From Clostridia bacterium (lineage in GTDB: Bacteria; Bacillota; Clostridia; Christensenellales; Borkfalkiaceae), in the NCBI GenBank assembly GCA_017465865.1, contig JAFTVF010000006.1, forward strand, positions 62,001 through 126,000: 64,000 bases of DNA. Reading direction: 5' to 3'. Of this stretch, positions 1-64,000 are shown one piece after another. Below the pieces are notes generated by a model that saw only the letters and a list, made by a program, of their open reading frames with translations, was not told where the DNA came from and made no database searches. The translations under genes and the position numbers were made by a program. How positions within the stretch are numbered: position 1 is the first letter of the stretch; every line of letters starts with the position of its first letter.

Positions 1-197
1 CGCTTTTAACCTATTATCCGTCGTTCCCTACGGCAGCGCTCGGATTGTTCTATTTCAATCGCAATACGGATACAAGCGCGAACGAAACGATGCTGTTGAC
101 GGGTTGTATGTTGGTAACGATTCCCGTAATCGTACTATTCTTGGTTTTCAGCGATAAGCTGATGGGCAATATCAGTATGGGAGGTATTAAAGGATGA
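1..197 (+). CDS. Carbohydrate ABC transporter permease, C-terminal end (partial)
   Basis: The frame is open from the window edge to a TGA at 195-197 and gives about 64 residues. They contain one hydrophobic segment (around MLVTIPVIVLFLVFSD) followed by the tail NISMGGIKG. A last transmembrane helix followed by a short Gly-rich cytoplasmic tail ending in KG is typical of MalG/LplC-type sugar ABC permeases (family knowledge). The stop overlaps the ATG of the next gene by 4 bases (ATGA), so the two are probably translationally coupled. The transporter would import the sugars released by the downstream glycosidases. The solute-binding protein and the partner permease must lie outside the window. 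The family call rests on a short tail only. Confidence 0.65.
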   Translation, partial: LLTYYPSFPTAALGLFYFNRNTDTSANETMLLTGCMLVTIPVIVLFLVFSDKLMGNISMGGIKG

Positions 198-3100
198 CAA
201 AAAGAAAAGTTCGGACTCTTATCATTCTGGCAGCGTGTTTTATTCTCGCGTTGCTGGTGGCAATTTTGCCCTATAAGTCGTCCGTGGACACGAAAGCGTA
301 CGATTTGACGTTGAGCGTCTTTTCGTCGCGAAAAATGGAATTGGAAGAGGGGGCGCGCTTGGCGGAAACTTCTTCCTATTCCGACGATAGGAAAGGCTTA
401 CGCGTTACTGGTAAAAACGGCTCGTACGTGGGCATGAAAGAAACGGTTGCAGGGAAATTCGATATGACTTGGATTCCCGAGAACGGGCTTTCCGCCGTAA
501 CCTATACCTTCGAAAACGCGGTTTCCAAAGAAAGCTTTGACCTCGTCGTAACTTTCGGCGGTACGAATATTTCTTCGTACGTAGAATGTAACGGAGAAAA
601 AGCGGGTCTTTATTACCGTGGTAAAAAAGGACTTTCCGACGTTACGGCGATCTATAACAGTATCGATACGTATACGGAATGTGCAAACGAATACAAAGCG
701 GTTACGGTGTCGTTCGATCCCGAAACGATGTCCGTTCAAGTGGCGAATACCCTCGTATGGTCGTTTTTGAGTGATTTTTCGGACGGTAGAAAGGTCGGCT
801 TTGCGTTTGACAGCTTTGAAACGTATACGGTAAAAATGGCGTTTAGCAATGCAAAAGCAGGCGCTTCCGCGATTATTTACGATATCAACGGACAAAACTT
901 GGAAAATACGTTGATGCTTCCCGACGCAGCGCCGAGAATTTTTGCTAAGTTCGGATACGACGGCGTGGTAGGACAGAAATATACGCTGCCTCAGGCAAAC
1001 GTATACGACGTTCTCGACGGCGTGATCCCCGCATCGGAATGCGAAGTAGCCGTATTCTACGACGGAGATCCGATCGCGCTTGAAAACGGAGCGTTTACGC
1101 CTACGAAAACAGGTAAATACCAAATCGATTATACGGCGGAAAACGAAGCGGGTTTTGCAACTACGCAAACGTATAAGCTGAACGTAAATAGCGCTTACGG
1201 CGGTGAAATGGTCTTCGGCGGACAACTTCCCGAAGCGGAAGTCGGCGCGAAGACGCAGCTTTCTTTCCCTGCGGTAGAATACGTAAACGGCAATATTTCC
1301 GCTTTTGCTGAAATTCCCGTTTCCGCGGAGATTTTCAAAGACGGTACTTCCGTAAAAACGGTAGAGGATGCAAGAAACGGCTTTACGTATACGCCGAGCG
1401 AAGCAGGTTCGTACGAGGTCGTATATAAGCCCGTACATACCTATTACGGCGGCGACGAATACGCGGTAGGAATTTCCGTAACGGCGGATAAGATAGGCTA
1501 CACGCTGAACGGTACGCTTGAAAGCGAGTATACTACTTTGGATAAGGTTAGTATCCCTTCGATGACGATGCATACGCCCGACGGCGATTTGGAAGCAACG
1601 TGGAAAATTCAATTCCCGAACGGCGGTCTGTATCAAAACCAAAGTATAAAGACGACGGAGGCCGGTACGTACAATATTATTTATACGGCTTCCAACGGTG
1701 AAAACACGTACGAAATCGTTCGTTCTTTCGACGTGCTCGTCGCGCCTGCGTCTTTGTTTGAAACGACGGGCGACGTAACGATGAGCGACGGAGCGTATTC
1801 GCATAACGAAAGCATCAGCGGACTTGTCGTGGAAGCGAAAAAAGGCGGCGTAATTGCTTACGATAACGTAATTAAGCTCAACGAATACGATTACGAAAAC
1901 GACAAGCAAAACGCTTTGCTTTGCGAGTTGCGCGTTGATCCTTACACGGCGTTTAATGCGGATTTCCTCAATTTGGAAATCGTACTTACGGATATTCACG
2001 ATCCCGATAACTACGTAACCATCGTTTTATCCCAGCTTTGGGAAAACGAAAATAACAGATGGTCGGTTCTCCGTGCGGGACACGCAGGGCAGCCCACCGT
2101 AGGCTTGGAAGGGACGTTCGATGAAAACCATAATCCTAATGGTAACGTACATAAGAACGAAGCAGGTTTCCTCTTTAACGGCAGTATGTCGGCTACGCCT
2201 AACCCCGATACGAGTTTGGCGTTGATCTCTACCAAGATCTATTTTGATTACGCAACGCGCAGCGTTTACGCTCAATACGATAATCTGACGGGTAACAATG
2301 CGAGCAGAGCGTTGGTAGCGGATTTGGATCACGACGCGTATTTCGACGTGCCTTGGGGCGGATTTACCACAGGCGAGTGCGTGCTTACGATCGAGCCGAA
2401 GAGCTACGTGAATACGACGGCAAGATACGTGCTGTTGAACGTAGACGGGCATAATTTTACGAATGCGGCGTTCCGCGACGAAACTGCGCCCAAACTTGTC
2501 GTTGAGACGGCGGCTGCAAACGGGAATACGGATATCCCTGACGGTATTGTCGGTAAAGAATATCCTTTGTTTAACGCGGTTGCGGTAGACGATATCAACG
2601 GGGTTGTGGACGTAAAAACCCGTGTGTATTACCGTTATGCGAATAACTATTTTGATATTAACGTAACGGAAAGCGGGTTTATGCCCGAATATGCGGGAGA
2701 ATATCTCGTGGTATATACGGCAACCGACCTTTCGGGGAACGAGAGCGAGTACTCGTTTACCGTAACGGTACACGAGGAAACGTATTATAACGATAATCAG
2801 ATGTTCGCTACGCTTTCCACGGGCTATGAAACGCAGACGATGGCGGGCAAGCTCGTAGAGGTCGCAAAGGCAGAAAACTGTGGCGGCGGCGTAGGCAGAG
2901 TATCCTATTCCGTATCCGTAAGCGGACCGAACGGTGAAAACGTTGCGTTGACGAACGGAGCATTCCGTCCGACGACGAGCGGTACGTATACGGTTAATTA
3001 TACGTTGGTCGATTACGTAAAAACGCAGTTCGTTCAATCTTACGAGATCGAAGTAGCACCGCATAACGGCGTGATCTTCTTTACCGAAGAAATCAGCGTA

Positions 3101-4519
3101 CCCGTCGTGCTGTTGAACGGTATCGAATACAGCTTGCCGCAGATGAGAGCGTTGGACTATGCAAGCGGTTCGGCGGTTGAGAAATTAACGACCCTCACGA
3201 TCAAAGACCAAGACGGAAACGCTTTGCAGGCGAAAAACGGCGTGTTTGCGGTAACGGATAGCACGGTAACGTCGGTAACGCTTAGCTATGCTTGTCCGAA
3301 TACCGAATATACGAAAGAATACGTCGTTCCCGTACGCCAAACGCGTGATAGCGACGGCAATTATAACTACGACGCGTATTTCTACGGCGAGGGCGTAGCG
3401 GTAGAACAAGCAGACAACTATATTCAGCTTAAAACCTCGACGCAGGGCGCAACGGTAGAATTTTTGCGTAACGTGCTTGCAGAGAAATTGATTTTCGAGG
3501 TAGCGGCGGATGCAGTTTCTGCGGATACGTTTACGGCGTTTAAGGTAGTGTTTACCGACGCGAAAAATTCGGATATCGCCATTGAATTTACCGTTGTCAA
3601 AGACGGCTCGGGCGCGCGCGTTTCGATGAACGGAGGCGCATACGCTCCGATGACGGGTTCGTTTACGGGTGAAAGCAATTACAGATTTATTTTCAAATAC
3701 AACGCTTCGACGAAGATGTTTAAGGACGCGTTGTCTTCAACGATCGGCGTGGCGAAAACCTGCGCGAACGGCGACGCGTTTAACGGCTTCACGAGCGGTG
3801 CGGTAAAGATCAGCGTTTGTTTTGAACAGCTCGACGGCGAAGCGGCTTTGAACGTTTACGCTATCAACAACCAAAACTTCAAGGGCGGCGATTCGAGAAA
3901 AGATTACCGTGCACCCGAGATCGCTTACGAGCAAACGTTAAGAGCACAATACGAGCTGAATACGACGGTTACTGTTCCTCGTTTCCAAGCAGAGGACGTG
4001 CTGGGGAACGTCGATTTGTTCGTTTCCGTGCAGTATGCGGGTACGACGACTTTCTTGACCGATGCGCAGGGAAATACGCTTAATCAGTATCCGTATTACG
4101 AAGGAATGTCGTTCGTGCTTGCGGAAATCAACGATTACGTGATCAGTCTTTACGCCAAGGATTATATGAACGAAGGCGGAGCGGCTCGTTATCGTAATTC
4201 CGAACCTCAACAGATCCGTATTTCCGTGCGCGACGACGTCGATCCGACGATTGAATTGAACGGAAAACTTCCTACCTCTGCCAAGGTAAACAAAGAGATT
4301 TCGTTGCCTACGGCGACGGTCGGCGATAACGGGAGCGCAGACGATTTGCGCTTGATGGTATTCTGGACGAGTCCCGACAACGTAACGACTTATATCGCGG
4401 CAACGGACGGCGCGTATAAATTCACGCCTACCGTCGCGGGAACGTATACGGTAAAATACGTTGTCATGGATAAATATTTCAACTACGCGGAGATCGTCGG
4501 CACGATCGAGGTTAAGTAA
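194..4519 (+). CDS. Very large secreted protein with repeated Ig-like domains (1441 aa)
   Basis: The N-terminus has a basic start (MTKRKVR), a hydrophobic stretch at residues 8-26 and no lipobox cysteine, so it is a signal peptide or membrane anchor. The rest is extracellular in character: Thr, Asn and Tyr rich, with very few cysteines. A module recurs at least four times in which a D-x-x-G segment is followed by a G-x-F/Y-x-P turn and then a GxYxVxY beta strand, as in GKYQIDYTAEN, GEYLVVYTATD, GTYTVNYTLVD and GTYTVKYVVMD. This is the pattern of bacterial Ig-like/DUF5011-type folds. Between the modules are longer beta-rich stretches that could be lectin-like (around residues 30-240, 520-770 and 1060-1230). 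It starts inside the stop of a sugar permease gene and precedes a DUF4838 lipoprotein, so a role in binding or displaying glycans at the surface is inferred. I do not recognise a catalytic domain. Confidence 0.75.
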   Translation: MTKRKVRTLIILAACFILALLVAILPYKSSVDTKAYDLTLSVFSSRKMELEEGARLAETSSYSDDRKGLRVTGKNGSYVGMKETVAGKFDMTWIPENGLSAVTYTFENAVSKESFDLVVTFGGTNISSYVECNGEKAGLYYRGKKGLSDVTAIYNSIDTYTECANEYKAVTVSFDPETMSVQVANTLVWSFLSDFSDGRKVGFAFDSFETYTVKMAFSNAKAGASAIIYDINGQNLENTLMLPDAAPRIFAKFGYDGVVGQKYTLPQANVYDVLDGVIPASECEVAVFYDGDPIALENGAFTPTKTGKYQIDYTAENEAGFATTQTYKLNVNSAYGGEMVFGGQLPEAEVGAKTQLSFPAVEYVNGNISAFAEIPVSAEIFKDGTSVKTVEDARNGFTYTPSEAGSYEVVYKPVHTYYGGDEYAVGISVTADKIGYTLNGTLESEYTTLDKVSIPSMTMHTPDGDLEATWKIQFPNGGLYQNQSIKTTEAGTYNIIYTASNGENTYEIVRSFDVLVAPASLFETTGDVTMSDGAYSHNESISGLVVEAKKGGVIAYDNVIKLNEYDYENDKQNALLCELRVDPYTAFNADFLNLEIVLTDIHDPDNYVTIVLSQLWENENNRWSVLRAGHAGQPTVGLEGTFDENHNPNGNVHKNEAGFLFNGSMSATPNPDTSLALISTKIYFDYATRSVYAQYDNLTGNNASRALVADLDHDAYFDVPWGGFTTGECVLTIEPKSYVNTTARYVLLNVDGHNFTNAAFRDETAPKLVVETAAANGNTDIPDGIVGKEYPLFNAVAVDDINGVVDVKTRVYYRYANNYFDINVTESGFMPEYAGEYLVVYTATDLSGNESEYSFTVTVHEETYYNDNQMFATLSTGYETQTMAGKLVEVAKAENCGGGVGRVSYSVSVSGPNGENVALTNGAFRPTTSGTYTVNYTLVDYVKTQFVQSYEIEVAPHNGVIFFTEEISVPVVLLNGIEYSLPQMRALDYASGSAVEKLTTLTIKDQDGNALQAKNGVFAVTDSTVTSVTLSYACPNTEYTKEYVVPVRQTRDSDGNYNYDAYFYGEGVAVEQADNYIQLKTSTQGATVEFLRNVLAEKLIFEVAADAVSADTFTAFKVVFTDAKNSDIAIEFTVVKDGSGARVSMNGGAYAPMTGSFTGESNYRFIFKYNASTKMFKDALSSTIGVAKTCANGDAFNGFTSGAVKISVCFEQLDGEAALNVYAINNQNFKGGDSRKDYRAPEIAYEQTLRAQYELNTTVTVPRFQAEDVLGNVDLFVSVQYAGTTTFLTDAQGNTLNQYPYYEGMSFVLAEINDYVISLYAKDYMNEGGAARYRNSEPQQIRISVRDDVDPTIELNGKLPTSAKVNKEISLPTATVGDNGSADDLRLMVFWTSPDNVTTYIAATDGAYKFTPTVAGTYTVKYVVMDKYFNYAEIVGTIEVK

Positions 4520-4530
4520 AGGAGGCGTAT

Positions 4531-6423
4531 ATGAAAATATTAAAAAGAATGATCGTACTCGGTTTAAGTCTGATTACCTGTTTTTCGGCTGCATCGTGTA
4601 GCTCGTGTAAAAAGAAAAAGACTACCGAGGAAAATGAAGCAACGACCGAGTTCATTCGAAACGGATACAGCCGATACAGCATTTTGATTGCCGACGAAGC
4701 AGGCGCGAATGAAGAATATGCGGCGAAAGAGTTACAGTATTTTATGGAGCTTGCTACGGGCTACGAATTGAATATCGTCAAAGAAAGTCAAGCAGAGGAG
4801 AATGCTAAGTATCTTTCGATCGGACATACCGATATGCTTGCGGAAAGCGGTATCGAAGTGAATAACGATCAGCTTGGCAGATCGGGTTACCGTATCGTTT
4901 CGCAAGGCGACGACGTGTATTTATTCGGCGCGGATAACGGCGAGGACGCGGGTACGGTGTATTCCGTATACAAATTCCTCAACGATACGGTAGGCTACGT
5001 GTATTATTCCGATTACACGATCTACTACGAGGATAAAACGGAAGTATATATCAAGGATTACGATCTGACGGATATCCCGACCTTTGATACCCGTTTCATC
5101 AATACGATGAAAGGCGGAAGCAACAACGAATATATGTTGCGTATGCGTATGACGCCGAGAAACAATATCAGCGCAACGCTGAACGGACACACGCATTTCC
5201 AAGTAATCCCGCCCGATGAATATTATACGGATCATCCCGATTGGTTCAACGGCAAGAAAAATCAGTTGTGCCTTTCCAACGAAGAGATGACGGAAGAGTT
5301 TGCAAAGAACTTGATCGAGTTCATAAAAGCCGAACCTACGCGTTCTTTGTTCCAGTTGGCGCTTCAAGATAACTTCGACGGCTGTGATTGCGCAAGCTGT
5401 GTCGCGGCAATAGAAAAATACGGCACGTACGGCGGCGTAAATAACGTGTTTATGAACAGAGTTTCGGAGATCTGCGACGAATGGCTGGCGGCAAATCAGC
5501 CCGACAGAAAAGTTTCGTATGCCACGTATGCGTATTATGCAACGGAAGAACCTCCTGTGCAGAAAGACGAGAATGGCAACTATATTAAAGACGAAAACGG
5601 TAACTATATTCCTACTTGTAAAGAAGTTGTTACCAGAGACAACGTCGTAATGCGTATAGCGTTTATTCAGATGAACCGTAATAAACCGATTGATCACGTG
5701 CTCAGTGCGAACTATTACGAAAATTTGAAGGCTTGGGGTGCGGTAAGCAATAATATGCAGTTCTATACGTATAGCGCAAACTATGCGGAAAACGGTTATA
5801 TGTACGCGCTGAACGATTTCGACATAACCGAGCGTAACCTCCGTTTGTGTCGCGATAATAACGTTACCGACGCATACTTCGTATTCGGCTATAAGGTAAC
5901 GGATATGGCGTGTCTGTACGACTTAAAAGCGTATTGTATGACCCAGCTTATGTGGAACGCCGATTTGAAATATGAAGAGCTTGCAATGGATTTCATTGAA
6001 AAGAGCTACGCAGCGGCTGCGCCGTATATGAAAGAGTTCTATAACGTATACCGTTCTTGGATGTCCTACTATGAAGATACGGAGCAGTTAAACCTTTCGA
6101 CGGGCGATTGCTTCTCTTCGAAAGTGTTCCCGAAAACGTTTGTTGATAAATTACATTCTTTGATTGAGCAAGCATATGCGGCGATCGAGGTATATAAGGA
6201 CGGCGATCCCGAATTGTACGAGGAGATCAAGAATAAGATCAACAAAGAAGAGATCATGCCTCTGTATATGTATTTGCAGTTGTACGGCGATTCGTTTACT
6301 TCGGTAGAGCGTTCGGAAATGATTTCCGATTTGGAAAGCTATTGTAACAGGTTTAACGTATATTATTACGGTGAAACCAAGAAAATGGAATCGCGGCTTT
6401 CGGCGTGGAAAGCGTCATTATAA
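4531..6423 (+). CDS. DUF4838-type lipoprotein, probable glycan-active enzyme (630 aa)
   Basis: Residues 1-24 form a lipoprotein signal ending in a lipobox-like SAASC, followed by a Cys/Lys-rich linker. Residues 45-130 (AAKELQYFMELATGYEL, then YLSIGHTDML) match the N-terminal alpha/beta domain that precedes DUF4838 and GH20/GH67-like barrels. The next part contains HTHFQVIPPDEYYTDHPDWF and a CDCASC motif, both characteristic of DUF4838 proteins as I know the family. The length (630 aa) fits. A clear AAAGGAGG ribosome site lies just upstream of the ATG, 11 bases after the preceding stop. It probably acts on the outer face of the membrane on a complex glycan. The substrate is unknown. Confidence 0.75.
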   Translation: MKILKRMIVLGLSLITCFSAASCSSCKKKKTTEENEATTEFIRNGYSRYSILIADEAGANEEYAAKELQYFMELATGYELNIVKESQAEENAKYLSIGHTDMLAESGIEVNNDQLGRSGYRIVSQGDDVYLFGADNGEDAGTVYSVYKFLNDTVGYVYYSDYTIYYEDKTEVYIKDYDLTDIPTFDTRFINTMKGGSNNEYMLRMRMTPRNNISATLNGHTHFQVIPPDEYYTDHPDWFNGKKNQLCLSNEEMTEEFAKNLIEFIKAEPTRSLFQLALQDNFDGCDCASCVAAIEKYGTYGGVNNVFMNRVSEICDEWLAANQPDRKVSYATYAYYATEEPPVQKDENGNYIKDENGNYIPTCKEVVTRDNVVMRIAFIQMNRNKPIDHVLSANYYENLKAWGAVSNNMQFYTYSANYAENGYMYALNDFDITERNLRLCRDNNVTDAYFVFGYKVTDMACLYDLKAYCMTQLMWNADLKYEELAMDFIEKSYAAAAPYMKEFYNVYRSWMSYYEDTEQLNLSTGDCFSSKVFPKTFVDKLHSLIEQAYAAIEVYKDGDPELYEEIKNKINKEEIMPLYMYLQLYGDSFTSVERSEMISDLESYCNRFNVYYYGETKKMESRLSAWKASL

Positions 6424-6444
6424 CAAAAAAGGAGAAATAGCAAT

Positions 6445-8388
6445 ATGAAAATCAACGGTATTTTTAAGAAAACTGTAATAACGGCGTTAACGCTTATGAC
6501 GGCATGCACGTTTGTATTTGCGGTAGGCGGTTGCAAGAAAAAGAAAAAGAATACGCAACAAGCCGCGGACGGCGTTACGATCACCCTTAATCAAAAAACG
6601 TTGGCGCTTGATCTGGACGAAACGTTCACGCTCGTTGCAACCGTAACGGGTACGGAAGAAAACGTAGTTTGGTCTACGGACGACGCGGCTGTTGCAACGG
6701 TAGACGCAAACGGCGTGGTAACGGGCGTTGAAGACGGCGAAACGAAGATCCACGCTACGATCGGCGAGGACAAAGCAAGCTGTACCGTAACGGTAGAGGA
6801 AGGCTTGCGCGGATTACCCAATTTCTATATCGATTACGGTACGTTGACCATTTATAAGGATTATACCTCGGACGTAGTCGGCGTATTCCGTATGGGTAAG
6901 GAAGAACAGCAGATTTCCGCGTCCGACGTCGTTTGGTCGTCGAGCGACTCGACGGTAGCAAGCGTCGCGGGCGGTACGATCACGGGCGTAAAAGCGGGCG
7001 TGGCGAGCATTACGGCAAAATACGTGCACGAGGGTACGGCGTACGAGGATACCATCAGCGTAACCGTTAAGGAAATGGTTGCGTATCTGGTAGATACGGC
7101 TGACGACGTCATTGCGACGGGCGTTACCTACGGCGGTAAGACGAACACGGCGTACGCAACCACGCAGATCGAGATCGAACAGATCTTCGGCACGCAGGTT
7201 TCCGAGCTCACCGATTTTAGCGGTATTACGTTTACCTCTGAAAACGAAGAGATCGCAACGGTAGACGTAAACGGCGTGATCACGGGCGTAGCCCCCGGTA
7301 AAACGACGATCAACGTAGAGAGCATCAGCGCAAGCGGTGAAGTGGAGATCGAAGTATATACGGCGATCAACTGCAAGTACGATTTGGATATGCTCGCGCT
7401 CGCGTATGCGCTCGGCGTAAACGAAACGGCTTGGGGGACTTCCGCAAAATATATGCTCACGCAGGATATTGATTATAACGGAGATATCTTTATCCCCATC
7501 GCGGCAAACACGGGTAAGGGCTATTCGAAACGTTCGGTAGGCAAACAGTGGAAGACCCTGCTTGCAGACGAAACCACCTACGGTATTTCTTACGCAGATC
7601 TCGTAGCGACGGGCTTGAATGCAAATTATTCGAATAACTATGCAGGAGCGGCATATTTTAACGCTACGCTCGACGGAAACGGACACGCAGTCAAGAACGC
7701 AAAACTCATGCTGGATGCAAGTCTTGGTTCGGAAGGTGGTACGGGTATGGGTTATTGTACCAACTTCATCGGTTATATGGGTACGAACGGCGTATTGAGA
7801 AATATTTCGATTGAAAACCTCGGCTTGCAATCGCGTGCGGAAGCGGGTTATACGGCGGGCGTGGGTGAAACGTTGCCTCTGGTCGGCGCGGATATTACGG
7901 CTGATGAGTACACGACGAATGCATGGACGGTTCCGGCAAGTACGTATATGAATTGCTTGGGCGTATTCGGGCTTGGCGCTGGAACGTTGGAAAACGTATA
8001 CGCGGAATGGAACGTGGATTTAGGTACGATGGTATCCAATCGTGCGATCCAAAATTGCGCGTTCGGCAGATGGGAAGGCACGGCGCAGATGACGGATTGT
8101 CTTTTCGTGGATAACTTTAGTTATGAGGGCGGTGAAAAGTATTATGCGTACTGTGCAGTCAGCACGGGTAGATTTGTGGCGGATAACCTGATCATCGTAT
8201 CGGGGAATGGCAGACAGAACAGCGCGACCGCTCAGATGTCGGGAACGTATACGGAGTATAGCGACGTAGCTGCTTTGCAGACGGCGTACAATTCGGACAA
8301 CGCGTTGTTTAACGGGTTTGACGATTGGACGATCACGCTTCAAAACAACGAATTGACCTGTGAAATTACGAACGGTATCGCAGGCTAA
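6445..8388 (+). CDS. Lipoprotein with BIG2 Ig-like repeats (647 aa)
   Basis: The lipoprotein signal ends FAVGGCKKKKK at about residue 30. Three BIG2 (bacterial Ig-like group 2) repeats follow within residues 45-310. Each ends in the family signature of a value-to-be-compared strand (VVWSTDDAAVATVDANG, VVWSSSDSTVASV, ITFTSENEEIATVDVNG) followed by VxTGVxxGxxxI. The C-terminal half (about 320-640) is rich in Gly/Asn turns with segments such as FNATLDGNGHAVKNAKL and LENVYAEWNVD. These resemble the right-handed beta-helix or GLUG-like repeats of surface proteins. It follows the DUF4838 gene by 21 bases with an AAGGAG site. A surface adhesin or glycan-binding role is inferred. Confidence 0.72.
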   Translation: MKINGIFKKTVITALTLMTACTFVFAVGGCKKKKKNTQQAADGVTITLNQKTLALDLDETFTLVATVTGTEENVVWSTDDAAVATVDANGVVTGVEDGETKIHATIGEDKASCTVTVEEGLRGLPNFYIDYGTLTIYKDYTSDVVGVFRMGKEEQQISASDVVWSSSDSTVASVAGGTITGVKAGVASITAKYVHEGTAYEDTISVTVKEMVAYLVDTADDVIATGVTYGGKTNTAYATTQIEIEQIFGTQVSELTDFSGITFTSENEEIATVDVNGVITGVAPGKTTINVESISASGEVEIEVYTAINCKYDLDMLALAYALGVNETAWGTSAKYMLTQDIDYNGDIFIPIAANTGKGYSKRSVGKQWKTLLADETTYGISYADLVATGLNANYSNNYAGAAYFNATLDGNGHAVKNAKLMLDASLGSEGGTGMGYCTNFIGYMGTNGVLRNISIENLGLQSRAEAGYTAGVGETLPLVGADITADEYTTNAWTVPASTYMNCLGVFGLGAGTLENVYAEWNVDLGTMVSNRAIQNCAFGRWEGTAQMTDCLFVDNFSYEGGEKYYAYCAVSTGRFVADNLIIVSGNGRQNSATAQMSGTYTEYSDVAALQTAYNSDNALFNGFDDWTITLQNNELTCEITNGIAG

Positions 8389-8425
8389 GGAAAAATGAAA
8401 AGGGCGAGTGAAATGCAGGAGAATT

Positions 8426-10867
8426 ATGGCAGATAAAATATTTCCGTTTTTATGGCATCACGGCGAATCAAACGAAGCCATACTGAAAGAAATAGAGAAA
8501 ATTTACGAATGCGGTATTAGAGCATTCTGCGTGGAATCTCGCCCGCACCCCGATTTTTGCGGGGAGCGTTGGTGGAAGGATTTGGGCTTCATTTTGCGTG
8601 AAGCCCAAAAACGCTGTATGCACGTTTGGCTTCTCGACGACGAGCATTATCCCAGCGGCAGCGCAAACGGAGCGATTGAAAGCAGAAAAGATTTACAGCA
8701 AACGAACGTTATCTTAACGTATATGGACGTTTGCGGGCCTTTGGCGGACGGAAAAATGCTACTTACGCTCTACGGCAAGGAGGAAGAACTCGTCGGGGCT
8801 TTTGCTTTTCCCGTTCAGGATCGCGGGTTTGATTACCGCGGCGGTATCGATCTGACCGATCGCGTTTTTAACGACGTGTTGTATTGGGACGTGCCCGAGG
8901 GGCAGTATCGCGTCTTTGCGGTGTATAAAACGAAAAAAGCGGCGGCTTGGAATTTCGTGGACGTATTAAACCCGAAATCCACGGCGCTTATGATCGAGCA
9001 AATATACGAGCCGCATTATCGGCATTTTAAGGAATATTTCGGGAATACGTTCGTGGGATTTTTCTCGGACGAACCCCGTTTCGGGAACGGCTGCTCTAAC
9101 GATTGGCTGGTAAGACGGCATTGGAAAGACCGCGGGCTTGGCGTTATCGGTATGGCGTATCCTTGGAGCGACGAGATGATATCCGCTTTGGATATACAAG
9201 ACAAGAGATTGCTTGTTGCTTTATGGCACGATCTTCCCGAAGAAGAATGCGCGGAGTTTCGCGTACGGTATATGGATTTTATCACCGAGAAGTTTGCTGA
9301 AAATTTCAGCGGCATGCTGGGTAAATGGTGTAAAGAACACGGCGTAATGTATTCGGGGCATATTATCGAAGACGAGGGCGCGCATGCCCGTACGAGTTGT
9401 TCCACGGGGCATTATTTCCGTTCGACTCGCAATCAAACGATTGCGGGTATCGACGTCGTTTATAATCAAATAGACGTCGATTTTATAAACGCAACGCATT
9501 CAAGTAGCGGTTGCCCGCATTTGGTAAACGACGTTTTTTATAATTTCGGGTTAGCAAAATTAGCGTCTTCGGCTGCGCATCTTGACGCCGAGAAGCAGGG
9601 CAAATCGCTTTGCGAGATATTCGGTGCGTTCGGTTGGGGCGAGAGCGTTGCGAAAATGAAAATGCTCGTGGACTTTATGCTTGTGCGCGGTATCAATCAT
9701 TTTATTCCGCACGCATTCAACCCGTTTGTAGAGGATACCGATTCCCCGCCGTATTTTTATTGCGGAGGGCTTAATCCGCAGTACGACTCGTTCAAAACGC
9801 TTACGAAATATATGTTGGATATGAGTGAATTGTTCAACGGCGGTAAGACGGATATACGGGTGGCAGTACTCTATCACGCGGACGCGGAATGGAGCGGATA
9901 CCGATATATGCCTACGGAAACGGTGTGCAAATATCTAATGCAACGCCAAATCGATTTCGATATCGTACCGGAATATGAAATACAAGAAATATCCGCGGCA
10001 GGCGTAAAAACGAAGAACTGTCAATATAAGCATTTAATTATACCTTACAGAGAATATTTTGGAAAAGAATTCAAGGAAAAACTCGCGTCAAAGCACGCGG
10101 TTTGGACGATGGTAGAAAATCTTTCGGAATTGGACGGGTTGGATCAATCGGAGTGGTCTTCTTATTCGTTGGCAACTGCCGATCCCGATATACGCGTATA
10201 TAAATATAGAAAAGAAAACAAAGTTTATTATTTCGTAACCAACGAAAGCAAACGCTATATTGAAAACGAATTGCTGGTTGCAGAGCAAGGCTATTATCTT
10301 TGCGAAGATAAACAGAGCGGGCTTTGCGAAAGCGGCAAAATAGCGAACGGATTGCCCATACGTTTGGTTGGAGGACAGTCCGCGGTGTTTGAGATCACGG
10401 CTACGGAACAGCCCGAAGAACAATATTGCTTCGGCGAGGAAAGAAAGATCGAGCCGACTTGGAAAATTTCTATCTCTTCCGCGCCTTTCGAGAAATGGGA
10501 ATTCTACGATGAAACCAACGAATTGTACGACTTAGCGGGCAGAGAGCATATCCCCGATTTTTGCGGTAAGATCAAGTACGAATGTACCTTTGAAGCGGAA
10601 AGTAGAGAAAGGGCTTTGCTGGATTTCGGTGTAAGCACGTGCGGTATTCGCGTAAAGCTCAACGGCGTTGACCTTGGCGAACGGATCGCCGTACCGTATG
10701 CGTTTGACGTAAGCGAGGCGTTGAAAGTCGGCGAAAATACTTTGGAGATCGTAGTAACGACTACGCTCGGATTGAAAAAGAAAGACAGGGATAGTCATTT
10801 TGCTGCGATAGGTAAATACGCATTACCGCAAAATCCGACGATGCGGTTTTATAAAAAGGAACTGTAA
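8426..10867 (+). CDS. GH106-like glycosyl hydrolase with C-terminal sugar-binding jelly roll (813 aa)
   Basis: A cytoplasmic-type protein with no signal peptide. The N-terminal TIM-barrel region carries LLDDEHYPSGSANG and GFFSDEPRFGNG, motifs seen in the GH106/alpha-L-rhamnosidase-like family, where acidic residues at these positions are catalytic. A second conserved block is YSGHIIEDEGAH near residue 310. The last 130 residues contain LDFGVSTCGIRVKLNGVDLG and VGENTLEIVVTTTLG, the galactose-binding-like beta sandwich common to GH2 and GH106 enzymes. I chose the ATG at 8426, which follows AGGAG by four bases. A GTG at 8408 in the same frame would add six residues and has a weaker ribosome site. 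It probably trims imported oligosaccharides for the downstream alpha-galactosidase. The substrate (rhamnoside or other) is not settled. Confidence 0.72.
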   Translation: MADKIFPFLWHHGESNEAILKEIEKIYECGIRAFCVESRPHPDFCGERWWKDLGFILREAQKRCMHVWLLDDEHYPSGSANGAIESRKDLQQTNVILTYMDVCGPLADGKMLLTLYGKEEELVGAFAFPVQDRGFDYRGGIDLTDRVFNDVLYWDVPEGQYRVFAVYKTKKAAAWNFVDVLNPKSTALMIEQIYEPHYRHFKEYFGNTFVGFFSDEPRFGNGCSNDWLVRRHWKDRGLGVIGMAYPWSDEMISALDIQDKRLLVALWHDLPEEECAEFRVRYMDFITEKFAENFSGMLGKWCKEHGVMYSGHIIEDEGAHARTSCSTGHYFRSTRNQTIAGIDVVYNQIDVDFINATHSSSGCPHLVNDVFYNFGLAKLASSAAHLDAEKQGKSLCEIFGAFGWGESVAKMKMLVDFMLVRGINHFIPHAFNPFVEDTDSPPYFYCGGLNPQYDSFKTLTKYMLDMSELFNGGKTDIRVAVLYHADAEWSGYRYMPTETVCKYLMQRQIDFDIVPEYEIQEISAAGVKTKNCQYKHLIIPYREYFGKEFKEKLASKHAVWTMVENLSELDGLDQSEWSSYSLATADPDIRVYKYRKENKVYYFVTNESKRYIENELLVAEQGYYLCEDKQSGLCESGKIANGLPIRLVGGQSAVFEITATEQPEEQYCFGEERKIEPTWKISISSAPFEKWEFYDETNELYDLAGREHIPDFCGKIKYECTFEAESRERALLDFGVSTCGIRVKLNGVDLGERIAVPYAFDVSEALKVGENTLEIVVTTTLGLKKKDRDSHFAAIGKYALPQNPTMRFYKKEL

Positions 10868-10870
10868 ATT

Positions 10871-11827
10871 ATGCAATACGGTGATATAAAATATTTGAAT
10901 AAAAAGGCGAGCCGAATTATATTCGGTTGCGCGGTCGGGCCTATGCTTTCGGGAAGAGATTTTGATTCCGTGCTTTCCGTCGTGTTGGAAAACGGTATCA
11001 ATACTTTTGATACGGGCAGAGTATACGGGCAAAGCGAAGAGGTTTTGGGAAGATGGCTTTCCAAGCAAAACCGCGAAGACGTGATCGTGGAAACAAAATG
11101 CTGTCATCCCGACGGGGACGTGAAACGGATAGGCGGTAAATTTGCATTTGAAGACGTTAGTCGTTCGTTGGACGCGTTAAAGACGGACTATATCGATATC
11201 TATTTATTGCACAGGGATAACGAAGCCGTGCCCGTGGAAGAGATCATCGGGTTTATGAACGAGCTGATCGACAAGAAATACGTAAAAACGATCGGCGTAT
11301 CCAACTGGCGGGCTGACCGAGTGGCAAAAGCCAACGCCTACGCGAATGCGCACGGCTTGCAACCCTTTTCCGTTTCCTCTCCGCAATACGGCTTAGCGAA
11401 ACAGATCGGCGATCCTTGGGGCGGTTGTATCGGGATCAGCGGAGAAGCAATGCAGGGGGAAAGAGAATGGTATGAAAAAGAGGGCGTTTCCATTTTTGCG
11501 TTCTCTTCGCTTGCGGGCGGTCTGCTTTCGGGGAAATGCTCCTCGAAAGACGATATTCCCACGCTCCTGCCGCCTTATGCGTTGAAAGCGTTTTATTGCG
11601 CCGAAAACGTAGAAAGACTTGCGCGCGCAGAGCGCTTGGCGAAAGAAAAAAACGCCACGGTGGCGCAAATCGCTTTGGCGTGGTTGCTTTCGGACGCGAT
11701 GCAAACGTACGCGGTGATGAGTCCGGATACGGCGGAACGGGTGCGGGATAATGCGGCGGCTTTTGAAATTTCGTTGAGCGACGAAGAACGTGCATGGCTG
11801 AATTTGGAAAGAGAGTCGCTTGCTTGA
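10871..11827 (+). CDS. Aldo/keto reductase (318 aa)
   Basis: A complete AKR-type barrel. Landmarks are GINTFDTGRVYGQSEEVLG (catalytic Asp and Tyr), DVIVETKC (catalytic Lys), YIDIYLLHRD (catalytic His) and IGVSNW, followed by the nucleotide-binding C-terminal part. Members reduce sugar aldehydes or ketones with NAD(P)H. It begins 3 bases after the GH106-like gene and lies before an alpha-galactosidase, so it probably processes a sugar released by these glycosidases, perhaps one oxidised or otherwise modified. An insertion around GDPWGGCIGISGEAMQGER lies in the substrate-loop region, as in the YajO/Tas-like subgroup. The precise substrate cannot be read from sequence. Confidence 0.85.
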   Translation: MQYGDIKYLNKKASRIIFGCAVGPMLSGRDFDSVLSVVLENGINTFDTGRVYGQSEEVLGRWLSKQNREDVIVETKCCHPDGDVKRIGGKFAFEDVSRSLDALKTDYIDIYLLHRDNEAVPVEEIIGFMNELIDKKYVKTIGVSNWRADRVAKANAYANAHGLQPFSVSSPQYGLAKQIGDPWGGCIGISGEAMQGEREWYEKEGVSIFAFSSLAGGLLSGKCSSKDDIPTLLPPYALKAFYCAENVERLARAERLAKEKNATVAQIALAWLLSDAMQTYAVMSPDTAERVRDNAAAFEISLSDEERAWLNLERESLA

Positions 11828-11848
11828 AAAAATAAGGGAGATAGGGGT

Positions 11849-13912
11849 ATGTCGGATAAGTACGGTAAAACTTACGTTTGTTTTGGCAAAGACGGACATT
11901 TTTATCTGTCTACGGAAAACGTTACGGACGAAGAATTTTCTTATGGACAGATCAATGCGAACGTATTTTTATATGCGGGCGATGAAGCGGTCTATAAGAA
12001 AGGCGCGCCGCCCGTCAACGGCGATTATTTTCGATTTTCCGAAATAACAAAAAATACAGACGGATTTTGCGTGTCTTATCAAGTCGAACCTCACGGTTTA
12101 ACTCTTACGGAGCGCGTTGAAAAAATAACGGGCACGGAAGCGTTCGTGCAAACGACGGTATTGAAAAACCTTTCTAACGCAAACGTGCAGGTTACGGGGC
12201 TTTCCCGTGTCAACGTACTCGGTGTCGGGATCGGCGGCTTAAAATACTACGAAACGGACCGTTTTACCGTGCATTACTGTTACAGCCGTTGGCAAGGCGA
12301 GGGGGAATGGCGCAGCAAAACCTTGCGCGAGCTGGGCTTTTATCCCGCCACTTCGCATACGCAGGAGCGCGCAAGTTTCCGTATACAGTCCATCGGCTCG
12401 TTTAGCACGGGCGAATATTATCCGTTGCTTTTGATAGAAGACAAACAGCAAAAAGAATGTTGGTTCTTTGAATGTGAAAACGCCGAAAATTGGTTTATCG
12501 AAATCAATGCGTACGGCGGATTCAGAAGCCCGTTTCTTTGCGTTTCTATGGGCGGGAACGAGGAAAAACTCGGTTGGAAGTATACGCTTGCCCAAGGCGA
12601 GGAATATCAAACGAGTAAAGCCGTATACGGCGTAGTAAAGGGCGGTTTTGGCGAAGCCATACGGGAATTGACGGCTTATAAAAGAGCGACTTCGACCGTG
12701 AAACCCGCCGTTCGCGTAACCTTTAACGATTATATGAATTGCGATTGGTCAAAGCCCACGGAAGAACGGTTGTTGCCGTTGATCGACGCGGCGGCAGAGG
12801 TTGGGGCAGAGATCTTTTGTATCGACGACGGCTGGGCGGAACAAGGCGTATGGCGGCCTTTGGAGGAAAAATATCCTAATTTAGGCTTGCAAGGCGTGAT
12901 CTCTTATATCCGTGAAAAGGGTATGACTGCGGGGATTTGGTTCGAATTCGAACGCGCTTCGTTGGAAACCGCGGAAAAAATCGGCGCGGAAGATTTTTTA
13001 CTCAAACGCGACGGAGCGATCATCGCGCCTACCAGACCGAAATTGAATATGCGTTCGAAAGCGGCGCAGGCTTGGCTTTTGGAACGGATAGACGCGCTCT
13101 ACGCAATGGGCGTACGGTATATCAAAAACGACCATAACAACGACGTTGGGATCGGTACGAATATGCAAGGAGAAGCTCCCGCGGAGGGCTTGCGGGAAAA
13201 TACCGAGGCGTTTTACGAATTTATCGAGCTGCTGAAAAAAAGATATCCCGATCTGACGTTGGAAAACTGCGCGTCCGGTTCAAAACGCTCGGATAACGGC
13301 ACGCTGAAACGTTTTCATTTGCAATCGTTCAGCGATCAAGAGGATTATCGGCTGAATCCGTCGATCTTGATCGGACAAATGGCGGTTATGCCGCCCGAGA
13401 AAGAGGGGATTTGGAGTTATCCGTATCCGCAGTTGTTCAAGGATATGAAAGAAAAAACTTTATCCGAAGAACAACTCGAAAGCCATCGCGACGGCAGACA
13501 GACCGTGTTTAACATGGTGAGTTCGATGATGGGCTATATGTATTTGTCCGGTAGAATTGATTTGGCAGACGAAAACAACAAAGCCCTGATCAAAGAAGCG
13601 ATCGAGGTCTATAAGACTTATAAAGACGATATTTGTCATTGCGTTCCGATTTTTGATTTGCCGATGAAAGGTATGCAAGAAAACGATTATCGGGTTTTGG
13701 GTTTGAAAAACCAAGAAAACGGCGAGATGCTTTTAGCGGTGTGGGCGTTGGAAGAACAAGAATTTACCGTCGCCTTAAAAGAATTGAAAAATTCCCGTAT
13801 AGAAAAACTGTATCCGAGTGCAGACAACGTAGCTTTTCATCACGACGGCGAAAAGCTGTGCTGTCGCTTTCAAGACAAGTATTCCGCGTGCTTGTTTAAG
13901 ATTTTATTATAA
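11849..13912 (+). CDS. Alpha-galactosidase, GH36 family (687 aa)
   Basis: The N-terminal beta-supersandwich (about residues 1-280) is followed by a TIM barrel with FCIDDGW near residue 329, GIWFEFE, and YIKNDHNND, whose Asp428 is the expected nucleophile. After ENCASGSKRSD comes SFSDQED, whose Asp496 is the expected acid/base. GH36 enzymes hydrolyse terminal alpha-galactosides (raffinose family, galactomannan) with retention. The nucleophile motif KND differs from the common KWDMN form, which suggests a divergent subgroup that could also use alpha-N-acetylgalactosaminides. No signal peptide is present, so it acts in the cytoplasm on imported sugars. It is the last gene of the operon and is followed by a hairpin terminator. 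An AGGGAG site lies upstream of the ATG. Confidence 0.85.
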   Translation: MSDKYGKTYVCFGKDGHFYLSTENVTDEEFSYGQINANVFLYAGDEAVYKKGAPPVNGDYFRFSEITKNTDGFCVSYQVEPHGLTLTERVEKITGTEAFVQTTVLKNLSNANVQVTGLSRVNVLGVGIGGLKYYETDRFTVHYCYSRWQGEGEWRSKTLRELGFYPATSHTQERASFRIQSIGSFSTGEYYPLLLIEDKQQKECWFFECENAENWFIEINAYGGFRSPFLCVSMGGNEEKLGWKYTLAQGEEYQTSKAVYGVVKGGFGEAIRELTAYKRATSTVKPAVRVTFNDYMNCDWSKPTEERLLPLIDAAAEVGAEIFCIDDGWAEQGVWRPLEEKYPNLGLQGVISYIREKGMTAGIWFEFERASLETAEKIGAEDFLLKRDGAIIAPTRPKLNMRSKAAQAWLLERIDALYAMGVRYIKNDHNNDVGIGTNMQGEAPAEGLRENTEAFYEFIELLKKRYPDLTLENCASGSKRSDNGTLKRFHLQSFSDQEDYRLNPSILIGQMAVMPPEKEGIWSYPYPQLFKDMKEKTLSEEQLESHRDGRQTVFNMVSSMMGYMYLSGRIDLADENNKALIKEAIEVYKTYKDDICHCVPIFDLPMKGMQENDYRVLGLKNQENGEMLLAVWALEEQEFTVALKELKNSRIEKLYPSADNVAFHHDGEKLCCRFQDKYSACLFKILL

Positions 13913-13930
13913 AATATTAAAAACGGCTGA

Positions 13931-13967
13931 AAATCCCGTGCGAATTTACGTTTGCGCGGGGTTTTTC
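13931..13967 (+). terminator. Rho-independent terminator after the alpha-galactosidase gene
   Basis: CCCGTGCGAA (13935-13944) pairs with TTTGCGCGGG (13951-13960) with two G-T pairs. The flanking A run pairs with the following GTTTTT tail. It ends the glycan operon before the str operon promoter. Confidence 0.8.
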
Positions 13968-14009
13968 GTTAAAAAGCGGAAAAGTTTGTAAAAAAGTTCG
14001 TTCAAACGT

Positions 14010-14038
14010 TTGACAAATCCCGTTTTCCGTGCTAAAAT
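14010..14038 (+). promoter_or_regulatory. Promoter of the str operon (rpsL)
   Basis: A perfect -35 TTGACA (14010-14015), a 17-base spacer and a -10 TAAAAT (14033-14038). Transcription would start near 14045, leaving a leader of about 145 bases before rpsL. This is one of the strongest promoters in the window, as expected for a ribosomal operon. Confidence 0.85.
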
Positions 14039-14126
14039 AATACCGTTGCTTCATTGGGCGTACTATGCCCTCTCGCAGAAAACGTTGAAAAACAGCGGGG
14101 ACAAGCAACCCAAAATCGCTTTCTTT

Positions 14127-14149
14127 GAAATTGCGGTAAGGGCAATTTC
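14127..14149 (+). promoter_or_regulatory. Leader hairpin upstream of rpsL
   Basis: GAAATTGC (14127-14134) and GCAATTTC (14142-14149) are perfect 8-bp inverted arms around a 7-base loop. They lie 41 bases before the rpsL start and just upstream of its AAGGAGG site. It has no T-tract, so it is not a terminator. It could be a mRNA-stability or translational control element (inference). Confidence 0.5.
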
Positions 14150-14190
14150 GAGGGAAATATATTCCAAAATTTTACAAGGAGGTCAAAAAT

Positions 14191-14562
14191 ATGCCTACAA
14201 TCAACCAGCTCATCAAAAAGGGCAGAGAACGTATCACGTACAAGTCTAAGAGTCCCATTCTTGACAACTGTCCTCAAAAGCGCGGCGTATGTTTGTCCGT
14301 AACCACGACTTCTCCCAAGAAGCCTAACTCCGCTATGCGTAAGATCGCACGTGTACGCCTTACGAACAAGCAGGAAGGTACGGTCTACATTCCCGGTGAA
14401 GGTCATAACCTTCAAGAGCACAGCTCCGTTCTGATCAGAGGCGGACGTGTCAAGGACTTGCCCGGTGTACGTTATCATATCGTACGCGGCGCGCTTGATA
14501 CCGCCGGCGTTGCAAAGCGTAAGCAGTCCCGTTCGAAGTACGGTGCAAAACGCCCTAAGTAA
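14191..14562 (+). CDS. rpsL: 30S ribosomal protein S12
   Basis: A full-length S12 (123 aa) beginning [15 protein letters not shown]. It contains the decoding-centre segments [13 protein letters not shown] and [11 protein letters not shown], and the lysines and the aspartate targeted by streptomycin-resistance mutations and by beta-methylthiolation are all in the wild-type form. S12 lies at the A site of the 30S subunit and monitors codon-anticodon pairing. It has a strong AAGGAGG ribosome site. It is the first gene of the str operon, separated from rpsG by an unusually long 257-base gap. Confidence 0.98.
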
Positions 14563-14819
14563 TTTACGGGTAACGCAACGAAGCAAAGAGCGTCGGAAGC
14601 TCTGAAAAAACTCCGAAAGTCGCTTGCGTTTTAAGACTGAGAAACCAAAACGCAAAAGACCTACTTGTTAATCGGAATATAGCTCGAAAAGCCCCGAATA
14701 AAAGTAGGCAGTATGCAACGCAAGTTGCAGAAGATTCGCACTCCGCAAGTTCGGTAGCGCGATAGCTGTACTGAAGGGTAATGCCCTTATCAAAAATTAT
14801 CAAAAGGAGGATAAAAACT
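14563..14819 (+). promoter_or_regulatory. Hairpin-rich rpsL-rpsG intercistronic region, candidate S7 autoregulatory element
   Basis: These 257 bases hold no plausible gene but several inverted repeats. TTGCGTTTT (14624-14632) pairs with AAAACGCAA (14647-14655). CCTACTT (14660-14666) pairs with AAGTAGG (14702-14708), enclosing smaller stems. TGCAAC-GCAA-GTTGCA (14714-14729) is a perfect stem closed by a GNRA tetraloop. AAGGG (14774-14778) pairs with CCCTT (14784-14788) just before the rpsG ribosome site AGGAGG at 14805. In E. coli, S7 represses its own synthesis by binding the S12-S7 gap. A similar role here is inferred from position and structure only. Confidence 0.5.
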
Positions 14820-15290
14820 ATGCCTAGAAGAGGTAATGTCCCTAAGAGAGACGTTCTGCCCGATCCTATGTATAACAGCAAAGTCGTTACGAAGCTCATC
14901 AATCAGATCATGCTCGACGGCAAGAAAGGCACGGCGCAGACAATCGTTTACGATGCATTCAAAATTATGGGTGAGAAGCTGAATATGGAACCCATGGAGA
15001 TCTTCAAGCAGGCGATGGAAAACGTTATGCCTGTCGTTGAAGTAAAAGCTCGCCGTGTAGGTGGCGCTAACTATCAAGTTCCTATCGAAATCAGACCCGA
15101 AAGAAGACAAACGCTTGCTATCCGCTGGATTGTTATCAATACCAGAAAGAGAAGCGAAAGAGAGATGTCTTCCAGACTCGCAGCAGAGCTCATGGACGCG
15201 TACAACAACGCGGGCGGCTCGGTTAAGAAGAAAGAAGACACGCACAGAATGGCTGAAGCGAACAAAGCGTTCGCGCATTTCAGATTCTGA
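14820..15290 (+). CDS. rpsG: 30S ribosomal protein S7
   Basis: The product is 156 aa, the usual S7 length, starting [16 protein letters not shown], with [31 protein letters not shown] and [19 protein letters not shown]-type C-terminal features. S7 nucleates assembly of the 30S head by binding the 3' domain of 16S rRNA and contacts the E-site tRNA. The start at 14820 follows AGGAGG by nine bases. An upstream in-frame ATG at 14781 would add residues with no family counterpart. It lies 15 bases before fusA. Confidence 0.98.
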
Positions 15291-15305
15291 GAGAGGTAAT
15301 AAAGT

Positions 15306-17387
15306 ATGGCAAGAGAATACGATTTATTCCACACCAGAAACTTTGGTATTATGGCGCACATCGACGCAGGTAAGACCACCACGACCGAACGTATCCTGTT
15401 CTACACGGGTAAAACCCACAAGATCGGCGATACGCACGAGGGTACGGCGGTTATGGACTGGATGGCGCAGGAACAGGAACGCGGTATCACGATTACGTCC
15501 GCGGCAACGACCTGTGTTTGGAAAGGCCATCGTTTCAATATCATCGATACGCCGGGTCACGTAGACTTCACCGTAGAAGTTGAGCGTTCGCTCCGCGTTT
15601 TGGACGGCGCTGTCGCGACGTTCTGCGCAAAGGGCGGCGTTGAGCCTCAGTCTGAAACCGTATGGAGACAGGCGGATAACTACAAAGTTCCCCGTATCGC
15701 ATACGTCAACAAGATGGACATCAACGGCGCGGACTATTTCCGTGTTGAAAACATGATCCGCGAAAGACTTGGCGCGAACCCCGTTCCCATCGAGCTGCCC
15801 ATCGGTAAGGAAGATACGTTCAGAGGTATCATCGACCTTATCAATATGGAAGCGGAAGTTTACTACGACGACCTCGGTAAGGATTTCCGTAAGGAACCCA
15901 TTCCCGACGATATGAAAGATATCGCGGAAGAATACAGAGCAAAACTCGTAGAAGAAGCCGCTGCGGCAAGCGACGAGCTGATGGAGAAATTCTTCGAAGA
16001 GGGGGATTTGTCCGCAGAAGACATCATTGCAGGTCTTCGTATCCGTTGCTTGAAGATGGAAGCGATCCCTATGCTTTGCGGTTCGTCCTATAAGAACAAG
16101 GGCGTACAGTTCGTTCTCGACGCGGTTATCAATTTCCTGCCCAGCCCGCTCGACGTTGACCACGTAAAAGGCGTCAACCCCGATACGGAAGAAGAAGAAA
16201 TCAGAAAGACGTCCGACGACGAACCTTTCGCAGGGCTTGCGTTCAAGATCGCAACCGACCCGTTCGTAGGTTCGCTCGCGTACTTCCGTGCATATTCGGG
16301 CGTATTGTCCGCAGGTTCGTACGTTTACAACTCCACGAAAGAAAAGAAAGAACGTGTTGGTCGTCTCGTGCAGATGCACTCCAACGAAAGAAAGGATATC
16401 CCCGAAATTTGCTCGGGCGACATCTGTGCGATCGTTGGTTTGAAATACACCACGACGGGCGATACGCTCTGCGACGAAAAACATCCCATCATTCTCGAAA
16501 AGATGGTATTCCCCGAACCCGTTATCCAGCTTTCCCTTGAACCCAAGACGAAAGCAGGTCAGGAAAAGATGACGATGGCGCTTATCAAGCTCGCGGAAGA
16601 AGACCCTACGTTCAAGACGTATACCGATCAAGAAACGGGTCAAACGATCATTGCGGGTATGGGTGAGCTTCACCTCGACATCATCGTTGACCGTCTGCTT
16701 CGCGAATTCAAGGTAGAAGCAAACGTCGGCGCTCCGCAGGTTGCATACAGAGAAACGTTCCGCAAAGAAGTGGAAGCAGAAGGTATGTACAAGCGTCAGT
16801 CGGGCGGTAAAGGTCAGTACGGTCATTGTAAACTTCGTCTTATTCCCCAAGAACCCGGCGCAGGCTATGCGTTTGAGGATCAAACGGTCGGCGGTTCGAT
16901 TCCTAAGGAATATATCCCCGCAATCGACAAGGGTATTCAGGAAGCGGCGAAGAACGGTTTCCTTGCAGGCTACGAGATCGTGGACTTCAAGATCGTCGTA
17001 TACGACGGATCGTATCACGAAGTTGACTCGTCCGAAATGGCGTTCAAGATCGCAGGCTCGATGGGCTTCAAGAACGGTATGGAAAAAGCCCAGCCCGTTC
17101 TGCTCGAACCGATCATGAAAGTACAGATCATCACCCCCGAAGATTACTTCGGCGACCTTATGGGTAACGTATCCGGTCGTCGCGGTACGATCCTCGGCAC
17201 GGACGACCGTAACGGCGCGAAGATCATCGACGCGGAAATCCCTCTTAGCGAAATGTTCGGTTATGCAACCGAGCTTCGTTCGAGAACGCAGGGCCGCGGT
17301 CAGTTTACGATGCAGTTCGACCATTACAGCGAAGTACCGTCCAGCATTTCCAAAGAAATCGTGGAAAAACGCGGTAAGAAAGACTAA
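15306..17387 (+). CDS. fusA: Translation elongation factor G
   Basis: At 693 aa it has the standard EF-G length. It has G1 [15 protein letters not shown], the switch [10 protein letters not shown] and G4 NKMD in the GTPase domain, followed by domains II-V. The tip of domain IV carries GGKGQYGHC, and the C-terminus includes GELHLDI and [19 protein letters not shown]. It catalyses GTP-driven translocation of tRNA and mRNA on the ribosome. It lies in the str operon, 15 bases after rpsG. Confidence 0.98.
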
Positions 17388-17394
17388 CGGCATA

Positions 17395-17419
17395 TCTCCC
17401 CGCTAAAAAAGCGGGGAGA
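17395..17419 (+). terminator. Hairpin after fusA (weak terminator or processing site)
   Basis: TCTCCCCGC (17395-17403) pairs perfectly with GCGGGGAGA (17411-17419). The following sequence is A-rich with only short T stretches, so it is not a classical terminator. It may give partial termination or protect the 3' end before the separate tuf promoter. Confidence 0.55.
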
Positions 17420-17464
17420 ATAGAAAAATTATCAAATAATTTTGAAAAAATGCCTTTCAAACAT

Positions 17465-17493
17465 TTGATAATTTGGTAAATTTAAGATATAAT
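17465..17493 (+). promoter_or_regulatory. Promoter of tuf
   Basis: TTGATA (17465-17470), 17 bases and TATAAT (17488-17493). It gives tuf its own transcript apart from rpsL-rpsG-fusA. The expected start is near 17500, exactly where a 7-bp hairpin (GTCCAAA / TTTGGAC, 17500-17518) begins. That hairpin could shield the 5' end of the message. Confidence 0.85.
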
Positions 17494-17572
17494 AGAGTTG
17501 TCCAAATGCGTTTTGGACGTTCTACAAATAAAAAAGAAAAAAAATATTATAAGAAAATCGGAGGATTTAAAA

Positions 17573-18793
17573 ATGGCTAAAGCTAAATTTGACAGAAGCA
17601 AACCCCACGTTAACATTGGTACGATCGGCCACGTTGACCACGGTAAAACGACCCTCACCGCAGCTATCACGATGGTAATGGCGGCACGCGGCGGCGCAGA
17701 GAAGATGAGATACGACGAAATCGATAAAGCTCCCGAAGAAAGAGCACGTGGTATTACAATTAACACCGCGCACGTTGAATATCAGACGGATTCCCGTCAC
17801 TATGCACACGTTGACTGCCCGGGCCACGCTGACTACGTTAAAAACATGATCACCGGTGCCGCTCAGATGGACGGCGCGATCCTTGTTTGCGCAGCGACCG
17901 ACGGTCCTATGCCCCAGACCCGTGAGCACATCCTGCTCGCTCGTCAGGTAGGCGTTCCCTATATCGTTGTATTCATGAACAAGACCGACCTTGTAGACGA
18001 CGAAGAACTTCTCGAACTCGTTGAAATGGACATCAGAGACCTGCTTTCTTCCTACGACTTCCCCGGCGACGATATCCCCGTTATCCGCGGTTCGGCTTTG
18101 AAAGCGCTCGAAGTTGCTTCTTCCGACAAGTCGGCTGACGAAATCATGGCAGATCCCGCAGTTGCTCCTATCGTAGAGCTTATGGCTGCTGTTGACTCCT
18201 ACATTCCTACGCCCGCTCGTGAAGATTCCAAACCTTTCCTTCTTCCCGTAGAAGACGTATTCACGATCTCCGGTCGTGGTACGGTTGCTACCGGCCGTAT
18301 CGAGCGTGGTGTTGCGCACGTTGGCGAACCCGCAGAAATCGTTGGTCTTATCGACAAGCCTATGACCACGACGATCACCGGTCTTGAAATGTTCCACAAG
18401 CTCCTTGACGAAGCTCAGGCAGGCGACAACGTTGGTGCGCTTCTTCGTGGTATCAACAGAACGGATATCCAGAAGGGTCAGGTTATCGCGAAACCCAACA
18501 CGGTTGCTACCGGTACGGAATTCTCGGCTCAGGTATACGTTTTGAAGAAAGAAGAAGGCGGCCGTCATACGGCATTCTTCAACAACTATCGTCCTCAGTT
18601 CTTCGTTCGTACGACGGACGTAACGGGTAAGATCGAACTTCCCGAAGGCGTAGAAATGGTTATGCCCGGCGACAACATCGAAATGAAAGTTGTTCTCATT
18701 AAGCCCGTAGCACTCGAAGAAGGTCTTCGTTTCGCTATCCGTGAAGGCGGCAGAACGGTTGGTTCCGGTGTTATCACGAAGATCCTTAAATAA
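17573..18793 (+). CDS. tuf: Translation elongation factor Tu
   Basis: EF-Tu, 406 aa, from [20 protein letters not shown]. It has G1 [31 protein letters not shown] (switch II, cut here to landmarks) and MNKTDL, then the two beta barrels ending [13 protein letters not shown]. The length is about ten residues above the usual value because of a short insertion near residues 185-200 ([14 protein letters not shown]). The true start is the ATG at 17573 behind GGAGG. A longer upstream frame is not real. It delivers aminoacyl-tRNA to the ribosome. It has its own promoter and terminator. Confidence 0.97.
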
Positions 18794-18820
18794 TTAAGGT
18801 CAACCATCTGAATTGAATAA

Positions 18821-18854
18821 AAACAGCTTATCCGTTTGGATAGGCTGTTTTTTA
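18821..18854 (+). terminator. Rho-independent terminator after tuf
   Basis: AACAGCTTATCC pairs with GGATAGGCTGTT (one G-T pair) around a four-base loop and is followed by TTTTT. A classical terminator. Confidence 0.9.
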
Positions 18855-18874
18855 TCGATTACCCAGCTCCTTTG

Positions 18875-18903
18875 TTGACAGTTTTTTCAAAGTATGCTAT
18901 AAT
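18875..18903 (+). promoter_or_regulatory. Promoter of the CPBP-lipid kinase pair
   Basis: Consensus TTGACA (18875-18880), 17 bases and TATAAT (18898-18903). The predicted transcript start is about 25 bases upstream of the GTG start. Confidence 0.85.
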
Positions 18904-18932
18904 ATAGAAAAGCGTTTAATCGGGGTAAAATC

Positions 18933-19748
18933 GTGCGAAATGAACAAGGACGAAAAAGAATACGACACGTCGTGCAAACGTCGTTAATCGTCCTTTTATG
19001 CGTATTGACCGTGGCGTTGGATTTTTTTGAGATATCCTACGTCAAGGACGGGTTTCGAAACAGACTGATCGGTAAAACCGTTCAACAATCCTGTGGAGCA
19101 GCCGCGGCGATTTTACTGATGATACGGTTAAACGTCCGATTGTTCGGAAAGCCGCGAAATGTATGGTATTTACTGCCTTGCTTGTTCGTTGCGATAGACA
19201 ATTTTCAGTTCAGCGCATACTTTAACGGAAAAATGTCGCTTGCAAGGACTTCGCCGTTGGATTTTGCTTTGTTTGGCGGATATTGCATGGCGGTCGGGCT
19301 GTTTGAAGAATGTATCTTCCGCGGTATCGTTTTCAGCGTTTTGGCGGGCTGTTTTTCCAAGGACAGAAAAGGATTTTTGAAAACGTATTTTTTATCGGCG
19401 ATTATATTCGGTGCGGCGCATTTGTTCAACGGATTTTCGCTCGGAACGCTGTTGCAGGTAGCGTATACCGTGCTGACGGGCGGATTGTTTGCATTCTGCC
19501 TGATCAAAACGAAAAATATTCTATGCTGTGCTTTCGTGCACGGACTGTATAATTTCTGCGGACTGTTATTCGATACGCAAGGGCTTGGAACGGGCGTTGT
19601 CTTTGACGTCGGTACGGTTGTAACGATGGCGATCGTCGGCGTTTGCGTCGGGATTTTCGTTCTGTACAGCGTTTTCAAATACTCCGAAGAAGAACGCTGT
19701 GCGTTATACGGATATTTAGGCTTAAAAACGGATAAAAACGAGGAATAA
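18933..19748 (+). CDS. CPBP-family intramembrane metalloprotease (271 aa)
   Basis: A membrane protein with about seven hydrophobic segments. The family motifs are present: EECIFRG (motif 1, catalytic Glu pair and Arg), GAAHLFNG (motif 2, His) and FVHGLYNF (motif 3, His and Asn). CPBP (Abi/CAAX-like) proteases cut substrates within the membrane; in Bacillota they are often linked to bacteriocin immunity or anti-sigma processing. The start is a GTG at 18933 behind a GGGG-type site. No ATG in frame lies nearby. It is followed after four bases by a lipid kinase gene. No bacteriocin gene is nearby, so its substrate is open. Confidence 0.85.
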   Translation: MRNEQGRKRIRHVVQTSLIVLLCVLTVALDFFEISYVKDGFRNRLIGKTVQQSCGAAAAILLMIRLNVRLFGKPRNVWYLLPCLFVAIDNFQFSAYFNGKMSLARTSPLDFALFGGYCMAVGLFEECIFRGIVFSVLAGCFSKDRKGFLKTYFLSAIIFGAAHLFNGFSLGTLLQVAYTVLTGGLFAFCLIKTKNILCCAFVHGLYNFCGLLFDTQGLGTGVVFDVGTVVTMAIVGVCVGIFVLYSVFKYSEEERCALYGYLGLKTDKNEE

Positions 19749-19752
19749 ACGA

Positions 19753-20664
19753 ATGAACTGTATATTTATTTATAATCCCGTGGGCGGGAAAGGCAAGATA
19801 GCTAAAAAGCTCGATTTGATCGTTTCCGAATTGAAACAAAAATACGATGAAGTCGAAGTATACGCCACGAAATGCGCGGGCGATATGGCTCGCATGGCAC
19901 GTGAAAGCGTCGGGAAATACGACGCGATCGTGTTTGCAGGCGGCGACGGGTCGTTTAACGAGGTCGTAGAGGGGATCGGCGGGCTGGATAATCTGCCTGA
20001 ACTCGGCTACATTCCCAGCGGTACGGTGAACGATATCGCGCATACCTTAAAAATCCCCACGAATATCAAAAAGGCGTTAAAGATCATTCGCACGGGCAGA
20101 ACGGAAAAGCTCGATTGTATGAAAGTCAACGATCATTACGCCATGTACGTCGTTGCCGCAGGCGCGTTTACCAGCGCGACGTACGCCACCCCGCAGGCGC
20201 AGAAAAACCATATGGGTCGGATTGCCTACGGCTTCGAGGGGATCAAGCATAATTTGAAATTTCAGATCTTTGAAATCGATTGCCAAGGCGAAAAGACTTC
20301 CGCGCATACCGACAGCGTACTCATTACCGTTATGAATAGCCGCTTTGTGGCGGGGTTTGGCTTAAATAAGAAAGCCTCGTTGCAAGACGGTAAGTTAGAG
20401 GTGGCGATCATCCGTCAGAAAAAGAACCCTAATTTCTTCCGTAAATGCGGCGCGTTGTTTGCCGTAGCGCGGTTGTTCTTGTTCGGGTATAGGATAAAGA
20501 TGAAGCGTTTGATTAAAATGGAAGGCTCGGCTTTCGATATCCAAACCAGCGAGGACGTAACGTGGACCTTTGACGGCGAAAAGGGACAAAGCGGAAACGT
20601 GCATATCGAGGTAATTCCTCGGAAAATCAATATGATCGTTCCTCAAAAACTGAAAAAGATTTAA
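19753..20664 (+). CDS. Diacylglycerol kinase family lipid kinase, YegS/BmrU type (303 aa)
   Basis: The N-terminus IFIYNPVGGKGK is the nucleotide loop. FAGGDGSFNEVVEGI is the GGDGT-type catalytic motif, here GGDGS. LGYIPSGTVNDIAHTL is the GT-N-D/F-A motif. The C-terminal beta sandwich ends with TWTFDGE, followed by VHIEVIP. The family phosphorylates diacylglycerol or related lipids and feeds phosphatidic acid back to phospholipid synthesis. It forms a two-gene unit with the CPBP protease and ends at a hairpin shared with the convergent pot operon. Confidence 0.88.
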   Translation: MNCIFIYNPVGGKGKIAKKLDLIVSELKQKYDEVEVYATKCAGDMARMARESVGKYDAIVFAGGDGSFNEVVEGIGGLDNLPELGYIPSGTVNDIAHTLKIPTNIKKALKIIRTGRTEKLDCMKVNDHYAMYVVAAGAFTSATYATPQAQKNHMGRIAYGFEGIKHNLKFQIFEIDCQGEKTSAHTDSVLITVMNSRFVAGFGLNKKASLQDGKLEVAIIRQKKNPNFFRKCGALFAVARLFLFGYRIKMKRLIKMEGSAFDIQTSEDVTWTFDGEKGQSGNVHIEVIPRKINMIVPQKLKKI

Positions 20665-20669
20665 TAACG

Positions 20670-20711
20670 AGAAAAATCCCTGACTTATTCCTACAAGTCG
20701 GGGATTTTTCT
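20670..20711. terminator. Bidirectional terminator between lipid kinase and potD genes
   Basis: Arms AAAAATCCCTGACTT and AAGTCGGGGATTTTT pair over 15 bp with one G-T pair. A- and T-rich flanks on both sides give a U-tract in each direction, so it serves both convergent transcripts. Confidence 0.88.
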
Positions 20712-20727
20712 AATGCGTGATAACGGA

Positions 20728-22095
20728 TTATTTAATATTATTCCACATACGGTTGGCGCGTTCGTTTTCTTCCTTATCGAAGAAATCCATAACCACCAAG
20801 CGTTTTCTCGTGGCATCGTCGGGGTATTGCGCAAAAAGCTGACGGCGAAGCTGATTTTCAGGAACAATCAACGGTTCGTACTCCTTTCCGAAGAAATAGG
20901 ACAGATCGTAGGTTGCGACGTTTTCTTCGTCGTATTCCGCACCGTAGGTGTAATCGATATACTCGTACAGTTCTTGTCCTGCCAAACAGCTCGTATAGCC
21001 GATATAATACATATTTCGGATTGCGTTGCGGGGCATAGAGAGGAAGTTTACGAACGCGGTCGCCGCGTCTACGTTTGCGCCCTGCATCATTACCCAACCG
21101 TCGAACCAGAGATTGGATACCGAATTAGGGATACTGTATTCGAGCGCAAGCTCGGCTTCGCCTTCTGCTTCGTCGAGGATATACACCGCGTCGCCGCTCC
21201 ATTGATAGGACGCGTCCAAACGCCCTGAAATCAGGTCGTTCTTGCCCTCGTCCGTTTCCAAGCCGTACAGATTTTTACGGGCGGATTCCAAGAGCTTTTT
21301 CACTTCGTTCATCGTGCCTTTCGAAGTGTCGTTCATTTTATTGAAAAGCTCGTCGGCGTAATTTTCGCCGTCGGGGTTGAGGCTGAGCAGATAATCCTCG
21401 TAATACATACCAAGCCCCATAAAATACGAATCCCGCGTATTGTCTTTCGCCGTGATCTTGCGTTCGCATTCTTTGCTCGTCAGACAGTACCAGCTTTTCA
21501 TCGTCTCGCGGTCTATTTTTTCGGGATTGAACACGAAACCCGTCGTGCCCCACATATAGCCTGCAATGTGGTTGGTAAGCCCTGTTTTGGTGAAGATCTC
21601 GCCCGTATACGCGGAAACGTTTTTCGCGTAATAATTCTGCTCTTTCGTCGCGTCGAAAAATTCTTCGGGGTAAGCAAGCAATGCGTTTTCCGATTTCAAT
21701 TTCATCGCCATATACTCAGACGGGCAAAGCAGATCGTAGCTATCGCCCATTTTGATCTTATTATACATCGTTTCGTTGTCTTGCAGCGCAACGTATTCGA
21801 CTTTGATCTTCTTTCCCGTTTGTTCGAAATACCAATCCTCGAACTCCTCGTAAAGGGGTCGGGACTCGGCGAGATCGATACCCGTCAATTCCTGATACCA
21901 TTCCTTAAACTCCTGCACGTCGGGATCGTCCTCTTGATAGAGGCTGCCCCCCATATCGATATATTCGTCCCAGCTCGCCACGCGCAATACGTTTTCGCCC
22001 GTTGCGAAACCGCCGTTTCCGCTTGAACACGCCGCCGTAGAGAGCGCGGAGCAAACGAGAAATGCGGTTAAACCTATGGAAATTATCTTTTTCAT
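20728..22095 (-). CDS. potD: Spermidine/putrescine ABC transporter, substrate-binding lipoprotein
   Basis: A lipoprotein signal with LSTAACSS (Cys near residue 23). Landmarks of the PotD/PotF family are VLRVASWDEYI, YDLLCPSEYMAMKL, YMWGTTGFVFNPEKI and SYQWSGDAVYIL. The protein (455 aa) is about 100 residues longer than typical PotD. Part of this is an acidic insertion of some 50 residues (about 50-95) between the first strand and the KIKVEYVALQDNETMY segment. It captures polyamines outside the cell for the PotABC importer. It is the last gene of the operon, with its start overlapping the stop of potC by four bases. Confidence 0.88.
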   Translation of the reverse strand: MKKIISIGLTAFLVCSALSTAACSSGNGGFATGENVLRVASWDEYIDMGGSLYQEDDPDVQEFKEWYQELTGIDLAESRPLYEEFEDWYFEQTGKKIKVEYVALQDNETMYNKIKMGDSYDLLCPSEYMAMKLKSENALLAYPEEFFDATKEQNYYAKNVSAYTGEIFTKTGLTNHIAGYMWGTTGFVFNPEKIDRETMKSWYCLTSKECERKITAKDNTRDSYFMGLGMYYEDYLLSLNPDGENYADELFNKMNDTSKGTMNEVKKLLESARKNLYGLETDEGKNDLISGRLDASYQWSGDAVYILDEAEGEAELALEYSIPNSVSNLWFDGWVMMQGANVDAATAFVNFLSMPRNAIRNMYYIGYTSCLAGQELYEYIDYTYGAEYDEENVATYDLSYFFGKEYEPLIVPENQLRRQLFAQYPDDATRKRLVVMDFFDKEENERANRMWNNIK

Positions 22096-22907
22096 TTCTT
22101 TTTACTCCTTGTATTGCGATAGGAATGGACGTTGACGAGAACCACGGCGATAACGATAATGAAGAAAATAATCGCCGTAAACGCCCAATACGCCGCTTTG
22201 ATCTGCGGTCCGACGACGTTGTTTTTATCCAGACCGTAGATATGCGTGCTGATGGTTTTGAACGAGTCGGGTTTGGTGTACGCGGCGATCACGTAATCGT
22301 CGAGCGATAAGGTGATCGACAGCAAAAATCCCGCAATGATCCCGGGCAGTATCTGCGGTATGATCACGGAAAACAGCGCTTTTGTGGGCGACGCGCCGAG
22401 ATCGAGCGCGGCTTCGTAAAGGTTGTTGTCCATTTGCCGAAGTTTGGGCAATACGGACAGCACCACGAAAGGTGTACAAAGGATCATTTGTCCAAGTACG
22501 AGCGGGATAAAGGTGGATTTATCGATACTGAAAAAGGATACGAACAGTGCAAACGAGATCGCCGTAACGACTTCCGCATTGATGACGGGGATACGGTTGA
22601 CGGCGGAAAGCATACCGTTCGTGCGTTTTTTGGAATAGAATATCCCGATCGCGCCGACCGTACCGAGTACGGTAGACAACAGCGCGACGATCACGGCAAG
22701 TAAGATCGTCTGTAAAACGACGCGCAGCGGCTCGTTGTCAAGGTCGAAGAAATACTTGTAGTGCGATAAACTGAACCCGCTCCAACCCGTTTGGATCATA
22801 TCGCTTTCGTTAAAGCTGTTGACCGTAAGGAAAATAATCGGGAAATAGATAAAGAGGAGTATGAGGACGATAAACGACCATTTCAAAACGCTTTTTATTT
22901 TTACCAT
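22092..22907 (-). CDS. potC: Polyamine ABC transporter permease PotC
   Basis: 271 aa with six predicted membrane helices. The EAA loop EAALDLGASPTKALFSVIIPQILPG (cited by its ends) contacts the ATPase. The length and order (after potB, before potD) fit PotC. It forms one half of the membrane channel. It overlaps potB by seven bases at its start. Confidence 0.88.
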   Translation of the reverse strand: MVKIKSVLKWSFIVLILLFIYFPIIFLTVNSFNESDMIQTGWSGFSLSHYKYFFDLDNEPLRVVLQTILLAVIVALLSTVLGTVGAIGIFYSKKRTNGMLSAVNRIPVINAEVVTAISFALFVSFFSIDKSTFIPLVLGQMILCTPFVVLSVLPKLRQMDNNLYEAALDLGASPTKALFSVIIPQILPGIIAGFLLSITLSLDDYVIAAYTKPDSFKTISTHIYGLDKNNVVGPQIKAAYWAFTAIIFFIIVIAVVLVNVHSYRNTRSKKK

Positions 22908-23761
22908 AACGAAGTACCTCGCGTTTCCGTTTGTTCGTCTGCCTTAAATCCGCCCGTGAGCCAAGTTACCAAGAACATAAACAGCAGTAAAAGTAAGGCA
23001 ATGAACGATCCGTCGTGCCACAAATCGCCCATGAAATAGTCGTCGATGAGCTTTCCGACAATTTTCACGTTTCGGAAAGTGAGATAATTCGAAACGACGT
23101 AGTTCGTCATCGACGGCAAGAAAACCATAGACACGCCGCTCGCGATCCCTGCTTTGGACAGGGGAAGCGTGATCTTTACAAACGCTTGCGCGCCCGTCGA
23201 ACCGAGGTCGCGCGCCGCTTCTAAATAGCTTTTATCGATTTTAATAATCGTCGTGTAGATGGGTAAGATCATAAAGGGCAGGAAATCGTACACCATACCG
23301 ATAATCGTGTTCACGATATTCCAAGCGTTGGATTTGTTGTACGTGCCGAGGAATACGAACAGCTCTTTCAACGCATTGATACGCAGTACGAAATTCACCC
23401 ACATAGGCACGATAAAAAGGAGCAACAGCGCGGATTTGTTTTTCAGCTTGCACCGCGCGATAATATACGCGACGGGGTAAGCGATCAACAGACAGATCAC
23501 AGTGCTTACCAAGGAAATGAACAGGCTCTGCATAATCGTTTTGAAGTTATACGATTTGAAGAACCCGATCACACCCTCGCCGCTTTCGTTGAAGAAAACT
23601 TTCACGTATTCCAGCGTGAATTTACCCTCGTCGTTCGTGAACGCGTAATAGAATATGATAAGCAGGGGGATCACGACGAAAATCGCCAAAAACAATCCGT
23701 AGGGGATCGCCAGCAATTTCCGCGAGAAATGCGGTTTTGCTTTCGCTTTCGTGTTCGTCAT
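22901..23761 (-). CDS. potB: Polyamine ABC transporter permease PotB
   Basis: 286 aa. An N-terminal cytoplasmic segment (MTNTKAKAKPHFSRK) precedes six membrane helices. The EAA loop reads EAARDLGSTGAQAFVKITLP. It is the first permease of the operon and overlaps the potA stop by four bases, which points to coupled translation. Confidence 0.88.
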   Translation of the reverse strand: MTNTKAKAKPHFSRKLLAIPYGLFLAIFVVIPLLIIFYYAFTNDEGKFTLEYVKVFFNESGEGVIGFFKSYNFKTIMQSLFISLVSTVICLLIAYPVAYIIARCKLKNKSALLLLFIVPMWVNFVLRINALKELFVFLGTYNKSNAWNIVNTIIGMVYDFLPFMILPIYTTIIKIDKSYLEAARDLGSTGAQAFVKITLPLSKAGIASGVSMVFLPSMTNYVVSNYLTFRNVKIVGKLIDDYFMGDLWHDGSFIALLLLLFMFLVTWLTGGFKADEQTETRGTSLW

Positions 23762-25272
23762 TGCTTTCCGCCCTCCGCAACTTTCAAAGTCAAACGGATC
23801 TTGTCAGGGGGAATGATCAGGCTGACGAGATCGTTTTCATTCCACAGATCCTCGCAGGCGAGTACGTAATCTTCCTCGTTTTCCGTACGCACGATATACC
23901 GATAATATTCACTCTTATAAATCAGCGAAATAATATGCCCCTGCGCGCCGCCGTCTTCAAGATTATCGCTCATGGTGATATCGTGCAAACCGACCTCGAC
24001 GTTGACTTCCGTATCCGTCAGATCGAGCTTTTCGCCCTTGGCGGTAATCAGGTAACCCTCTTCGTCCAAATGACTGCCCGGATACAGCTGGGTAACGTCG
24101 CATTCAAATTCTCCGTCGCCGAATTCCACGGTATTGCGCTTCGTAATAACGCCCGAGAATTTATTCACGCGGAATTTCTTTTTCATAACGTGGATACCGT
24201 CGGGGGCAACGGTAAGCCCTACCCGATCGCCTACGTCGGGGGCAACGGTGCTTTGGATCTCGATTTCGTATCTTCCGCATTGTACTAAGATTTGATAATG
24301 GATACCCTTGAAAATAACCGAAGTAACCTTGCCTTTCAGCATTCCGTCGTCGGGCGGGGTGATCTTGACGTCTTCGGGACGTACGACCACGTCCACGGGT
24401 TCGTCCTTTTCAAAACCGCCGTCGAGGCACTCAAACGCCTTACCGCAGAACCGTACCTGTCCGTCTTTGGGCATAACGCCCGAGAAAATATTACTCTCGC
24501 CGATGAAGTCCGCAACAAACGTGTTTTTCGGTTCGTTATAGATCATTTCGGGCGTGCCGATCTGTTGGATCGCGCCGTCCGCCATAACCACGATCGTGTC
24601 GGACATGGTAAGCGCTTCTTCCTGATCGTGCGTTACGTAAATGAACGTGATCCCGAGCCGTTTGTGCATGGCTTTGAGTTCAAGCTGCATTTCTTTGCGC
24701 ATTTTAAGATCGAGCGCGCCGAGCGGCTCGTCCAAGAGCAAAATTTCAGGCTCGTTGACGATGGCGCGGGCAATCGCGATACGCTGCTGCTGACCGCCCG
24801 AAAGGGTGGAGATACTGCGTTTTTCAAAACCCGTAAGATCGACGATTTCAAGGGCTTTTCTTACTTTTTCCGCAATGACCTCTTTGGGTAATTTTTTATA
24901 TTTGATCTTTTCTTTTCCGTCTTTACTGATACAGGTCGTTTCCACGCGTTTGAGCTTTAACCCGAACGCCACGTTTTCAAAGACGTTGAGATGGGGGAAG
25001 AGCGCGTATTTTTGGAACACCGTATTGACGGGACGGCGGTTGGGGGGCAACGCGCTGATATCCTCGCCGTTAAAGAGGATTTTCCCGCTCGTAGGCATTT
25101 CAAAACCCGCGATCATACGCAACGTAGTGGTTTTTCCGCAGCCCGACGGACCGAGAAAGGTAATAAACTCTCCCTTGCGTACGTAAAAATTGATATTTTC
25201 CACGACGGACACTCCGTCGAATTCCTTGCAAACGTCGATCAGCTCGATAATATGTTTGGTGTTGTTTTGCAT
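23758..25272 (-). CDS. potA: Polyamine ABC transporter ATPase PotA with extended C-terminus (504 aa)
   Basis: The ATPase has Walker A LGPSGCGKTTTLRMIAG, Q-loop FQKYALFPHLNVFENV, signature LSGGQQQRIAIARA and Walker B ILLLDEPLGALD. A TOBE domain follows (about 275-350). Typical PotA ends near residue 370. Here a further 130 residues form what looks like a second TOBE-like unit, ending in VSLIIPPDKIRL. An 18-residue Lys-rich insertion (ETTCISKDGKEKIKYKKL) lies in the helical subdomain. It drives polyamine import from the cytoplasmic face. The extra C-terminal domain may bind a ligand or regulator (inference). Confidence 0.9.
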   Translation of the reverse strand: MQNNTKHIIELIDVCKEFDGVSVVENINFYVRKGEFITFLGPSGCGKTTTLRMIAGFEMPTSGKILFNGEDISALPPNRRPVNTVFQKYALFPHLNVFENVAFGLKLKRVETTCISKDGKEKIKYKKLPKEVIAEKVRKALEIVDLTGFEKRSISTLSGGQQQRIAIARAIVNEPEILLLDEPLGALDLKMRKEMQLELKAMHKRLGITFIYVTHDQEEALTMSDTIVVMADGAIQQIGTPEMIYNEPKNTFVADFIGESNIFSGVMPKDGQVRFCGKAFECLDGGFEKDEPVDVVVRPEDVKITPPDDGMLKGKVTSVIFKGIHYQILVQCGRYEIEIQSTVAPDVGDRVGLTVAPDGIHVMKKKFRVNKFSGVITKRNTVEFGDGEFECDVTQLYPGSHLDEEGYLITAKGEKLDLTDTEVNVEVGLHDITMSDNLEDGGAQGHIISLIYKSEYYRYIVRTENEEDYVLACEDLWNENDLVSLIIPPDKIRLTLKVAEGGKQ

Positions 25273-25317
25273 ATCCGTATTTTCTCCTGAAAATTCTTTT
25301 GTTTTGATGATCGTAAA

Positions 25318-25851
25318 TCAGAAATTAGGCGGCGTGGATATCCATAGGAATTTTGCTTTGCCTTTCCCTTTGTTGAGGATAGAATGGGGTTTATTCGCGG
25401 GATAATAAAAAGCCTCGCCTTTTTTACAGGTATAATGCTTATTGCCCAAAACGACGGCGATCTTTCCTTCGAGCACGTATCCGAATTCCTCGCCCTCGTG
25501 GGGGATATCCCCCGAAGTGGAAACGCCCTCTGATAGTTCCACCAGCACGGGCTCCATCATATTTTTTTGCGCGTTGGGGATCAGCCAATTCCATAAAACG
25601 CCGTCCGAATCCTTTTCGATGAATTCGTTTTTGGAAAACACGACCTTTTCCTCGGCTTCCTCGCGGAAAAATTCCGCAAGATTACTGCCCAGCGCCGACA
25701 AGATATCCGTAAGCGTTGCGATCGAAGGGCTGTTTAAGTCGTTTTCGAGCTGTGAAATATAGCCTTTCGTCAATTCGCAGCGATCGGCAAGCTCTTCCTG
25801 CGTCAAACCTTTTTGGTTACGCATTTGTTTTATCTTTTTCCCGAGTTCCAT
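25318..25851 (-). CDS. XRE-family regulator with cupin domain, probable pot operon regulator
   Basis: 177 aa. An N-terminal HTH (ELGKKIKQMRNQKGLTQEELADRCELTKGYISQLE) is followed by a cupin domain with HEGEEFGYVLEGKIAVVLGNK and YYPANKPHSILNKGKG. This PuuR/SinR-cupin class commonly controls polyamine uptake or breakdown genes. The start is the ATG at 25851, six bases after AAGGAG; a longer frame to 25872 lacks a ribosome site. It is the first gene of the potABCD operon and likely binds the repeats in its own leader. Confidence 0.85.
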   Translation of the reverse strand: MELGKKIKQMRNQKGLTQEELADRCELTKGYISQLENDLNSPSIATLTDILSALGSNLAEFFREEAEEKVVFSKNEFIEKDSDGVLWNWLIPNAQKNMMEPVLVELSEGVSTSGDIPHEGEEFGYVLEGKIAVVLGNKHYTCKKGEAFYYPANKPHSILNKGKGKAKFLWISTPPNF

Positions 25852-25880
25852 AGTGCGCTCCTTAAAAGCCAAGTTTTCGG

Positions 25881-25920
25881 TTTGTTAATAATAAACGAAA
25901 AGTTTAGTTAAAATAAACTT
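25881..25920 (-). promoter_or_regulatory. Tandem repeats in the pot leader, candidate operator
   Basis: On the plus strand, GTTAATAATAAAC and GTTAAAATAAAC lie some 20 bases apart. The second lies in a perfect inverted repeat AGTTTA (25901-25906) / TAAACT (25914-25919). They are between the pot promoter and the regulator start, where a repressor could block transcription. The link to the XRE protein is inferred. Confidence 0.5.
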
Positions 25921-25932
25921 CCGACGATAAAT

Positions 25933-25961
25933 ATTATATTGTAAACGCGCGCGTATGTCAA
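25933..25961 (-). promoter_or_regulatory. Promoter of the regulator-potABCD operon
   Basis: On the minus strand there is a perfect TTGACA (25961-25956), a 17-base spacer and a perfect TATAAT (25938-25933). A fully consensus promoter like this usually needs a repressor. Confidence 0.88.
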
Positions 25962-26038
25962 TCGTTTGAAAAGGGATTTTATAAATATTTTTTCTTTTCT
26001 CTATAAGATAGTGAAAAAAGAAAAAACGGGCGAGCACG

Positions 26039-26067
26039 AAAAAAGGGGTCTACCTGTCGGCAGACCC
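26039..26067 (-). terminator. Rho-independent terminator after rpsT
   Basis: On the minus strand GGGTCTGCC pairs with GGTAGACCC (one G-T pair) around GACA and is followed by CTTTTTTCG. Confidence 0.85.
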
Positions 26068-26101
26068 TCATATTTATAATATGCGGTATTCTAAAAAAGG
26101 T

Positions 26102-26365
26102 TTAGTTCAAAGCGGCGAGTTTCTTTGCCAACTTTGCTTTTCTGTTGTTTGCGTTATTCTTATGAATAACCCCTTTGGTAACAGCGCCGTCAATCGCGGA
26201 TACGGTTTCGGGATACAGCTTCGCAGCGGTTTCCTTGTCGTTTGCTTCAACAGCGGTAAGGAATTTCTTTACCTGCGTTTTCAGCGCGGATTTGATGGCT
26301 TTGTTTCTCTGGGTCTTTTTGTCGATAACCAGAACTCTTTTCTTTGCGGATTTAATATTAGGCAT
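26102..26365 (-). CDS. rpsT: 30S ribosomal protein S20
   Basis: 87 aa, the standard length, starting [17 protein letters not shown], Lys/Ala rich and wholly helical, with the conserved [19 protein letters not shown] tail. It binds 16S rRNA early in 30S assembly. The start at 26365 is preceded by AAGGAGA; an upstream in-frame ATG at 26389 would add eight non-conserved residues. It is transcribed alone, divergently from murI. Confidence 0.96.
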
Positions 26366-26420
26366 AATGTTCTCCTTATTTGTTTCCAAATTTTCTTAAT
26401 CAATTCAAACTGCGTAGACT

Positions 26421-26449
26421 ATTTTAACATAAATTCTTTTGATTGTAAA
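26421..26449 (-). promoter_or_regulatory. Promoter of rpsT
   Basis: On the minus strand there is TTTACA (26449-26444), 17 bases and TAAAAT (26426-26421). A TGT directly before the -10 makes it an extended -10 promoter. Confidence 0.75.
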
Positions 26450-26515
26450 CTGTTTTTCGGGTGAAAAACGAGAAAAACCCCAAAAAATTAAAAAATTTTG
26501 AAAAAGGAGGCTACA

Positions 26516-27352
26516 ATGCGTATACCCAAGGGCGGAATAGGCTTTTTTGACAGCGGTATCGGCGGCTTGACCGTACTTGCGGAATGCAGCAAACACCTGA
26601 AAAACGAAATCTTATACTACTACGGCGACAATGCGCACGCCCCGTACGGAAATCTCAAAACCGAGCAAATGCGAAAGTATATATACAAAGCCTTTAACAG
26701 GTTTCGCAAATTAAACGCAAAAGCCGTTGTGATCGCGTGCAATACCGTAACCGCGCTTTTTGCCGAGGAGCTTCGCGCCCGTTATCCCTTTCCGATCATC
26801 GGCACAGAACCCGCCGTATTCCCCGCGGCGAAACTCGACGGCGAAATCTTCGTCCTCACCACGCGGGCGACCTTTGAAAGCGACCGACTGCACAGATTGC
26901 TCCAACGCACGCAGAAAAAATATACGTCGGCGCAGCTCCGCCCGATCGCGTGCGATCGGCTCGCGGGGGAGATAGAACGCCATATCGTCGATCGTAACTA
27001 TAATTACGCGCCGTATCTTCCGCAGGGCAAGCCCGCAGCGGTTGTGCTCGGCTGTACGCATTACGTATATATAAAGGAATATATCAGAAAGTATTACGGC
27101 TGCGAAGTGATCGACGGCAACGCGGGAGTTGCGCGCAGGCTTTTGACCGTTCTTCAAACGAAAAACGTCGAAAATAGGGACGAACGACCACTTTTCGCCC
27201 CGAAAAAAGACGAACCCTCGTGTAAAAACTCCGAAAATGGCAATAAAGAGCAGGTCGAACGCCAAAAATCTCCGATTTTCTTTATCGGAAGCGGCAAAAA
27301 ATGCAACGCCAAAATTTTCGCAAGTGGTTACGAACAAATGTTCGTTTTATAA
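26516..27352 (+). CDS. murI: Glutamate racemase
   Basis: 278 aa. GFFDSGIGGLTVL holds the catalytic Asp. YYGDNAHAPYG, AVVIACNTVTA (first catalytic Cys) and VVLGCTHYVYI (second catalytic Cys) follow in family order. It makes D-glutamate for peptidoglycan. The first conserved His of the usual GCTHYP motif is kept. The C-terminal 55 residues are Lys/Glu/Asn rich and poorly conserved, with a low-complexity insertion (PLFAPKKDEPSCKNSENGNK) before the final FFIGSG strand. The ATG at 26516 follows AGGAGG by five bases. Its position just before the dcw cluster fits a wall-synthesis role. Confidence 0.92.
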   Translation: MRIPKGGIGFFDSGIGGLTVLAECSKHLKNEILYYYGDNAHAPYGNLKTEQMRKYIYKAFNRFRKLNAKAVVIACNTVTALFAEELRARYPFPIIGTEPAVFPAAKLDGEIFVLTTRATFESDRLHRLLQRTQKKYTSAQLRPIACDRLAGEIERHIVDRNYNYAPYLPQGKPAAVVLGCTHYVYIKEYIRKYYGCEVIDGNAGVARRLLTVLQTKNVENRDERPLFAPKKDEPSCKNSENGNKEQVERQKSPIFFIGSGKKCNAKIFASGYEQMFVL

Positions 27353-27442
27353 AAAATACCCTAAAAACGGGGTAAAATGGTTGCTGTGTGGTCAAAAATC
27401 CCAAAATTTTCAAAAAAAATTAAAAAAACAGCCAAAATTCCC

Positions 27443-27471
27443 TTGACAATGGTTAAAAGTGGTTGTATAAT
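27443..27471 (+). promoter_or_regulatory. mraZ promoter with TGGTT repeats between -35 and -10
   Basis: TTGACA (27443-27448), 17 bases and TATAAT (27466-27471). The spacer holds two TGGTT pentamers (27450-27454 and 27460-27464) separated by five bases. This is the layout of MraZ boxes (TGGGN repeats with 5-base gaps in E. coli). A second, looser pair (TGGTT 27378, TGGTC 27389) lies upstream. Confidence 0.7.
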
Positions 27472-27533
27472 AATATCAATACTAATCGTATTCCCGATAG
27501 AAGCGGAAAAAATCAGACAAGGAGGAAAGGCAT

Positions 27534-27959
27534 ATGTTCAAAGGCATGGTCGAGCATCAACTTGACGATAAGAACCGTTTGCGTATACCCTCCAAGTTCA
27601 AAAAGGAGCTGACAGGGGAAAACGGAGAAAAGAGTTACAGCTTTTTCAGAGGTATGAACCGTTGTATCTGCGTGATGGCAGACGACGAGCTGGACGACAC
27701 GATCGCTTCGATTTCGGAAGAGGGGATATCCGAATCCAATCAAGCGTCGGCGATGTTTTTCAGCAGTATCTTCTCGGCGGAAGAGGACGCGCAGGGCAGA
27801 GTGGTATTGCCTGCGATGCTCAAAAAGATGGCGGGGATACAAAAAGATATTATCACGCTGGGGCGAGGCAAACGCTTGGAGATCTGGGCGGCTGAGAAAT
27901 ACTACGAATACCTCGAAGGAGTCGATTACGATTCCGAACTGAAAAAACTGGGGATTTAA
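27534..27959 (+). CDS. mraZ: Transcriptional regulator MraZ
   Basis: 141 aa with the two AbrB-like swapped-hairpin domains. The first has MFKGMVEHQLDDKNRLRIPSKF, and the second has SSIFSAEEDAQGRVVLPAML with the family DxxGR motif. It normally represses its own dcw operon by binding repeats at the promoter. It is the first gene of the dcw cluster, with a GGAGG site, and is followed three bases later by rsmH. Confidence 0.95.
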   Translation: MFKGMVEHQLDDKNRLRIPSKFKKELTGENGEKSYSFFRGMNRCICVMADDELDDTIASISEEGISESNQASAMFFSSIFSAEEDAQGRVVLPAMLKKMAGIQKDIITLGRGKRLEIWAAEKYYEYLEGVDYDSELKKLGI

Positions 27960-27962
27960 GAT

Positions 27963-28901
27963 ATGTTGGAATTTTCGCACAAACCCGTTATGCCGAATGA
28001 ATGTATGGACGGTCTTGCCCTGTACGACGGTGGGATCTGGTTTGACGGCACGGTCGGCGGCGGCGGACATTCCTACGAGATATTAAAACGCACCGCAACC
28101 CGCGGCAGGCTGATCGCTACCGATCTCGACGACGAGGCGATCGCGGCGGCTACGAAACGGCTGGAAGAATTCCAAGGACGGTTTGAGATCTACAAATCCA
28201 ATTATAAGGATTTCTCGGTCGTGTTCGAAAAGGCGGGCGTGGAGAAGATCGACGGCGCATTGCTGGATTTCGGGGTTTCCTCTCACCAAATCGACGACGA
28301 GGACAGGGGATTTTCCTATCGGATCGCGGAAGCGCCTTTGGATATGCGAATGAATTCTTCGGCGTATCTCACGGCAGAGATCGTGTTGAATACCTATTCC
28401 GAAGAAGAGCTTACGAGAATAATCAAAACCTACGGCGAAGAGCCTTTTGCAAAGCAAATCGCGCGCAATATCGTAAAATACAGAGCGAACAAACCGCTGA
28501 AAACCTCGGGTGAGCTTTCGGAGATCATCAAAAGCAGTATCCCTGCAAAATTCCGTTACGGCGCGCCTTGCGAGAGAAAGACGTTCCAAGCCCTGCGGAT
28601 AGAAGTCAACGGCGAACTCGACGGGTTATACGAACTTGTGTTGTCTTTGACAAGACGGCTGAAAAAGGGGGGCAGGATCGCGATACTTACCTTTCATTCG
28701 TTGGAAGACAGGATCGTAAAAGAAGCGTTCAGGTATCTGGAAAATCCTTGTACCTGTCCCGGGAATTTCCCCGTCTGCGTATGCGGGAAAAAGCCCGAAG
28801 TGAAAATTATCACGAAAAAGCCGATCACGGCAAGTGAGGAAGAGCTCGAATACAATTCGAGAAGTAAATGTGCAAAACTCAGAATAGCGGAAAAACTGTA
28901 A
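27963..28901 (+). CDS. rsmH: 16S rRNA (cytosine-1402-N4)-methyltransferase
   Basis: 312 aa. FSHKPVMPNECMDGL at the N-terminus, the SAM motif FDGTVGGGGHSYEIL, ALLDFGVSSHQIDD and the C-terminal FHSLEDRIVKEAFR are all diagnostic of RsmH/MraW. It methylates N4 of C1402 in the ribosomal P site. It is the second gene of the dcw cluster, three bases after mraZ. Confidence 0.96.
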   Translation: MLEFSHKPVMPNECMDGLALYDGGIWFDGTVGGGGHSYEILKRTATRGRLIATDLDDEAIAAATKRLEEFQGRFEIYKSNYKDFSVVFEKAGVEKIDGALLDFGVSSHQIDDEDRGFSYRIAEAPLDMRMNSSAYLTAEIVLNTYSEEELTRIIKTYGEEPFAKQIARNIVKYRANKPLKTSGELSEIIKSSIPAKFRYGAPCERKTFQALRIEVNGELDGLYELVLSLTRRLKKGGRIAILTFHSLEDRIVKEAFRYLENPCTCPGNFPVCVCGKKPEVKIITKKPITASEEELEYNSRSKCAKLRIAEKL

Positions 28902-28960
28902 CCGCATAAGATAAGGAAAAGGGAAAACGGTAGAAAAACGAAAACACGGAGGAGCGAAAA

Positions 28961-29596
28961 ATGGACTTGGTTCTTGACGAAAGAATAACGCAAACGACCA
29001 CCACGGAGCAAGAAGCCCGTAATCATAACGCGCAGATCAAAGAGCGTTATCGCCGATTGCAGAGCGCCGAAGCAGATCAGTTTGCTTCGGATATCACCGA
29101 ACGCACGGAAACCCGCGCGTCTGTGCTTGCGCCCGAAGCGCCCGTGTATACCGCTCCCGTAACGCAGCAAGCGCCTGAGGTAACGGAATTTGTGCCCGCT
29201 CGCGAAGTATCCTCCGTATTCACGACGGAAAAATTCGAGAGAATACAGGATACGGAACAGCCCGCAGCGTATGCGCCCGTAGAAATCGCGCATACGCCCG
29301 TGCAAAGCCCTGCGGCGGTGGCAACGACGGCTACCGAAGTCGGGTATTCGTTATCCTCGCTTGCGAAAACGGTTATGGCGATTTTTGCGATGGTCGTCGT
29401 GGCAATGCTGACTTTGATTTGTATTAACACGCATATCCTTAATCAAAAATCCGTGCGTTTGAAGAATTTGGAAGAAAAGAGAGATCAGCTCATAGAGCAG
29501 AACGCAGAGATCCAAGAACGCATCGAAATCGCGCAATCGTATGAAACGATACGCCAATACGCGGAATCGCACGGTATGGTGCAGGCAGGGAATTAA
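28961..29596 (+). CDS. ftsL: Cell division protein FtsL-like (septum formation initiator family)
   Basis: 211 aa. A cytoplasmic N-terminal region of about 125 residues, rich in Thr/Ala/Pro/Glu and probably disordered, is followed by one membrane helix (AKTVMAIFAMVVVAMLTLICI). A periplasmic-side coiled coil with heptads (VRLKNLEEKRDQLIEQNAEIQERIEIA) comes next. Position between rsmH and the division PBP defines it as FtsL. It would join FtsB/DivIC and FtsQ/DivIB at the septum. The long N-terminal tail is unusual compared with about 120 aa in Bacillus. Confidence 0.85.
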   Translation: MDLVLDERITQTTTTEQEARNHNAQIKERYRRLQSAEADQFASDITERTETRASVLAPEAPVYTAPVTQQAPEVTEFVPAREVSSVFTTEKFERIQDTEQPAAYAPVEIAHTPVQSPAAVATTATEVGYSLSSLAKTVMAIFAMVVVAMLTLICINTHILNQKSVRLKNLEEKRDQLIEQNAEIQERIEIAQSYETIRQYAESHGMVQAGN

Positions 29597-29616
29597 CGCC
29601 CGAAGGAGAGATCGTT

Positions 29617-31362
29617 ATCAAACAACCTAATAAACAGTATTCAGTAACGGTTTTACGAAAGAGGTTATTTGCCATCAGTTTGGCGATAACCTTTCTTTTT
29701 TGTCTTTTATCCTTTCGTTTCTTGTATATACAGGTGATTTGGAGTGAAGAACTCGGTTATCGCGCGCTCGATCAATGGACGCGCGAGATCCCGATCGTAG
29801 CCGAGCGCGGAAAAATCACCGACCGAAACGGCGTATTGCTTGCGGATAATACGGCGGCGTATACCGTATTCGCCCGTTCCAACGCCGTACAGGACAAGGA
29901 AACTACCTCTGCGCTCCTTGCCGACGCGCTGGGGATAGACGGCGAAACGGTGCATGAAAAATTGACTAAGAAAAAAGCCTCCGAAATCACGGTGGCGAAA
30001 AAGGTCGGGAAAGCGGAAGTGGAAAAACTTTCGCAGCTTTCGCTCGACGGCGTGTATTATTCGCGGGATAACGAGCGGTATTATCCCAAAGGCGACGCGC
30101 TGTGTCAGGTCGTCGGATTTACCTCTATCGATAACGTGGGTACGACGGGCGTGGAGAAATATTACGACGAATACCTTTCGGGTAAGAACGGGGAATTGTT
30201 ATACGAAACCGATCTGGTCGGCGTGGAGATCGAGGGGAGCGTCGCGACCTATCTGCCTGCGGAAAACGGCTATAACGTACAGTTGACGATCGATTACGGG
30301 ATACAGGAGCTTGTAGAAAGCGCGCTTGAAAAGACGGCTGCGGCGTATTCTCCCGCTTCCGCGGAATGTATCGTTTTGGACGTCAATACCTTTGAAGTGC
30401 TGGCGCTTGCGAATTATCCCTCGTACGATCTGAACGAAGTACCGAGAAACGACGCGGAATTGCTAAATCAATTAACGAGAAACCGCCTTGTTTGCGATAT
30501 TTACGAGCCGGGTTCGACCTTTAAGATTATCACTTCGGCGGCGAATATAGAGGAGCATTTACAGGGCAATCCAAAGGCGTTTTCGACGAGTTACGTATTC
30601 CCGAGTTCCCGTACCCGTTTGGTGGACAGTACGACGGTGAAATGTTGGAGCAATCACGCCAACGGCAAGCATAGCAATCAAACGCTCGCGGAAGCCTTGA
30701 ACAACAGCTGTAATCCGTGTTTCACCGATATAGCAATGTCGCTCGGCAAAGAAACCTTTTACGAGTATCTCGCCAAATTCGGGTTCGGGAAAAAGACGGG
30801 TATCGACTACGGCGGGGAGGCGTACGGCTTGCTGTTACCCAAAGAAACGGTGCGCGGCTGCGACCTTGCGCGTATCGGGTTCGGGCAAACGATCGCCGTT
30901 TCGGGTATTCAGCTCGCCTGCGCGACGGCTTCTGCGATCAACGGCGGGTATTATTACACGCCAAGGCTGGTAAAACGGATTTACGCTGAGGACGGTTATA
31001 CGCTGAAAAACAACCAACCCGTGCTGCAAAACCGCACGATCAGCGAGCAAGCCTCGGCAACGCTTGCGAGGATGTTAGAGGGCGTTGTGCGCGACGGCAG
31101 CGGTAAAAAAGCGTATATAGACGGCTACCGCGTAGCGGGCAAGACGGGCACGGCGCAGAAATTTGAAAACGGCAGGATCGCCGTCGGGAAATACGTTTCG
31201 TCGTTCGTCGGTTTTTTCCCCGCGGATAAACCGCAGTATTTAGCGCTTGTTATCGTGGACGAACCGCAGGGCGCGTATTACGGCTCGGTCGTCGCCGCAC
31301 CGTGTGCGGGGGAGATATTCCAAGGCATTATTTCCTTAAAAAATATTGAGCCAAGAAAGTAA
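29617..31362 (+). CDS. ftsI: Penicillin-binding protein, FtsI/PBP2B-SpoVD class transpeptidase
   Basis: A class B PBP of about 581 aa. One N-terminal membrane helix (LFAISLAITFLFCLLSFRFLYIQ) precedes the dimerisation domain beginning REIPIVAERGKITDRNG. The transpeptidase has GSTFK (Ser300), SCN (Ser364) and KTGTAQ (Lys509). No PASTA domain follows. It cross-links septal or spore-cortex peptidoglycan. In this frame no ATG, GTG or TTG exists between an in-frame stop at 29542 and a TTG at 29680, and that TTG would cut the membrane helix. The only good ribosome site, AAGGAG at 29603-29608, points to ATC at 29617 (eight bases on), giving KQPNKQYSVTV after the start. I therefore propose initiation at AUC, or a sequence error there. 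Confidence 0.85.
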   Translation: MKQPNKQYSVTVLRKRLFAISLAITFLFCLLSFRFLYIQVIWSEELGYRALDQWTREIPIVAERGKITDRNGVLLADNTAAYTVFARSNAVQDKETTSALLADALGIDGETVHEKLTKKKASEITVAKKVGKAEVEKLSQLSLDGVYYSRDNERYYPKGDALCQVVGFTSIDNVGTTGVEKYYDEYLSGKNGELLYETDLVGVEIEGSVATYLPAENGYNVQLTIDYGIQELVESALEKTAAAYSPASAECIVLDVNTFEVLALANYPSYDLNEVPRNDAELLNQLTRNRLVCDIYEPGSTFKIITSAANIEEHLQGNPKAFSTSYVFPSSRTRLVDSTTVKCWSNHANGKHSNQTLAEALNNSCNPCFTDIAMSLGKETFYEYLAKFGFGKKTGIDYGGEAYGLLLPKETVRGCDLARIGFGQTIAVSGIQLACATASAINGGYYYTPRLVKRIYAEDGYTLKNNQPVLQNRTISEQASATLARMLEGVVRDGSGKKAYIDGYRVAGKTGTAQKFENGRIAVGKYVSSFVGFFPADKPQYLALVIVDEPQGAYYGSVVAAPCAGEIFQGIISLKNIEPRK

Positions 31363-31373
31363 ATAGGTAAAAT

Positions 31374-31415
31374 TCGCCCTCCAAAAGTTAGAAAAACTTT
31401 TGGAGGGCGAGTTTT
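31374..31415 (+). terminator. Strong terminator closing the first dcw segment
   Basis: A perfect 16-bp stem (31374-31389 with 31395-31410), a five-base loop AGAAA and then GTTTT. It isolates mraZ-rsmH-ftsL-ftsI from the sugar island. Confidence 0.92.
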
Positions 31416-31449
31416 ATATAAAAAATATTTCGTTTATTAAAATTAAGGC

Positions 31450-31510
31450 ACATTAGTTCGACTTTTTTTAACATAATTCCCTTGCTTGCTTGGGCAATAT
31501 ATTATAATAT
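31450..31510 (+). promoter_or_regulatory. PfkB operon promoter with AraC-type direct repeats (site 1)
   Basis: Half-sites ACATTAGTTCG (31450-31460) and ACATAATTCCC (31471-31481) start exactly 21 bp apart. The second abuts a weak -35 TTGCTT (31482-31487). A 17-base spacer leads to TAATAT (31505-31510), overlapping a TATAAT at 31503. The same layout occurs at 35645 and 39790. Confidence 0.65.
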
Positions 31511-31591
31511 ATTGGTGTGAAAAGCCGTGGCTTTTGCAGTATGACAGGTAAGAGTTATTGTCGATAAAAATATAAAACCAAAGGGAAAGGT

Positions 31592-32632
31592 ATGACAGGA
31601 AAATTATTAGATACTGATATGCGGCAAGGAATTACGATAGCCGGTAGCTTTGTCGTCGATATTGTGAAATCAATTGACGTTTATCCTAAAATAGGTGAAT
31701 TGGCAAATTTACAAGAAATTACTCGGGCGATTGGCGGTTGCGTGCCGAATACGGCAACGGACCTTGCTGTTATAGACGCGGATTTGAAAGTGTCAGCCGT
31801 TGGAACGATCGGTAACGATGAAAACGGGGAATTTTTGTTGGAGAATTTACGCGCTAAAAACATAGAAACGGATCAAATTCAAATCGTCGATAAAATGCCG
31901 ACAAGCTTTTGCGACGTAATGAGTGTTCCAAGCGGTGAACGTACTTTTTTTAGTCATCGCGGAGCGAACGCTGTATTTTCTCCCGCAGACGTACGCATAG
32001 ACGAGTTGAATTGTCGAATATTTCATTTAGGCTATCTTCTTTTGTTGAATAAATTCGATGAAGAGGACAAAGAATTTGGTACTGCCGCAGCTCGGTTTTT
32101 GCGCGACGTTCAGTTGCGTGGAATAAAAACCTCGATAGACGTGGTAAGTAGTAGCGATATGGAGGAATTTCAACGGAAGATTAAGCCTGTCTTGCGTTAC
32201 GTCGATTACGTAATCGTGAACGAGTTGGAATGTTGTAATATTTGGGGTCTTGCATGCAGAAAGGAAAACGGTGAAATAGACGTAAAAAATATCCGAAACG
32301 CAATGCAAAGATGTCTTGATTACGGCGTGAGAGAAAAGGTGATCGTTCATGCAAAGGAAGGAGCGTTTTGTATGAACAAAAACGGGTCGTTTACTTCGAT
32401 GGGCTCGTTGATTATTCCTAAGAACTTGATTAAAGGAAGCGTAGGCGCGGGCGACGCATTTTGTGCGGGAAGCTTATATGCTATTTATAATGATTATTCC
32501 GATAAAGAAATTCTTGAATTTGCATCGGGTGCGGCGGCTTGTAGTTTATTTGAAGCCAACGCTGTAGATGGGATGAGAGAAAAAAAAGAAATAGAAAAAA
32601 TAATAACTCGCTTTGAACGGCGCGTGAACTAA
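31592..32632 (+). CDS. PfkB-family carbohydrate kinase (346 aa)
   Basis: A ribokinase-like fold. The N-terminal IAGSFVVDIV and GGCVPNTATDLAVI form the substrate site. The C-terminal KGSVGAGDAFCAGSLYAI contains the GAGDAF anion hole with the catalytic Asp. It transfers phosphate from ATP to a sugar hydroxyl. It is the first gene of a plus-strand set with a lyxose/mannose isomerase, a ROK kinase, a SIS protein and an SGNH hydrolase. It probably phosphorylates the ketose made by the isomerase (inference). The ATG at 31592 lies behind AAAGGGAAAGG; an ATG at 31619 is possible but has no ribosome site. Base composition is clearly more AT-rich than in dcw genes. Confidence 0.88.
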   Translation: MTGKLLDTDMRQGITIAGSFVVDIVKSIDVYPKIGELANLQEITRAIGGCVPNTATDLAVIDADLKVSAVGTIGNDENGEFLLENLRAKNIETDQIQIVDKMPTSFCDVMSVPSGERTFFSHRGANAVFSPADVRIDELNCRIFHLGYLLLLNKFDEEDKEFGTAAARFLRDVQLRGIKTSIDVVSSSDMEEFQRKIKPVLRYVDYVIVNELECCNIWGLACRKENGEIDVKNIRNAMQRCLDYGVREKVIVHAKEGAFCMNKNGSFTSMGSLIIPKNLIKGSVGAGDAFCAGSLYAIYNDYSDKEILEFASGAAACSLFEANAVDGMREKKEIEKIITRFERRVN

Positions 32633-32646
32633 GGAGAAGAAAGGAA

Positions 32647-33333
32647 ATGAAAAGAAGTGAAATAAATAAAGCCTTAAAAGAGTTGGAAAGTGCATGTCAA
32701 AAATATTCTTGCTTTCTGCCTCCGTTTTGTCATTTTACACCGCAAGAGTGGGAAGAAAAGGGACATGAATATGATGAAGTGCGTGATTGCTTGCTTGGTT
32801 GGGATATAACCGATTACGGTTTGGGAAATTTCGATAAAGCAGGTTTTTCATTGATTACGTTGCGTAACGGTAATTTGAAGCAAAAGGACAAGTATCCCAA
32901 GCCGTACGCAGAGAAATTACTGTACTTAAAAGAAGGACAATATGCTTGGAATCATTTTCATTGGTATAAACAAGAAGATATTATCAATCGCGGCGGCGGC
33001 AATGTGCTGTTAAGAGTTTATAATTCGCTTCCTAACGAAGAAATGGACTACGTAACGGACGTTACGATCTATTCAGACGGCAGAAAATATACCGTGCCCG
33101 CAGGAACTCAAATTCGTTTATCGCCGGGGGAAAGCCTTACCGTAACGCGTGGGATGTATCACGATTTTGAGGTGGAAAAGGGTACGGGCGCAGTGCTTTT
33201 AGGCGAAGTAAGTCAATGTAACGATGACGAGTGCGATAACCGCATGCTGCCGCCCGTGGGGAGATTTCCTGCAATAGAAGAGGATGAGCCTGCTTACAGA
33301 TTGCTTTGCTTCGAATATCCAAAAGCTAAATAA
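32647..33333 (+). CDS. D-lyxose/D-mannose isomerase-type cupin (228 aa)
   Basis: The length and sequence fit the D-lyxose ketol-isomerase family (DUF1498). The landmarks are FCHFTPQEWEEKGHEYDEVRD, LGWDITDYGLGNF, the metal site HFHWYKQEDIINRGGG, and the later RGMYHDFEVEKG with the second metal His. Members interconvert D-lyxose and D-xylulose or D-mannose and D-fructose using a divalent metal. With a PfkB kinase upstream and a ROK kinase downstream it suggests mannose- or lyxose-type sugar entry to central metabolism. AAGGAG and AAAGGA sites precede the ATG. Confidence 0.85.
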   Translation: MKRSEINKALKELESACQKYSCFLPPFCHFTPQEWEEKGHEYDEVRDCLLGWDITDYGLGNFDKAGFSLITLRNGNLKQKDKYPKPYAEKLLYLKEGQYAWNHFHWYKQEDIINRGGGNVLLRVYNSLPNEEMDYVTDVTIYSDGRKYTVPAGTQIRLSPGESLTVTRGMYHDFEVEKGTGAVLLGEVSQCNDDECDNRMLPPVGRFPAIEEDEPAYRLLCFEYPKAK

Positions 33334-33361
33334 TCTAATTGATGAATTAAAAAATAGGTAT

Positions 33362-34285
33362 ATGATGTATTGTATAGGCTTTGATATAGGCGGAACAAAA
33401 TGTGCAGTATCACTTGGAGAATTTAAGAATCAAGAAATAAAACTTCTTGATAGATATCAGGTATGGACAAAGGATTCTCCAACAGATACCTTTGACGAGC
33501 TTGCGCCCGTTATTAATAAATGGTCGAAAAAATTCGGGGCGAAGAGAGTTGGAGTGGCTTGTGGCGGTCCGTTGGATTCAAAAAACGGCATCATTATTTC
33601 TACGCCCAATCTTTCTCGAGATTGGCACAATTTTGAAATTGTTACCTATATTAAATCGCGATTCGGATTAAACGCAAAATTGGAAAATGATGCGAATGCA
33701 TCTGCGATAGCCGAATGGAAATTCGGGGCGGGAAAAGGTACAAAGAATTTGGTTTTTATGACGTTTGGGTCGGGGCTTGGAGCAGGCTTGATTTTGGACG
33801 GGAAATTGTATTCGGGAACGAACGGAAACGCGGGGGAAATCGGTCATATTCGATTAAAAAAGGATGGTCCTGTCGGTTATAATAAGATGGGCTCGGCGGA
33901 AGGTTTTTGTAGTGGAAACGGAATTAAGAGGTTGGCGCAAATTCGCGCGGAAGAACGAAGCGTTTCACTTGACAGCAGTATAACGACGAAAATTATTTTT
34001 GAGAAAGCGAAGCAAGGCAACGAATTTTATTTGTCCGTTGTTAGAGAGAGCGCGGAAAATTTCGCGAAAGTTATAAGTATCTTGATTGATTTATTTAATC
34101 CCGAAGCCATTATAACAGGGGGAGTGTTTATGCGAAATTACGATTTATTTATGGAGATTATCGAGCCGATTGTTGAAAAGGAAGCCTTGACGGATGCTTA
34201 TAAAGTTTGTAAGATTTTGCCTGCGAAGATAGGTGAAAATATAGGCGATTACGCGGCTTTGGCAATTGCAATCTTGGGGGATTGA
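33362..34285 (+). CDS. ROK-family sugar kinase (307 aa)
   Basis: FDIGGTKCAV is the phosphate loop, ENDANASAIAEW carries the catalytic Asp, FGSGLGAGLI and GTNGNAGEIGH follow, and VFMRNYD-type C-terminal features close the fold. The zinc-binding CxCGxxGCxE of many ROK proteins is absent; that stretch reads NKMGSAEGFCSGNGIK. ROK kinases phosphorylate glucose, fructose, mannose, ManNAc or GlcNAc. In view of the NanA and AGE genes nearby, ManNAc kinase (NanK-like) is one option, fructokinase or mannokinase another. The start at 33362 is after the previous stop; an upstream extension would overlap the isomerase gene and has no family match. Confidence 0.85.
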   Translation: MMYCIGFDIGGTKCAVSLGEFKNQEIKLLDRYQVWTKDSPTDTFDELAPVINKWSKKFGAKRVGVACGGPLDSKNGIIISTPNLSRDWHNFEIVTYIKSRFGLNAKLENDANASAIAEWKFGAGKGTKNLVFMTFGSGLGAGLILDGKLYSGTNGNAGEIGHIRLKKDGPVGYNKMGSAEGFCSGNGIKRLAQIRAEERSVSLDSSITTKIIFEKAKQGNEFYLSVVRESAENFAKVISILIDLFNPEAIITGGVFMRNYDLFMEIIEPIVEKEALTDAYKVCKILPAKIGENIGDYAALAIAILGD

Positions 34286-34286
34286 A

Positions 34287-34925
34287 ATGAAAAAAACAAC
34301 AAAAAAAATATATGATGAATTGTTTGAAAGATACGCTTCGCTAAACGGGATCAAAAAAAATATATTGAATGCTTTTGAGATGATAAAAACAACGTATAAA
34401 AACGGAGGGACGCTTTATTGTGCGGGGAATGGTGGGAGTGCTTCAGATAGCGAGCATATCGTAGGCGAGCTTTTGAAATCGTTCAAGAAAAAACGCGCAA
34501 TAGACAAGGAAACGGCGAATATTTTATTAAGTTACGGCGTAGAGGGAGAATATTTAGTAAATAAATTAGAGGGCTCGTTGCCTGCCGTTTCATTAATTTC
34601 GCAAACGGGGATTTTAACGGCGTTTGCCAACGATAAATCTTGGGATATGGCAATTGCACAACAGCTTTACGGTTTAGGTAAACAAGGAGATTGCTTATTA
34701 GTGCTTTCCACTTCCGGGAATTCAAAAAATTGTATATACGCAGTGCTGCTTGCAAAAGCAAAGGGTATAAAATCGATAGTACTGACGGGCATAGGTGGCG
34801 GTAAATTAAAAGAGATTTGCGACGAAAATATTTGTATTCCTGAATCGGAAACATATAAGATTCAAGAATTGCAATTGCCTATTTATCATTGTCTTTGTGC
34901 TATGATAGAGGAAGATTTTTTCTAA
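34287..34925 (+). CDS. SIS-domain protein, GmhA/phosphoheptose isomerase-like (212 aa)
   Basis: One SIS domain. CAGNGGSASDSEHIVGELLKSF matches the GmhA active-site loop (AGNGGSAADAQH in the classic family). LVLSTSGNSKNCIYA is the phosphosugar-binding loop. The Cys, Ser and His of the first motif are kept. GmhA converts sedoheptulose 7-phosphate to heptose phosphate. In a sugar catabolic context such proteins may act on other phosphosugars. It begins one base after the ROK stop; the ATG at 34287 follows a GGGGG site. No heptose pathway genes (GmhB, HldE) are in the window, so true heptose synthesis is not supported here. Confidence 0.8.
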   Translation: MKKTTKKIYDELFERYASLNGIKKNILNAFEMIKTTYKNGGTLYCAGNGGSASDSEHIVGELLKSFKKKRAIDKETANILLSYGVEGEYLVNKLEGSLPAVSLISQTGILTAFANDKSWDMAIAQQLYGLGKQGDCLLVLSTSGNSKNCIYAVLLAKAKGIKSIVLTGIGGGKLKEICDENICIPESETYKIQELQLPIYHCLCAMIEEDFF

Positions 34926-34963
34926 ATCGTATTTAACATAAGAAAATCTGGGTAATCAAGAAA

Positions 34964-35587
34964 ATGGAAAAGAAAAACGTCATTATCTTCGGGGATAGTT
35001 ATTCAACGTTTAAGGGGCATATACCCGATTATTACGATACGTATTATCCCTGTTTAGACGTATGCTCGGTAGAGGAAACTTGGTGGAAATCATTCGTTTC
35101 AAAATGCAATTATCATTTAATTCAAAATAATAGTTGGAGCGGCTCGACGATTGGTTATACAGGTTATAATCATGCAGATTGTTCAACCTCGTCTTCTTTT
35201 ATTTTTCGATATAAGCAATTAAAGGAGCAGGGTGTTTTTGAGAAAGATAGGGTAGACGTTATTCTTGTTTTCGGTGGAACGAATGATAGTTGGGCGAATG
35301 CCGAGCTTGGCAATATAAAATTTTCAGATTGGACGGAAGAAGATTTTTTTAAGGTTCTTCCTTCGATTTGCTATTTTGCGTATATGCTAAAAACGGATTT
35401 TCCTTATGCAAAAATAATATTTATCATCAATACGGATATCAAAGAGGAAATCCAAAACGCCATAGAATATGCCGCTCAATATTATTCCTTGCAAAGCGTT
35501 AGATTGCAGGATATCGATAAGCAGAAGGACCATCCAACAAAAAAGGGAATGAAAGAAATCTGCGATCAGCTATTAAAAGTCGTTTAA
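34964..35587 (+). CDS. SGNH/GDSL-family hydrolase (207 aa)
   Basis: Block I IIFGDSYSTFKG carries the nucleophilic Ser. WSGSTIGYTGY gives the Gly block, VFGGTNDSW is block III with the Asn, and KDHPTKKGM is block V with the Asp-His pair. Such enzymes are esterases that often remove acetyl groups from glycans. No signal peptide is present, so it acts in the cytoplasm. In this island it could deacetylate an acetylated sugar such as an O-acetyl sialic acid (inference). It is the last gene of the five-gene unit. Confidence 0.85.
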   Translation: MEKKNVIIFGDSYSTFKGHIPDYYDTYYPCLDVCSVEETWWKSFVSKCNYHLIQNNSWSGSTIGYTGYNHADCSTSSSFIFRYKQLKEQGVFEKDRVDVILVFGGTNDSWANAELGNIKFSDWTEEDFFKVLPSICYFAYMLKTDFPYAKIIFIINTDIKEEIQNAIEYAAQYYSLQSVRLQDIDKQKDHPTKKGMKEICDQLLKVV

Positions 35588-35644
35588 GGGTTATAAACGA
35601 GCGAAATAGCGGATAACGGCAAAAAACTTGGAAGAGAATAAATC

Positions 35645-35705
35645 ACATAAATACAAATTTTATAAACATAATTCCCTTTTCTATCGTGTGGAATTATTGT
35701 AAAAT
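35645..35705 (+). promoter_or_regulatory. FucI-like isomerase promoter with AraC-type direct repeats (site 2)
   Basis: ACATAAATACA (35645-35655) and ACATAATTCCC (35666-35676) start 21 bp apart. The second is identical to its counterpart at 31471. A poor -35 TTTTCT (35677-35682), a 17-base spacer and TAAAAT (35700-35705) follow. Confidence 0.65.
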
Positions 35706-35736
35706 GATATAAAATAATTAGGTGAGGATAAAAAAT

Positions 35737-37062
35737 ATGAAAGTTACCTTTGCTTTATACTTTGGCAATCGCGGTTTTTTCCCCGGCGAATCGATAGCGA
35801 CGGCTCGGAAAGAAATGATAGAGGCTGTGGAAAAGGCGGGCTTTAACTATCTTTGTATGGACGAGAGCCTGACCCGTTACGGCGCGGTGGAAACGATCAA
35901 AGAAGGCGCGCGTTTTGCGGAATTTTTAGAGGCGCACAAAGGCGAATACGACGGTATCATTTTATGTATGCCTAATTTCAGCGACGAAAACGGCGCGTCC
36001 GTTGCGCTTAAAGACGTAAACGTGCCTGTGCTTGTACAGGCATATCCCGACGAGCTGGATAAAATGGACTTTTCACACCGCCGCGACGCGTTTTGCGGAA
36101 AAATCGCTATGTGCAACGTGCTTCGGCAGTTAAAAATTCCGTATACGTTGACGACGAAAATTTGCGAATCGCCGTTAAGCAAAGAATTTGCGGAAGACTT
36201 GCGTTTATTTGCAGGTACTTGCCGTGCGGTAAAGGGTTTGAAACAATTCAATATCGGTGCGATCGGTGCGCGAACGACGGCGTTCAAAACAGTACGTTGC
36301 GACGAAATTGCAATGGCGAACCATCGAGTAAATATTGAAACCATCGATTTAAGTTACGTATTCCGTAAAATGGACGAAGTGAATGCGGATAAGCTGGCAC
36401 AAAAGAAAGAACAATACGCAAGCTTGTCCGATTTCGGAAAATACCCTCCTGAAAAGTTGGATAATATCGCAAGACTTGGCGTGGTAATCGACGAGATTAT
36501 CGAGGACTTCGATTTACAAGCGATAGCGATCCGTTGTTGGGACGAATTGCAAAAGAAATACGGCATAGCGCCTTGCCTAATTCTCGGTGAACTGAACGAG
36601 CGTGGAATAGTAGCGGCGTGCGAATTAGACGTAAACAACGCAGTTATGATGCGTGCGTTATACCTTGCGGCAGACTGTCCCGTTATGCTTTTGGACGTGA
36701 ACAACAACTACGGCGATGCGGACGATAAATGTATATTCTTCCATTGCGGACCTGTGCCTCAAACGCTTATGGCAGAGCGCGGACATATTGAAGAACACCT
36801 TATGTTCAAAAAGAGCTACGGCGAGGGCTCGGGCGTAGGCATCAATAAGGGTAAACTGATTACGGGCGACGTAACAATCGGTAGCTTCAAAACGGAAAAC
36901 GGAAAAATGTGCTCGTTCGTAGCAGAGGGCAAGCTCACGGACGATTACGTAGGCGACGGGTTCTTCGGTTGCGGTACGGTATTCCAAAAAGAAAACGTGG
37001 AGAATACCGTATGTTTGCGGAGGGCGGTATCAGCACGTATCAAAGTCGTCCTTACTGCGTAG
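35737..37062 (+). CDS. L-fucose/arabinose isomerase-like protein with a probably truncated C-terminus (441 aa)
   Basis: The N-terminal part (KVTFALYFGNRGFFPGESI, then YDGIILCMPNFSDENG) and the middle (AIRCWDELQKKYGIAPCLILGELN) match the sugar isomerase family related to FucI/AraA. VMLLDVNNNYGDADDKCIFFHCGPVP contains metal and substrate residues. The family sequence GDGFFGCGTVFQKENVENT (residues about 406-424) normally leads into some 35 more conserved residues. Here it runs instead into CLRRAVSARIKVVLTA and a stop, while the next frame continues as an AraC regulator. A deletion joining the two genes near 37008 is inferred. The ATG at 35737 follows AGGTGAGG. Activity may be lost. Confidence 0.75.
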   Translation: MKVTFALYFGNRGFFPGESIATARKEMIEAVEKAGFNYLCMDESLTRYGAVETIKEGARFAEFLEAHKGEYDGIILCMPNFSDENGASVALKDVNVPVLVQAYPDELDKMDFSHRRDAFCGKIAMCNVLRQLKIPYTLTTKICESPLSKEFAEDLRLFAGTCRAVKGLKQFNIGAIGARTTAFKTVRCDEIAMANHRVNIETIDLSYVFRKMDEVNADKLAQKKEQYASLSDFGKYPPEKLDNIARLGVVIDEIIEDFDLQAIAIRCWDELQKKYGIAPCLILGELNERGIVAACELDVNNAVMMRALYLAADCPVMLLDVNNNYGDADDKCIFFHCGPVPQTLMAERGHIEEHLMFKKSYGEGSGVGINKGKLITGDVTIGSFKTENGKMCSFVAEGKLTDDYVGDGFFGCGTVFQKENVENTVCLRRAVSARIKVVLTA

Positions 37063-37553
37063 AAATGACAGAGGAGATTGCTTTTTACGTGAAGCAACTA
37101 CGCATTGCGCTTCCGCGTATCGAGGCAGAGGGCTTGGAAAAGATGAAAGCGCTGCTGACTTTGATTTTATGGTCGGTCGGGTGGTTTGCCTCTGCGGGTA
37201 CTTACAATAAAGGGGCTTATCAAATTACACGAAACGAATATATTTTCAAGATCAACGAATGTATTGAAAGGTCGCTTGTGGAAAAGGTTACGCTGTCAAC
37301 GGTGGCGAAGGCATTATTTTTAAGCGAAAAACAAGTCGCGCGGATCTTGAAAAAAGATTTTGGCTGCACGCTTTCGGGGTTAATTCAAGAAAAGAAACTC
37401 TCGGCTGCCGCGATCCTTTTACGAAATACCGAAAAAACCGTAGCGGAGATTGCAGAAGAGTTGAATTTTCAAACGGAGAGCTATTTTTTCGTGCTGTTCA
37501 AAAAGAAATACGGCTGTACGCCGCTCGGTTACCGTAAACGCAAAAAAGAGTAA
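37011..37553 (+). CDS. AraC-family transcriptional regulator, short form (180 aa)
   Basis: The C-terminal 100 residues hold the two AraC helix-turn-helix units. The first is around VTLSTVAKALFLSEKQVARILKKDF (helices cited by ends) and the second is AEIAEELNFQTESYFFVLFKKKYGCTPLGYR. Upstream, about 75 residues (MFAEGGISTYQSRPYC onward) look like the end of a longer sensor domain. Typical relatives have about 280-300 aa, so some 100 N-terminal residues are missing. The ATG at 37011 follows GGAG by eight bases and lies within the last codons of the isomerase gene. It is the natural candidate for binding the 21-bp repeats at 31450, 35645 and 39790 (inference). Confidence 0.78.
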   Translation: MFAEGGISTYQSRPYCVEMTEEIAFYVKQLRIALPRIEAEGLEKMKALLTLILWSVGWFASAGTYNKGAYQITRNEYIFKINECIERSLVEKVTLSTVAKALFLSEKQVARILKKDFGCTLSGLIQEKKLSAAAILLRNTEKTVAEIAEELNFQTESYFFVLFKKKYGCTPLGYRKRKKE

Positions 37554-37555
37554 AA

Positions 37556-37591
37556 AAAGAAGCCTAAGATTGAAAAATCTTAGGCTTCTTT
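37556..37591. terminator. Bidirectional terminator between araC-type gene and AGE gene
   Basis: A perfect 16-bp stem (37556-37571 with 37576-37591) around a GAAA loop. The arms begin and end in A and T runs, so it can act for both convergent transcripts. Confidence 0.9.
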
Positions 37592-37596
37592 CAGGT

Positions 37597-38775
37597 TTAG
37601 TCCTGTAAAAGCAAACAGCATTTTGCGAGCATCCGCATTGTATGGAAAGGTCCTTTATACGTATGTCCTTTGCATGGCGGCATAGTGGGCTTACCGTCTC
37701 TGCGGAGATACCCAAACCATTCTCCGTATTCGGGGTCGGAGAATTTATCAAAGGAATATTCCGTTATTTTTTCAAACCAATCGGAATAATAGCAATCGTT
37801 CGTTTGCTTATAAAGCATCAACGAGGCGATCATTGCTTCGTTATGCGGCCACCAAAGTTTCATGTCGTGTTCGTATGCTTCGACGGGGTTGCCGTTAACG
37901 TCTTTGAAATACAAGATTCCGCCGTATTCCAAGTCCCAACCAAATTCAATAGCGTTACGGAATATTTTTTCCGCAAACGAGATCAATTTTTCGTCGTTAC
38001 GATAAATCCCTTCTTCAAGCAAGAACCAAGAACACTCAATGTCGTGTCCGGGGTTGACAATTCTGCTTTCGGAAACGTCGAAAATAAAACTTCCGTCAAC
38101 ACCTACGCTTTCGAGCAGGGCTTGCTTCTCCTCGCAATAATGAGACTGAATGTCTTGAATGAACTTGTCGATTTCACGGGTGTAATAGTCGGAGTTTTCT
38201 TTGTCTGCACCGCGTAAGATCGAGGCGACGTTTAATAAAATCATGGGTTGGCTAAGCCCTTTTAACGCACGCGTTTCCGCATAGCTTTTCGGGGTAATTT
38301 TATAAGGGTCGGTTTGGGGATCATCGTAAATCCCGCAGACGAATTTGAATTTATCGCGTGCGATCTGCAAACGGGATTTATCGCCCGTAGCCATAGCGTA
38401 TTCTGCGTTTGCGATAATATAAAACGTTTCGCTAAACCAATAACGGCGTTTACGCAGGGGCTTTCCGTCGCGCGTTACGGTAAAAAACATTCTCCCGTCG
38501 GTATCAATGCAATGGTTGTCTAAAAACTCTAAACAGCTTTTCGCGATTTTTAAGAAATCTTCGTTTTTTTCAATATTGTTGTACAGATAAGAAAAGGTCC
38601 AAGCCGCCCGTCCTTGCATCCAAACGCTTTTATCGGTGGAATAGACTTTACCTTTGCGGTCAAGGCAATTCAAAACGCCGCCGTATTGTTCGTCAAATCC
38701 GTTGTTTATCCAAAACGGAACGCAGCTTTCCAAAAGTTCTTTTTTGAATTTTTCAAGATAAGATACTGCGTTCAT
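37597..38775 (-). CDS. N-acylglucosamine 2-epimerase (AGE) family protein (392 aa)
   Basis: An (alpha/alpha)6 barrel protein. LESCVPFWINNGFDEQYGGVLNCLDRKGK is at the start, MQGRAAWTFSYL and KRRYWFSETFYIIANAEYA follow, then NPGHDIECSWFLLEEG and the catalytic-His region LWWPHNEAMIA. AGE enzymes interconvert ManNAc and GlcNAc; other members epimerise mannobiose or free aldoses. Its start overlaps the NanA-like stop by one base (TAATG), so the two are one operon. That pairing supports ManNAc conversion after sialic acid cleavage (inference). Confidence 0.85.
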   Translation of the reverse strand: MNAVSYLEKFKKELLESCVPFWINNGFDEQYGGVLNCLDRKGKVYSTDKSVWMQGRAAWTFSYLYNNIEKNEDFLKIAKSCLEFLDNHCIDTDGRMFFTVTRDGKPLRKRRYWFSETFYIIANAEYAMATGDKSRLQIARDKFKFVCGIYDDPQTDPYKITPKSYAETRALKGLSQPMILLNVASILRGADKENSDYYTREIDKFIQDIQSHYCEEKQALLESVGVDGSFIFDVSESRIVNPGHDIECSWFLLEEGIYRNDEKLISFAEKIFRNAIEFGWDLEYGGILYFKDVNGNPVEAYEHDMKLWWPHNEAMIASLMLYKQTNDCYYSDWFEKITEYSFDKFSDPEYGEWFGYLRRDGKPTMPPCKGHTYKGPFHTMRMLAKCCLLLQD

Positions 38776-39659
38776 TATTCTTTCTCCACAAACGGCATAA
38801 TTTTTTGCGTTATCAATAATTTTTCGCTGTCCGTAAGTTTCTTAAAGGGCTTGCGGCAGTCCCCGAATTCAAAGCCAAGCTGGTTTAACACTTCTTTTTC
38901 GCCCGCCATTACGCCAACTTCGCAAAGTACGGCGATGATTTCGTTGATTTGCGTTTGCAATGCCTGTGCTTCGGCTATTTTGTTGGCAGAGAAAAGGCTT
39001 TGCAGCTTAATAAATTTTTCTGCCATGAAATTGAAAGTGCTTCCGATTGCGCCGTCTGCACCCATAATAAGCCCCGCAAGCATCATCTCGTCGAAGCCGT
39101 TATAGAAAACCTTATCGGGATGCGCGCTGGTGAAACGCTCTAAGGCAAAATAGTCGTTAGAGGTATGCTTTACACCGATAAAGCGGTCGTCTTTTAAGAA
39201 TTCATTCAAGTTGTCTACCGATAAATTTACCCCCGAAAAGCTGGGAATATTATAAATAATCATAGGCAAGGATACTGCATTGACGATATCAAAATAATAA
39301 TCCTTAACTTCCTTAAATGAAAATTTATAATAATAGGGTGCAACGGACGAAATAGCGTCATAGCCAAGCGTTTCGGCGTATTTTGCAAGCTCTATGGCTT
39401 GATGAGTAGCAATACAGCCGACCTGTGCGATCAATTTACAGCGGTTGCCGACTACCTCTTTCACAAGTTTCATAACTTGCTTGCGTTCTTCAAAGGAAAG
39501 AAGAAAAGCCTCGCCTGTGCTACCGGTTACGTAAAAGCCGCTTACGCCTTTTTTTATGTTGTACTCGATTAATCGGGTTAAAGCGGCTTCATTGATTTCG
39601 TTTTGTTTTGTAAAAGGGGTGAGCAGTGCGGGATAAATTCCGCTAAACGGTTTGGTCAT
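38775..39659 (-). CDS. N-acetylneuraminate lyase-like (DHDPS/NanA family) (294 aa)
   Basis: A TIM-barrel class I aldolase. YVTGSTGEAFLLS holds the carboxylate-binding GSTGE (46-50), IIYNIPSFSG gives Tyr136 and IGVKHTSNDYF gives the Schiff-base Lys164. These match Tyr137 and Lys165 of E. coli NanA. The GSTGEAFLLS form favours NanA over DapA (usually GTTGES). It cleaves sialic acid to ManNAc and pyruvate. Neighbours AGE, ROK kinase and SGNH hydrolase fit a sialic acid route, but no sialidase or sialic acid transporter is present in the window. AGGAG lies upstream of the ATG. Confidence 0.82.
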   Translation of the reverse strand: MTKPFSGIYPALLTPFTKQNEINEAALTRLIEYNIKKGVSGFYVTGSTGEAFLLSFEERKQVMKLVKEVVGNRCKLIAQVGCIATHQAIELAKYAETLGYDAISSVAPYYYKFSFKEVKDYYFDIVNAVSLPMIIYNIPSFSGVNLSVDNLNEFLKDDRFIGVKHTSNDYFALERFTSAHPDKVFYNGFDEMMLAGLIMGADGAIGSTFNFMAEKFIKLQSLFSANKIAEAQALQTQINEIIAVLCEVGVMAGEKEVLNQLGFEFGDCRKPFKKLTDSEKLLITQKIMPFVEKE

Positions 39660-39687
39660 ATAAAATACTCCTTTAATTTTTTACTTA

Positions 39688-39716
39688 ATTATACAATAAA
39701 TGAAAGTGTTTTTCAA
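39688..39716 (-). promoter_or_regulatory. Promoter of the NanA-AGE operon
   Basis: On the minus strand there is TTGAAA (39716-39711), 17 bases and TATAAT (39693-39688). Confidence 0.75.
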
Positions 39717-39728
39717 TAGCGAAAAACG

Positions 39729-39763
39729 ACTTTAATTTTTGCAATAGGTCCTAAAATTAAAGT
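39729..39763. repeat. 11-bp inverted repeat between divergent promoters, candidate operator
   Basis: ACTTTAATTTT (39729-39739) and AAAATTAAAGT (39753-39763) are perfect inverted arms around 13 bases. They lie just upstream of the NanA -35 and between it and the divergent glycosidase promoter. No coding sequence overlaps. Confidence 0.55.
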
Positions 39764-39789
39764 TTTTGCAGAGCGGAAATATTCATTTC

Positions 39790-39850
39790 ACAAAACGACG
39801 AAAATATGTCACATTATTCAATTGCCTTTTTGTTTTTCGCGTGATAACAT
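39790..39850 (+). promoter_or_regulatory. Glycosidase promoter with AraC-type direct repeats (site 3)
   Basis: ACAAAACGACG (39790-39800) and ACATTATTCAA (39811-39821) start 21 bp apart. The -35 TTGCCT (39822-39827) abuts the second. A 17-base spacer leads to TAACAT (39845-39850), with an extended TGA before it. It has the same geometry as sites 1 and 2. Confidence 0.6.
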
Positions 39851-39887
39851 ATACTTACGCATTAAAATAAATATTGGAGTATTAGAT

Positions 39888-41915
39888 ATGGAAAAATCGA
39901 AGTGGTATAAAAAAGCGTATCGTAGAAATTTGGTGGATATTCATATTGCGGATTGGAACGATGAATTTATGGAAAAATTCGACGCGGACGTTTATTATGA
40001 AAATATGAAACGCGCGCACGTGCAATCACCGATGATTTATTTACAATCGCACACGGGAATTAGCTATTATCCCTCTCCGTCCGGTTATACGCACAAGTAT
40101 TTTAGAAAGCATCCCCGCGCTATGAACGAATTGATTGATAAATGTCAAGCAGGGGGAATGAAAGTAGTTGCGTATTATAGCTTGATTTTTAATAATTGGG
40201 CAGCAGAAAAATACCCGCATTGGCAAATCCGCTATGCCGACGGCAGCGTTTGGGGCGATCACGGACAAAGATACGGCTTGTGTTGTCCGAATAACCACGA
40301 ATACCGTACGTTTTTAGTGGAGCAAATGAAAGAGATCGGCGAGCAATTCCCTAATCTTGACGGAATATTCTTCGATATGCCGTACTGGGAGGTGGTCTGT
40401 CATTGCGATGCGTGTAAAGCCCGTTGGAAAAAAGAAGTTGGCGGCGACTTGCCGACGGCTATTGATTGGGCGGACGAGCGTTGGAGATTGTTTGTAAAAA
40501 AACGGCAAGAATGGATGGCGGAATTTGCGAAATATGCAGAAAGTACGGCAAAGCGTTTTTTGCCTGAAACAACGGTTGAATTAAATTTTGCGGCGGTAGT
40601 GTCTTGCGATTGGTTGGCAGGCTCGACGGAGGGGATCAACGAAGCCTGCGAATTTACAGGCGGCGATTTATACGGCGATCTGTACGATCACTCTTTCACT
40701 TGTAAATATTATTACGAAATTACAAAAAATCAGCCTTTCGAATACATGACTTGCCGTTTTAATAAACGCCTGCGTGAGCATACGATTACAAAGCCCGAGC
40801 TGGAATTAGAGGCGGACGTTATGCTGGCGGCTTGCCATCACGGCGCGACGTTGATTATTGACGCCATTGATCCAAGCGGTGAAATGGACGGTAGAGTGTA
40901 CGACCGTCTGGGGAACGTATTCGCAAAAACGTTGCCCTACGAGCAATATATGGATAAAGGCGTGTTAGACGCAAACGTTGCGGTTTATTTTGACAGCACG
41001 ACACAATTTTCTTCCGACGGAAAACCTTATAATAGGGAGTGTGCATTAGCGTCGGCTCGAACGTTGATTGAAAATCATATTCCGTTTAGGGAAATTGCTA
41101 ACGGGGCTATGAACGGACTCGACCGTTACGATTTGATTATTGCTCCCGCACTTGAAACGTTTGGAAATCCTGAGATCCTGAAACTGATTGACTATGTAAA
41201 AAATGGCGGCAAATTATATCTTTCAGGGAAATCGGACGCAAGACTGATCAAGGAATTCTTCGGGGCTGAAATTATAGGGGAGACCTACGGGGACACGACG
41301 TATCCGCATATTTATAAAGGCTACGACGAGGTTCAAGCGTACGTTTCGCCGATCGCCAAAGACTATAAAGAAATTTTTTGGGATTTTAATGATAAGTATC
41401 CTTTGCCGATTATTTATAAGTTGCCCATTATGTCGGGCTTTAACGGAGAAGTAAAAGCAAAAATTACCTTACCTTATACAGATCCTGACAACAATACGAT
41501 TTTTGCATCCTTGCACTCGAATCCCCCCGGAATTGCTACGGAGCATCCTGCTATTTTGGAGTGTAATTACGGAAAAGGCAAGGTGATTTGGAGCGCTGCG
41601 AATTTAGAATACGATGCAAGAACGAATTTCAAAGATATTTTTGCTTCGATAGTGAAAAAAGAGGTTTCGCCTCGGTTTACAATGGAGGCAAGTAAATACG
41701 TGGAAATTATTGTGTTTAAGGATGGCGATGATTTCTATATCAATTTGTTTGACCTGAATTTTGCATTTGATTTAGTAAAACGCGAATTTGCTATTACCGT
41801 TGGGAATAATTATAAAGCGATTGAGCTTGGTAGCAATAGTCAGCTGTCTGTTGTAGGCGGAGTTTTGAAAGGCAACTTTGAAAAATATATTTGGCTGAAA
41901 CTTGAAAAAATATAA
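39888..41915 (+). CDS. Glycoside hydrolase, hypothetical GH6/beta-galactosidase-trimerisation type (675 aa)
   Basis: The N-terminal TIM barrel has GGMKVVAYYSLIFNNWAAEKYP, then LDGIFFDMPYWEVVCHCDACKARW, where the FFD Asp and the CHCDAC motif are typical of PF14871-type (hypothetical glycosyl hydrolase 6) proteins. The segment YDLIIAPALETFGNPEILKLIDYVKNGGKLYLSG is a beta-galactosidase trimerisation-like domain. No signal peptide, so it is cytoplasmic. GH29-like fucosidase activity is possible given the FucI-like isomerase, but the sequence does not decide this. The ATG at 39888 follows TTGGAG; an upstream in-frame start at 39822 lies inside the promoter and is rejected. Confidence 0.78.
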   Translation: MEKSKWYKKAYRRNLVDIHIADWNDEFMEKFDADVYYENMKRAHVQSPMIYLQSHTGISYYPSPSGYTHKYFRKHPRAMNELIDKCQAGGMKVVAYYSLIFNNWAAEKYPHWQIRYADGSVWGDHGQRYGLCCPNNHEYRTFLVEQMKEIGEQFPNLDGIFFDMPYWEVVCHCDACKARWKKEVGGDLPTAIDWADERWRLFVKKRQEWMAEFAKYAESTAKRFLPETTVELNFAAVVSCDWLAGSTEGINEACEFTGGDLYGDLYDHSFTCKYYYEITKNQPFEYMTCRFNKRLREHTITKPELELEADVMLAACHHGATLIIDAIDPSGEMDGRVYDRLGNVFAKTLPYEQYMDKGVLDANVAVYFDSTTQFSSDGKPYNRECALASARTLIENHIPFREIANGAMNGLDRYDLIIAPALETFGNPEILKLIDYVKNGGKLYLSGKSDARLIKEFFGAEIIGETYGDTTYPHIYKGYDEVQAYVSPIAKDYKEIFWDFNDKYPLPIIYKLPIMSGFNGEVKAKITLPYTDPDNNTIFASLHSNPPGIATEHPAILECNYGKGKVIWSAANLEYDARTNFKDIFASIVKKEVSPRFTMEASKYVEIIVFKDGDDFYINLFDLNFAFDLVKREFAITVGNNYKAIELGSNSQLSVVGGVLKGNFEKYIWLKLEKI

Positions 41916-41957
41916 GAAAGTACAATTACAGGAAATTGTGTGTTCAATAAAATAAAA

Positions 41958-41987
41958 ACCGCGCCCAAGATCGATCTTGGGCGCGGT
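41958..41987. terminator. Perfect 30-base palindrome, bidirectional terminator
   Basis: ACCGCGCCCAAGATC (41958-41972) followed directly by its inverse complement (41973-41987). The minus-strand side runs into TTTTATTTTATT, so it can terminate the minus-strand lipoprotein gene and also the plus-strand glycosidase gene. Confidence 0.8.
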
Positions 41988-42000
41988 CGTTTGTCAAATT

Positions 42001-43281
42001 TTATTCAAACAAAATCGAAACGTTGTTCAAAGTATCCGCCGTATTGCTTACCGTGAAGACGACGGGCGTACCCGTTTCGCCTGTAAGCGTAACGGATATC
42101 TCGTTATTCACAGGCTCGTAATCGGTTGTGTTATAGTTTACGACGATATCGCTTTCGTTTTCAATCACCAGCGTTTTTCCCGCCGTGGTCGAGAATACCA
42201 ACGAAGCGTTTGCTTTCAGGGAAATATCAATCTCGTCTTTGATAACGGGAATAGGATCGGAAGTCGTGCCCTCGTAAACGTTAATTGCAAACGCAACGTC
42301 CACAGCTCCCTCTGCGTTGATAGCGGAAACAGCAATCAACACTACGTCGTTTGCCGAAACGGACAGGTATTCACCCGCAGAACCGAGTGTTTGCGCCGAA
42401 ACAGCGTTGGTGTTCATATTAATCAAAGAGATATTGTTTTTCGAGTTTTCCGAAGAAACGACCAAAACCCCGTTTTTAGTAGCCGTCCATTGATAATATA
42501 CACCGCCGTTCTCGGGAATGTTTGCCGTAGCCGAGGCTTGCTCCATTACGATAGGATTGCTCATAGACCCCAAAGGCGAAAGCAAGGTGAATTCCGTTTC
42601 TACGACAGCGGACGAGGTGTTTTTAATGCAGAATTTGACCATTCCGCCGATTTGCGTCTGTAAAGGCACGGAAATTATGCCGCTCTCGGGCGAATACGTA
42701 TCATCATTGTATATAACGGCTAAGTTTTCGTTTTCAATGATCAGCGTTTTGATCTCTGCACCGCGGTAAACGTAGTAAACTTCCGCGCCTGCCTCTAAGC
42801 TAAGCTCCGTTACGTCGTCGGACACGAAGAACGGCTTATTCGCCGAGCCGTCAGGCATATTATTGATAAGTAACAAGGTAACCGCCGTGGTTTCTTCGTC
42901 GATCTCTATCGAGAATACGTCGGGCGTGCAATATTCGGGCAAAGTATCGTAATCGTAAGAGATATCATACTTTCCAAAGGCAATATTCGCCGAAATTACG
43001 CCGTTCTCATTCGAAACGAGGGAATACTCGTTTTTTGCGGAAGTCAGCGTAAAAGCGACGTTTGAGGCGGTCAAACCGTTATCCGTTTTTACGTTGAAAG
43101 TGCAATCGACGGTAGAAACGGGCTGTTCGTCTACGCCGTCGGAATAGTCGGTACTGCATACGTCGCATTTCCCGTCGTCGTTTTTGTCTACGTGCGCACA
43201 TTTCTTTTCGCCGCCGCACGCGGTAAACGAAAGGGCGAGCATAGCCGAACAAATAAGCGCAAAAATTTTTTTCGAGCGCAT
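42001..43281 (-). CDS. Surface lipoprotein with CDVC motif and beta-rich repeats (426 aa)
   Basis: The signal peptide ends LSFTACGG (lipobox). It is followed by CAHVDKNDDGKCDVC, a short acidic Cys-pair motif also found in the neighbouring 1404-aa protein. The rest is a series of beta-sandwich-like repeats with recurring VFTxxxGKTLVIENE / LIIENENLAVIYN and VVFTVSNTA / VKFCIKNTS segments. The start at 43281 is behind AAGGAG; a longer frame up to 43341 covers the promoter. I know of no enzyme with this pattern. A cell-surface binding role is inferred. Confidence 0.7.
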   Translation of the reverse strand: MRSKKIFALICSAMLALSFTACGGEKKCAHVDKNDDGKCDVCSTDYSDGVDEQPVSTVDCTFNVKTDNGLTASNVAFTLTSAKNEYSLVSNENGVISANIAFGKYDISYDYDTLPEYCTPDVFSIEIDEETTAVTLLLINNMPDGSANKPFFVSDDVTELSLEAGAEVYYVYRGAEIKTLIIENENLAVIYNDDTYSPESGIISVPLQTQIGGMVKFCIKNTSSAVVETEFTLLSPLGSMSNPIVMEQASATANIPENGGVYYQWTATKNGVLVVSSENSKNNISLINMNTNAVSAQTLGSAGEYLSVSANDVVLIAVSAINAEGAVDVAFAINVYEGTTSDPIPVIKDEIDISLKANASLVFSTTAGKTLVIENESDIVVNYNTTDYEPVNNEISVTLTGETGTPVVFTVSNTADTLNNVSILFE

Positions 43282-43312
43282 AAAAATTTCTCCTTTATAT
43301 AAACGTAGTATT

Positions 43313-43341
43313 ATTATATCACGAACGGGAAAGATTTGCAA
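43313..43341 (-). promoter_or_regulatory. Promoter of the 426-aa lipoprotein gene
   Basis: On the minus strand there is TTGCAA (43341-43336), 17 bases and TATAAT (43318-43313), with TGA before the -10 (extended). Confidence 0.75.
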
Positions 43342-43360
43342 TAATTTTTATAGACAATTA

Positions 43361-43397
43361 CGAAAAGAAAACACCGCATCGCCTAAGCGATGCGGTG
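43361..43397 (-). terminator. Terminator after the 1404-aa lipoprotein gene
   Basis: CACCGCATCGC (43372-43382) pairs with GCGATGCGGTG (43387-43397) over 11 bp around CTAA. On the minus strand it runs into TTTTCTTTTCG. Confidence 0.88.
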
Positions 43398-43430
43398 AAA
43401 ACGTTTATTCCGTTTATTTAGTTTCTGAGC

Positions 43431-46400
43431 TTATGCCGCAGGGGTAAACGTAACGTTGAATACGATATCTGCCTCAGCCTCGCAGTAGTCGGCAACAGCA
43501 ATATAATAGGTCGTATTAGCTTCCGCTTCAATCGAAACGGGTGTGCCTACGCCATCAAGATAGCTGTTAACTACAGCACCGTTCGCATACGCATCTGCTT
43601 CGGGAGAGATGATAAGCCAAGCACAAGTTTCGGTCGGGTGATACGTAGAATTATGTGTATCCGAAACGTACGAAGAAGAAACGGTAATCGTGCAAGCCTC
43701 GGTAGTAGTAATCGAATACCACACGGGATTCATTCCGCCGGGGAACGCACACGTATTATTTCCAACAACCGCCGTGAAAGGAAGTGCGGAAGAACCGTCG
43801 GCTTCAAGCTCACCTGCTTCAAACGATATACTGAAAGCAATCTCTGCCGCTGTATTGTCGGAAGTCTTAACACCAACATACACAACGCCTGCATTCGTTC
43901 CGTATTCTACGCTTTCCGAGCCCGTTTTCGCATTGTCATGATATGCGCTTGTTACAGGGGAGATTACGAGGTCTGCAACGTCGGAGGTAGAAGTAACGGT
44001 GAGATAGCCCGTTTCAGAAACGGTAACCTCATACCAAACGTAGCTGTATCCACCTGCAAAATCGCAAGTTCCAGAATAGGGAACGTTTTCAATGATGTAC
44101 GGATATTCGTACGAACCGTCGGGCTCGTGTTCACCTGCTACGAAGGAAAGCGTGAAGGGAATAGTTGCCGCTTCGCCTTCTGCCCAGTCGCCGATTACAA
44201 CGTAGGTGGGTTCTCCTGCATTCGCATAGAAGCGAACACTGCCGTAGGTGGTTGCGTCGTTGCAAGCAAGCGAATACATGTCTGCGCCACCCTGCAATTT
44301 TGCGGTTGCAAAGGTAGAAGAAAGGGTTACGTAACCGCTTTCGGTAGTGGTAATCAAATACCAAACTTCAGCCACACCGCCCTTAAATTCGCAGTTTTGC
44401 GCTTGGGTATAATCCTCGATAACAATAGGATTGCCCGAAGTGCCGAGTGCTTCTGCCGCTGTTGCGGTAAACGTAATCGTGGTTGCTTCGTAATCCGCTG
44501 CCTGAATAGCGATATAGATTTTTTCGTAAGAGCTAATTTCCATAGCAACCGTAGACTGGTTGCTTACCGTAGCGGTAAGGTTGTTTTGATCCGTTCCGTA
44601 TTTAACGTTTACGTTTTCAGCAAACGTAAGGGTAAGCGTACCGTCAATCCAAGGATTGTAGCTAAACCAAACGTAGTTATCTTCGCCACCAGTGTACGAT
44701 CCGCTGTTTTCGCTGTACGTAGAAATGTTGATGGGTTTCGAGAAATCACCGTCTTTTGCAAGAGCTTGTGCCGTAAAGGAAAGTGTTACAGCCAAAGGCG
44801 CGCTTTCAGCATCCCATACGCCAAGTTTAAGAACATAGGTGGAGTTTGCTTGAATTTCAACAGTGAAAGTCTGATCAGAAGACCCTTGGTTTGTATCAGA
44901 AGTATCGTATACGTTATCTATAAACCACCAAGCGTTGGTATTTGCATAGGTAATCGTAAGGATACCTTCATCTGTAGAAGTGAACGTGTAGAAAGTGAAA
45001 TTAGTAGAGTCTTCTTCAGCCGTAACGTCAGCGGGGAAAGACTCGATAACGAAAGGATTGCTTTCAGAGCCGTCGCCCGACGTAGTGCCTTGGTCGCCGC
45101 TACCGCCTTGCGCGCCGTCTGCTTCCCAAGCAGCGGTAAGGTTGGAATAACCTGCCGCAACAACCGTAATGACAACCTCGTCGCCAGCGGAAAGGGTAAG
45201 CGTTGCCGAGTTACCAAGCTCAAGAGAGGTAGAATTGCCGCCGTTTACGGTGTAGCTGATTTCTACAGCACCCTGAATTGCATTGCCTGCCGTAAGTGTA
45301 AGTGTACCGTCGGTTTCAGCAGTGTAGGCATAAGTAACGTCTGCCGCGTTGATCCCGTTGTTACCAAGGGTAAGAGGGGTAGCGGAAACAGTACCGCTGT
45401 CGCCGCCTGCATTTACTTCAGCAAACGTTTGGGCCTGTCTCATACCGGGGTTCTGGAATTGCCAGGATTGACCGTCAAGGCTCTTCGAAATAATTGCGTT
45501 CTGAGAAGTGAAGACATACGCGCCGTCTTCAATGGTGTAACTATACGTCCCGCTGTACTGCGAGTAAATAGGGGCGGTAACGGTAAGAGTACCGGAAGTT
45601 GCGCCCTCGGACTCGGTGGTAAACACAAGAGTATAGGTCATTACGTAGGAGAAGGTGTACGTGCCGCCAAGACCGTTAGCGTCTTTATACGTGGAAACAG
45701 TACCGCTGTCGCCGTCGCCACCGACATCACCGCCGCCCGAAACGTCTCCCGCTACGAAAGTATAGGGGATTTGTACGGTTTCATTCTTCGTGGGACCCAT
45801 TACATAGAATTGATAAGTGTCGCCTGCTGCGATATCTACACTAAACGTACCGCCGTTAGGTTGCATATTGGGATCAACGTAAGGCGTTACAGACCAACTA
45901 TCCGAATCACAGTCATCTTTGTCAAATGCGCCGTATCCAGCGGGGATCGTGAAAGTATACGTACCCGATTCGGTAGCCGTTAAGCTCGCCAAATCTACCC
46001 ACGCATTGTTGTCCGTAAATGTAACGCTAATAGAAGAGCCTTGTACCTGCGGAGCTTCTACTTCAACCGTTGCCGTAAGAAGGGTATCGTTACCGTTCAT
46101 AACGGTAAGGGTGTAAGTGCCCTCAGGAAGACCATAAGAGACAACGAACGGCGTGCCTTCATCTCTGAATTGAATAGAGGCAGCGAGGTTGCCGCTTGCC
46201 GAAGTAAGCGTAGCTTTAACCTCCTTTCTGATCAAATCAAAATAACCGTTGCAAACGATATCGATTTCCAAATCGTCGCCGCGTTCATAGTTCAGCGTAG
46301 CGTTGTTAACAACCGTTTCGCTACCGTTCTTGAACGTGAACGTAGTGGGAAGATATTCGTCGATCGTCTTGGTATGCGTATACGTTCTTTCGCCTACCGT

Positions 46401-47645
46401 CTGTACGGTTGTGATTTCATAAGTACTCGGGGTCGCGTTTTCTTTCTTCACCCATTCGCCGTCAACCTCTTCCAGCGTAACGTCCGCTTCGGAGTTTTGA
46501 CCTGCGTCGTTGGTGTAGCAATCCGTATAGATATAAAGGGTTTTCAGCTCGTAAGTATCGCTATACTCAAAAGCAACAGTCGTTTCGAAAAGGTTTGCGT
46601 TTGTAACAACACCAACGCTCGTGTTGGTTTCGTGAATGATCAAGTTGTTGAACGTAAACATATAACGATTTTGGTCTATAGCGGGTGTAACGGTGAAATC
46701 GCTAGCCGTAACGTTTTGCGACATTTCATACAGAGCGGCAAGGATATTTTCTGCGCCGTATGCGTCCGCAAGGGTGGAAACTGCATAGTAATAGCCGTGC
46801 AGATCGTCCGCTTCGACGCTGATAGGAGCTACATTCGTTTTTTCGTCAGCCGCATCTACGTTGATCGTTTCTTCCCAAATACCTTTATAAGGCGTTTCGC
46901 TATCGTTTGCATCATACCACATCCATTTTGTGAAATTGCTTTCGGTTTCAATGTCGTAAATAGTACCTGTAATATCTTTGTCTTTCGTCTGGTTTTCCGT
47001 AGAGGATACGACCATCGTTGCGTTTTCGCCGAGAGTATAGACGGTCGTGGTTTGGCTGTTTGTATAACCGTAGGGATTTTCGCCGTCGGCAACGGTATCG
47101 TCGACAACGCTCTTAATCGTGGACGAGTAGTTATTCGTGATCGTACTCGTTGCGATATTCTTATAGCGAAGCGCGGTCGCCGCGATCACCATTTCGAGGT
47201 TGGTTTCGTCCATAGGCTTTACTTGTTCGTCGCAAACGTCGCATGCGCCCGCTTTGTTGATCACGTGCGCGTGTCCGCCGCAGACGTCGCAAGTACCGTC
47301 AGCCTCAACGTCTTCGTGTAAGCCTTTGTCCGCAACCTCGTCGGTATGCGTACAGGTCGCCGCGTGCCAATGGTGCGTGTCGTCTTTCGACCAGTCTTCT
47401 GCGTAAGTGTGGGTATGACCTACTTCATAGGCGCAAACGTCGCACTTTCCGTCTTCGTCTTCGTCCTTGTGCCTCGCGAGAGCGGATTTTTCTTCGCCGT
47501 GTTCACAAGTCGCCGCGTGCCAGTGATTGGTTGCGTCGCTTTCCCAGTCTTCGCTAAACGTATGCGTATGCTTACTATCGCATGCGGTAGCAAAAATAGA
47601 AAGGGCGGCAAGAGCACTGACAAGCACTGAAATTTTCTTTTTCAT
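43431..47645 (-). CDS. Giant surface lipoprotein with His/Cys motifs and PPC-like repeats (1404 aa)
   Basis: The lipobox is IFATACDS. Residues 25-145 hold two copies of a motif with HTHT, WHAATC and then DGKCDVC or DGTCDVC, and a third CDVC. These paired Cys and His residues look metal-binding or disulphide-linked. Residues 150-430 form a unique region. From about 860 to 1400 a module of roughly 100 residues recurs at least five times: DGSxxxPxxI, then FxGGxxxVWYxITxTExG and AGExxxDGS (for example GGYSYVWYEVTVSETGYLTV). This recalls pre-peptidase C-terminal beta sandwiches. A Gly/Asp-rich linker is near 650. Attached to the membrane, it may bind glycans or other surfaces. AGGAGG precedes the ATG. 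Confidence 0.75.
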   Translation of the reverse strand: MKKKISVLVSALAALSIFATACDSKHTHTFSEDWESDATNHWHAATCEHGEEKSALARHKDEDEDGKCDVCAYEVGHTHTYAEDWSKDDTHHWHAATCTHTDEVADKGLHEDVEADGTCDVCGGHAHVINKAGACDVCDEQVKPMDETNLEMVIAATALRYKNIATSTITNNYSSTIKSVVDDTVADGENPYGYTNSQTTTVYTLGENATMVVSSTENQTKDKDITGTIYDIETESNFTKWMWYDANDSETPYKGIWEETINVDAADEKTNVAPISVEADDLHGYYYAVSTLADAYGAENILAALYEMSQNVTASDFTVTPAIDQNRYMFTFNNLIIHETNTSVGVVTNANLFETTVAFEYSDTYELKTLYIYTDCYTNDAGQNSEADVTLEEVDGEWVKKENATPSTYEITTVQTVGERTYTHTKTIDEYLPTTFTFKNGSETVVNNATLNYERGDDLEIDIVCNGYFDLIRKEVKATLTSASGNLAASIQFRDEGTPFVVSYGLPEGTYTLTVMNGNDTLLTATVEVEAPQVQGSSISVTFTDNNAWVDLASLTATESGTYTFTIPAGYGAFDKDDCDSDSWSVTPYVDPNMQPNGGTFSVDIAAGDTYQFYVMGPTKNETVQIPYTFVAGDVSGGGDVGGDGDSGTVSTYKDANGLGGTYTFSYVMTYTLVFTTESEGATSGTLTVTAPIYSQYSGTYSYTIEDGAYVFTSQNAIISKSLDGQSWQFQNPGMRQAQTFAEVNAGGDSGTVSATPLTLGNNGINAADVTYAYTAETDGTLTLTAGNAIQGAVEISYTVNGGNSTSLELGNSATLTLSAGDEVVITVVAAGYSNLTAAWEADGAQGGSGDQGTTSGDGSESNPFVIESFPADVTAEEDSTNFTFYTFTSTDEGILTITYANTNAWWFIDNVYDTSDTNQGSSDQTFTVEIQANSTYVLKLGVWDAESAPLAVTLSFTAQALAKDGDFSKPINISTYSENSGSYTGGEDNYVWFSYNPWIDGTLTLTFAENVNVKYGTDQNNLTATVSNQSTVAMEISSYEKIYIAIQAADYEATTITFTATAAEALGTSGNPIVIEDYTQAQNCEFKGGVAEVWYLITTTESGYVTLSSTFATAKLQGGADMYSLACNDATTYGSVRFYANAGEPTYVVIGDWAEGEAATIPFTLSFVAGEHEPDGSYEYPYIIENVPYSGTCDFAGGYSYVWYEVTVSETGYLTVTSTSDVADLVISPVTSAYHDNAKTGSESVEYGTNAGVVYVGVKTSDNTAAEIAFSISFEAGELEADGSSALPFTAVVGNNTCAFPGGMNPVWYSITTTEACTITVSSSYVSDTHNSTYHPTETCAWLIISPEADAYANGAVVNSYLDGVGTPVSIEAEANTTYYIAVADYCEAEADIVFNVTFTPAA

Positions 47646-47707
47646 AGAAAATGCCTCCTAATATAATTTTTCGATTTTCGTGCGTATAAATATAATTATA
47701 CATATAC

Positions 47708-47736
47708 ATTATAATATATTTCCATAAATTCTTCAA
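47708..47736 (-). promoter_or_regulatory. Promoter of the 1404-aa lipoprotein gene
   Basis: On the minus strand there is TTGAAG (47736-47731), 17 bases and TATAAT (47713-47708). Confidence 0.7.
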
Positions 47737-47771
47737 GTAATTTTCGCGTGTTTTTTAATTTATTTATGAAA

Positions 47772-47810
47772 AAAACTCCCGATAACGGATAGCCCATTAT
47801 CGAGAGTTTT
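47772..47810 (-). terminator. Terminator of the MoxR-vWA operon
   Basis: On the minus strand AAAACTCTCGATAA pairs with TTATCGGGAGTTTT (one T-G pair) and is followed by more T residues. It closes the operon that begins at 57288. Confidence 0.85.
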
Positions 47811-47817
47811 AAGTCTT

Positions 47818-49365
47818 TTATTCGTAATAACCGCACGCAAAAAGCCATTGCGAATCTTCGTATGCGTCAATACCGCTCTTTTCCGCCCAACCGTCGCCGT
47901 CGGCAAAATACCGTTGCGATATAGCGAATTTTTGTAAAAATTCCGCAAGCTCTTTCGTTACGGGCGCTACGCCGTCCGCGTTACACCACTTTGCGTAGCA
48001 GTCGTAGTTTTCAAACAATTCCCGCTCACAAGGAGTGCAAGAATAATGACAATTTGGACATTTGTTGCCGTGTTCGTCCAAAGGGCAGGCTTTAATCGGA
48101 TCGGAGGCTCTATGGCAAGGGCAATTACTTACGCAATAAAAGCCCGCCGACGCCACCGCTTCATAGCCCTCGATAAACTGTTTATAATTCTCCGTTCCGT
48201 TTACCGTCAAGGCTTTGCTGTCCGATTCGATCTCGGTAAAGGGCTTGTCGAGAAAATCACACTTCTTGGAAATATACGCGAATAATATAGGACCATAGCC
48301 GTTCGTCGCGGGGTATTTTTCTTGGTCGTATACGTGGTACACGCCGTCGCCACCCTCGGTGATATTCCAAATTTTATAGTTATCCTCGTCAAATATCCAA
48401 GCGCCTGGTGTATTCTTATACAGTGTTTGCGCGCCTTTGATCGCACCGCCTGCAAGCGCATTGAACGCGTTGAAATCGAACGCGCTCCAATCGGCTTGCG
48501 GAACAGCCCACGTTTTCTTGATGGTATTTAAGTCAAAATCTCCGTTCCTTTTAATTGCAAACGAGATCGTAACGGGATAGACCCCGTTTTTCGGCTCTGC
48601 CGTAATCTCGAACGTGAACGTTTGCTGACCGCCACCTGAACTGCTGATCATTTGCGAGGCGATTTGGATCGTATGCACGAAATTTCTCGTATAGCTACCG
48701 CACGCACCCTCGTCGGTTACTCTGTACGGCGCGTATTTGTAATTGGAAGAACCGTAATACGCCGTTGCGATCGGGTTAATTCCGTCGTCGTTTACGTCTA
48801 CCCAGCTTTCTACCGTGTACGTACCACTCGTCTGGGGCGCAAATTCAAAAAATACGCTATCCCCGGGCTCGGTAACCGTTACCGAATACACGCCTGTACC
48901 GCTCATTTCATAGCAATTATATAAGCTGTTGCCCGTGCCTCGGACTACGTTAAGATCGTACATATCGATCACCACCGCGCGAGACGTGTTGGTGGCTACG
49001 TATGCGTTCGGATCGTACGCATAGCCGTAGGGGACGTTGGAAAGCGTTACTTTATAGCTCGCGTCGTAGGAATCGTCTAAGCCGTCTATTCTCGCTACGC
49101 CGTTTTCGTCAACGGGAGCGATATAAATATCGTAGCTGTTTCGCCAGTATACGTTGATTGCCGTCGTTGGAACGTAAGGCTGTTCGTTCAGGCGCAACGT
49201 TACCGTAAAATCGTTGGTCGGGTCGTCGTCCAGCTCGGGCTGTTGGACCGTGTTTGGATCGCGACTGCTGTTATTCAAAGCGGGATTAAAAGAGGCGCAG
49301 GCGCAAAAGAAGACAACGAACAATACGAGCAATAATGACAAAGCCGTTCTTTTTATTGCTTTCAT
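47818..49365 (-). CDS. Cys-rich lipoprotein at the end of the MoxR-vWA operon (515 aa)
   Basis: The signal peptide ends FVVFFCACAS, with a lipobox-like site. Residues 45-260 are beta-rich, including a segment (GTGVYSVTVTEPGDSVFFEF, then SGTYTVESW) like the PPC repeats of the neighbouring giant protein. Near residue 400-450 is a tight cysteine cluster (CVSNCPCHR, KACPLDEHGNKCPNC, SCTPCERELFENYDCY), about ten Cys within 50 residues, possibly a metal site or disulphide knot. Its ATG overlaps the vWA gene stop by four bases, so it is translated with the vWA proteins and may be their surface partner (inference). The family is not recognised. Confidence 0.7.
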   Translation of the reverse strand: MKAIKRTALSLLLVLFVVFFCACASFNPALNNSSRDPNTVQQPELDDDPTNDFTVTLRLNEQPYVPTTAINVYWRNSYDIYIAPVDENGVARIDGLDDSYDASYKVTLSNVPYGYAYDPNAYVATNTSRAVVIDMYDLNVVRGTGNSLYNCYEMSGTGVYSVTVTEPGDSVFFEFAPQTSGTYTVESWVDVNDDGINPIATAYYGSSNYKYAPYRVTDEGACGSYTRNFVHTIQIASQMISSSGGGQQTFTFEITAEPKNGVYPVTISFAIKRNGDFDLNTIKKTWAVPQADWSAFDFNAFNALAGGAIKGAQTLYKNTPGAWIFDEDNYKIWNITEGGDGVYHVYDQEKYPATNGYGPILFAYISKKCDFLDKPFTEIESDSKALTVNGTENYKQFIEGYEAVASAGFYCVSNCPCHRASDPIKACPLDEHGNKCPNCHYSCTPCERELFENYDCYAKWCNADGVAPVTKELAEFLQKFAISQRYFADGDGWAEKSGIDAYEDSQWLFACGYYE

Positions 49366-52067
49366 GGCTGTTTTCCTCCTTTTTTCTTGCGCTTAAACCA
49401 GCTCTTGACGTCTTTCCATCTCGTTTTTCGGATAAATACGTCTACTACGAAGAGTACGACGGATAAAATCAGCAACGGTAAACGGAAGTCCAACTCGTAG
49501 GTTGCTACGTCGTTTTTGTCGTTTTTGAGATTGAGCTTGCCGTCGGTGGAGATCGTACCTGCGTTCCGCATAAATTTGTAAATATTTCCTACGTCATACA
49601 CGATAAACGCGTCATATTCTGGATAATAAGGAACAGTATAATACGTTTTTGACGTAAAGGAATGGTTGCCGTAAGAATAAGTAATTTCGATATTGTATCT
49701 GCCCGTTTCAGGCGTTTCAAAACTTGTAAAATAACGATTTAAGTCGAACACTAACGCCGATTCCGAAGTCCTGCCGTTTGGCGCGGTAATTTTCACCGTC
49801 GCTTTCGCCTGCGGATTGAGATAGGACGGAACGATCTCTATGGTGGAGCTACTACCACCGTATTCAAAAGCCAGCGTATAAGGGTAATCGATCCGTTCTT
49901 TCGGCGTGTTTGAAATTAAAACGTTGTTGAAAAATTTTGCTTTTATCTCGTTGTTCCAGTCGTTCAGCCAAGCGCCCGATAAGCTGGAAGTAAAGGTAGC
50001 TACTTTTCCGTTTACGTGCTCGCGATAGGAATAGAGGGGAACTTGTACAACCGTATCAGCGTTTTTTTGATAATCTACGGAAAGAACCATGGTTGCGTCC
50101 AGCTTCGCCTTGCTGTTCACGTATCCGTACACGTCGGGCAGAGTTATAATCCCGTTTAGCGTATCGTCGCGATAACGCGCTATATTTACCTGCGTTTGGG
50201 TTTCGATAACCGACTCGGTAAGATCGTCCGCAATCGAGGAAAAAATAAGGTTGGCAACGTCCGTACCGCTGTCTATTACGTGGGGAATACCGCCCCCTGC
50301 GTTTGCAACACCGTTAAGTAGGTTGATAGCTTGCGAGGTCGTGCTAATTACACGGATCGTTGATACCGTGATCCCGTCCGCGTGCATTTGTCGCGCAATA
50401 TCCACAGCGTCCTCGGGTTCGTAGGTGAAAGTGAGCCCGTCGCTAATCAGCATGACCTGTTTTTCCTCAAACGGCAGATCCTTAATATGGCTGTACGCCA
50501 TTTTTAACGCGTCGCCGATAAACGTGCCTTGGGTCGGTTCTGCGTTCTGAATTTTTTGATACAACAGCTCCCGAACCGTTTTCGGTTGAGTGTCAGGGTT
50601 TTTATCGTGGTCTACCAAAGTGCCGAGTTTTTCAGGCGTTTGTTCTACTTTCGCAGAGCCTGCAAGCGTTACGTAGGCTACGGAATCTTCGTCGGTCAAA
50701 AGGGAGAGCAGTTTGATTGCCGCGTCTTTGGCGATAATGAGCTGTGAAGTATCGTTCATGCTTCGGGAAATATCCAAAACGATCGTGTACAGCTTGGCGT
50801 CTTTATTCGCGTTTCCGAAATCAACGGGCAAAAGCGAGCCTAATTTATCAAAGATCGGATCGTCTTTATTTTGCATATACAAATCGCCGAACGTGAGCAG
50901 ACTTTTTCCGTATTGCGAAACGACAACGTCCACCGAATCCACGAAAGCGTTGGCGTTGTTAATATTGCGAACGTCTACGTTGGAAAGTATAATTTCGTCG
51001 TATTTTGAAAGACTTTCGACCGTGTACGGAATATTTTTTGCCGTATTGCTGATGACGTAAGGCTCGATTTCCGCACTTTCACTGTAAAGCGCCGTCAGCG
51101 CCGTAACGTCGCTCTGCTTTTCGGTTACGAGCAATACGCTGCGTTTGCCGACGACCGTTTGCGTGAACTCATAGGAATTATTATAAGAAGAAGCGTCGTG
51201 CGTTGCGTCAAAAATCTCCACCTTATAATCAAACGTGCCCGATTTTTTCGTGGGTAGCGTAAACGTCGCTACGTTCATGCCCGCTTCCATTTCCGTAATG
51301 ACGGTAGTGTCTATGGTTTCGTACTCGTCCGTTTCAGCGTTTTTGACGGATAAATTCAGCACGACGTCGTTCTCGACGCTGGTTTGTAACAGTATTTTTG
51401 CCTGTGATTCGTGGTCGAGATAAGTCGATTGCGTATGCTCGACTTGGGAAATTTGAATTTCCTTATCACCGTCTTTGAGATTGCTGTCGAGATAGATCGC
51501 GTCGATTTTAATATTCTTTGCTTTCAATCGCTCGACGGCGGAAACCAGCGTTCCGTTGTCGGAGGCGGTATCCGCGCCGTCCGTGATGAGAATGATCCGT
51601 TTCAACTCGTTTGCGCTGAAAAGCGTGGAAGTGTAATCGAGCGCGCCCGCAATATTCGTTCCCGAATTATCAACGTTCGCCTCTTTTACGCTTTTGATCT
51701 TCGTTCCCGAAGAAGTAAGGATCTTGCTGTCGTTGCCAAAGCATACGATCCCGAGCTTTGAATTTTGCGGTAACGAATCGGCGATTTTAGCAATATGCTC
51801 ATCGATCGTATCCAAATTTTTGTTTGCGGAATAAGAAACGTCGGCAACGACGTACACTTTCGTTCTCGTCATCACGGTCGTGTGGACGAGTCCTGCCGCC
51901 GAGAGGGTCAGACAAACGGCGATAGCGATATGGATTACGAGCGAGGCGATCCAGCCCTTATTTTTGTTGTCCTTGCTTACGGAGATAAAATAGGGAATGA
52001 GCAAGGCAAGGAGGAGCGGAAGGGCAAGAAATAACCAATATGGATTATCGAAGCTGATATTTTTCAT
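49362..52067 (-). CDS. Membrane protein with two vWA-type regions (901 aa)
   Basis: Two N-terminal membrane helices (PYWLFLALPLLLALLIPYF and WIASLVIHIAIAVCLTLSAAG) are followed by a first vWA domain (VYVVADVSYSANKNLD, a degenerate MIDAS DxSxS). A glutamine-amidotransferase-like region around residues 300-400 and a second vWA with an intact MIDAS (TIVLDISRSMND) come next. A C-terminal helix (LPLLILSVVLFVVDVFI) plus a Lys-rich tail close the protein. This is the layout of large BatA/BatB-like vWA proteins. I use the ATG at 52067 because MKNISFDNPYWLF resembles the family start; it overlaps the previous gene by 23 bases. It binds metal-dependent partners on the outer side of the membrane. Confidence 0.8.
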   Translation of the reverse strand: MKNISFDNPYWLFLALPLLLALLIPYFISVSKDNKNKGWIASLVIHIAIAVCLTLSAAGLVHTTVMTRTKVYVVADVSYSANKNLDTIDEHIAKIADSLPQNSKLGIVCFGNDSKILTSSGTKIKSVKEANVDNSGTNIAGALDYTSTLFSANELKRIILITDGADTASDNGTLVSAVERLKAKNIKIDAIYLDSNLKDGDKEIQISQVEHTQSTYLDHESQAKILLQTSVENDVVLNLSVKNAETDEYETIDTTVITEMEAGMNVATFTLPTKKSGTFDYKVEIFDATHDASSYNNSYEFTQTVVGKRSVLLVTEKQSDVTALTALYSESAEIEPYVISNTAKNIPYTVESLSKYDEIILSNVDVRNINNANAFVDSVDVVVSQYGKSLLTFGDLYMQNKDDPIFDKLGSLLPVDFGNANKDAKLYTIVLDISRSMNDTSQLIIAKDAAIKLLSLLTDEDSVAYVTLAGSAKVEQTPEKLGTLVDHDKNPDTQPKTVRELLYQKIQNAEPTQGTFIGDALKMAYSHIKDLPFEEKQVMLISDGLTFTYEPEDAVDIARQMHADGITVSTIRVISTTSQAINLLNGVANAGGGIPHVIDSGTDVANLIFSSIADDLTESVIETQTQVNIARYRDDTLNGIITLPDVYGYVNSKAKLDATMVLSVDYQKNADTVVQVPLYSYREHVNGKVATFTSSLSGAWLNDWNNEIKAKFFNNVLISNTPKERIDYPYTLAFEYGGSSSTIEIVPSYLNPQAKATVKITAPNGRTSESALVFDLNRYFTSFETPETGRYNIEITYSYGNHSFTSKTYYTVPYYPEYDAFIVYDVGNIYKFMRNAGTISTDGKLNLKNDKNDVATYELDFRLPLLILSVVLFVVDVFIRKTRWKDVKSWFKRKKKGGKQP

Positions 52068-53898
52068 AGCAGTATACCATCCAATCCGCAATAAACAGAA
52101 GTGCCAGACAAACGAAAAGGATCACGATAGGATCGTATTCTCCGTCCGTCTTTTCAAACTTTTGCTCGCCGACGAGCGCAAACGAAATCCCGACGGGCGC
52201 AGGATCGCTTTCGTCCGCAGGGGCGCTCGAATAAAGTTTATAAGATTTTTCCTCGCCCGAAACGATCATCGTGATCGTATACGTACCTGCTTTTTCAAGC
52301 CGCAGTACGCCTATATCGGTAGAGGTATCAATGTATATCTCCTCTCCGTCGGGAGATATCGCTTTCAGGTTTTTGACGTTCGGCATAATATTGACGTTTG
52401 CTTCCTCGCCGCATATATAATCGGTGCGGTCTAACACGTCGGGGCAGGAATATGCCAAAAGATTTGCAATCAACAGCGATTTATCAATAGAGAGCGAAAA
52501 ATGCGCTTTGTGAAGATCGAACGCGAACACCACTTGCCGATTGCCCAGCGCGTTTACGCCCGCAAACAGCAAGGGATTGGAATCGAACGAAAAAAGCGTT
52601 GTGAATTTCGTATACATTCCGCTGTATTTCACGTATTCCTTTATGAAAATATCCTTTCCGTCTATGCCTTCAAGCAGTTTTTTTGCGATCGTAGCCGTGG
52701 AATCCGTCTTTTCAAGTTTTTCGGGCGCTTCAAGCTCTACGATACCTCTCATGCCGAACCCCGAATTTTCTACGGTCTGGGTGGAATTGATGAGCCAAAC
52801 CGCCGCGTCGGGAAGGGTTTGAGGGGTGTAGGAATGAAAGACGTACAGCCCGTATTCTCCGTATCCGCCGCTCAGATCGTATTCTTCGGGTGTTACGGTA
52901 TCTACTGCCGAATCGGTAGCCGCGTCGAACGCCGCCTGTAAAAAGAAAGGCGTTTCGCTGACGATCAAAATATTATAAGCGGCTTCGCTGTTTTGGTTAT
53001 AGCTGATAAATTCGTTGTCCGTCGGCAAGGCGTCTTTGTTGACAATGACAAGCCGAAAAGAAGTAAATTTCTCCACAGGCGCTTCCAAGACAACGGGAAC
53101 GGTTTCGCTTGCTCCGACGGAAACCGCCGTACTTGCCGAAGGCGTTACGTTACCGTCCACGTACAGTTTGAGGGTCAGCTCCGCTTCCGATACGTAGGAG
53201 GTAACGTTTGCGTTGACCGTCAGTTTATTGCCGACCGTTGACCCCGAAACCTCGCTGAGCGCGTAATTCACGTCGCTTGGATTGCTGACGTTTACAAGCT
53301 CGACGTTGGTATGCTCTTCGTAATTTTTATCGGTGTAAAGATATACCCGAACGGAGGGGTTTTCGTCGAAATATTTTTGAGCGGCGGAAAGCGCGTCCGT
53401 ATATTCGACGATCCCGTCGCTACATTCGAAGTCCGCAAGCGTTTCGACGGCAAGATCTTTATCGGTGATCCGCTCGTAGCTCGTCGTTTCGTCGGAAACG
53501 AGGATAAGGGTATAGGTGCTGCCTGCCTTAGCGTCGGAAATCGTTTTCTTGATTTTCTTTTTTGCAAGCTCGAAACGGGTCTTGTTTTCCGCTTTCATAT
53601 TCATACTCCCCGAAGCGTCGAGCACGAAACAGTATTCGCTCGCGGAATTGGGGATAACGAAAACGGGATGGGCAATCGCCAACGAAATCGTGATTACCGT
53701 CAAAATTTGCAGAATAAGGCTGATAATGCCCGTAAGCCCGCTTAACGGATTTCTGCGTTTGAAAAACTTCTCGCTAAGTTGCCACAAATAGGTAGAGGGG
53801 ACGGTTTGCTCGTTGTATTTGTTCCTTAAAATGTAAATGATGATGATGATCGGAACGCCGATAAGTCCAAGCAGACCGAGAGGAAATAAAAATTTCAT
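52045..53898 (-). CDS. BatA-like vWA membrane protein (617 aa)
   Basis: FLFPLGLLGLIGVPIIIIIYILR is the PF07584-type N-terminal helix, followed by LWQLSEKFFKRRNPLSGL and a second helix. A vWA domain with MIDAS VLDASGSMNMKAENKTRF begins near residue 85. A C-terminal helix (DPIVILFVCLALLFIADWMVY) ends the protein. The start at 53898 is directly behind GGAGGT and overlaps the DUF58 stop by four bases; a longer frame to 53994 is not supported. In bat-type operons these proteins are paired with MoxR ATPases and DUF58 proteins in envelope functions. Confidence 0.85.
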   Translation of the reverse strand: MKFLFPLGLLGLIGVPIIIIIYILRNKYNEQTVPSTYLWQLSEKFFKRRNPLSGLTGIISLILQILTVITISLAIAHPVFVIPNSASEYCFVLDASGSMNMKAENKTRFELAKKKIKKTISDAKAGSTYTLILVSDETTSYERITDKDLAVETLADFECSDGIVEYTDALSAAQKYFDENPSVRVYLYTDKNYEEHTNVELVNVSNPSDVNYALSEVSGSTVGNKLTVNANVTSYVSEAELTLKLYVDGNVTPSASTAVSVGASETVPVVLEAPVEKFTSFRLVIVNKDALPTDNEFISYNQNSEAAYNILIVSETPFFLQAAFDAATDSAVDTVTPEEYDLSGGYGEYGLYVFHSYTPQTLPDAAVWLINSTQTVENSGFGMRGIVELEAPEKLEKTDSTATIAKKLLEGIDGKDIFIKEYVKYSGMYTKFTTLFSFDSNPLLFAGVNALGNRQVVFAFDLHKAHFSLSIDKSLLIANLLAYSCPDVLDRTDYICGEEANVNIMPNVKNLKAISPDGEEIYIDTSTDIGVLRLEKAGTYTITMIVSGEEKSYKLYSSAPADESDPAPVGISFALVGEQKFEKTDGEYDPIVILFVCLALLFIADWMVYCYEKYQLR

Positions 53899-54782
53899 CT
53901 TAATACCTCCAAATCTACCAAATTCCCGAAAAAGACGTCTGCAAGGCTCGCAAACGCGGGCACGAAAAGATAATGCGCGCCGCGGGCTTCGCAATAGTTT
54001 TTAATTCTGTCCACGACGAAACGGAACGCCTCTTTATACGCCTTTATGATATCGCGGTCGATTTTCTTACGGAAAAATTTCGAGGGGGTTTCCGAATCGA
54101 ACAGGTGCATTTTCCCGCGAACCTGCGGGTTTATCTCTTCGCGCGAAAGAATTTGAATACACAGCACGTCTCTTTTTTGTTCGATCAGCCGATCGACGGC
54201 GCGCTCGAAATTCTCCTCGGTAAGGAAATCGGAAATAATCACCGAAAGCCCGTCGCCTCTGCCTACGGGCGAGGGCACGATCGCTTCGCTGATCTTTGCA
54301 TCGGAGTCGAATTGAATTTCGTTCAGTTTGTTGATACAGGCGAGATAAGAGTCTTTTCCCACCATACTTGACACCACTTCTTCAAGCTGTGTTCCGTGAA
54401 TGGCGTAGATAGATACCTTGTCCATTTCGCAAACGGAAAGGTACGCAAAAGCGGCGGCAATTTTAATTGCCTGTTCCGCTTTCTCCCCGTCGATACCGTG
54501 ATCCATCGACCGACTTGCGTCTATATAAATTCTCGTATGCATTTGCCGTTCGTCGAAATACAGCTTTTCGTAAAGTTTATCGAACCTTGCATACGCGTTC
54601 CAGTCGATTTTGGTGATATCGTCGCCGGGCATATAATCTCGGTAATCCGCAAACTCACAAGAAGAGCCGAAATTTTTACTTCGGCGGTTTCCGCCGAACA
54701 TACCGACTACGTTTTGTTTGAGGATCGTTTGTAAGGATTCCAGCTCGCTTAAAAACGCCTCGTCGATTACCATTTTTTTCAT
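53895..54782 (-). CDS. DUF58 domain protein (295 aa)
   Basis: The hallmark is FADYRDYMPGDDITKIDWNAYARFDKLYEKLYFDERQ, the conserved DUF58 core (RxYxxGDxxRxIDWxxxAR). A vWA-like part contains IYIDASRSMDHG. It usually works with MoxR ATPases and vWA proteins, probably assembling metal- or partner-bound vWA complexes. It is flanked by four-base overlaps on both sides (MoxR stop, BatA start), a tightly coupled set. Confidence 0.9.
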   Translation of the reverse strand: MKKMVIDEAFLSELESLQTILKQNVVGMFGGNRRSKNFGSSCEFADYRDYMPGDDITKIDWNAYARFDKLYEKLYFDERQMHTRIYIDASRSMDHGIDGEKAEQAIKIAAAFAYLSVCEMDKVSIYAIHGTQLEEVVSSMVGKDSYLACINKLNEIQFDSDAKISEAIVPSPVGRGDGLSVIISDFLTEENFERAVDRLIEQKRDVLCIQILSREEINPQVRGKMHLFDSETPSKFFRKKIDRDIIKAYKEAFRFVVDRIKNYCEARGAHYLFVPAFASLADVFFGNLVDLEVLR

Positions 54783-55777
54783 TTAGTAGACCTTTTCGTT
54801 TCTTTGATGATTTTTTCGATTACGTCGTCTACGCTCAGCTTATCGTTTACGGCGGCGTAATTGATTTTAATCCTGTGTCTGAGGATGGGAAACGCAAGCG
54901 TTTCAATATCTTCATACGAAACGTTATACCGTCCGTTCATAAGCGCGCGGATTTTTGCCGCGGTAACAAGCCCTTGCGCGGCTCTGGGCGAAGCCCCGTA
55001 CTTGACGTATTTTTTCGTGGTGGGGGTGCAATCTTCCAAGGCGGGGTGGGTATTCGAAACCAAATTGACCGCGTATAACAGCACTTCGTCGCATACGGGC
55101 ACTTTCATAGCCAGTGCGCGCATTTGCAAAATCTCCTCGCCGTTGATAACCGCTTCCGCCGTTTCTTCCATCGTGATCTGGGTCATTTTGACGATATCCA
55201 AAAGCTCGTCGTTCGTAGGATAATCGACGATGAGCTTGAAGATAAATCTGTCCATCTGCGCTTCGGGCAGGGGATACGTACCGTCCTGTTCGATAGGGTT
55301 CTGCGTGGCGAGCACGAAGAAGGGTTCTTTCAGTTTGTAGGTATCGTTGCCGATAGTAACCTTATGCTCCTGCATAACTTCCAGCATCGCGGATTGCGTT
55401 TTGGGGGTTGCACGGTTGATTTCGTCGGCAAGCACGAGATTAGCGAAAATCGGGCCGCGGCGGAATTTCGTTACCAGCCTGCCGTTTTCGTCTTTTTCTA
55501 CGATATTCGTACCCGTAACGTCCGAGGGCATAAGGTCGGGGGTGAACTGGATACGGGAGAAAGGCAAGGACATCGTTTTGCCCAGCGCGCGTACAAGACG
55601 GGTTTTTCCAACGCCCGGCACGCCCTCCAAAAGGACGTTTCCGCCCGCGATAATGGCAATAATGACGTTGTTGATAATATCCTTTTGTCCAACGACGTCT
55701 TTGGCAAGTTCTTCTTGTACCTTAGCGATTTTCTCGCTGAAAAGTTGTACTTTTTCGATGTTCATTTCTTCTGTCAT
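54779..55777 (-). CDS. MoxR-family AAA+ ATPase (332 aa)
   Basis: Walker A GVPGVGKTRLVRAL, Walker B LVLADEINRATPKTQSAMLEVMQE, sensor 1 FFVLATQNPIEQDGTYPLPEAQMDRF and the lid with YGASPRAAQGL are all intact. MoxR ATPases act as chaperones that mature vWA-containing complexes. It is located between the DUF4175-like gene and DUF58. Confidence 0.93.
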   Translation of the reverse strand: MTEEMNIEKVQLFSEKIAKVQEELAKDVVGQKDIINNVIIAIIAGGNVLLEGVPGVGKTRLVRALGKTMSLPFSRIQFTPDLMPSDVTGTNIVEKDENGRLVTKFRRGPIFANLVLADEINRATPKTQSAMLEVMQEHKVTIGNDTYKLKEPFFVLATQNPIEQDGTYPLPEAQMDRFIFKLIVDYPTNDELLDIVKMTQITMEETAEAVINGEEILQMRALAMKVPVCDEVLLYAVNLVSNTHPALEDCTPTTKKYVKYGASPRAAQGLVTAAKIRALMNGRYNVSYEDIETLAFPILRHRIKINYAAVNDKLSVDDVIEKIIKETKRSTK

Positions 55778-55779
55778 GT

Positions 55780-57288
55780 TCAGTTACCTTCCTCGTTATC
55801 CATGCCGCTGTAAAGCAAAGCAAAATAATTTTTTATAATTTCTTTTTGTTTTTCGGTGTAATTACCGTTTTCAAGTTTTTCGTACATAATGGCGTAGTAT
55901 TTATCCAATAAAGTACCGTATTCTACGTACTCGCCCGTATCGGGGTCGAGCACCAAGTCCTTGCTCCCGTACACCGCGCCTTCGCCAACGCCGCCGTCCG
56001 AGGGCTGATCCCCGTCGTTGTTGTCCGAGCTTGACCCCGAATTGTCGTTTGTCTTTGAAAAATCGGGGTGTTCGAACGGGGGAACGGGAACGAGAAACAA
56101 TGTCGCAAGTTTTTCCATCGTATATTCCCCGACGTTCGTATTGATCTTCTGCTGCGCCGTAACGGCGTACATATCCTCCGCCGCGCCGATAAAGGTATTT
56201 TCAAGCTCTGAAATTGCTTGTTCGTAGGTCGTAAGGGTATCGCTTTGCGCGATCGCCGAAAGACTGATAGCACTTTCTTGGTCTTCGTTGATAAAACGGT
56301 ACAAAACGGAATACAGCGGATCGGTTTCCGCCATGCCCGAAGCGAGGAACGCCATATCGGCTTTCATCGTAAAGTATTCGAGCTTCGATTGCAAATCGTT
56401 CAGCTTTTCCGCGTCGGTAGGAGTTTCGTTTTCTTCCGTGGCTTGGTAGTGGAAACTATTGCAAAATTCCGTCAGCTTTTCCGTAAAATCCCCCCAATTC
56501 GGTTCTTTCCACGAGCTGGTGTCCAGCGTTTTTGCAAAGCCTTGCGCGTACGGTTCTTGGGTATTCCAAAAAGCGTTCAGGATTTCCGTCATAGAGGAAG
56601 ACTCGTAAGTCGTCGCCTGAATATACGCCATAGACTCGGTAAGCGCCGCTTGCATTTGAGGCTCGGTTTTCGCGGCTTTCAGATTGCCGAGCAAATCGGT
56701 CAGATCCGAAGAGATTTCCACTCTGTAAACTTCTTCCATTTCCGAATGATCGACGTATTTGATCAGCTCTTCAAGCCCTGCGATCTGCATTGCGGAGATT
56801 TCGAACGGCTCAACCTTTTCAACGGGCTTCCGCTTGTCTTTTGCGGCAAAACCGAACGCCAACGAAGTAAAGCCGATACATAACGCCAAAAAATACGCCC
56901 AAAGATATTTCGGTTTGAATTTTCTCGCGGGGATATCGGCAAGCGTTTCTTCCGTATCCAGTCTTTGCAAATCGAGCAGATCGCCCGAATCGTTACGGTA
57001 GGCGATCATCGTTTGTACTTTTTCTTGGAGCGCAAATCTTTCGTCGAGGTCTTGGGCGAGTTTTTTATCCGAGATATGCAGGATAAAATAAACCGCAGTA
57101 CCGCTCAATAGAAAAACTCCCGCGCCGATGAGCAGGGCAAAGATCGGACAGAAGCCGACGAAATTCGATTTTGACGCGATCAGAAAAATTCCGCCGAAAA
57201 AAGCCCCAAGCGCTACGCCTGCCATCAGCGATTTGAGAATGCGTACGATTTGGTGCTTGCGTTTGAATTTTGAAAAATTCTCGGTCAT
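55780..57288 (-). CDS. DUF4175-like membrane protein heading the MoxR-vWA operon (502 aa)
   Basis: Three predicted helices: two close together at residues 20-75 (LMAGVALGAFFGGIFLI and FALLIGAGVFLLSGTAVYFIL) and one at about 130-150 (LWAYFLALCIGFTSLAFGFA). Between them is KKLAQDLDERFALQEKVQTMIAYR, which resembles the LDxRxxLxxRxxTAL motif of DUF4175-type proteins found beside MoxR and vWA genes. A large helical outer part follows, then a Ser/Asn/Asp-rich linker (SGSSSDNNDGDQPSDGG) and a final helical segment. The function is unknown. Co-translation with MoxR makes it a likely member of the complex. Confidence 0.65.
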   Translation of the reverse strand: MTENFSKFKRKHQIVRILKSLMAGVALGAFFGGIFLIASKSNFVGFCPIFALLIGAGVFLLSGTAVYFILHISDKKLAQDLDERFALQEKVQTMIAYRNDSGDLLDLQRLDTEETLADIPARKFKPKYLWAYFLALCIGFTSLAFGFAAKDKRKPVEKVEPFEISAMQIAGLEELIKYVDHSEMEEVYRVEISSDLTDLLGNLKAAKTEPQMQAALTESMAYIQATTYESSSMTEILNAFWNTQEPYAQGFAKTLDTSSWKEPNWGDFTEKLTEFCNSFHYQATEENETPTDAEKLNDLQSKLEYFTMKADMAFLASGMAETDPLYSVLYRFINEDQESAISLSAIAQSDTLTTYEQAISELENTFIGAAEDMYAVTAQQKINTNVGEYTMEKLATLFLVPVPPFEHPDFSKTNDNSGSSSDNNDGDQPSDGGVGEGAVYGSKDLVLDPDTGEYVEYGTLLDKYYAIMYEKLENGNYTEKQKEIIKNYFALLYSGMDNEEGN

Positions 57289-57329
57289 TTTTTCTTCTCT
57301 ATACTTCTTTATAATAATACATTATTAAT

Positions 57330-57359
57330 ATTATAACACAGGTTTTGCGACCCTGTCAA
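57330..57359 (-). promoter_or_regulatory. Promoter of the MoxR-vWA operon
   Basis: On the minus strand there is TTGACA (57359-57354), 18 bases and TATAAT (57335-57330). No other promoter is evident within the six-gene operon. Confidence 0.78.
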
Positions 57360-57501
57360 TGAATTTTTTTACGGGGAGCGGATTTATTTTGTGAAAAAAA
57401 CAGGAAAGTACGGACTTATAAAAAATATTCCCCAAAAAACATACAACCGCGGACAGGCGAATACAATAAAGTATCGTCATTTATGGAAAAGGAGAGGGAT
57501 T

Positions 57502-58986
57502 ATGCGGCTGTCAAAATTAGTGAATGCGCTGAAAAATGCGGAGATTGTTTTTCAAGGGGAAGATTGGGAACGGGAGATCGGCGAATTGTCCGCGGACAGC
57601 CGTAAACAGGCTCAAAATTCGCTTTTCGTATGTCTTTGCGGGGGAAGTATCGACTCACACGAACACGCCGCGGAAGCGGTAGAAAACGGGGCTGTGGCGG
57701 TAGTAACGCAAAAACGCTTGCCCGTTTCCGTACCGCAGGTGCTTGTCAAAGACGCAAGGGAAGCGCTTGCGATCCTGGCTTCGGCGTTTTACGGTGAGCC
57801 GTCCAAACGGCTGAAAGTCATCGGGATCACGGGTACGAACGGCAAAACGACCACCTCGTATATGCTCGCCTCGATTTTAGAGGAAGCGGGGAAAAAGGTG
57901 GGCGTGATCGGGACTTTGGGGGTTCGTTATGCGAGAAAAACTTTCCGTGCGGAGCTGACCACGCCTGATCCGATTTCGCTGCAAAAAACGCTTGCGGATA
58001 TGTTGCTTTGCGGGGTGGAATACGCGGTGATGGAAGTATCGGCGCACGCGTTATTCTATAAAAAGACGGCGGGGGTACGGTTTGCGACTTGTATCTTTAC
58101 GAATTTTACACAGGACCATCTCGATTTTTTTCATACCATGTCCGCGTACAGGCAAGCAAAGCTGGGGCTGTTTTCGCCCGAGGTCTGTCCGCTTGCGATC
58201 GTCAACGGCGACGAGGAAACGGGACGGGAAATATACCGTATCCGCGAAAATTTAAGCGGAGCGAAAACCGTGTTGTACGGCTTGAATACGCCCACCGATT
58301 GTTTTGCGATCGTAACGGACGAAAGTATCAACGGCTCGGAATGTATGCTGAATATCAACGATAAACTCTGCCGTATCAGCCTGAAAATGACGGGCAGACA
58401 CAACATTTACAACGCCTTGGCGGCAGCCGCCTGCGCGGTAGAGCTTGGGATACCCGCAAAGAGCGTCGAGGCGGGATTAAGCAATATCAACGGCGTTTGC
58501 GGTAGGCTGGAAAAGACGGCGGTATTCCGCGGCGCGGAAATTTTTATCGACTTCGCGCATACGCCCGACGGGCTTGGGAAATCCCTCGACGCGCTTCGGA
58601 AGCATTGCAGGGGCAGGCTCGTTTGTCTGTTTGGCTGCGGGGGAAACCGCGATAAAACCAAACGCCCGATCATGGGCGAAACCGCGGCGAGAAAAGCGGA
58701 TTTTTCGGTGCTGACCTCGGATAACCCGCGCTATGAAGATCCCTTGGATATCATTTCGGATATTGAAAAAGGCTATCGTCGTTTTTCCTCGCGGTTCGTG
58801 ATCGTACCCGATCGCGAAAAAGCCGTCGATTACGCGCTGGATTATTTGAAGTCGGGGGATATATTGCTCGTGGCGGGCAAAGGCGGAGAGGAGTATCAGG
58901 AGATTATGGGTATAAAATACCCGTTCGACGACCATGATATTATCGGAAAATTATTGGAACAAAAAGGAAAAAATCCGCTTTTTTGA
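57502..58986 (+). CDS. murE: UDP-N-acetylmuramoyl-L-alanyl-D-glutamate--2,6-diaminopimelate ligase
   Basis: 494 aa. SADSRKQAQNSLFVCL, the ATP loop GITGTNGKTTTSYML, TTPDPISLQ, and TSDNPRYEDP with the DNPR motif that selects meso-diaminopimelate. It adds the third residue to the peptidoglycan stem peptide. The start at 57502 follows AGGAG by seven bases; upstream in-frame ATG/GTG codons back to 57391 lie in the unmatched region before it. It begins the second dcw segment. No clear promoter was seen within the 213 bases before it apart from the divergent minus-strand one. Confidence 0.94.
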   Translation: MRLSKLVNALKNAEIVFQGEDWEREIGELSADSRKQAQNSLFVCLCGGSIDSHEHAAEAVENGAVAVVTQKRLPVSVPQVLVKDAREALAILASAFYGEPSKRLKVIGITGTNGKTTTSYMLASILEEAGKKVGVIGTLGVRYARKTFRAELTTPDPISLQKTLADMLLCGVEYAVMEVSAHALFYKKTAGVRFATCIFTNFTQDHLDFFHTMSAYRQAKLGLFSPEVCPLAIVNGDEETGREIYRIRENLSGAKTVLYGLNTPTDCFAIVTDESINGSECMLNINDKLCRISLKMTGRHNIYNALAAAACAVELGIPAKSVEAGLSNINGVCGRLEKTAVFRGAEIFIDFAHTPDGLGKSLDALRKHCRGRLVCLFGCGGNRDKTKRPIMGETAARKADFSVLTSDNPRYEDPLDIISDIEKGYRRFSSRFVIVPDREKAVDYALDYLKSGDILLVAGKGGEEYQEIMGIKYPFDDHDIIGKLLEQKGKNPLF

Positions 58987-59007
58987 AGCGGGGTTTGCGT
59001 GTGAACT

Positions 59008-59961
59008 ATGAAGATATATCTCGCCTCGGCACTCGTCGCGTTTGCGATCTCGTTGCTGTTTTGCTTTGTTTTGATCCCCGTTTTACGTCGATTGAAAGCA
59101 GGGCAAAATATCCTTTCCTACGTCAAAGAACATAAAAGCAAAGGCGGTACGCCCACGATGGGCGGGCTTGCCTTTATCTTAGCTGCCGTGTTGTCTGCCG
59201 CGATCTTTATCCGCCGCGCGGAAACGCCCGTCGTGATCTGTATCGCCATAGGTCTTGCGTATATGCTCATCGGCTTGTTGGACGATTTTTTGAAACGTAA
59301 GCATAAAGAAAATTTGGGCTTAAAGGCATGGCAAAAGCTCCTTTTCCAAACCCTCGTCGCCGTGTTTGCGGGAATTTTCTGTTTCCGCGCGGGTTTGACC
59401 GAACTCGAACTCCCGTTTCTTTCTAGGCGTTTGGATATCGGGGTCTGGGTATTGCCGTTGTCGGTATTCGTTTTCATCGCCACCGTAAACGCGGTGAATT
59501 TAACGGACGGATTAGACGGGCTTGCCGCGGGAACGAGCGTGCCGTTTTTTGCGGTGCTCGGGATGTTGATCGCTTTGCAAGGCGGTTTTTCTTCCCTGTC
59601 CGTACTCTGTTTCGCGTTGACGGGCGCATTGATCGCGTATTTGCTCTTTAATGTATTCCCCGCTTCCGTGTTCATGGGGGATACGGGCTCGCTGTCCCTC
59701 GGCGGGTTTGCCGCCGCAATCGCGGTGCTGACGGGGAATGCCTTGTATATCGCGGTTTTGGGGATATGTTTCGTGTTTTCGGTAATATCCGTGCTTATTC
59801 AGGTAATATACTATAAAGCGACGGGCGGTAAACGCGTGTTTTTAATGGCGCCCGTACACCATCATTTTCAGGAAAAGGGTTTTTCCGAAAGCCGTATCTC
59901 TTACGCGTATTTTACGGTAACTCTTGTGCTTGGCGGTCTGTGCGTGTTGACCGCATTATAA
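59008..59961 (+). CDS. mraY: Phospho-N-acetylmuramoyl-pentapeptide transferase
   Basis: 317 aa with about ten membrane helices. KSKGGTPTMGG, LLDDFLKRKHKENLGL, NAVNLTDGLDGLAAG and FMGDTGSLSLGGF carry the catalytic Asp residues, and APVHHHFQEKGFSE ends the conserved set. It makes lipid I. The ATG at 59008 has only a weak GGGG-like site and may rely on coupling with murE 21 bases upstream. Confidence 0.95.
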   Translation: MKIYLASALVAFAISLLFCFVLIPVLRRLKAGQNILSYVKEHKSKGGTPTMGGLAFILAAVLSAAIFIRRAETPVVICIAIGLAYMLIGLLDDFLKRKHKENLGLKAWQKLLFQTLVAVFAGIFCFRAGLTELELPFLSRRLDIGVWVLPLSVFVFIATVNAVNLTDGLDGLAAGTSVPFFAVLGMLIALQGGFSSLSVLCFALTGALIAYLLFNVFPASVFMGDTGSLSLGGFAAAIAVLTGNALYIAVLGICFVFSVISVLIQVIYYKATGGKRVFLMAPVHHHFQEKGFSESRISYAYFTVTLVLGGLCVLTAL

Positions 59962-59973
59962 AACGGAGGGAAT

Positions 59974-61401
59974 ATGTATCCGAAACAACAGGTATTTTTA
60001 GTCTTCGGGCTTTCGCGCTCAGGCAGAGCCGCCGCGGAATTTTTACTCTCGCGCGGCGCTACGGTGTATGTTTACGACGATCTCACGGGCGAACGGGTAG
60101 AAACGCTTGCGAAAACGCTTGAACAAAAAGGCGCGAAACGCGTATCAAAAGAGGAACTGCAACGCGTTTCGGAGCTTTGCGAGGCTTTGGTGCTCAGCCC
60201 CGGTATCCCGATCGATCATCCCTTGGCGGTCGCGTTCAAACGCAACGGAAAAGCGGTGGTAGGGGAAACGGAGCTTGCCGCGCGGTATTTGCGATGTCCC
60301 GTGATCGCGGTAACGGGCACGAACGGCAAGACGACGACCGTTTCCATGCTCACCCAGACCCTTCAAAAAGCGGGCTATGCCGCGGCGGCTTGCGGGAATA
60401 TCGGCGCGCCGATGCTGGATTTATACGGAACGGATACGGAGCTTGCCGTTGCGGAAATTTCCAGCTTTCAAATGGAAACGCTTAGCTCGCTCTGTCCGCA
60501 CATCGCCGTCGTTTTGAATATCACCGAGGACCACCTCAATCGGCATTATAACATGGAAAATTATATTTTCCTCAAAGCCAAGCTCTTGAAAAACATGACG
60601 GAAACGGAATACGCGGTGCTCAATTACGACGATCCGACGGTGCGTAGCTTTGCGGAAAAGACGAAAGCAAAGGTCTTGTATTTTTCCGTTCGGGAACGGG
60701 TGCGCGGCGCGTTCTACGAGAACGGCGAGCTGTTCTTCGGCAAGGAAAAAATCCTATCCGCCGCCGATCTTCCCTCGGAGGGCTTACATAGCGTTCAGAA
60801 CGCGCTCGCGGTGATTGCCGCGGCAAAGCTCATGGGAGTAAAAACAGCGGATATTGCGGCGGCTTTGACCGATTTTAAGGGGATAAAGCACCGTATCGAA
60901 TATATAGACGAGATCGACGGCGTACGGTTCGTGGACGATTCCAAAGGCACGAATATCGACGCTACGCTCAAAGCGGTCGCGGCGATGAAAACGGAAACGG
61001 TGCTTCTGCTCGGCGGGAAAAATAAGGGCTACGATTACGGAAAACTGTTTTCCGCGTTAGGCTCGTCCAAGGTCGTACACGCGGTATTATACGGCGAAAA
61101 CCGTTACGCGCTCTTAAAAAGCGCGCGAAGCGCTTCGTTTGAGAAAATAACCGTTTGCGACGGGTTTGCTTTTGCCGTCCGCGTTGCGGCGATGAAAGCG
61201 GAGCGGGGGCAAACGGTATTGCTCAGCCCCGCCAGCGCGAGCTTTGACGAGTTTGCAAGTTATGAAGAAAGAGGTGATAAATTTGTCGAAATCGTCCGCT
61301 CGCTTAAAAAGAACGAACAGCAAGAAAGGGCAGACGGCAAGCCCGCAGGCGATGCAGATAATCGGCTTGACGAAGCAAGACGGGAAGAAGAACTCGAATA
61401 A
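59974..61401 (+). CDS. murD: UDP-N-acetylmuramoyl-L-alanine--D-glutamate ligase
   Basis: 475 aa. FGLSRSGRAAAEFLL at the N-terminus, ATP loop AVTGTNGKTTTVSML, ISSFQMETL, NITEDHLNRH, VDDSKGTNIDATLKA and LLGGKNKGYDY. It adds D-glutamate to UDP-MurNAc-Ala. The family normally ends near GDKFVEIVRSL. Here a further Glu/Arg/Lys-rich tail of about 30 residues overlaps the start of ftsW. GGAGGG precedes the ATG. Confidence 0.94.
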   Translation: MYPKQQVFLVFGLSRSGRAAAEFLLSRGATVYVYDDLTGERVETLAKTLEQKGAKRVSKEELQRVSELCEALVLSPGIPIDHPLAVAFKRNGKAVVGETELAARYLRCPVIAVTGTNGKTTTVSMLTQTLQKAGYAAAACGNIGAPMLDLYGTDTELAVAEISSFQMETLSSLCPHIAVVLNITEDHLNRHYNMENYIFLKAKLLKNMTETEYAVLNYDDPTVRSFAEKTKAKVLYFSVRERVRGAFYENGELFFGKEKILSAADLPSEGLHSVQNALAVIAAAKLMGVKTADIAAALTDFKGIKHRIEYIDEIDGVRFVDDSKGTNIDATLKAVAAMKTETVLLLGGKNKGYDYGKLFSALGSSKVVHAVLYGENRYALLKSARSASFEKITVCDGFAFAVRVAAMKAERGQTVLLSPASASFDEFASYEERGDKFVEIVRSLKKNEQQERADGKPAGDADNRLDEARREEELE

Positions 61402-62542
61402 AGCGAGAGGGGATATTTCCATACTCATTCTAACCGCCGTTATATCCGCATTCGGGATCTTGGCGATCTATTCCGCGAGCCGTTACGTTGCGGAAACGCA
61501 ATACGGCGACGCTTGGTATTTCGTAAAAAAACAGGCGCTCGGGTTTGCCGTCGGGTTGGTTGCAATGCTTCTTTGCGGTCGGCTTGATTATCGGAAATTA
61601 AAAGGCAAAAAAACGCGTTGGATCGCGTTGATCGTGCCGATTATTTTACTTGCGCTCGTGTTCGTTCCGGGGCTTGGCGTTACCAATTACGGTGCGACCC
61701 GCTGGATCGGGTTCGGGGGCTTTACCCTGCAACCGTCCGAGCTTGCCAAATACGGCTTCGTCGTGTTCGCGGCGGCGTATATGTCCGACGATATGGGCAG
61801 AATGCGCACGTTCAAAGGCGTTTTGCCCGTGCTCTTTGCAGGCGGCGTGATCTGCGTATTGATCATGCTCGAACCGAACATGTCCGTAACCATGTGCGTA
61901 GGGCTTTTGATGCTTGCCTTGCTCTTTCTCGGCGGAATGAAGATGAAGCATTTCCTGATCATTTTCATTCCCGCGTTGCTTGCCGTACCGCTCATGATCA
62001 TTGCCGAGCCTTATCGTCTGTCGAGATTGAGCGCGTTTCTCGATCCTTGGGAAAATCCCAAAGGCGAGGGGTATCAGCTGATCCAGTCGTTATATGCGCT
62101 GGGAAACGGCGGTTGGTTCGGTACGGGACTGTTCAAATCCCGCCAGAAATACCGTTTTTTGCCCTTTGCGGAAAGCGATTTTATCTTATCGATTATCGGG
62201 GAAGAACTCGGTTTCGTTGGGATTTTGGCGTTGTTTGCGGTCTGTATCGCGTTGATCTTCCGAGGTATCAAGGTCGCCGCGAACGCAAAGGATTTTTTCT
62301 CCTTTCTTCTCGCTGCGGGGATCACCCTCGTTTACGGTATCCAGACGGTGATAAACGCCTTGGTGGTCAGCGGGAGTATACCGCCCACGGGCTTGCCGTT
62401 ACCGCTCGTGAGCTCGGGGAATACCTCATTGATTATCACGATGGCTTCAATGGGGATACTGTATGCGGTTTCCGTGCAAAACAGCGGCGAGGGCGAGAGT
62501 TTTTGGCGGCGCACAAAAGAGAAAAGGAAATTCATACAATAA
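61283..62542 (+). CDS. ftsW: Cell division protein FtsW/SpoVE (SEDS glycosyltransferase)
   Basis: About 419 aa with ten membrane helices. ILAIYSASRY, GVTNYGATRWIGFGGFTLQPSELAKYG and SGNTSLIITMASMG are SEDS hallmarks. It polymerises lipid II with the cognate PBP. The start is not certain. I take a TTG at 61283 behind AGAGGTGAT; an ATG at 61262 is the main alternative. Either way it overlaps murD by at least 119 bases. The basic N-terminal tail of about 50 residues before the first helix is longer than usual. Confidence 0.9.
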   Translation: MSKSSARLKRTNSKKGQTASPQAMQIIGLTKQDGKKNSNKARGDISILILTAVISAFGILAIYSASRYVAETQYGDAWYFVKKQALGFAVGLVAMLLCGRLDYRKLKGKKTRWIALIVPIILLALVFVPGLGVTNYGATRWIGFGGFTLQPSELAKYGFVVFAAAYMSDDMGRMRTFKGVLPVLFAGGVICVLIMLEPNMSVTMCVGLLMLALLFLGGMKMKHFLIIFIPALLAVPLMIIAEPYRLSRLSAFLDPWENPKGEGYQLIQSLYALGNGGWFGTGLFKSRQKYRFLPFAESDFILSIIGEELGFVGILALFAVCIALIFRGIKVAANAKDFFSFLLAAGITLVYGIQTVINALVVSGSIPPTGLPLPLVSSGNTSLIITMASMGILYAVSVQNSGEGESFWRRTKEKRKFIQ

Positions 62543-62561
62543 AGCAAAGGAGCTTTAGCGT

Positions 62562-63818
62562 ATGGATAAATATATTATAGACGGCGGCGAAAAATTATAC
62601 GGGAAAATAGAAATACAAAGCGCGAAAAACACGGTATTGCCCCTGCTCGCCGCATCGGTGTTAACAGATGAGCCGGTGAAGATACGCGGAGTGCCAATGA
62701 TAAACGACGTCGAAAATATGCTACGGATCTTGACCGAAGTCGGGTGCAAGATCCGACGGCAAAAAGACTGCGCGCTCATTGACAGCTCGGGCGCGGCTTC
62801 GCACGAAATTCCCACGCGGCTCACGAAAGAGCTGCGTTCTTCCGTTTTTATGCTCGGATCGGTATTGACGAGGTTTCGCCGCGCGAAAATTTCCTATCCC
62901 GGCGGTTGCGATATAGGGCTTCGTCCGATCGATCTGCATCTTTCGGGCTTGAAGCGTTTGGGGGTAAAGATCGTCGAAAAGGACGGATATATCCACTGTG
63001 AAGCCGATCGGCTCGTCGGCGCGGAGATATTACTCGATTTCCCGAGCGTAGGCGCGACGGAAAATATCATTCTTGCGGCAGTCAAAGCGGAAGGGATCAC
63101 CGTGATCCGCAACGCGGCGAAAGAACCCGAGATCGTCGATCTGCAACGCTTCCTCAACGTCATGGGCGCAAAGGTCCGCGGCGCGGGCGGAGGTACGGTC
63201 GTTATTGAGGGCGTAAAACGCTTGCACGGGCTGGAATATACCCCGATCGGGGACAGGATCGAGGCGGGAACGCATCTGATTGCGGCGGCGTCTTGCGGCG
63301 GCGAGATCGAAACGAACGGCGTTCCGTCGGAAAATATTGCCGCTCTTTTACATAAATTGCGTGAAAACGGTTGCAAAATCTACACGAAAAATGATAGAAT
63401 AATCTTGATAAGCGACGGGCGGTTGAAATCCGTCAATCTCGTGGAAACGATGCCGTTTCCCGGTTTTCCCACGGATTTACAGGCGCAATATTCCGCGCTT
63501 TGCTGTACGGCGAAAGGCGCGACGCTGGTCGTGGAGAACCTGTTCGAGACCCGTTACCGCTATGCGGCGGAATTAAAACGCATGGGCGCGGATATCACGA
63601 TCCGCGGCAGAACGGCGTTTATCCAAGGCGTGGAAAAATTACACGGCGCGTGCGTTACGGCGAGCGATCTTCGCGGCGGCGCGGCACTGGTCGTGGCTGC
63701 GCTCAAAGCCGAGGGGCAGAGTACGGTGATGGATCTTTCCCACGTGGATAGAGGCTATGCCGATTTTGAGGGCAAGCTCCGCAGGCTCGGCGCGAAAATA
63801 CGCCGTATTCGCGTTTGA
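62562..63818 (+). CDS. murA: UDP-N-acetylglucosamine 1-carboxyvinyltransferase
   Basis: 418 aa. SAKNTVLPLLAAS carries Lys22/Asn23. PGGCDIGLRPIDLHL has the catalytic Cys116, which is the fosfomycin target; here it is followed by Asp as in DIG-type MurA. LVVENLFETRY and DLRGGAALVVAALKAEG complete the fold. It starts peptidoglycan synthesis from UDP-GlcNAc and PEP. It follows ftsW by 19 bases with AAGGAG. The place normally taken by murG and murC in dcw clusters is occupied by this gene. Confidence 0.94.
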   Translation: MDKYIIDGGEKLYGKIEIQSAKNTVLPLLAASVLTDEPVKIRGVPMINDVENMLRILTEVGCKIRRQKDCALIDSSGAASHEIPTRLTKELRSSVFMLGSVLTRFRRAKISYPGGCDIGLRPIDLHLSGLKRLGVKIVEKDGYIHCEADRLVGAEILLDFPSVGATENIILAAVKAEGITVIRNAAKEPEIVDLQRFLNVMGAKVRGAGGGTVVIEGVKRLHGLEYTPIGDRIEAGTHLIAAASCGGEIETNGVPSENIAALLHKLRENGCKIYTKNDRIILISDGRLKSVNLVETMPFPGFPTDLQAQYSALCCTAKGATLVVENLFETRYRYAAELKRMGADITIRGRTAFIQGVEKLHGACVTASDLRGGAALVVAALKAEGQSTVMDLSHVDRGYADFEGKLRRLGAKIRRIRV

Positions 63819-63866
63819 TACATAGATAAAAATCCGAAAGGGCAAACTACGAAAGAGGAGATAAGA

Positions 63867-64000
63867 ATGCGAAAAAAAATCTGGACGATCGTTTTAACGG
63901 TATTGATTTTTCTGTCGGGTGCGCTGCTCGGCGTTTCAGCGACTTTCCGCGTGTCCGCGGTAACGGTGGACGCGTCCGTCGTTTCCGACGAGGCGCATGC
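63867..64000 (+). CDS. ftsQ: FtsQ/DivIB-like cell division protein, N-terminal part
   Basis: It starts at the ATG at 63867 behind AAGAGGAGATAAG. The visible 44 residues are a basic start (MRKKIW), one membrane helix (TIVLTVLIFLSGALLGVSAT) and the beginning of the outer domain (FRVSAVTVDASVV), consistent with the POTRA entry of FtsQ/DivIB. Position after murA in the dcw cluster supports this. It is cut by the window edge. Confidence 0.7.
   Translation, partial: MRKKIWTIVLTVLIFLSGALLGVSATFRVSAVTVDASVVSDEAH

Follow-up and report, generated by a model that had tools for sequence, protein, structure and literature searches.

Results and discussion

Three promoters of a sugar-gene island share a composite element, two direct half-sites 21 bp apart joined to a promoter, that exceeds chance, and we favour the reading that they are operators of one AraC-type activator other than the AraC fragment encoded in the island itself. 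The presence of the sites, the register they have in common and their departure from chance are shown here; we infer that one protein acts at all three promoters, that it is of the AraC type and that it activates. The stretch studied, referred to as the window, comprises 64,000 nt of an uncultured Clostridia bacterium (Borkfalkiaceae; GCA_017465865.1, contig JAFTVF010000006.1, forward strand 62,001-126,000), whose assembly represents a 1.42-Mb genome that is 73% complete.

Architecture of the three sites

Inspection base by base bore out what an earlier note on this DNA had described, namely three ACAT-type pairs at 21 bp, each touching a -35 box that is followed by a -10 after 17 bp (Table 1). 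The 11-mer ACATAATTCCC, said to be the same at sites 1 and 2, has its two exact window copies at precisely these places. At site 1, TATAAT at 31503 offers an alternative -10 with a spacing of 15. The -35 boxes are weak, matching the consensus at 4/6, 3/6 and 4/6 bases in sites 1, 2 and 3, and all three sites display layout features of a class II AraC-type site: direct half-sites, a 21-bp period and a proximal copy adjoining a weak -35.

Compared in pairs, the sites agree best over the proximal half-site (11, 8 and 8 of 11 bases identical) and the -10 (5/6 in every pair), less well over the distal half-site (7, 6 and 7 of 11), and poorly over the 17-bp spacer (6, 5 and 3 of 17); between the half-sites, sites 1 and 2 have 7/10 bases in common. 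Of all the half-sites, the distal copy at site 3, ACAAAACGACG, is the weakest. As identity is concentrated in the half-sites and the -10 while the spacers diverge, the trio does not resemble recently copied promoters, and promoter duplication was rejected in view of the differing 17-bp spacers.

Table 1 Features of the sugar-gene island, in window coordinates.
Feature	Position	Strand	Remarks
Site 1 distal half-site ACATTAGTTCG	31450..31460	+	sequence check, free alignment, leave-one-out
Site 1 proximal half-site ACATAATTCCC	31471..31481	+	touches -35; sequence check, free alignment, leave-one-out
Site 1 promoter	31482..31510	+	-35 TTGCTT 31482, 17 bp, TAATAT 31505; consensus match only
PfkB-family sugar kinase	31592..32632	+	first gene of first operon
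D-lyxose isomerase family protein	32647..33333	+	
ROK-family kinase	33366..34285	+	start codon picked by eye
SIS-domain (GmhA-like) protein	34287..34925	+	start codon picked by eye
GDSL-like hydrolase	34964..35587	+	
Site 2 distal half-site ACATAAATACA	35645..35655	+	sequence check, free alignment, leave-one-out
Site 2 proximal half-site ACATAATTCCC	35666..35676	+	touches -35; sequence check, free alignment, leave-one-out
Site 2 promoter	35677..35705	+	-35 TTTTCT 35677, 17 bp, -10 TAAAAT 35700; consensus match only
Fucose-isomerase-like sugar isomerase	35737..37062	+	broken 3' end
AraC-family regulator gene, 3' fragment	37011..37553	+	complete HTH_18, sensor domain missing
N-acylglucosamine 2-epimerase family protein	37597..38775	-	
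N-acetylneuraminate lyase (NanA)	38775..39659	-	above NCBIfam cut-off of NF003164
nanA promoter	39688..39716	-	-35 TTGAAA 39716-39711, 17 bp, -10 TATAAT 39693-39688
Site predicted for the subfamily of the island AraC, AAAAACTTTAATTTTAGGACCT	39746..39767	-	33 bp (ACCT to TTGAAA) ahead of nanA -35
Site 3 distal half-site ACAAAACGACG	39790..39800	+	sequence check, free alignment, leave-one-out
Site 3 proximal half-site ACATTATTCAA	39811..39821	+	touches -35; sequence check, free alignment, leave-one-out
Site 3 promoter	39822..39850	+	-35 TTGCCT 39822, 17 bp, -10 TAACAT 39845; consensus match only
GHL6 / GH42-trimerisation-domain glycoside hydrolase	39888..41915	+	

Excess over chance and distribution

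The single 11-mer is unremarkable, with 17 window matches to ACATAATTCCC at up to two mismatches against 17.8 expected. Because the search pattern was drawn from the trio, only the alignment and leave-one-out tests escape circularity. The best ungapped three-way alignment of the 160-bp upstream regions, with shuffles and 680 triples from 17 other upstream regions as controls, freely recovered the register of the earlier note. Information-weighted over 40 columns, the trio scored 72.8, above the maxima of the shuffles (61.5; 0/1000) and of the other triples (67.7; 0/680), and over 65 columns its score was again reached by 0/1000 shuffles and 0/680 triples. Over 30 columns, 0/1000 shuffles but 4/680 other triples equalled it, and the unweighted 40-column alignment was equalled by 0/600 shuffles and 1/600 other triples. 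When a matrix built from two of the sites was scanned over the window, each left-out site ranked 1 of ~128,000 positions with half-sites plus -35 (38 bp; 3/3) and likewise with the extension to the -10 (61 bp; 3/3), whereas half-sites alone gave ranks of 1, 1 and 8, site 3 being the eighth; three sites are all that the trio matrix is built on.

A chance likeness among AT-rich promoters that have -10 and -35 patterns in common would fit the fact that the trio comprises just three sites, found by eye in 64 kb and not conserved in relatives. Given that neither shuffles nor real promoter triples matched the trio at 40 and 65 columns, and that every site was retrieved at rank 1 when left out, we regard this explanation as improbable.

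Across the genome, the composite pattern returned three matches without mismatch, which are the trio, none with one mismatch and eight with two (reversed-pattern control, 9), while the half-site ACATWATTC alone occurs 17 times against 8 for its reversed control. Among the 14 non-trio places with ACATWATTC, a single one (L129) is followed at 17 bp by a near-consensus -10 (TATAAC), and it was rejected, carrying no ACA-type distal copy. Upstream of another AraC gene (L124), ACTATTTTC lies 21 bp ahead of ACATAATTC, but without a -10 at 17 bp. Beside the genome's other AraC genes, checked by eye, the best trio-like site had three mismatches.

None of 72 related loci contained the trio pattern with 0 or 1 mismatches, which suggests that the regulon, if real, is local; gene order is not conserved in these loci either. 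According to the earlier note, absence of the repeats from orthologous islands would mark the sites as chance matches. The repeats are indeed absent from the loci fetched, yet as gene order differs there too and the statistics speak against chance, we take this absence to mean that the regulon is local, not that it is refuted. A stricter pattern allowing one mismatch gave 11 matches in 300 other genomes of the family, the same number as its reversed control (11), and none of them stands before a recognised island homolog. The 0-mismatch match among them (L098) precedes a peptidase-like gene, with the -10 at spacing 16, and was discarded.

Proposed mechanism and comparison with known systems

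In the preferred model, an AraC-type dimer would occupy the two direct half-sites on the same helix face, two turns apart, with a half-site consensus of ACATWATTC and a looser distal copy (ACAWWANNNC). The proximal subunit would contact RNA polymerase at the weak -35, so that the PfkB/lyxose-isomerase/ROK/SIS/hydrolase operon, the sugar isomerase and the GHL6 glycosidase could be switched on jointly. E. coli AraC binds at araI1-I2 to direct half-sites of ~17 bp that lie 21 bp apart beside a weak -35. The trio has the same arrangement but ~9-11 conserved bp per half-site; the likeness lies in the layout.

A repressor or other direct-repeat binder shared by the three promoters could instead cover the -35 and block them, as the abutting proximal half-site leaves the box open to occlusion; since weak -35 boxes suit an activator better, we consider this very unlikely. 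Equally improbable is a LytTR-type response regulator, the 9-bp repeats and 12-bp spacer of whose sites, as given in PMC2766830, add up to the same 21-bp period, and whose members SilA and AgrA likewise use direct repeats of this period upstream of the promoter. No match to the LytTR domain (PF04397) was found in this genome (73% complete), whereas 5/14 control genomes were positive. The trio half-site is, presumably, also unlike the LytTR consensus, and no signal-peptide system came to notice in the vicinity.

Returning to an AraC-type activator, a 21-bp direct repeat is one of the motif layouts published for this family, and the rhamnose regulators of the Bacillales, Bacteroides and Enterococcus groups likewise control a local sugar regulon of few operons (both PMC3870299). 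Compared with those described there, the trio has another half-site sequence and other genes, and the regulator here is only postulated. Within this lineage, PocR-type AraC regulators are encoded divergently from related isomerase genes, and at these promoters of homologous genes 21-/22-bp direct repeat pairs were found in 5/~19 distinct regions (L013, L014, L111 (= L038), L114 and L115; the PocR domain was verified in L111 and L114) with a pattern devised after some of those regions had been seen. Their half-sites resemble CYATWTTTT rather than the ACATWATTC of the trio, and a PocR-type gene adjoins the isomerase in those relatives but not in the window.

The AraC fragment and its predicted target

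The AraC-type gene of the island, which the earlier note had put forward as the regulator, is a 3' fragment. It carries the C-terminal double helix-turn-helix domain, HTH_18 (positions 2-80 of 80; 66.7 bits versus a cut-off of 33.6) and covers positions 117-292 of a 293-position subfamily model, the N-terminal sensor domain being absent; its full-length relatives measure 280-306 aa. The fragment is joined to the sugar isomerase, whose homology ends near 37003 and which lacks the Fucose_iso_C domain of its relatives. The regulator gene may represent a relic, or else a joint made in assembly.

A matrix built from the promoters beside the full-length relatives, with no window sequence used, placed the nanA/epimerase promoter first in the window (22.3 versus 17.2 for the runner-up), while the three trio sites ranked from 860 to 24863 in register. 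The element derived from these relatives matches nanA and not the trio, and recognition by the fragment's own subfamily was not found at the trio. The predicted target of the fragment, judged from these motifs, is the nanA promoter. Control of the three promoters by the fragment accordingly appears doubtful, also in view of the missing sensor domain and the possible relic or assembly joint, despite several points in its favour: the gene lies in the same 10-kb region; in the relatives' sites a terminal GGACAT lies 32-33 bp ahead of the -35, and the trio's distal ACA stands at 32 bp; one relative (L167) shows ACAT, 21 bp, ACAT, two bases past the nonamer, TTGTTT, 17 and TATATT, a promoter that also speaks for the AraC-type reading in general; and with a 2-base register slip allowed, the homolog matrix ranks the proximal copy of site 3 23rd or 27th.

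What remains of the earlier proposal is a direct-repeat element of AraC-type layout, common to three promoters with weak -35 boxes and in excess of chance, which would fit one regulator for the PfkB operon, the isomerase and the glycosidase without its assignment to the island gene. More likely than the fragment, the regulator would be another AraC-type protein (HTH_18 has 15 matches in the genome, 14 besides the island gene), the product of a gene that the incomplete assembly does not contain, or that of a gene lost where the isomerase and araC are joined.

In other genomes, two congener orthologs of the PfkB-family kinase have HTH_3 at the N-terminus, a domain that the kinase of the window lacks, several relatives have the isomerase under PocR-type AraC genes, and the glycosidase apparently lies within operons. 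It is conceivable, albeit speculative, that three sugar units with such unrelated controls elsewhere recently came under one new 21-bp direct-repeat element here, and that the island's nan-type AraC, having lost its sensor domain, may now activate the nanA operon independently of a signal. The regulon itself, if real, would be a defined set of three promoters in a lineage for which only metagenomic data exist, and an example of operators that demonstrably changed around retained genes.

The nan-type element (up to four mismatches, in register) was present in 5 of 19 further subfamily loci and absent from 14, among them L197 with five mismatches and a spacing of 18. With three mismatches at most, the exact homolog motif does not occur in the window, the nanA site having four; genome-wide it gave nine matches versus four in the control, and none of the nine belonged to a convincing promoter. 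As a by-product, the analysis provides a predicted element, AAAAACTNNAAAAATCGGACAT (ACAT 32-33 bp ahead of the -35), for one AraC subfamily, whose genes can adjoin sialidase-like (BNR) or NanA-type genes.

Paired half-sites at three promoters

The earlier note had described three pairs of ACAT-type half-sites spaced 21 bp apart (the trio), in which the second, proximal copy touches a weak -35 box that is followed after 17 bp by a -10 box, and the exact positions of all three pairs were confirmed. When the three 160-bp upstream regions were aligned without gaps and with the register left free, the best alignment was that same register. Over 40 columns, the information-weighted score of the trio was 72.8, compared with maxima of 61.5 in 1000 dinucleotide shuffles and 67.7 among 680 triples drawn from 17 further upstream regions of the window. 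Over 65 columns the trio score was reached by 0/1000 shuffles and 0/680 other triples, over 30 columns by 0/1000 shuffles but 4/680 triples, and in an unweighted count by 0/600 shuffles and 1/600 triples. The cleanest test of the trio against chance is leave-one-out: a matrix trained on two of the sites (their half-sites together with the -35, or extended to the -10) ranked the third first among ~128,000 positions in all three cases, and half-sites alone gave ranks 1, 1 and 8.

Features of the window and of individual fetched loci (L-numbers; L133 is from the same genome, L155 and L159 from congeners)
Feature	Position	Strand	Description
Site 1	31450/31471	+	First unit: PfkB kinase, D-lyxose isomerase, ROK kinase, SIS protein, GDSL hydrolase
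Site 2	35645/35666	+	Second unit: sugar isomerase
Site 3	39790/39811	+	Third unit: GHL6-type glycosidase
Isomerase/araC joint	37003-37045		Isomerase without C-terminal domain meets araC without 5' part
Island AraC gene	37011-37553	+	AraC family
Genes between the units	37597-39659	-	N-acylglucosamine 2-epimerase, N-acetylneuraminate lyase
nanA promoter	39716-39711, 39693-39688	-	TTGAAA, TATAAT
Predicted AraC site	39767-39746	-	Conserved element AAAAACTNNAAAAATCGGACAT
Inverted repeat	39735-39767	-	10 bp, CTTTAATTTT / AAAATTAAAG
Half-site-like pair	L133:9347-9394	-	ACTATTTTC and ACATAATTC, 21 bp apart
PfkB-family kinases	L155:2337-3551, L159:6228-7439		404 and 403 aa

The isomerase of the second unit shows a distant likeness to sulfoquinovose isomerase (93.9 bits, far under the model cut-off of 700).

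Regulatory layout and candidate regulators

A 21-bp direct repeat is a published AraC-family arrangement (PMC3870299), and LytTR regulators share the same period (PMC2766830); no LytTR domain was found in the window's own genome (73% complete; 1.42 Mb in 19 contigs), and a LytTR binder is very unlikely. On the best reading, an AraC-type dimer would occupy the direct repeats and touch polymerase at the weak -35, a contact that would activate the three units. The genome holds 15 AraC-type HTH matches, one of them the island fragment. At L133, in front of a different AraC gene, a further pair of half-site-like sequences has the 21-bp spacing and no -10 in register.

Distribution of the trio pattern

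Within its own genome, the trio pattern matched three times exactly, never with a single mismatch and eight times with two (reversed control, nine). A longer pattern, allowing one mismatch, matched 11 times in 300 other family genomes and 11 times as a control, and none of the 11 family-genome matches precedes a gene recognised as an island homolog. A further scan took in 72 fetched loci: 31 centred on related isomerases, two holding pfkB orthologs, seven holding GHL6 orthologs, five more from congeners, and 27 near relatives of the island AraC. The pattern appeared at 0 or 1 mismatches in none of them and at two mismatches in three. The earlier note would have taken orthologous islands without the repeats as a sign of chance matches; to the letter, the repeats are lacking, but the scanned loci are not syntenic with the window island. 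PfkB has an N-terminal HTH_3 domain in two congeners, where it lies behind a different promoter, several related isomerases are divergent from a PocR-type AraC gene, and GHL6 orthologs in most cases start closely behind another open frame, as judged by eye. Site loss alongside such changed context would also be expected of a local regulon.

The two congener kinases thus domain-extended are regulator-kinase fusions; the window's PfkB ortholog is without HTH_3. In L013, L014, L111, L114 and L115, the region that separates a PocR-type AraC gene from a divergently oriented isomerase or kinase gene holds CYATWTTTT-like 21- or 22-bp direct repeats.

The island AraC gene and a predicted site upstream of nanA

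Homology of the window's isomerase ends near 37003, and a Pfam search with it gave no match. In related isomerases the C-terminal end is a Fucose_iso_C domain (L158), and a TIM-barrel gene follows the related isomerase in L012, L014, L111 and L158 (Pfam-tested for L158). From ~37045 onwards the sequence is the 3' portion of an araC gene (positions 117-292 of the 293-position subfamily model); judged by this coverage, the island AraC gene is a fragment without its 5' part. The joint is either a deletion or an assembly artefact.

Recognition helices are similar in eight full-length relatives (L134-L140, L167), which share ~33-39% identity across the fragment. The motif AAAAACTNNAAAAATNRGACAT, first spotted by eye in these same eight loci, occurs with ≤4 mismatches in the neighbourhood of all eight, and in seven its ACAT precedes a -35 by 32 or 33 bp (then 17 bp and a -10). 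Among 19 further loci from model searches, the motif (≤4 mismatches) was present in the same register in five and absent in 14.

With a matrix of 14 subfamily sites, none taken from the window, the predicted site upstream of nanA scored highest in the window, at 22.3 bits with a runner-up at 17.2, and it also came first with another background (19.9, next 14.3) and with the first eight sites only (20.6, next 17.7). Its score was reached by 2/200 shuffles of the 64 kb and 0/5000 shuffles of the intergenic region, and its position, 33 bp before the nanA -35 with the -10 after 17 bp, is the relatives' register.

The same matrix speaks against the earlier proposal that the island AraC regulates the trio: it favours the nanA promoter, and in register sites 1-3 rank poorly (distal half-sites 1181, 16711 and 16838; proximal 24863, 2087 and 860), although with two bases of slip the proximal copy of site 3 climbs to rank 27. 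The proposal stays alive because L167, alone among the relatives, has a promoter with a pair of ACATs spaced 21 bp; we consider such control improbable.

Two of the eight relatives adjoin BNR (sialidase-like) genes and one a NanA-family gene, neighbours that fit the predicted nanA-promoter site. No priority is asserted for the nan-type element: a single listing-level literature search on sialic-acid AraC regulators did not find it, which is weak evidence. The conserved element, 32-33 bp before the -35, thus far comprises the window copy and those in 12/27 relatives' loci, at promoters near one AraC subfamily. The inverted repeat overlaps the predicted site.
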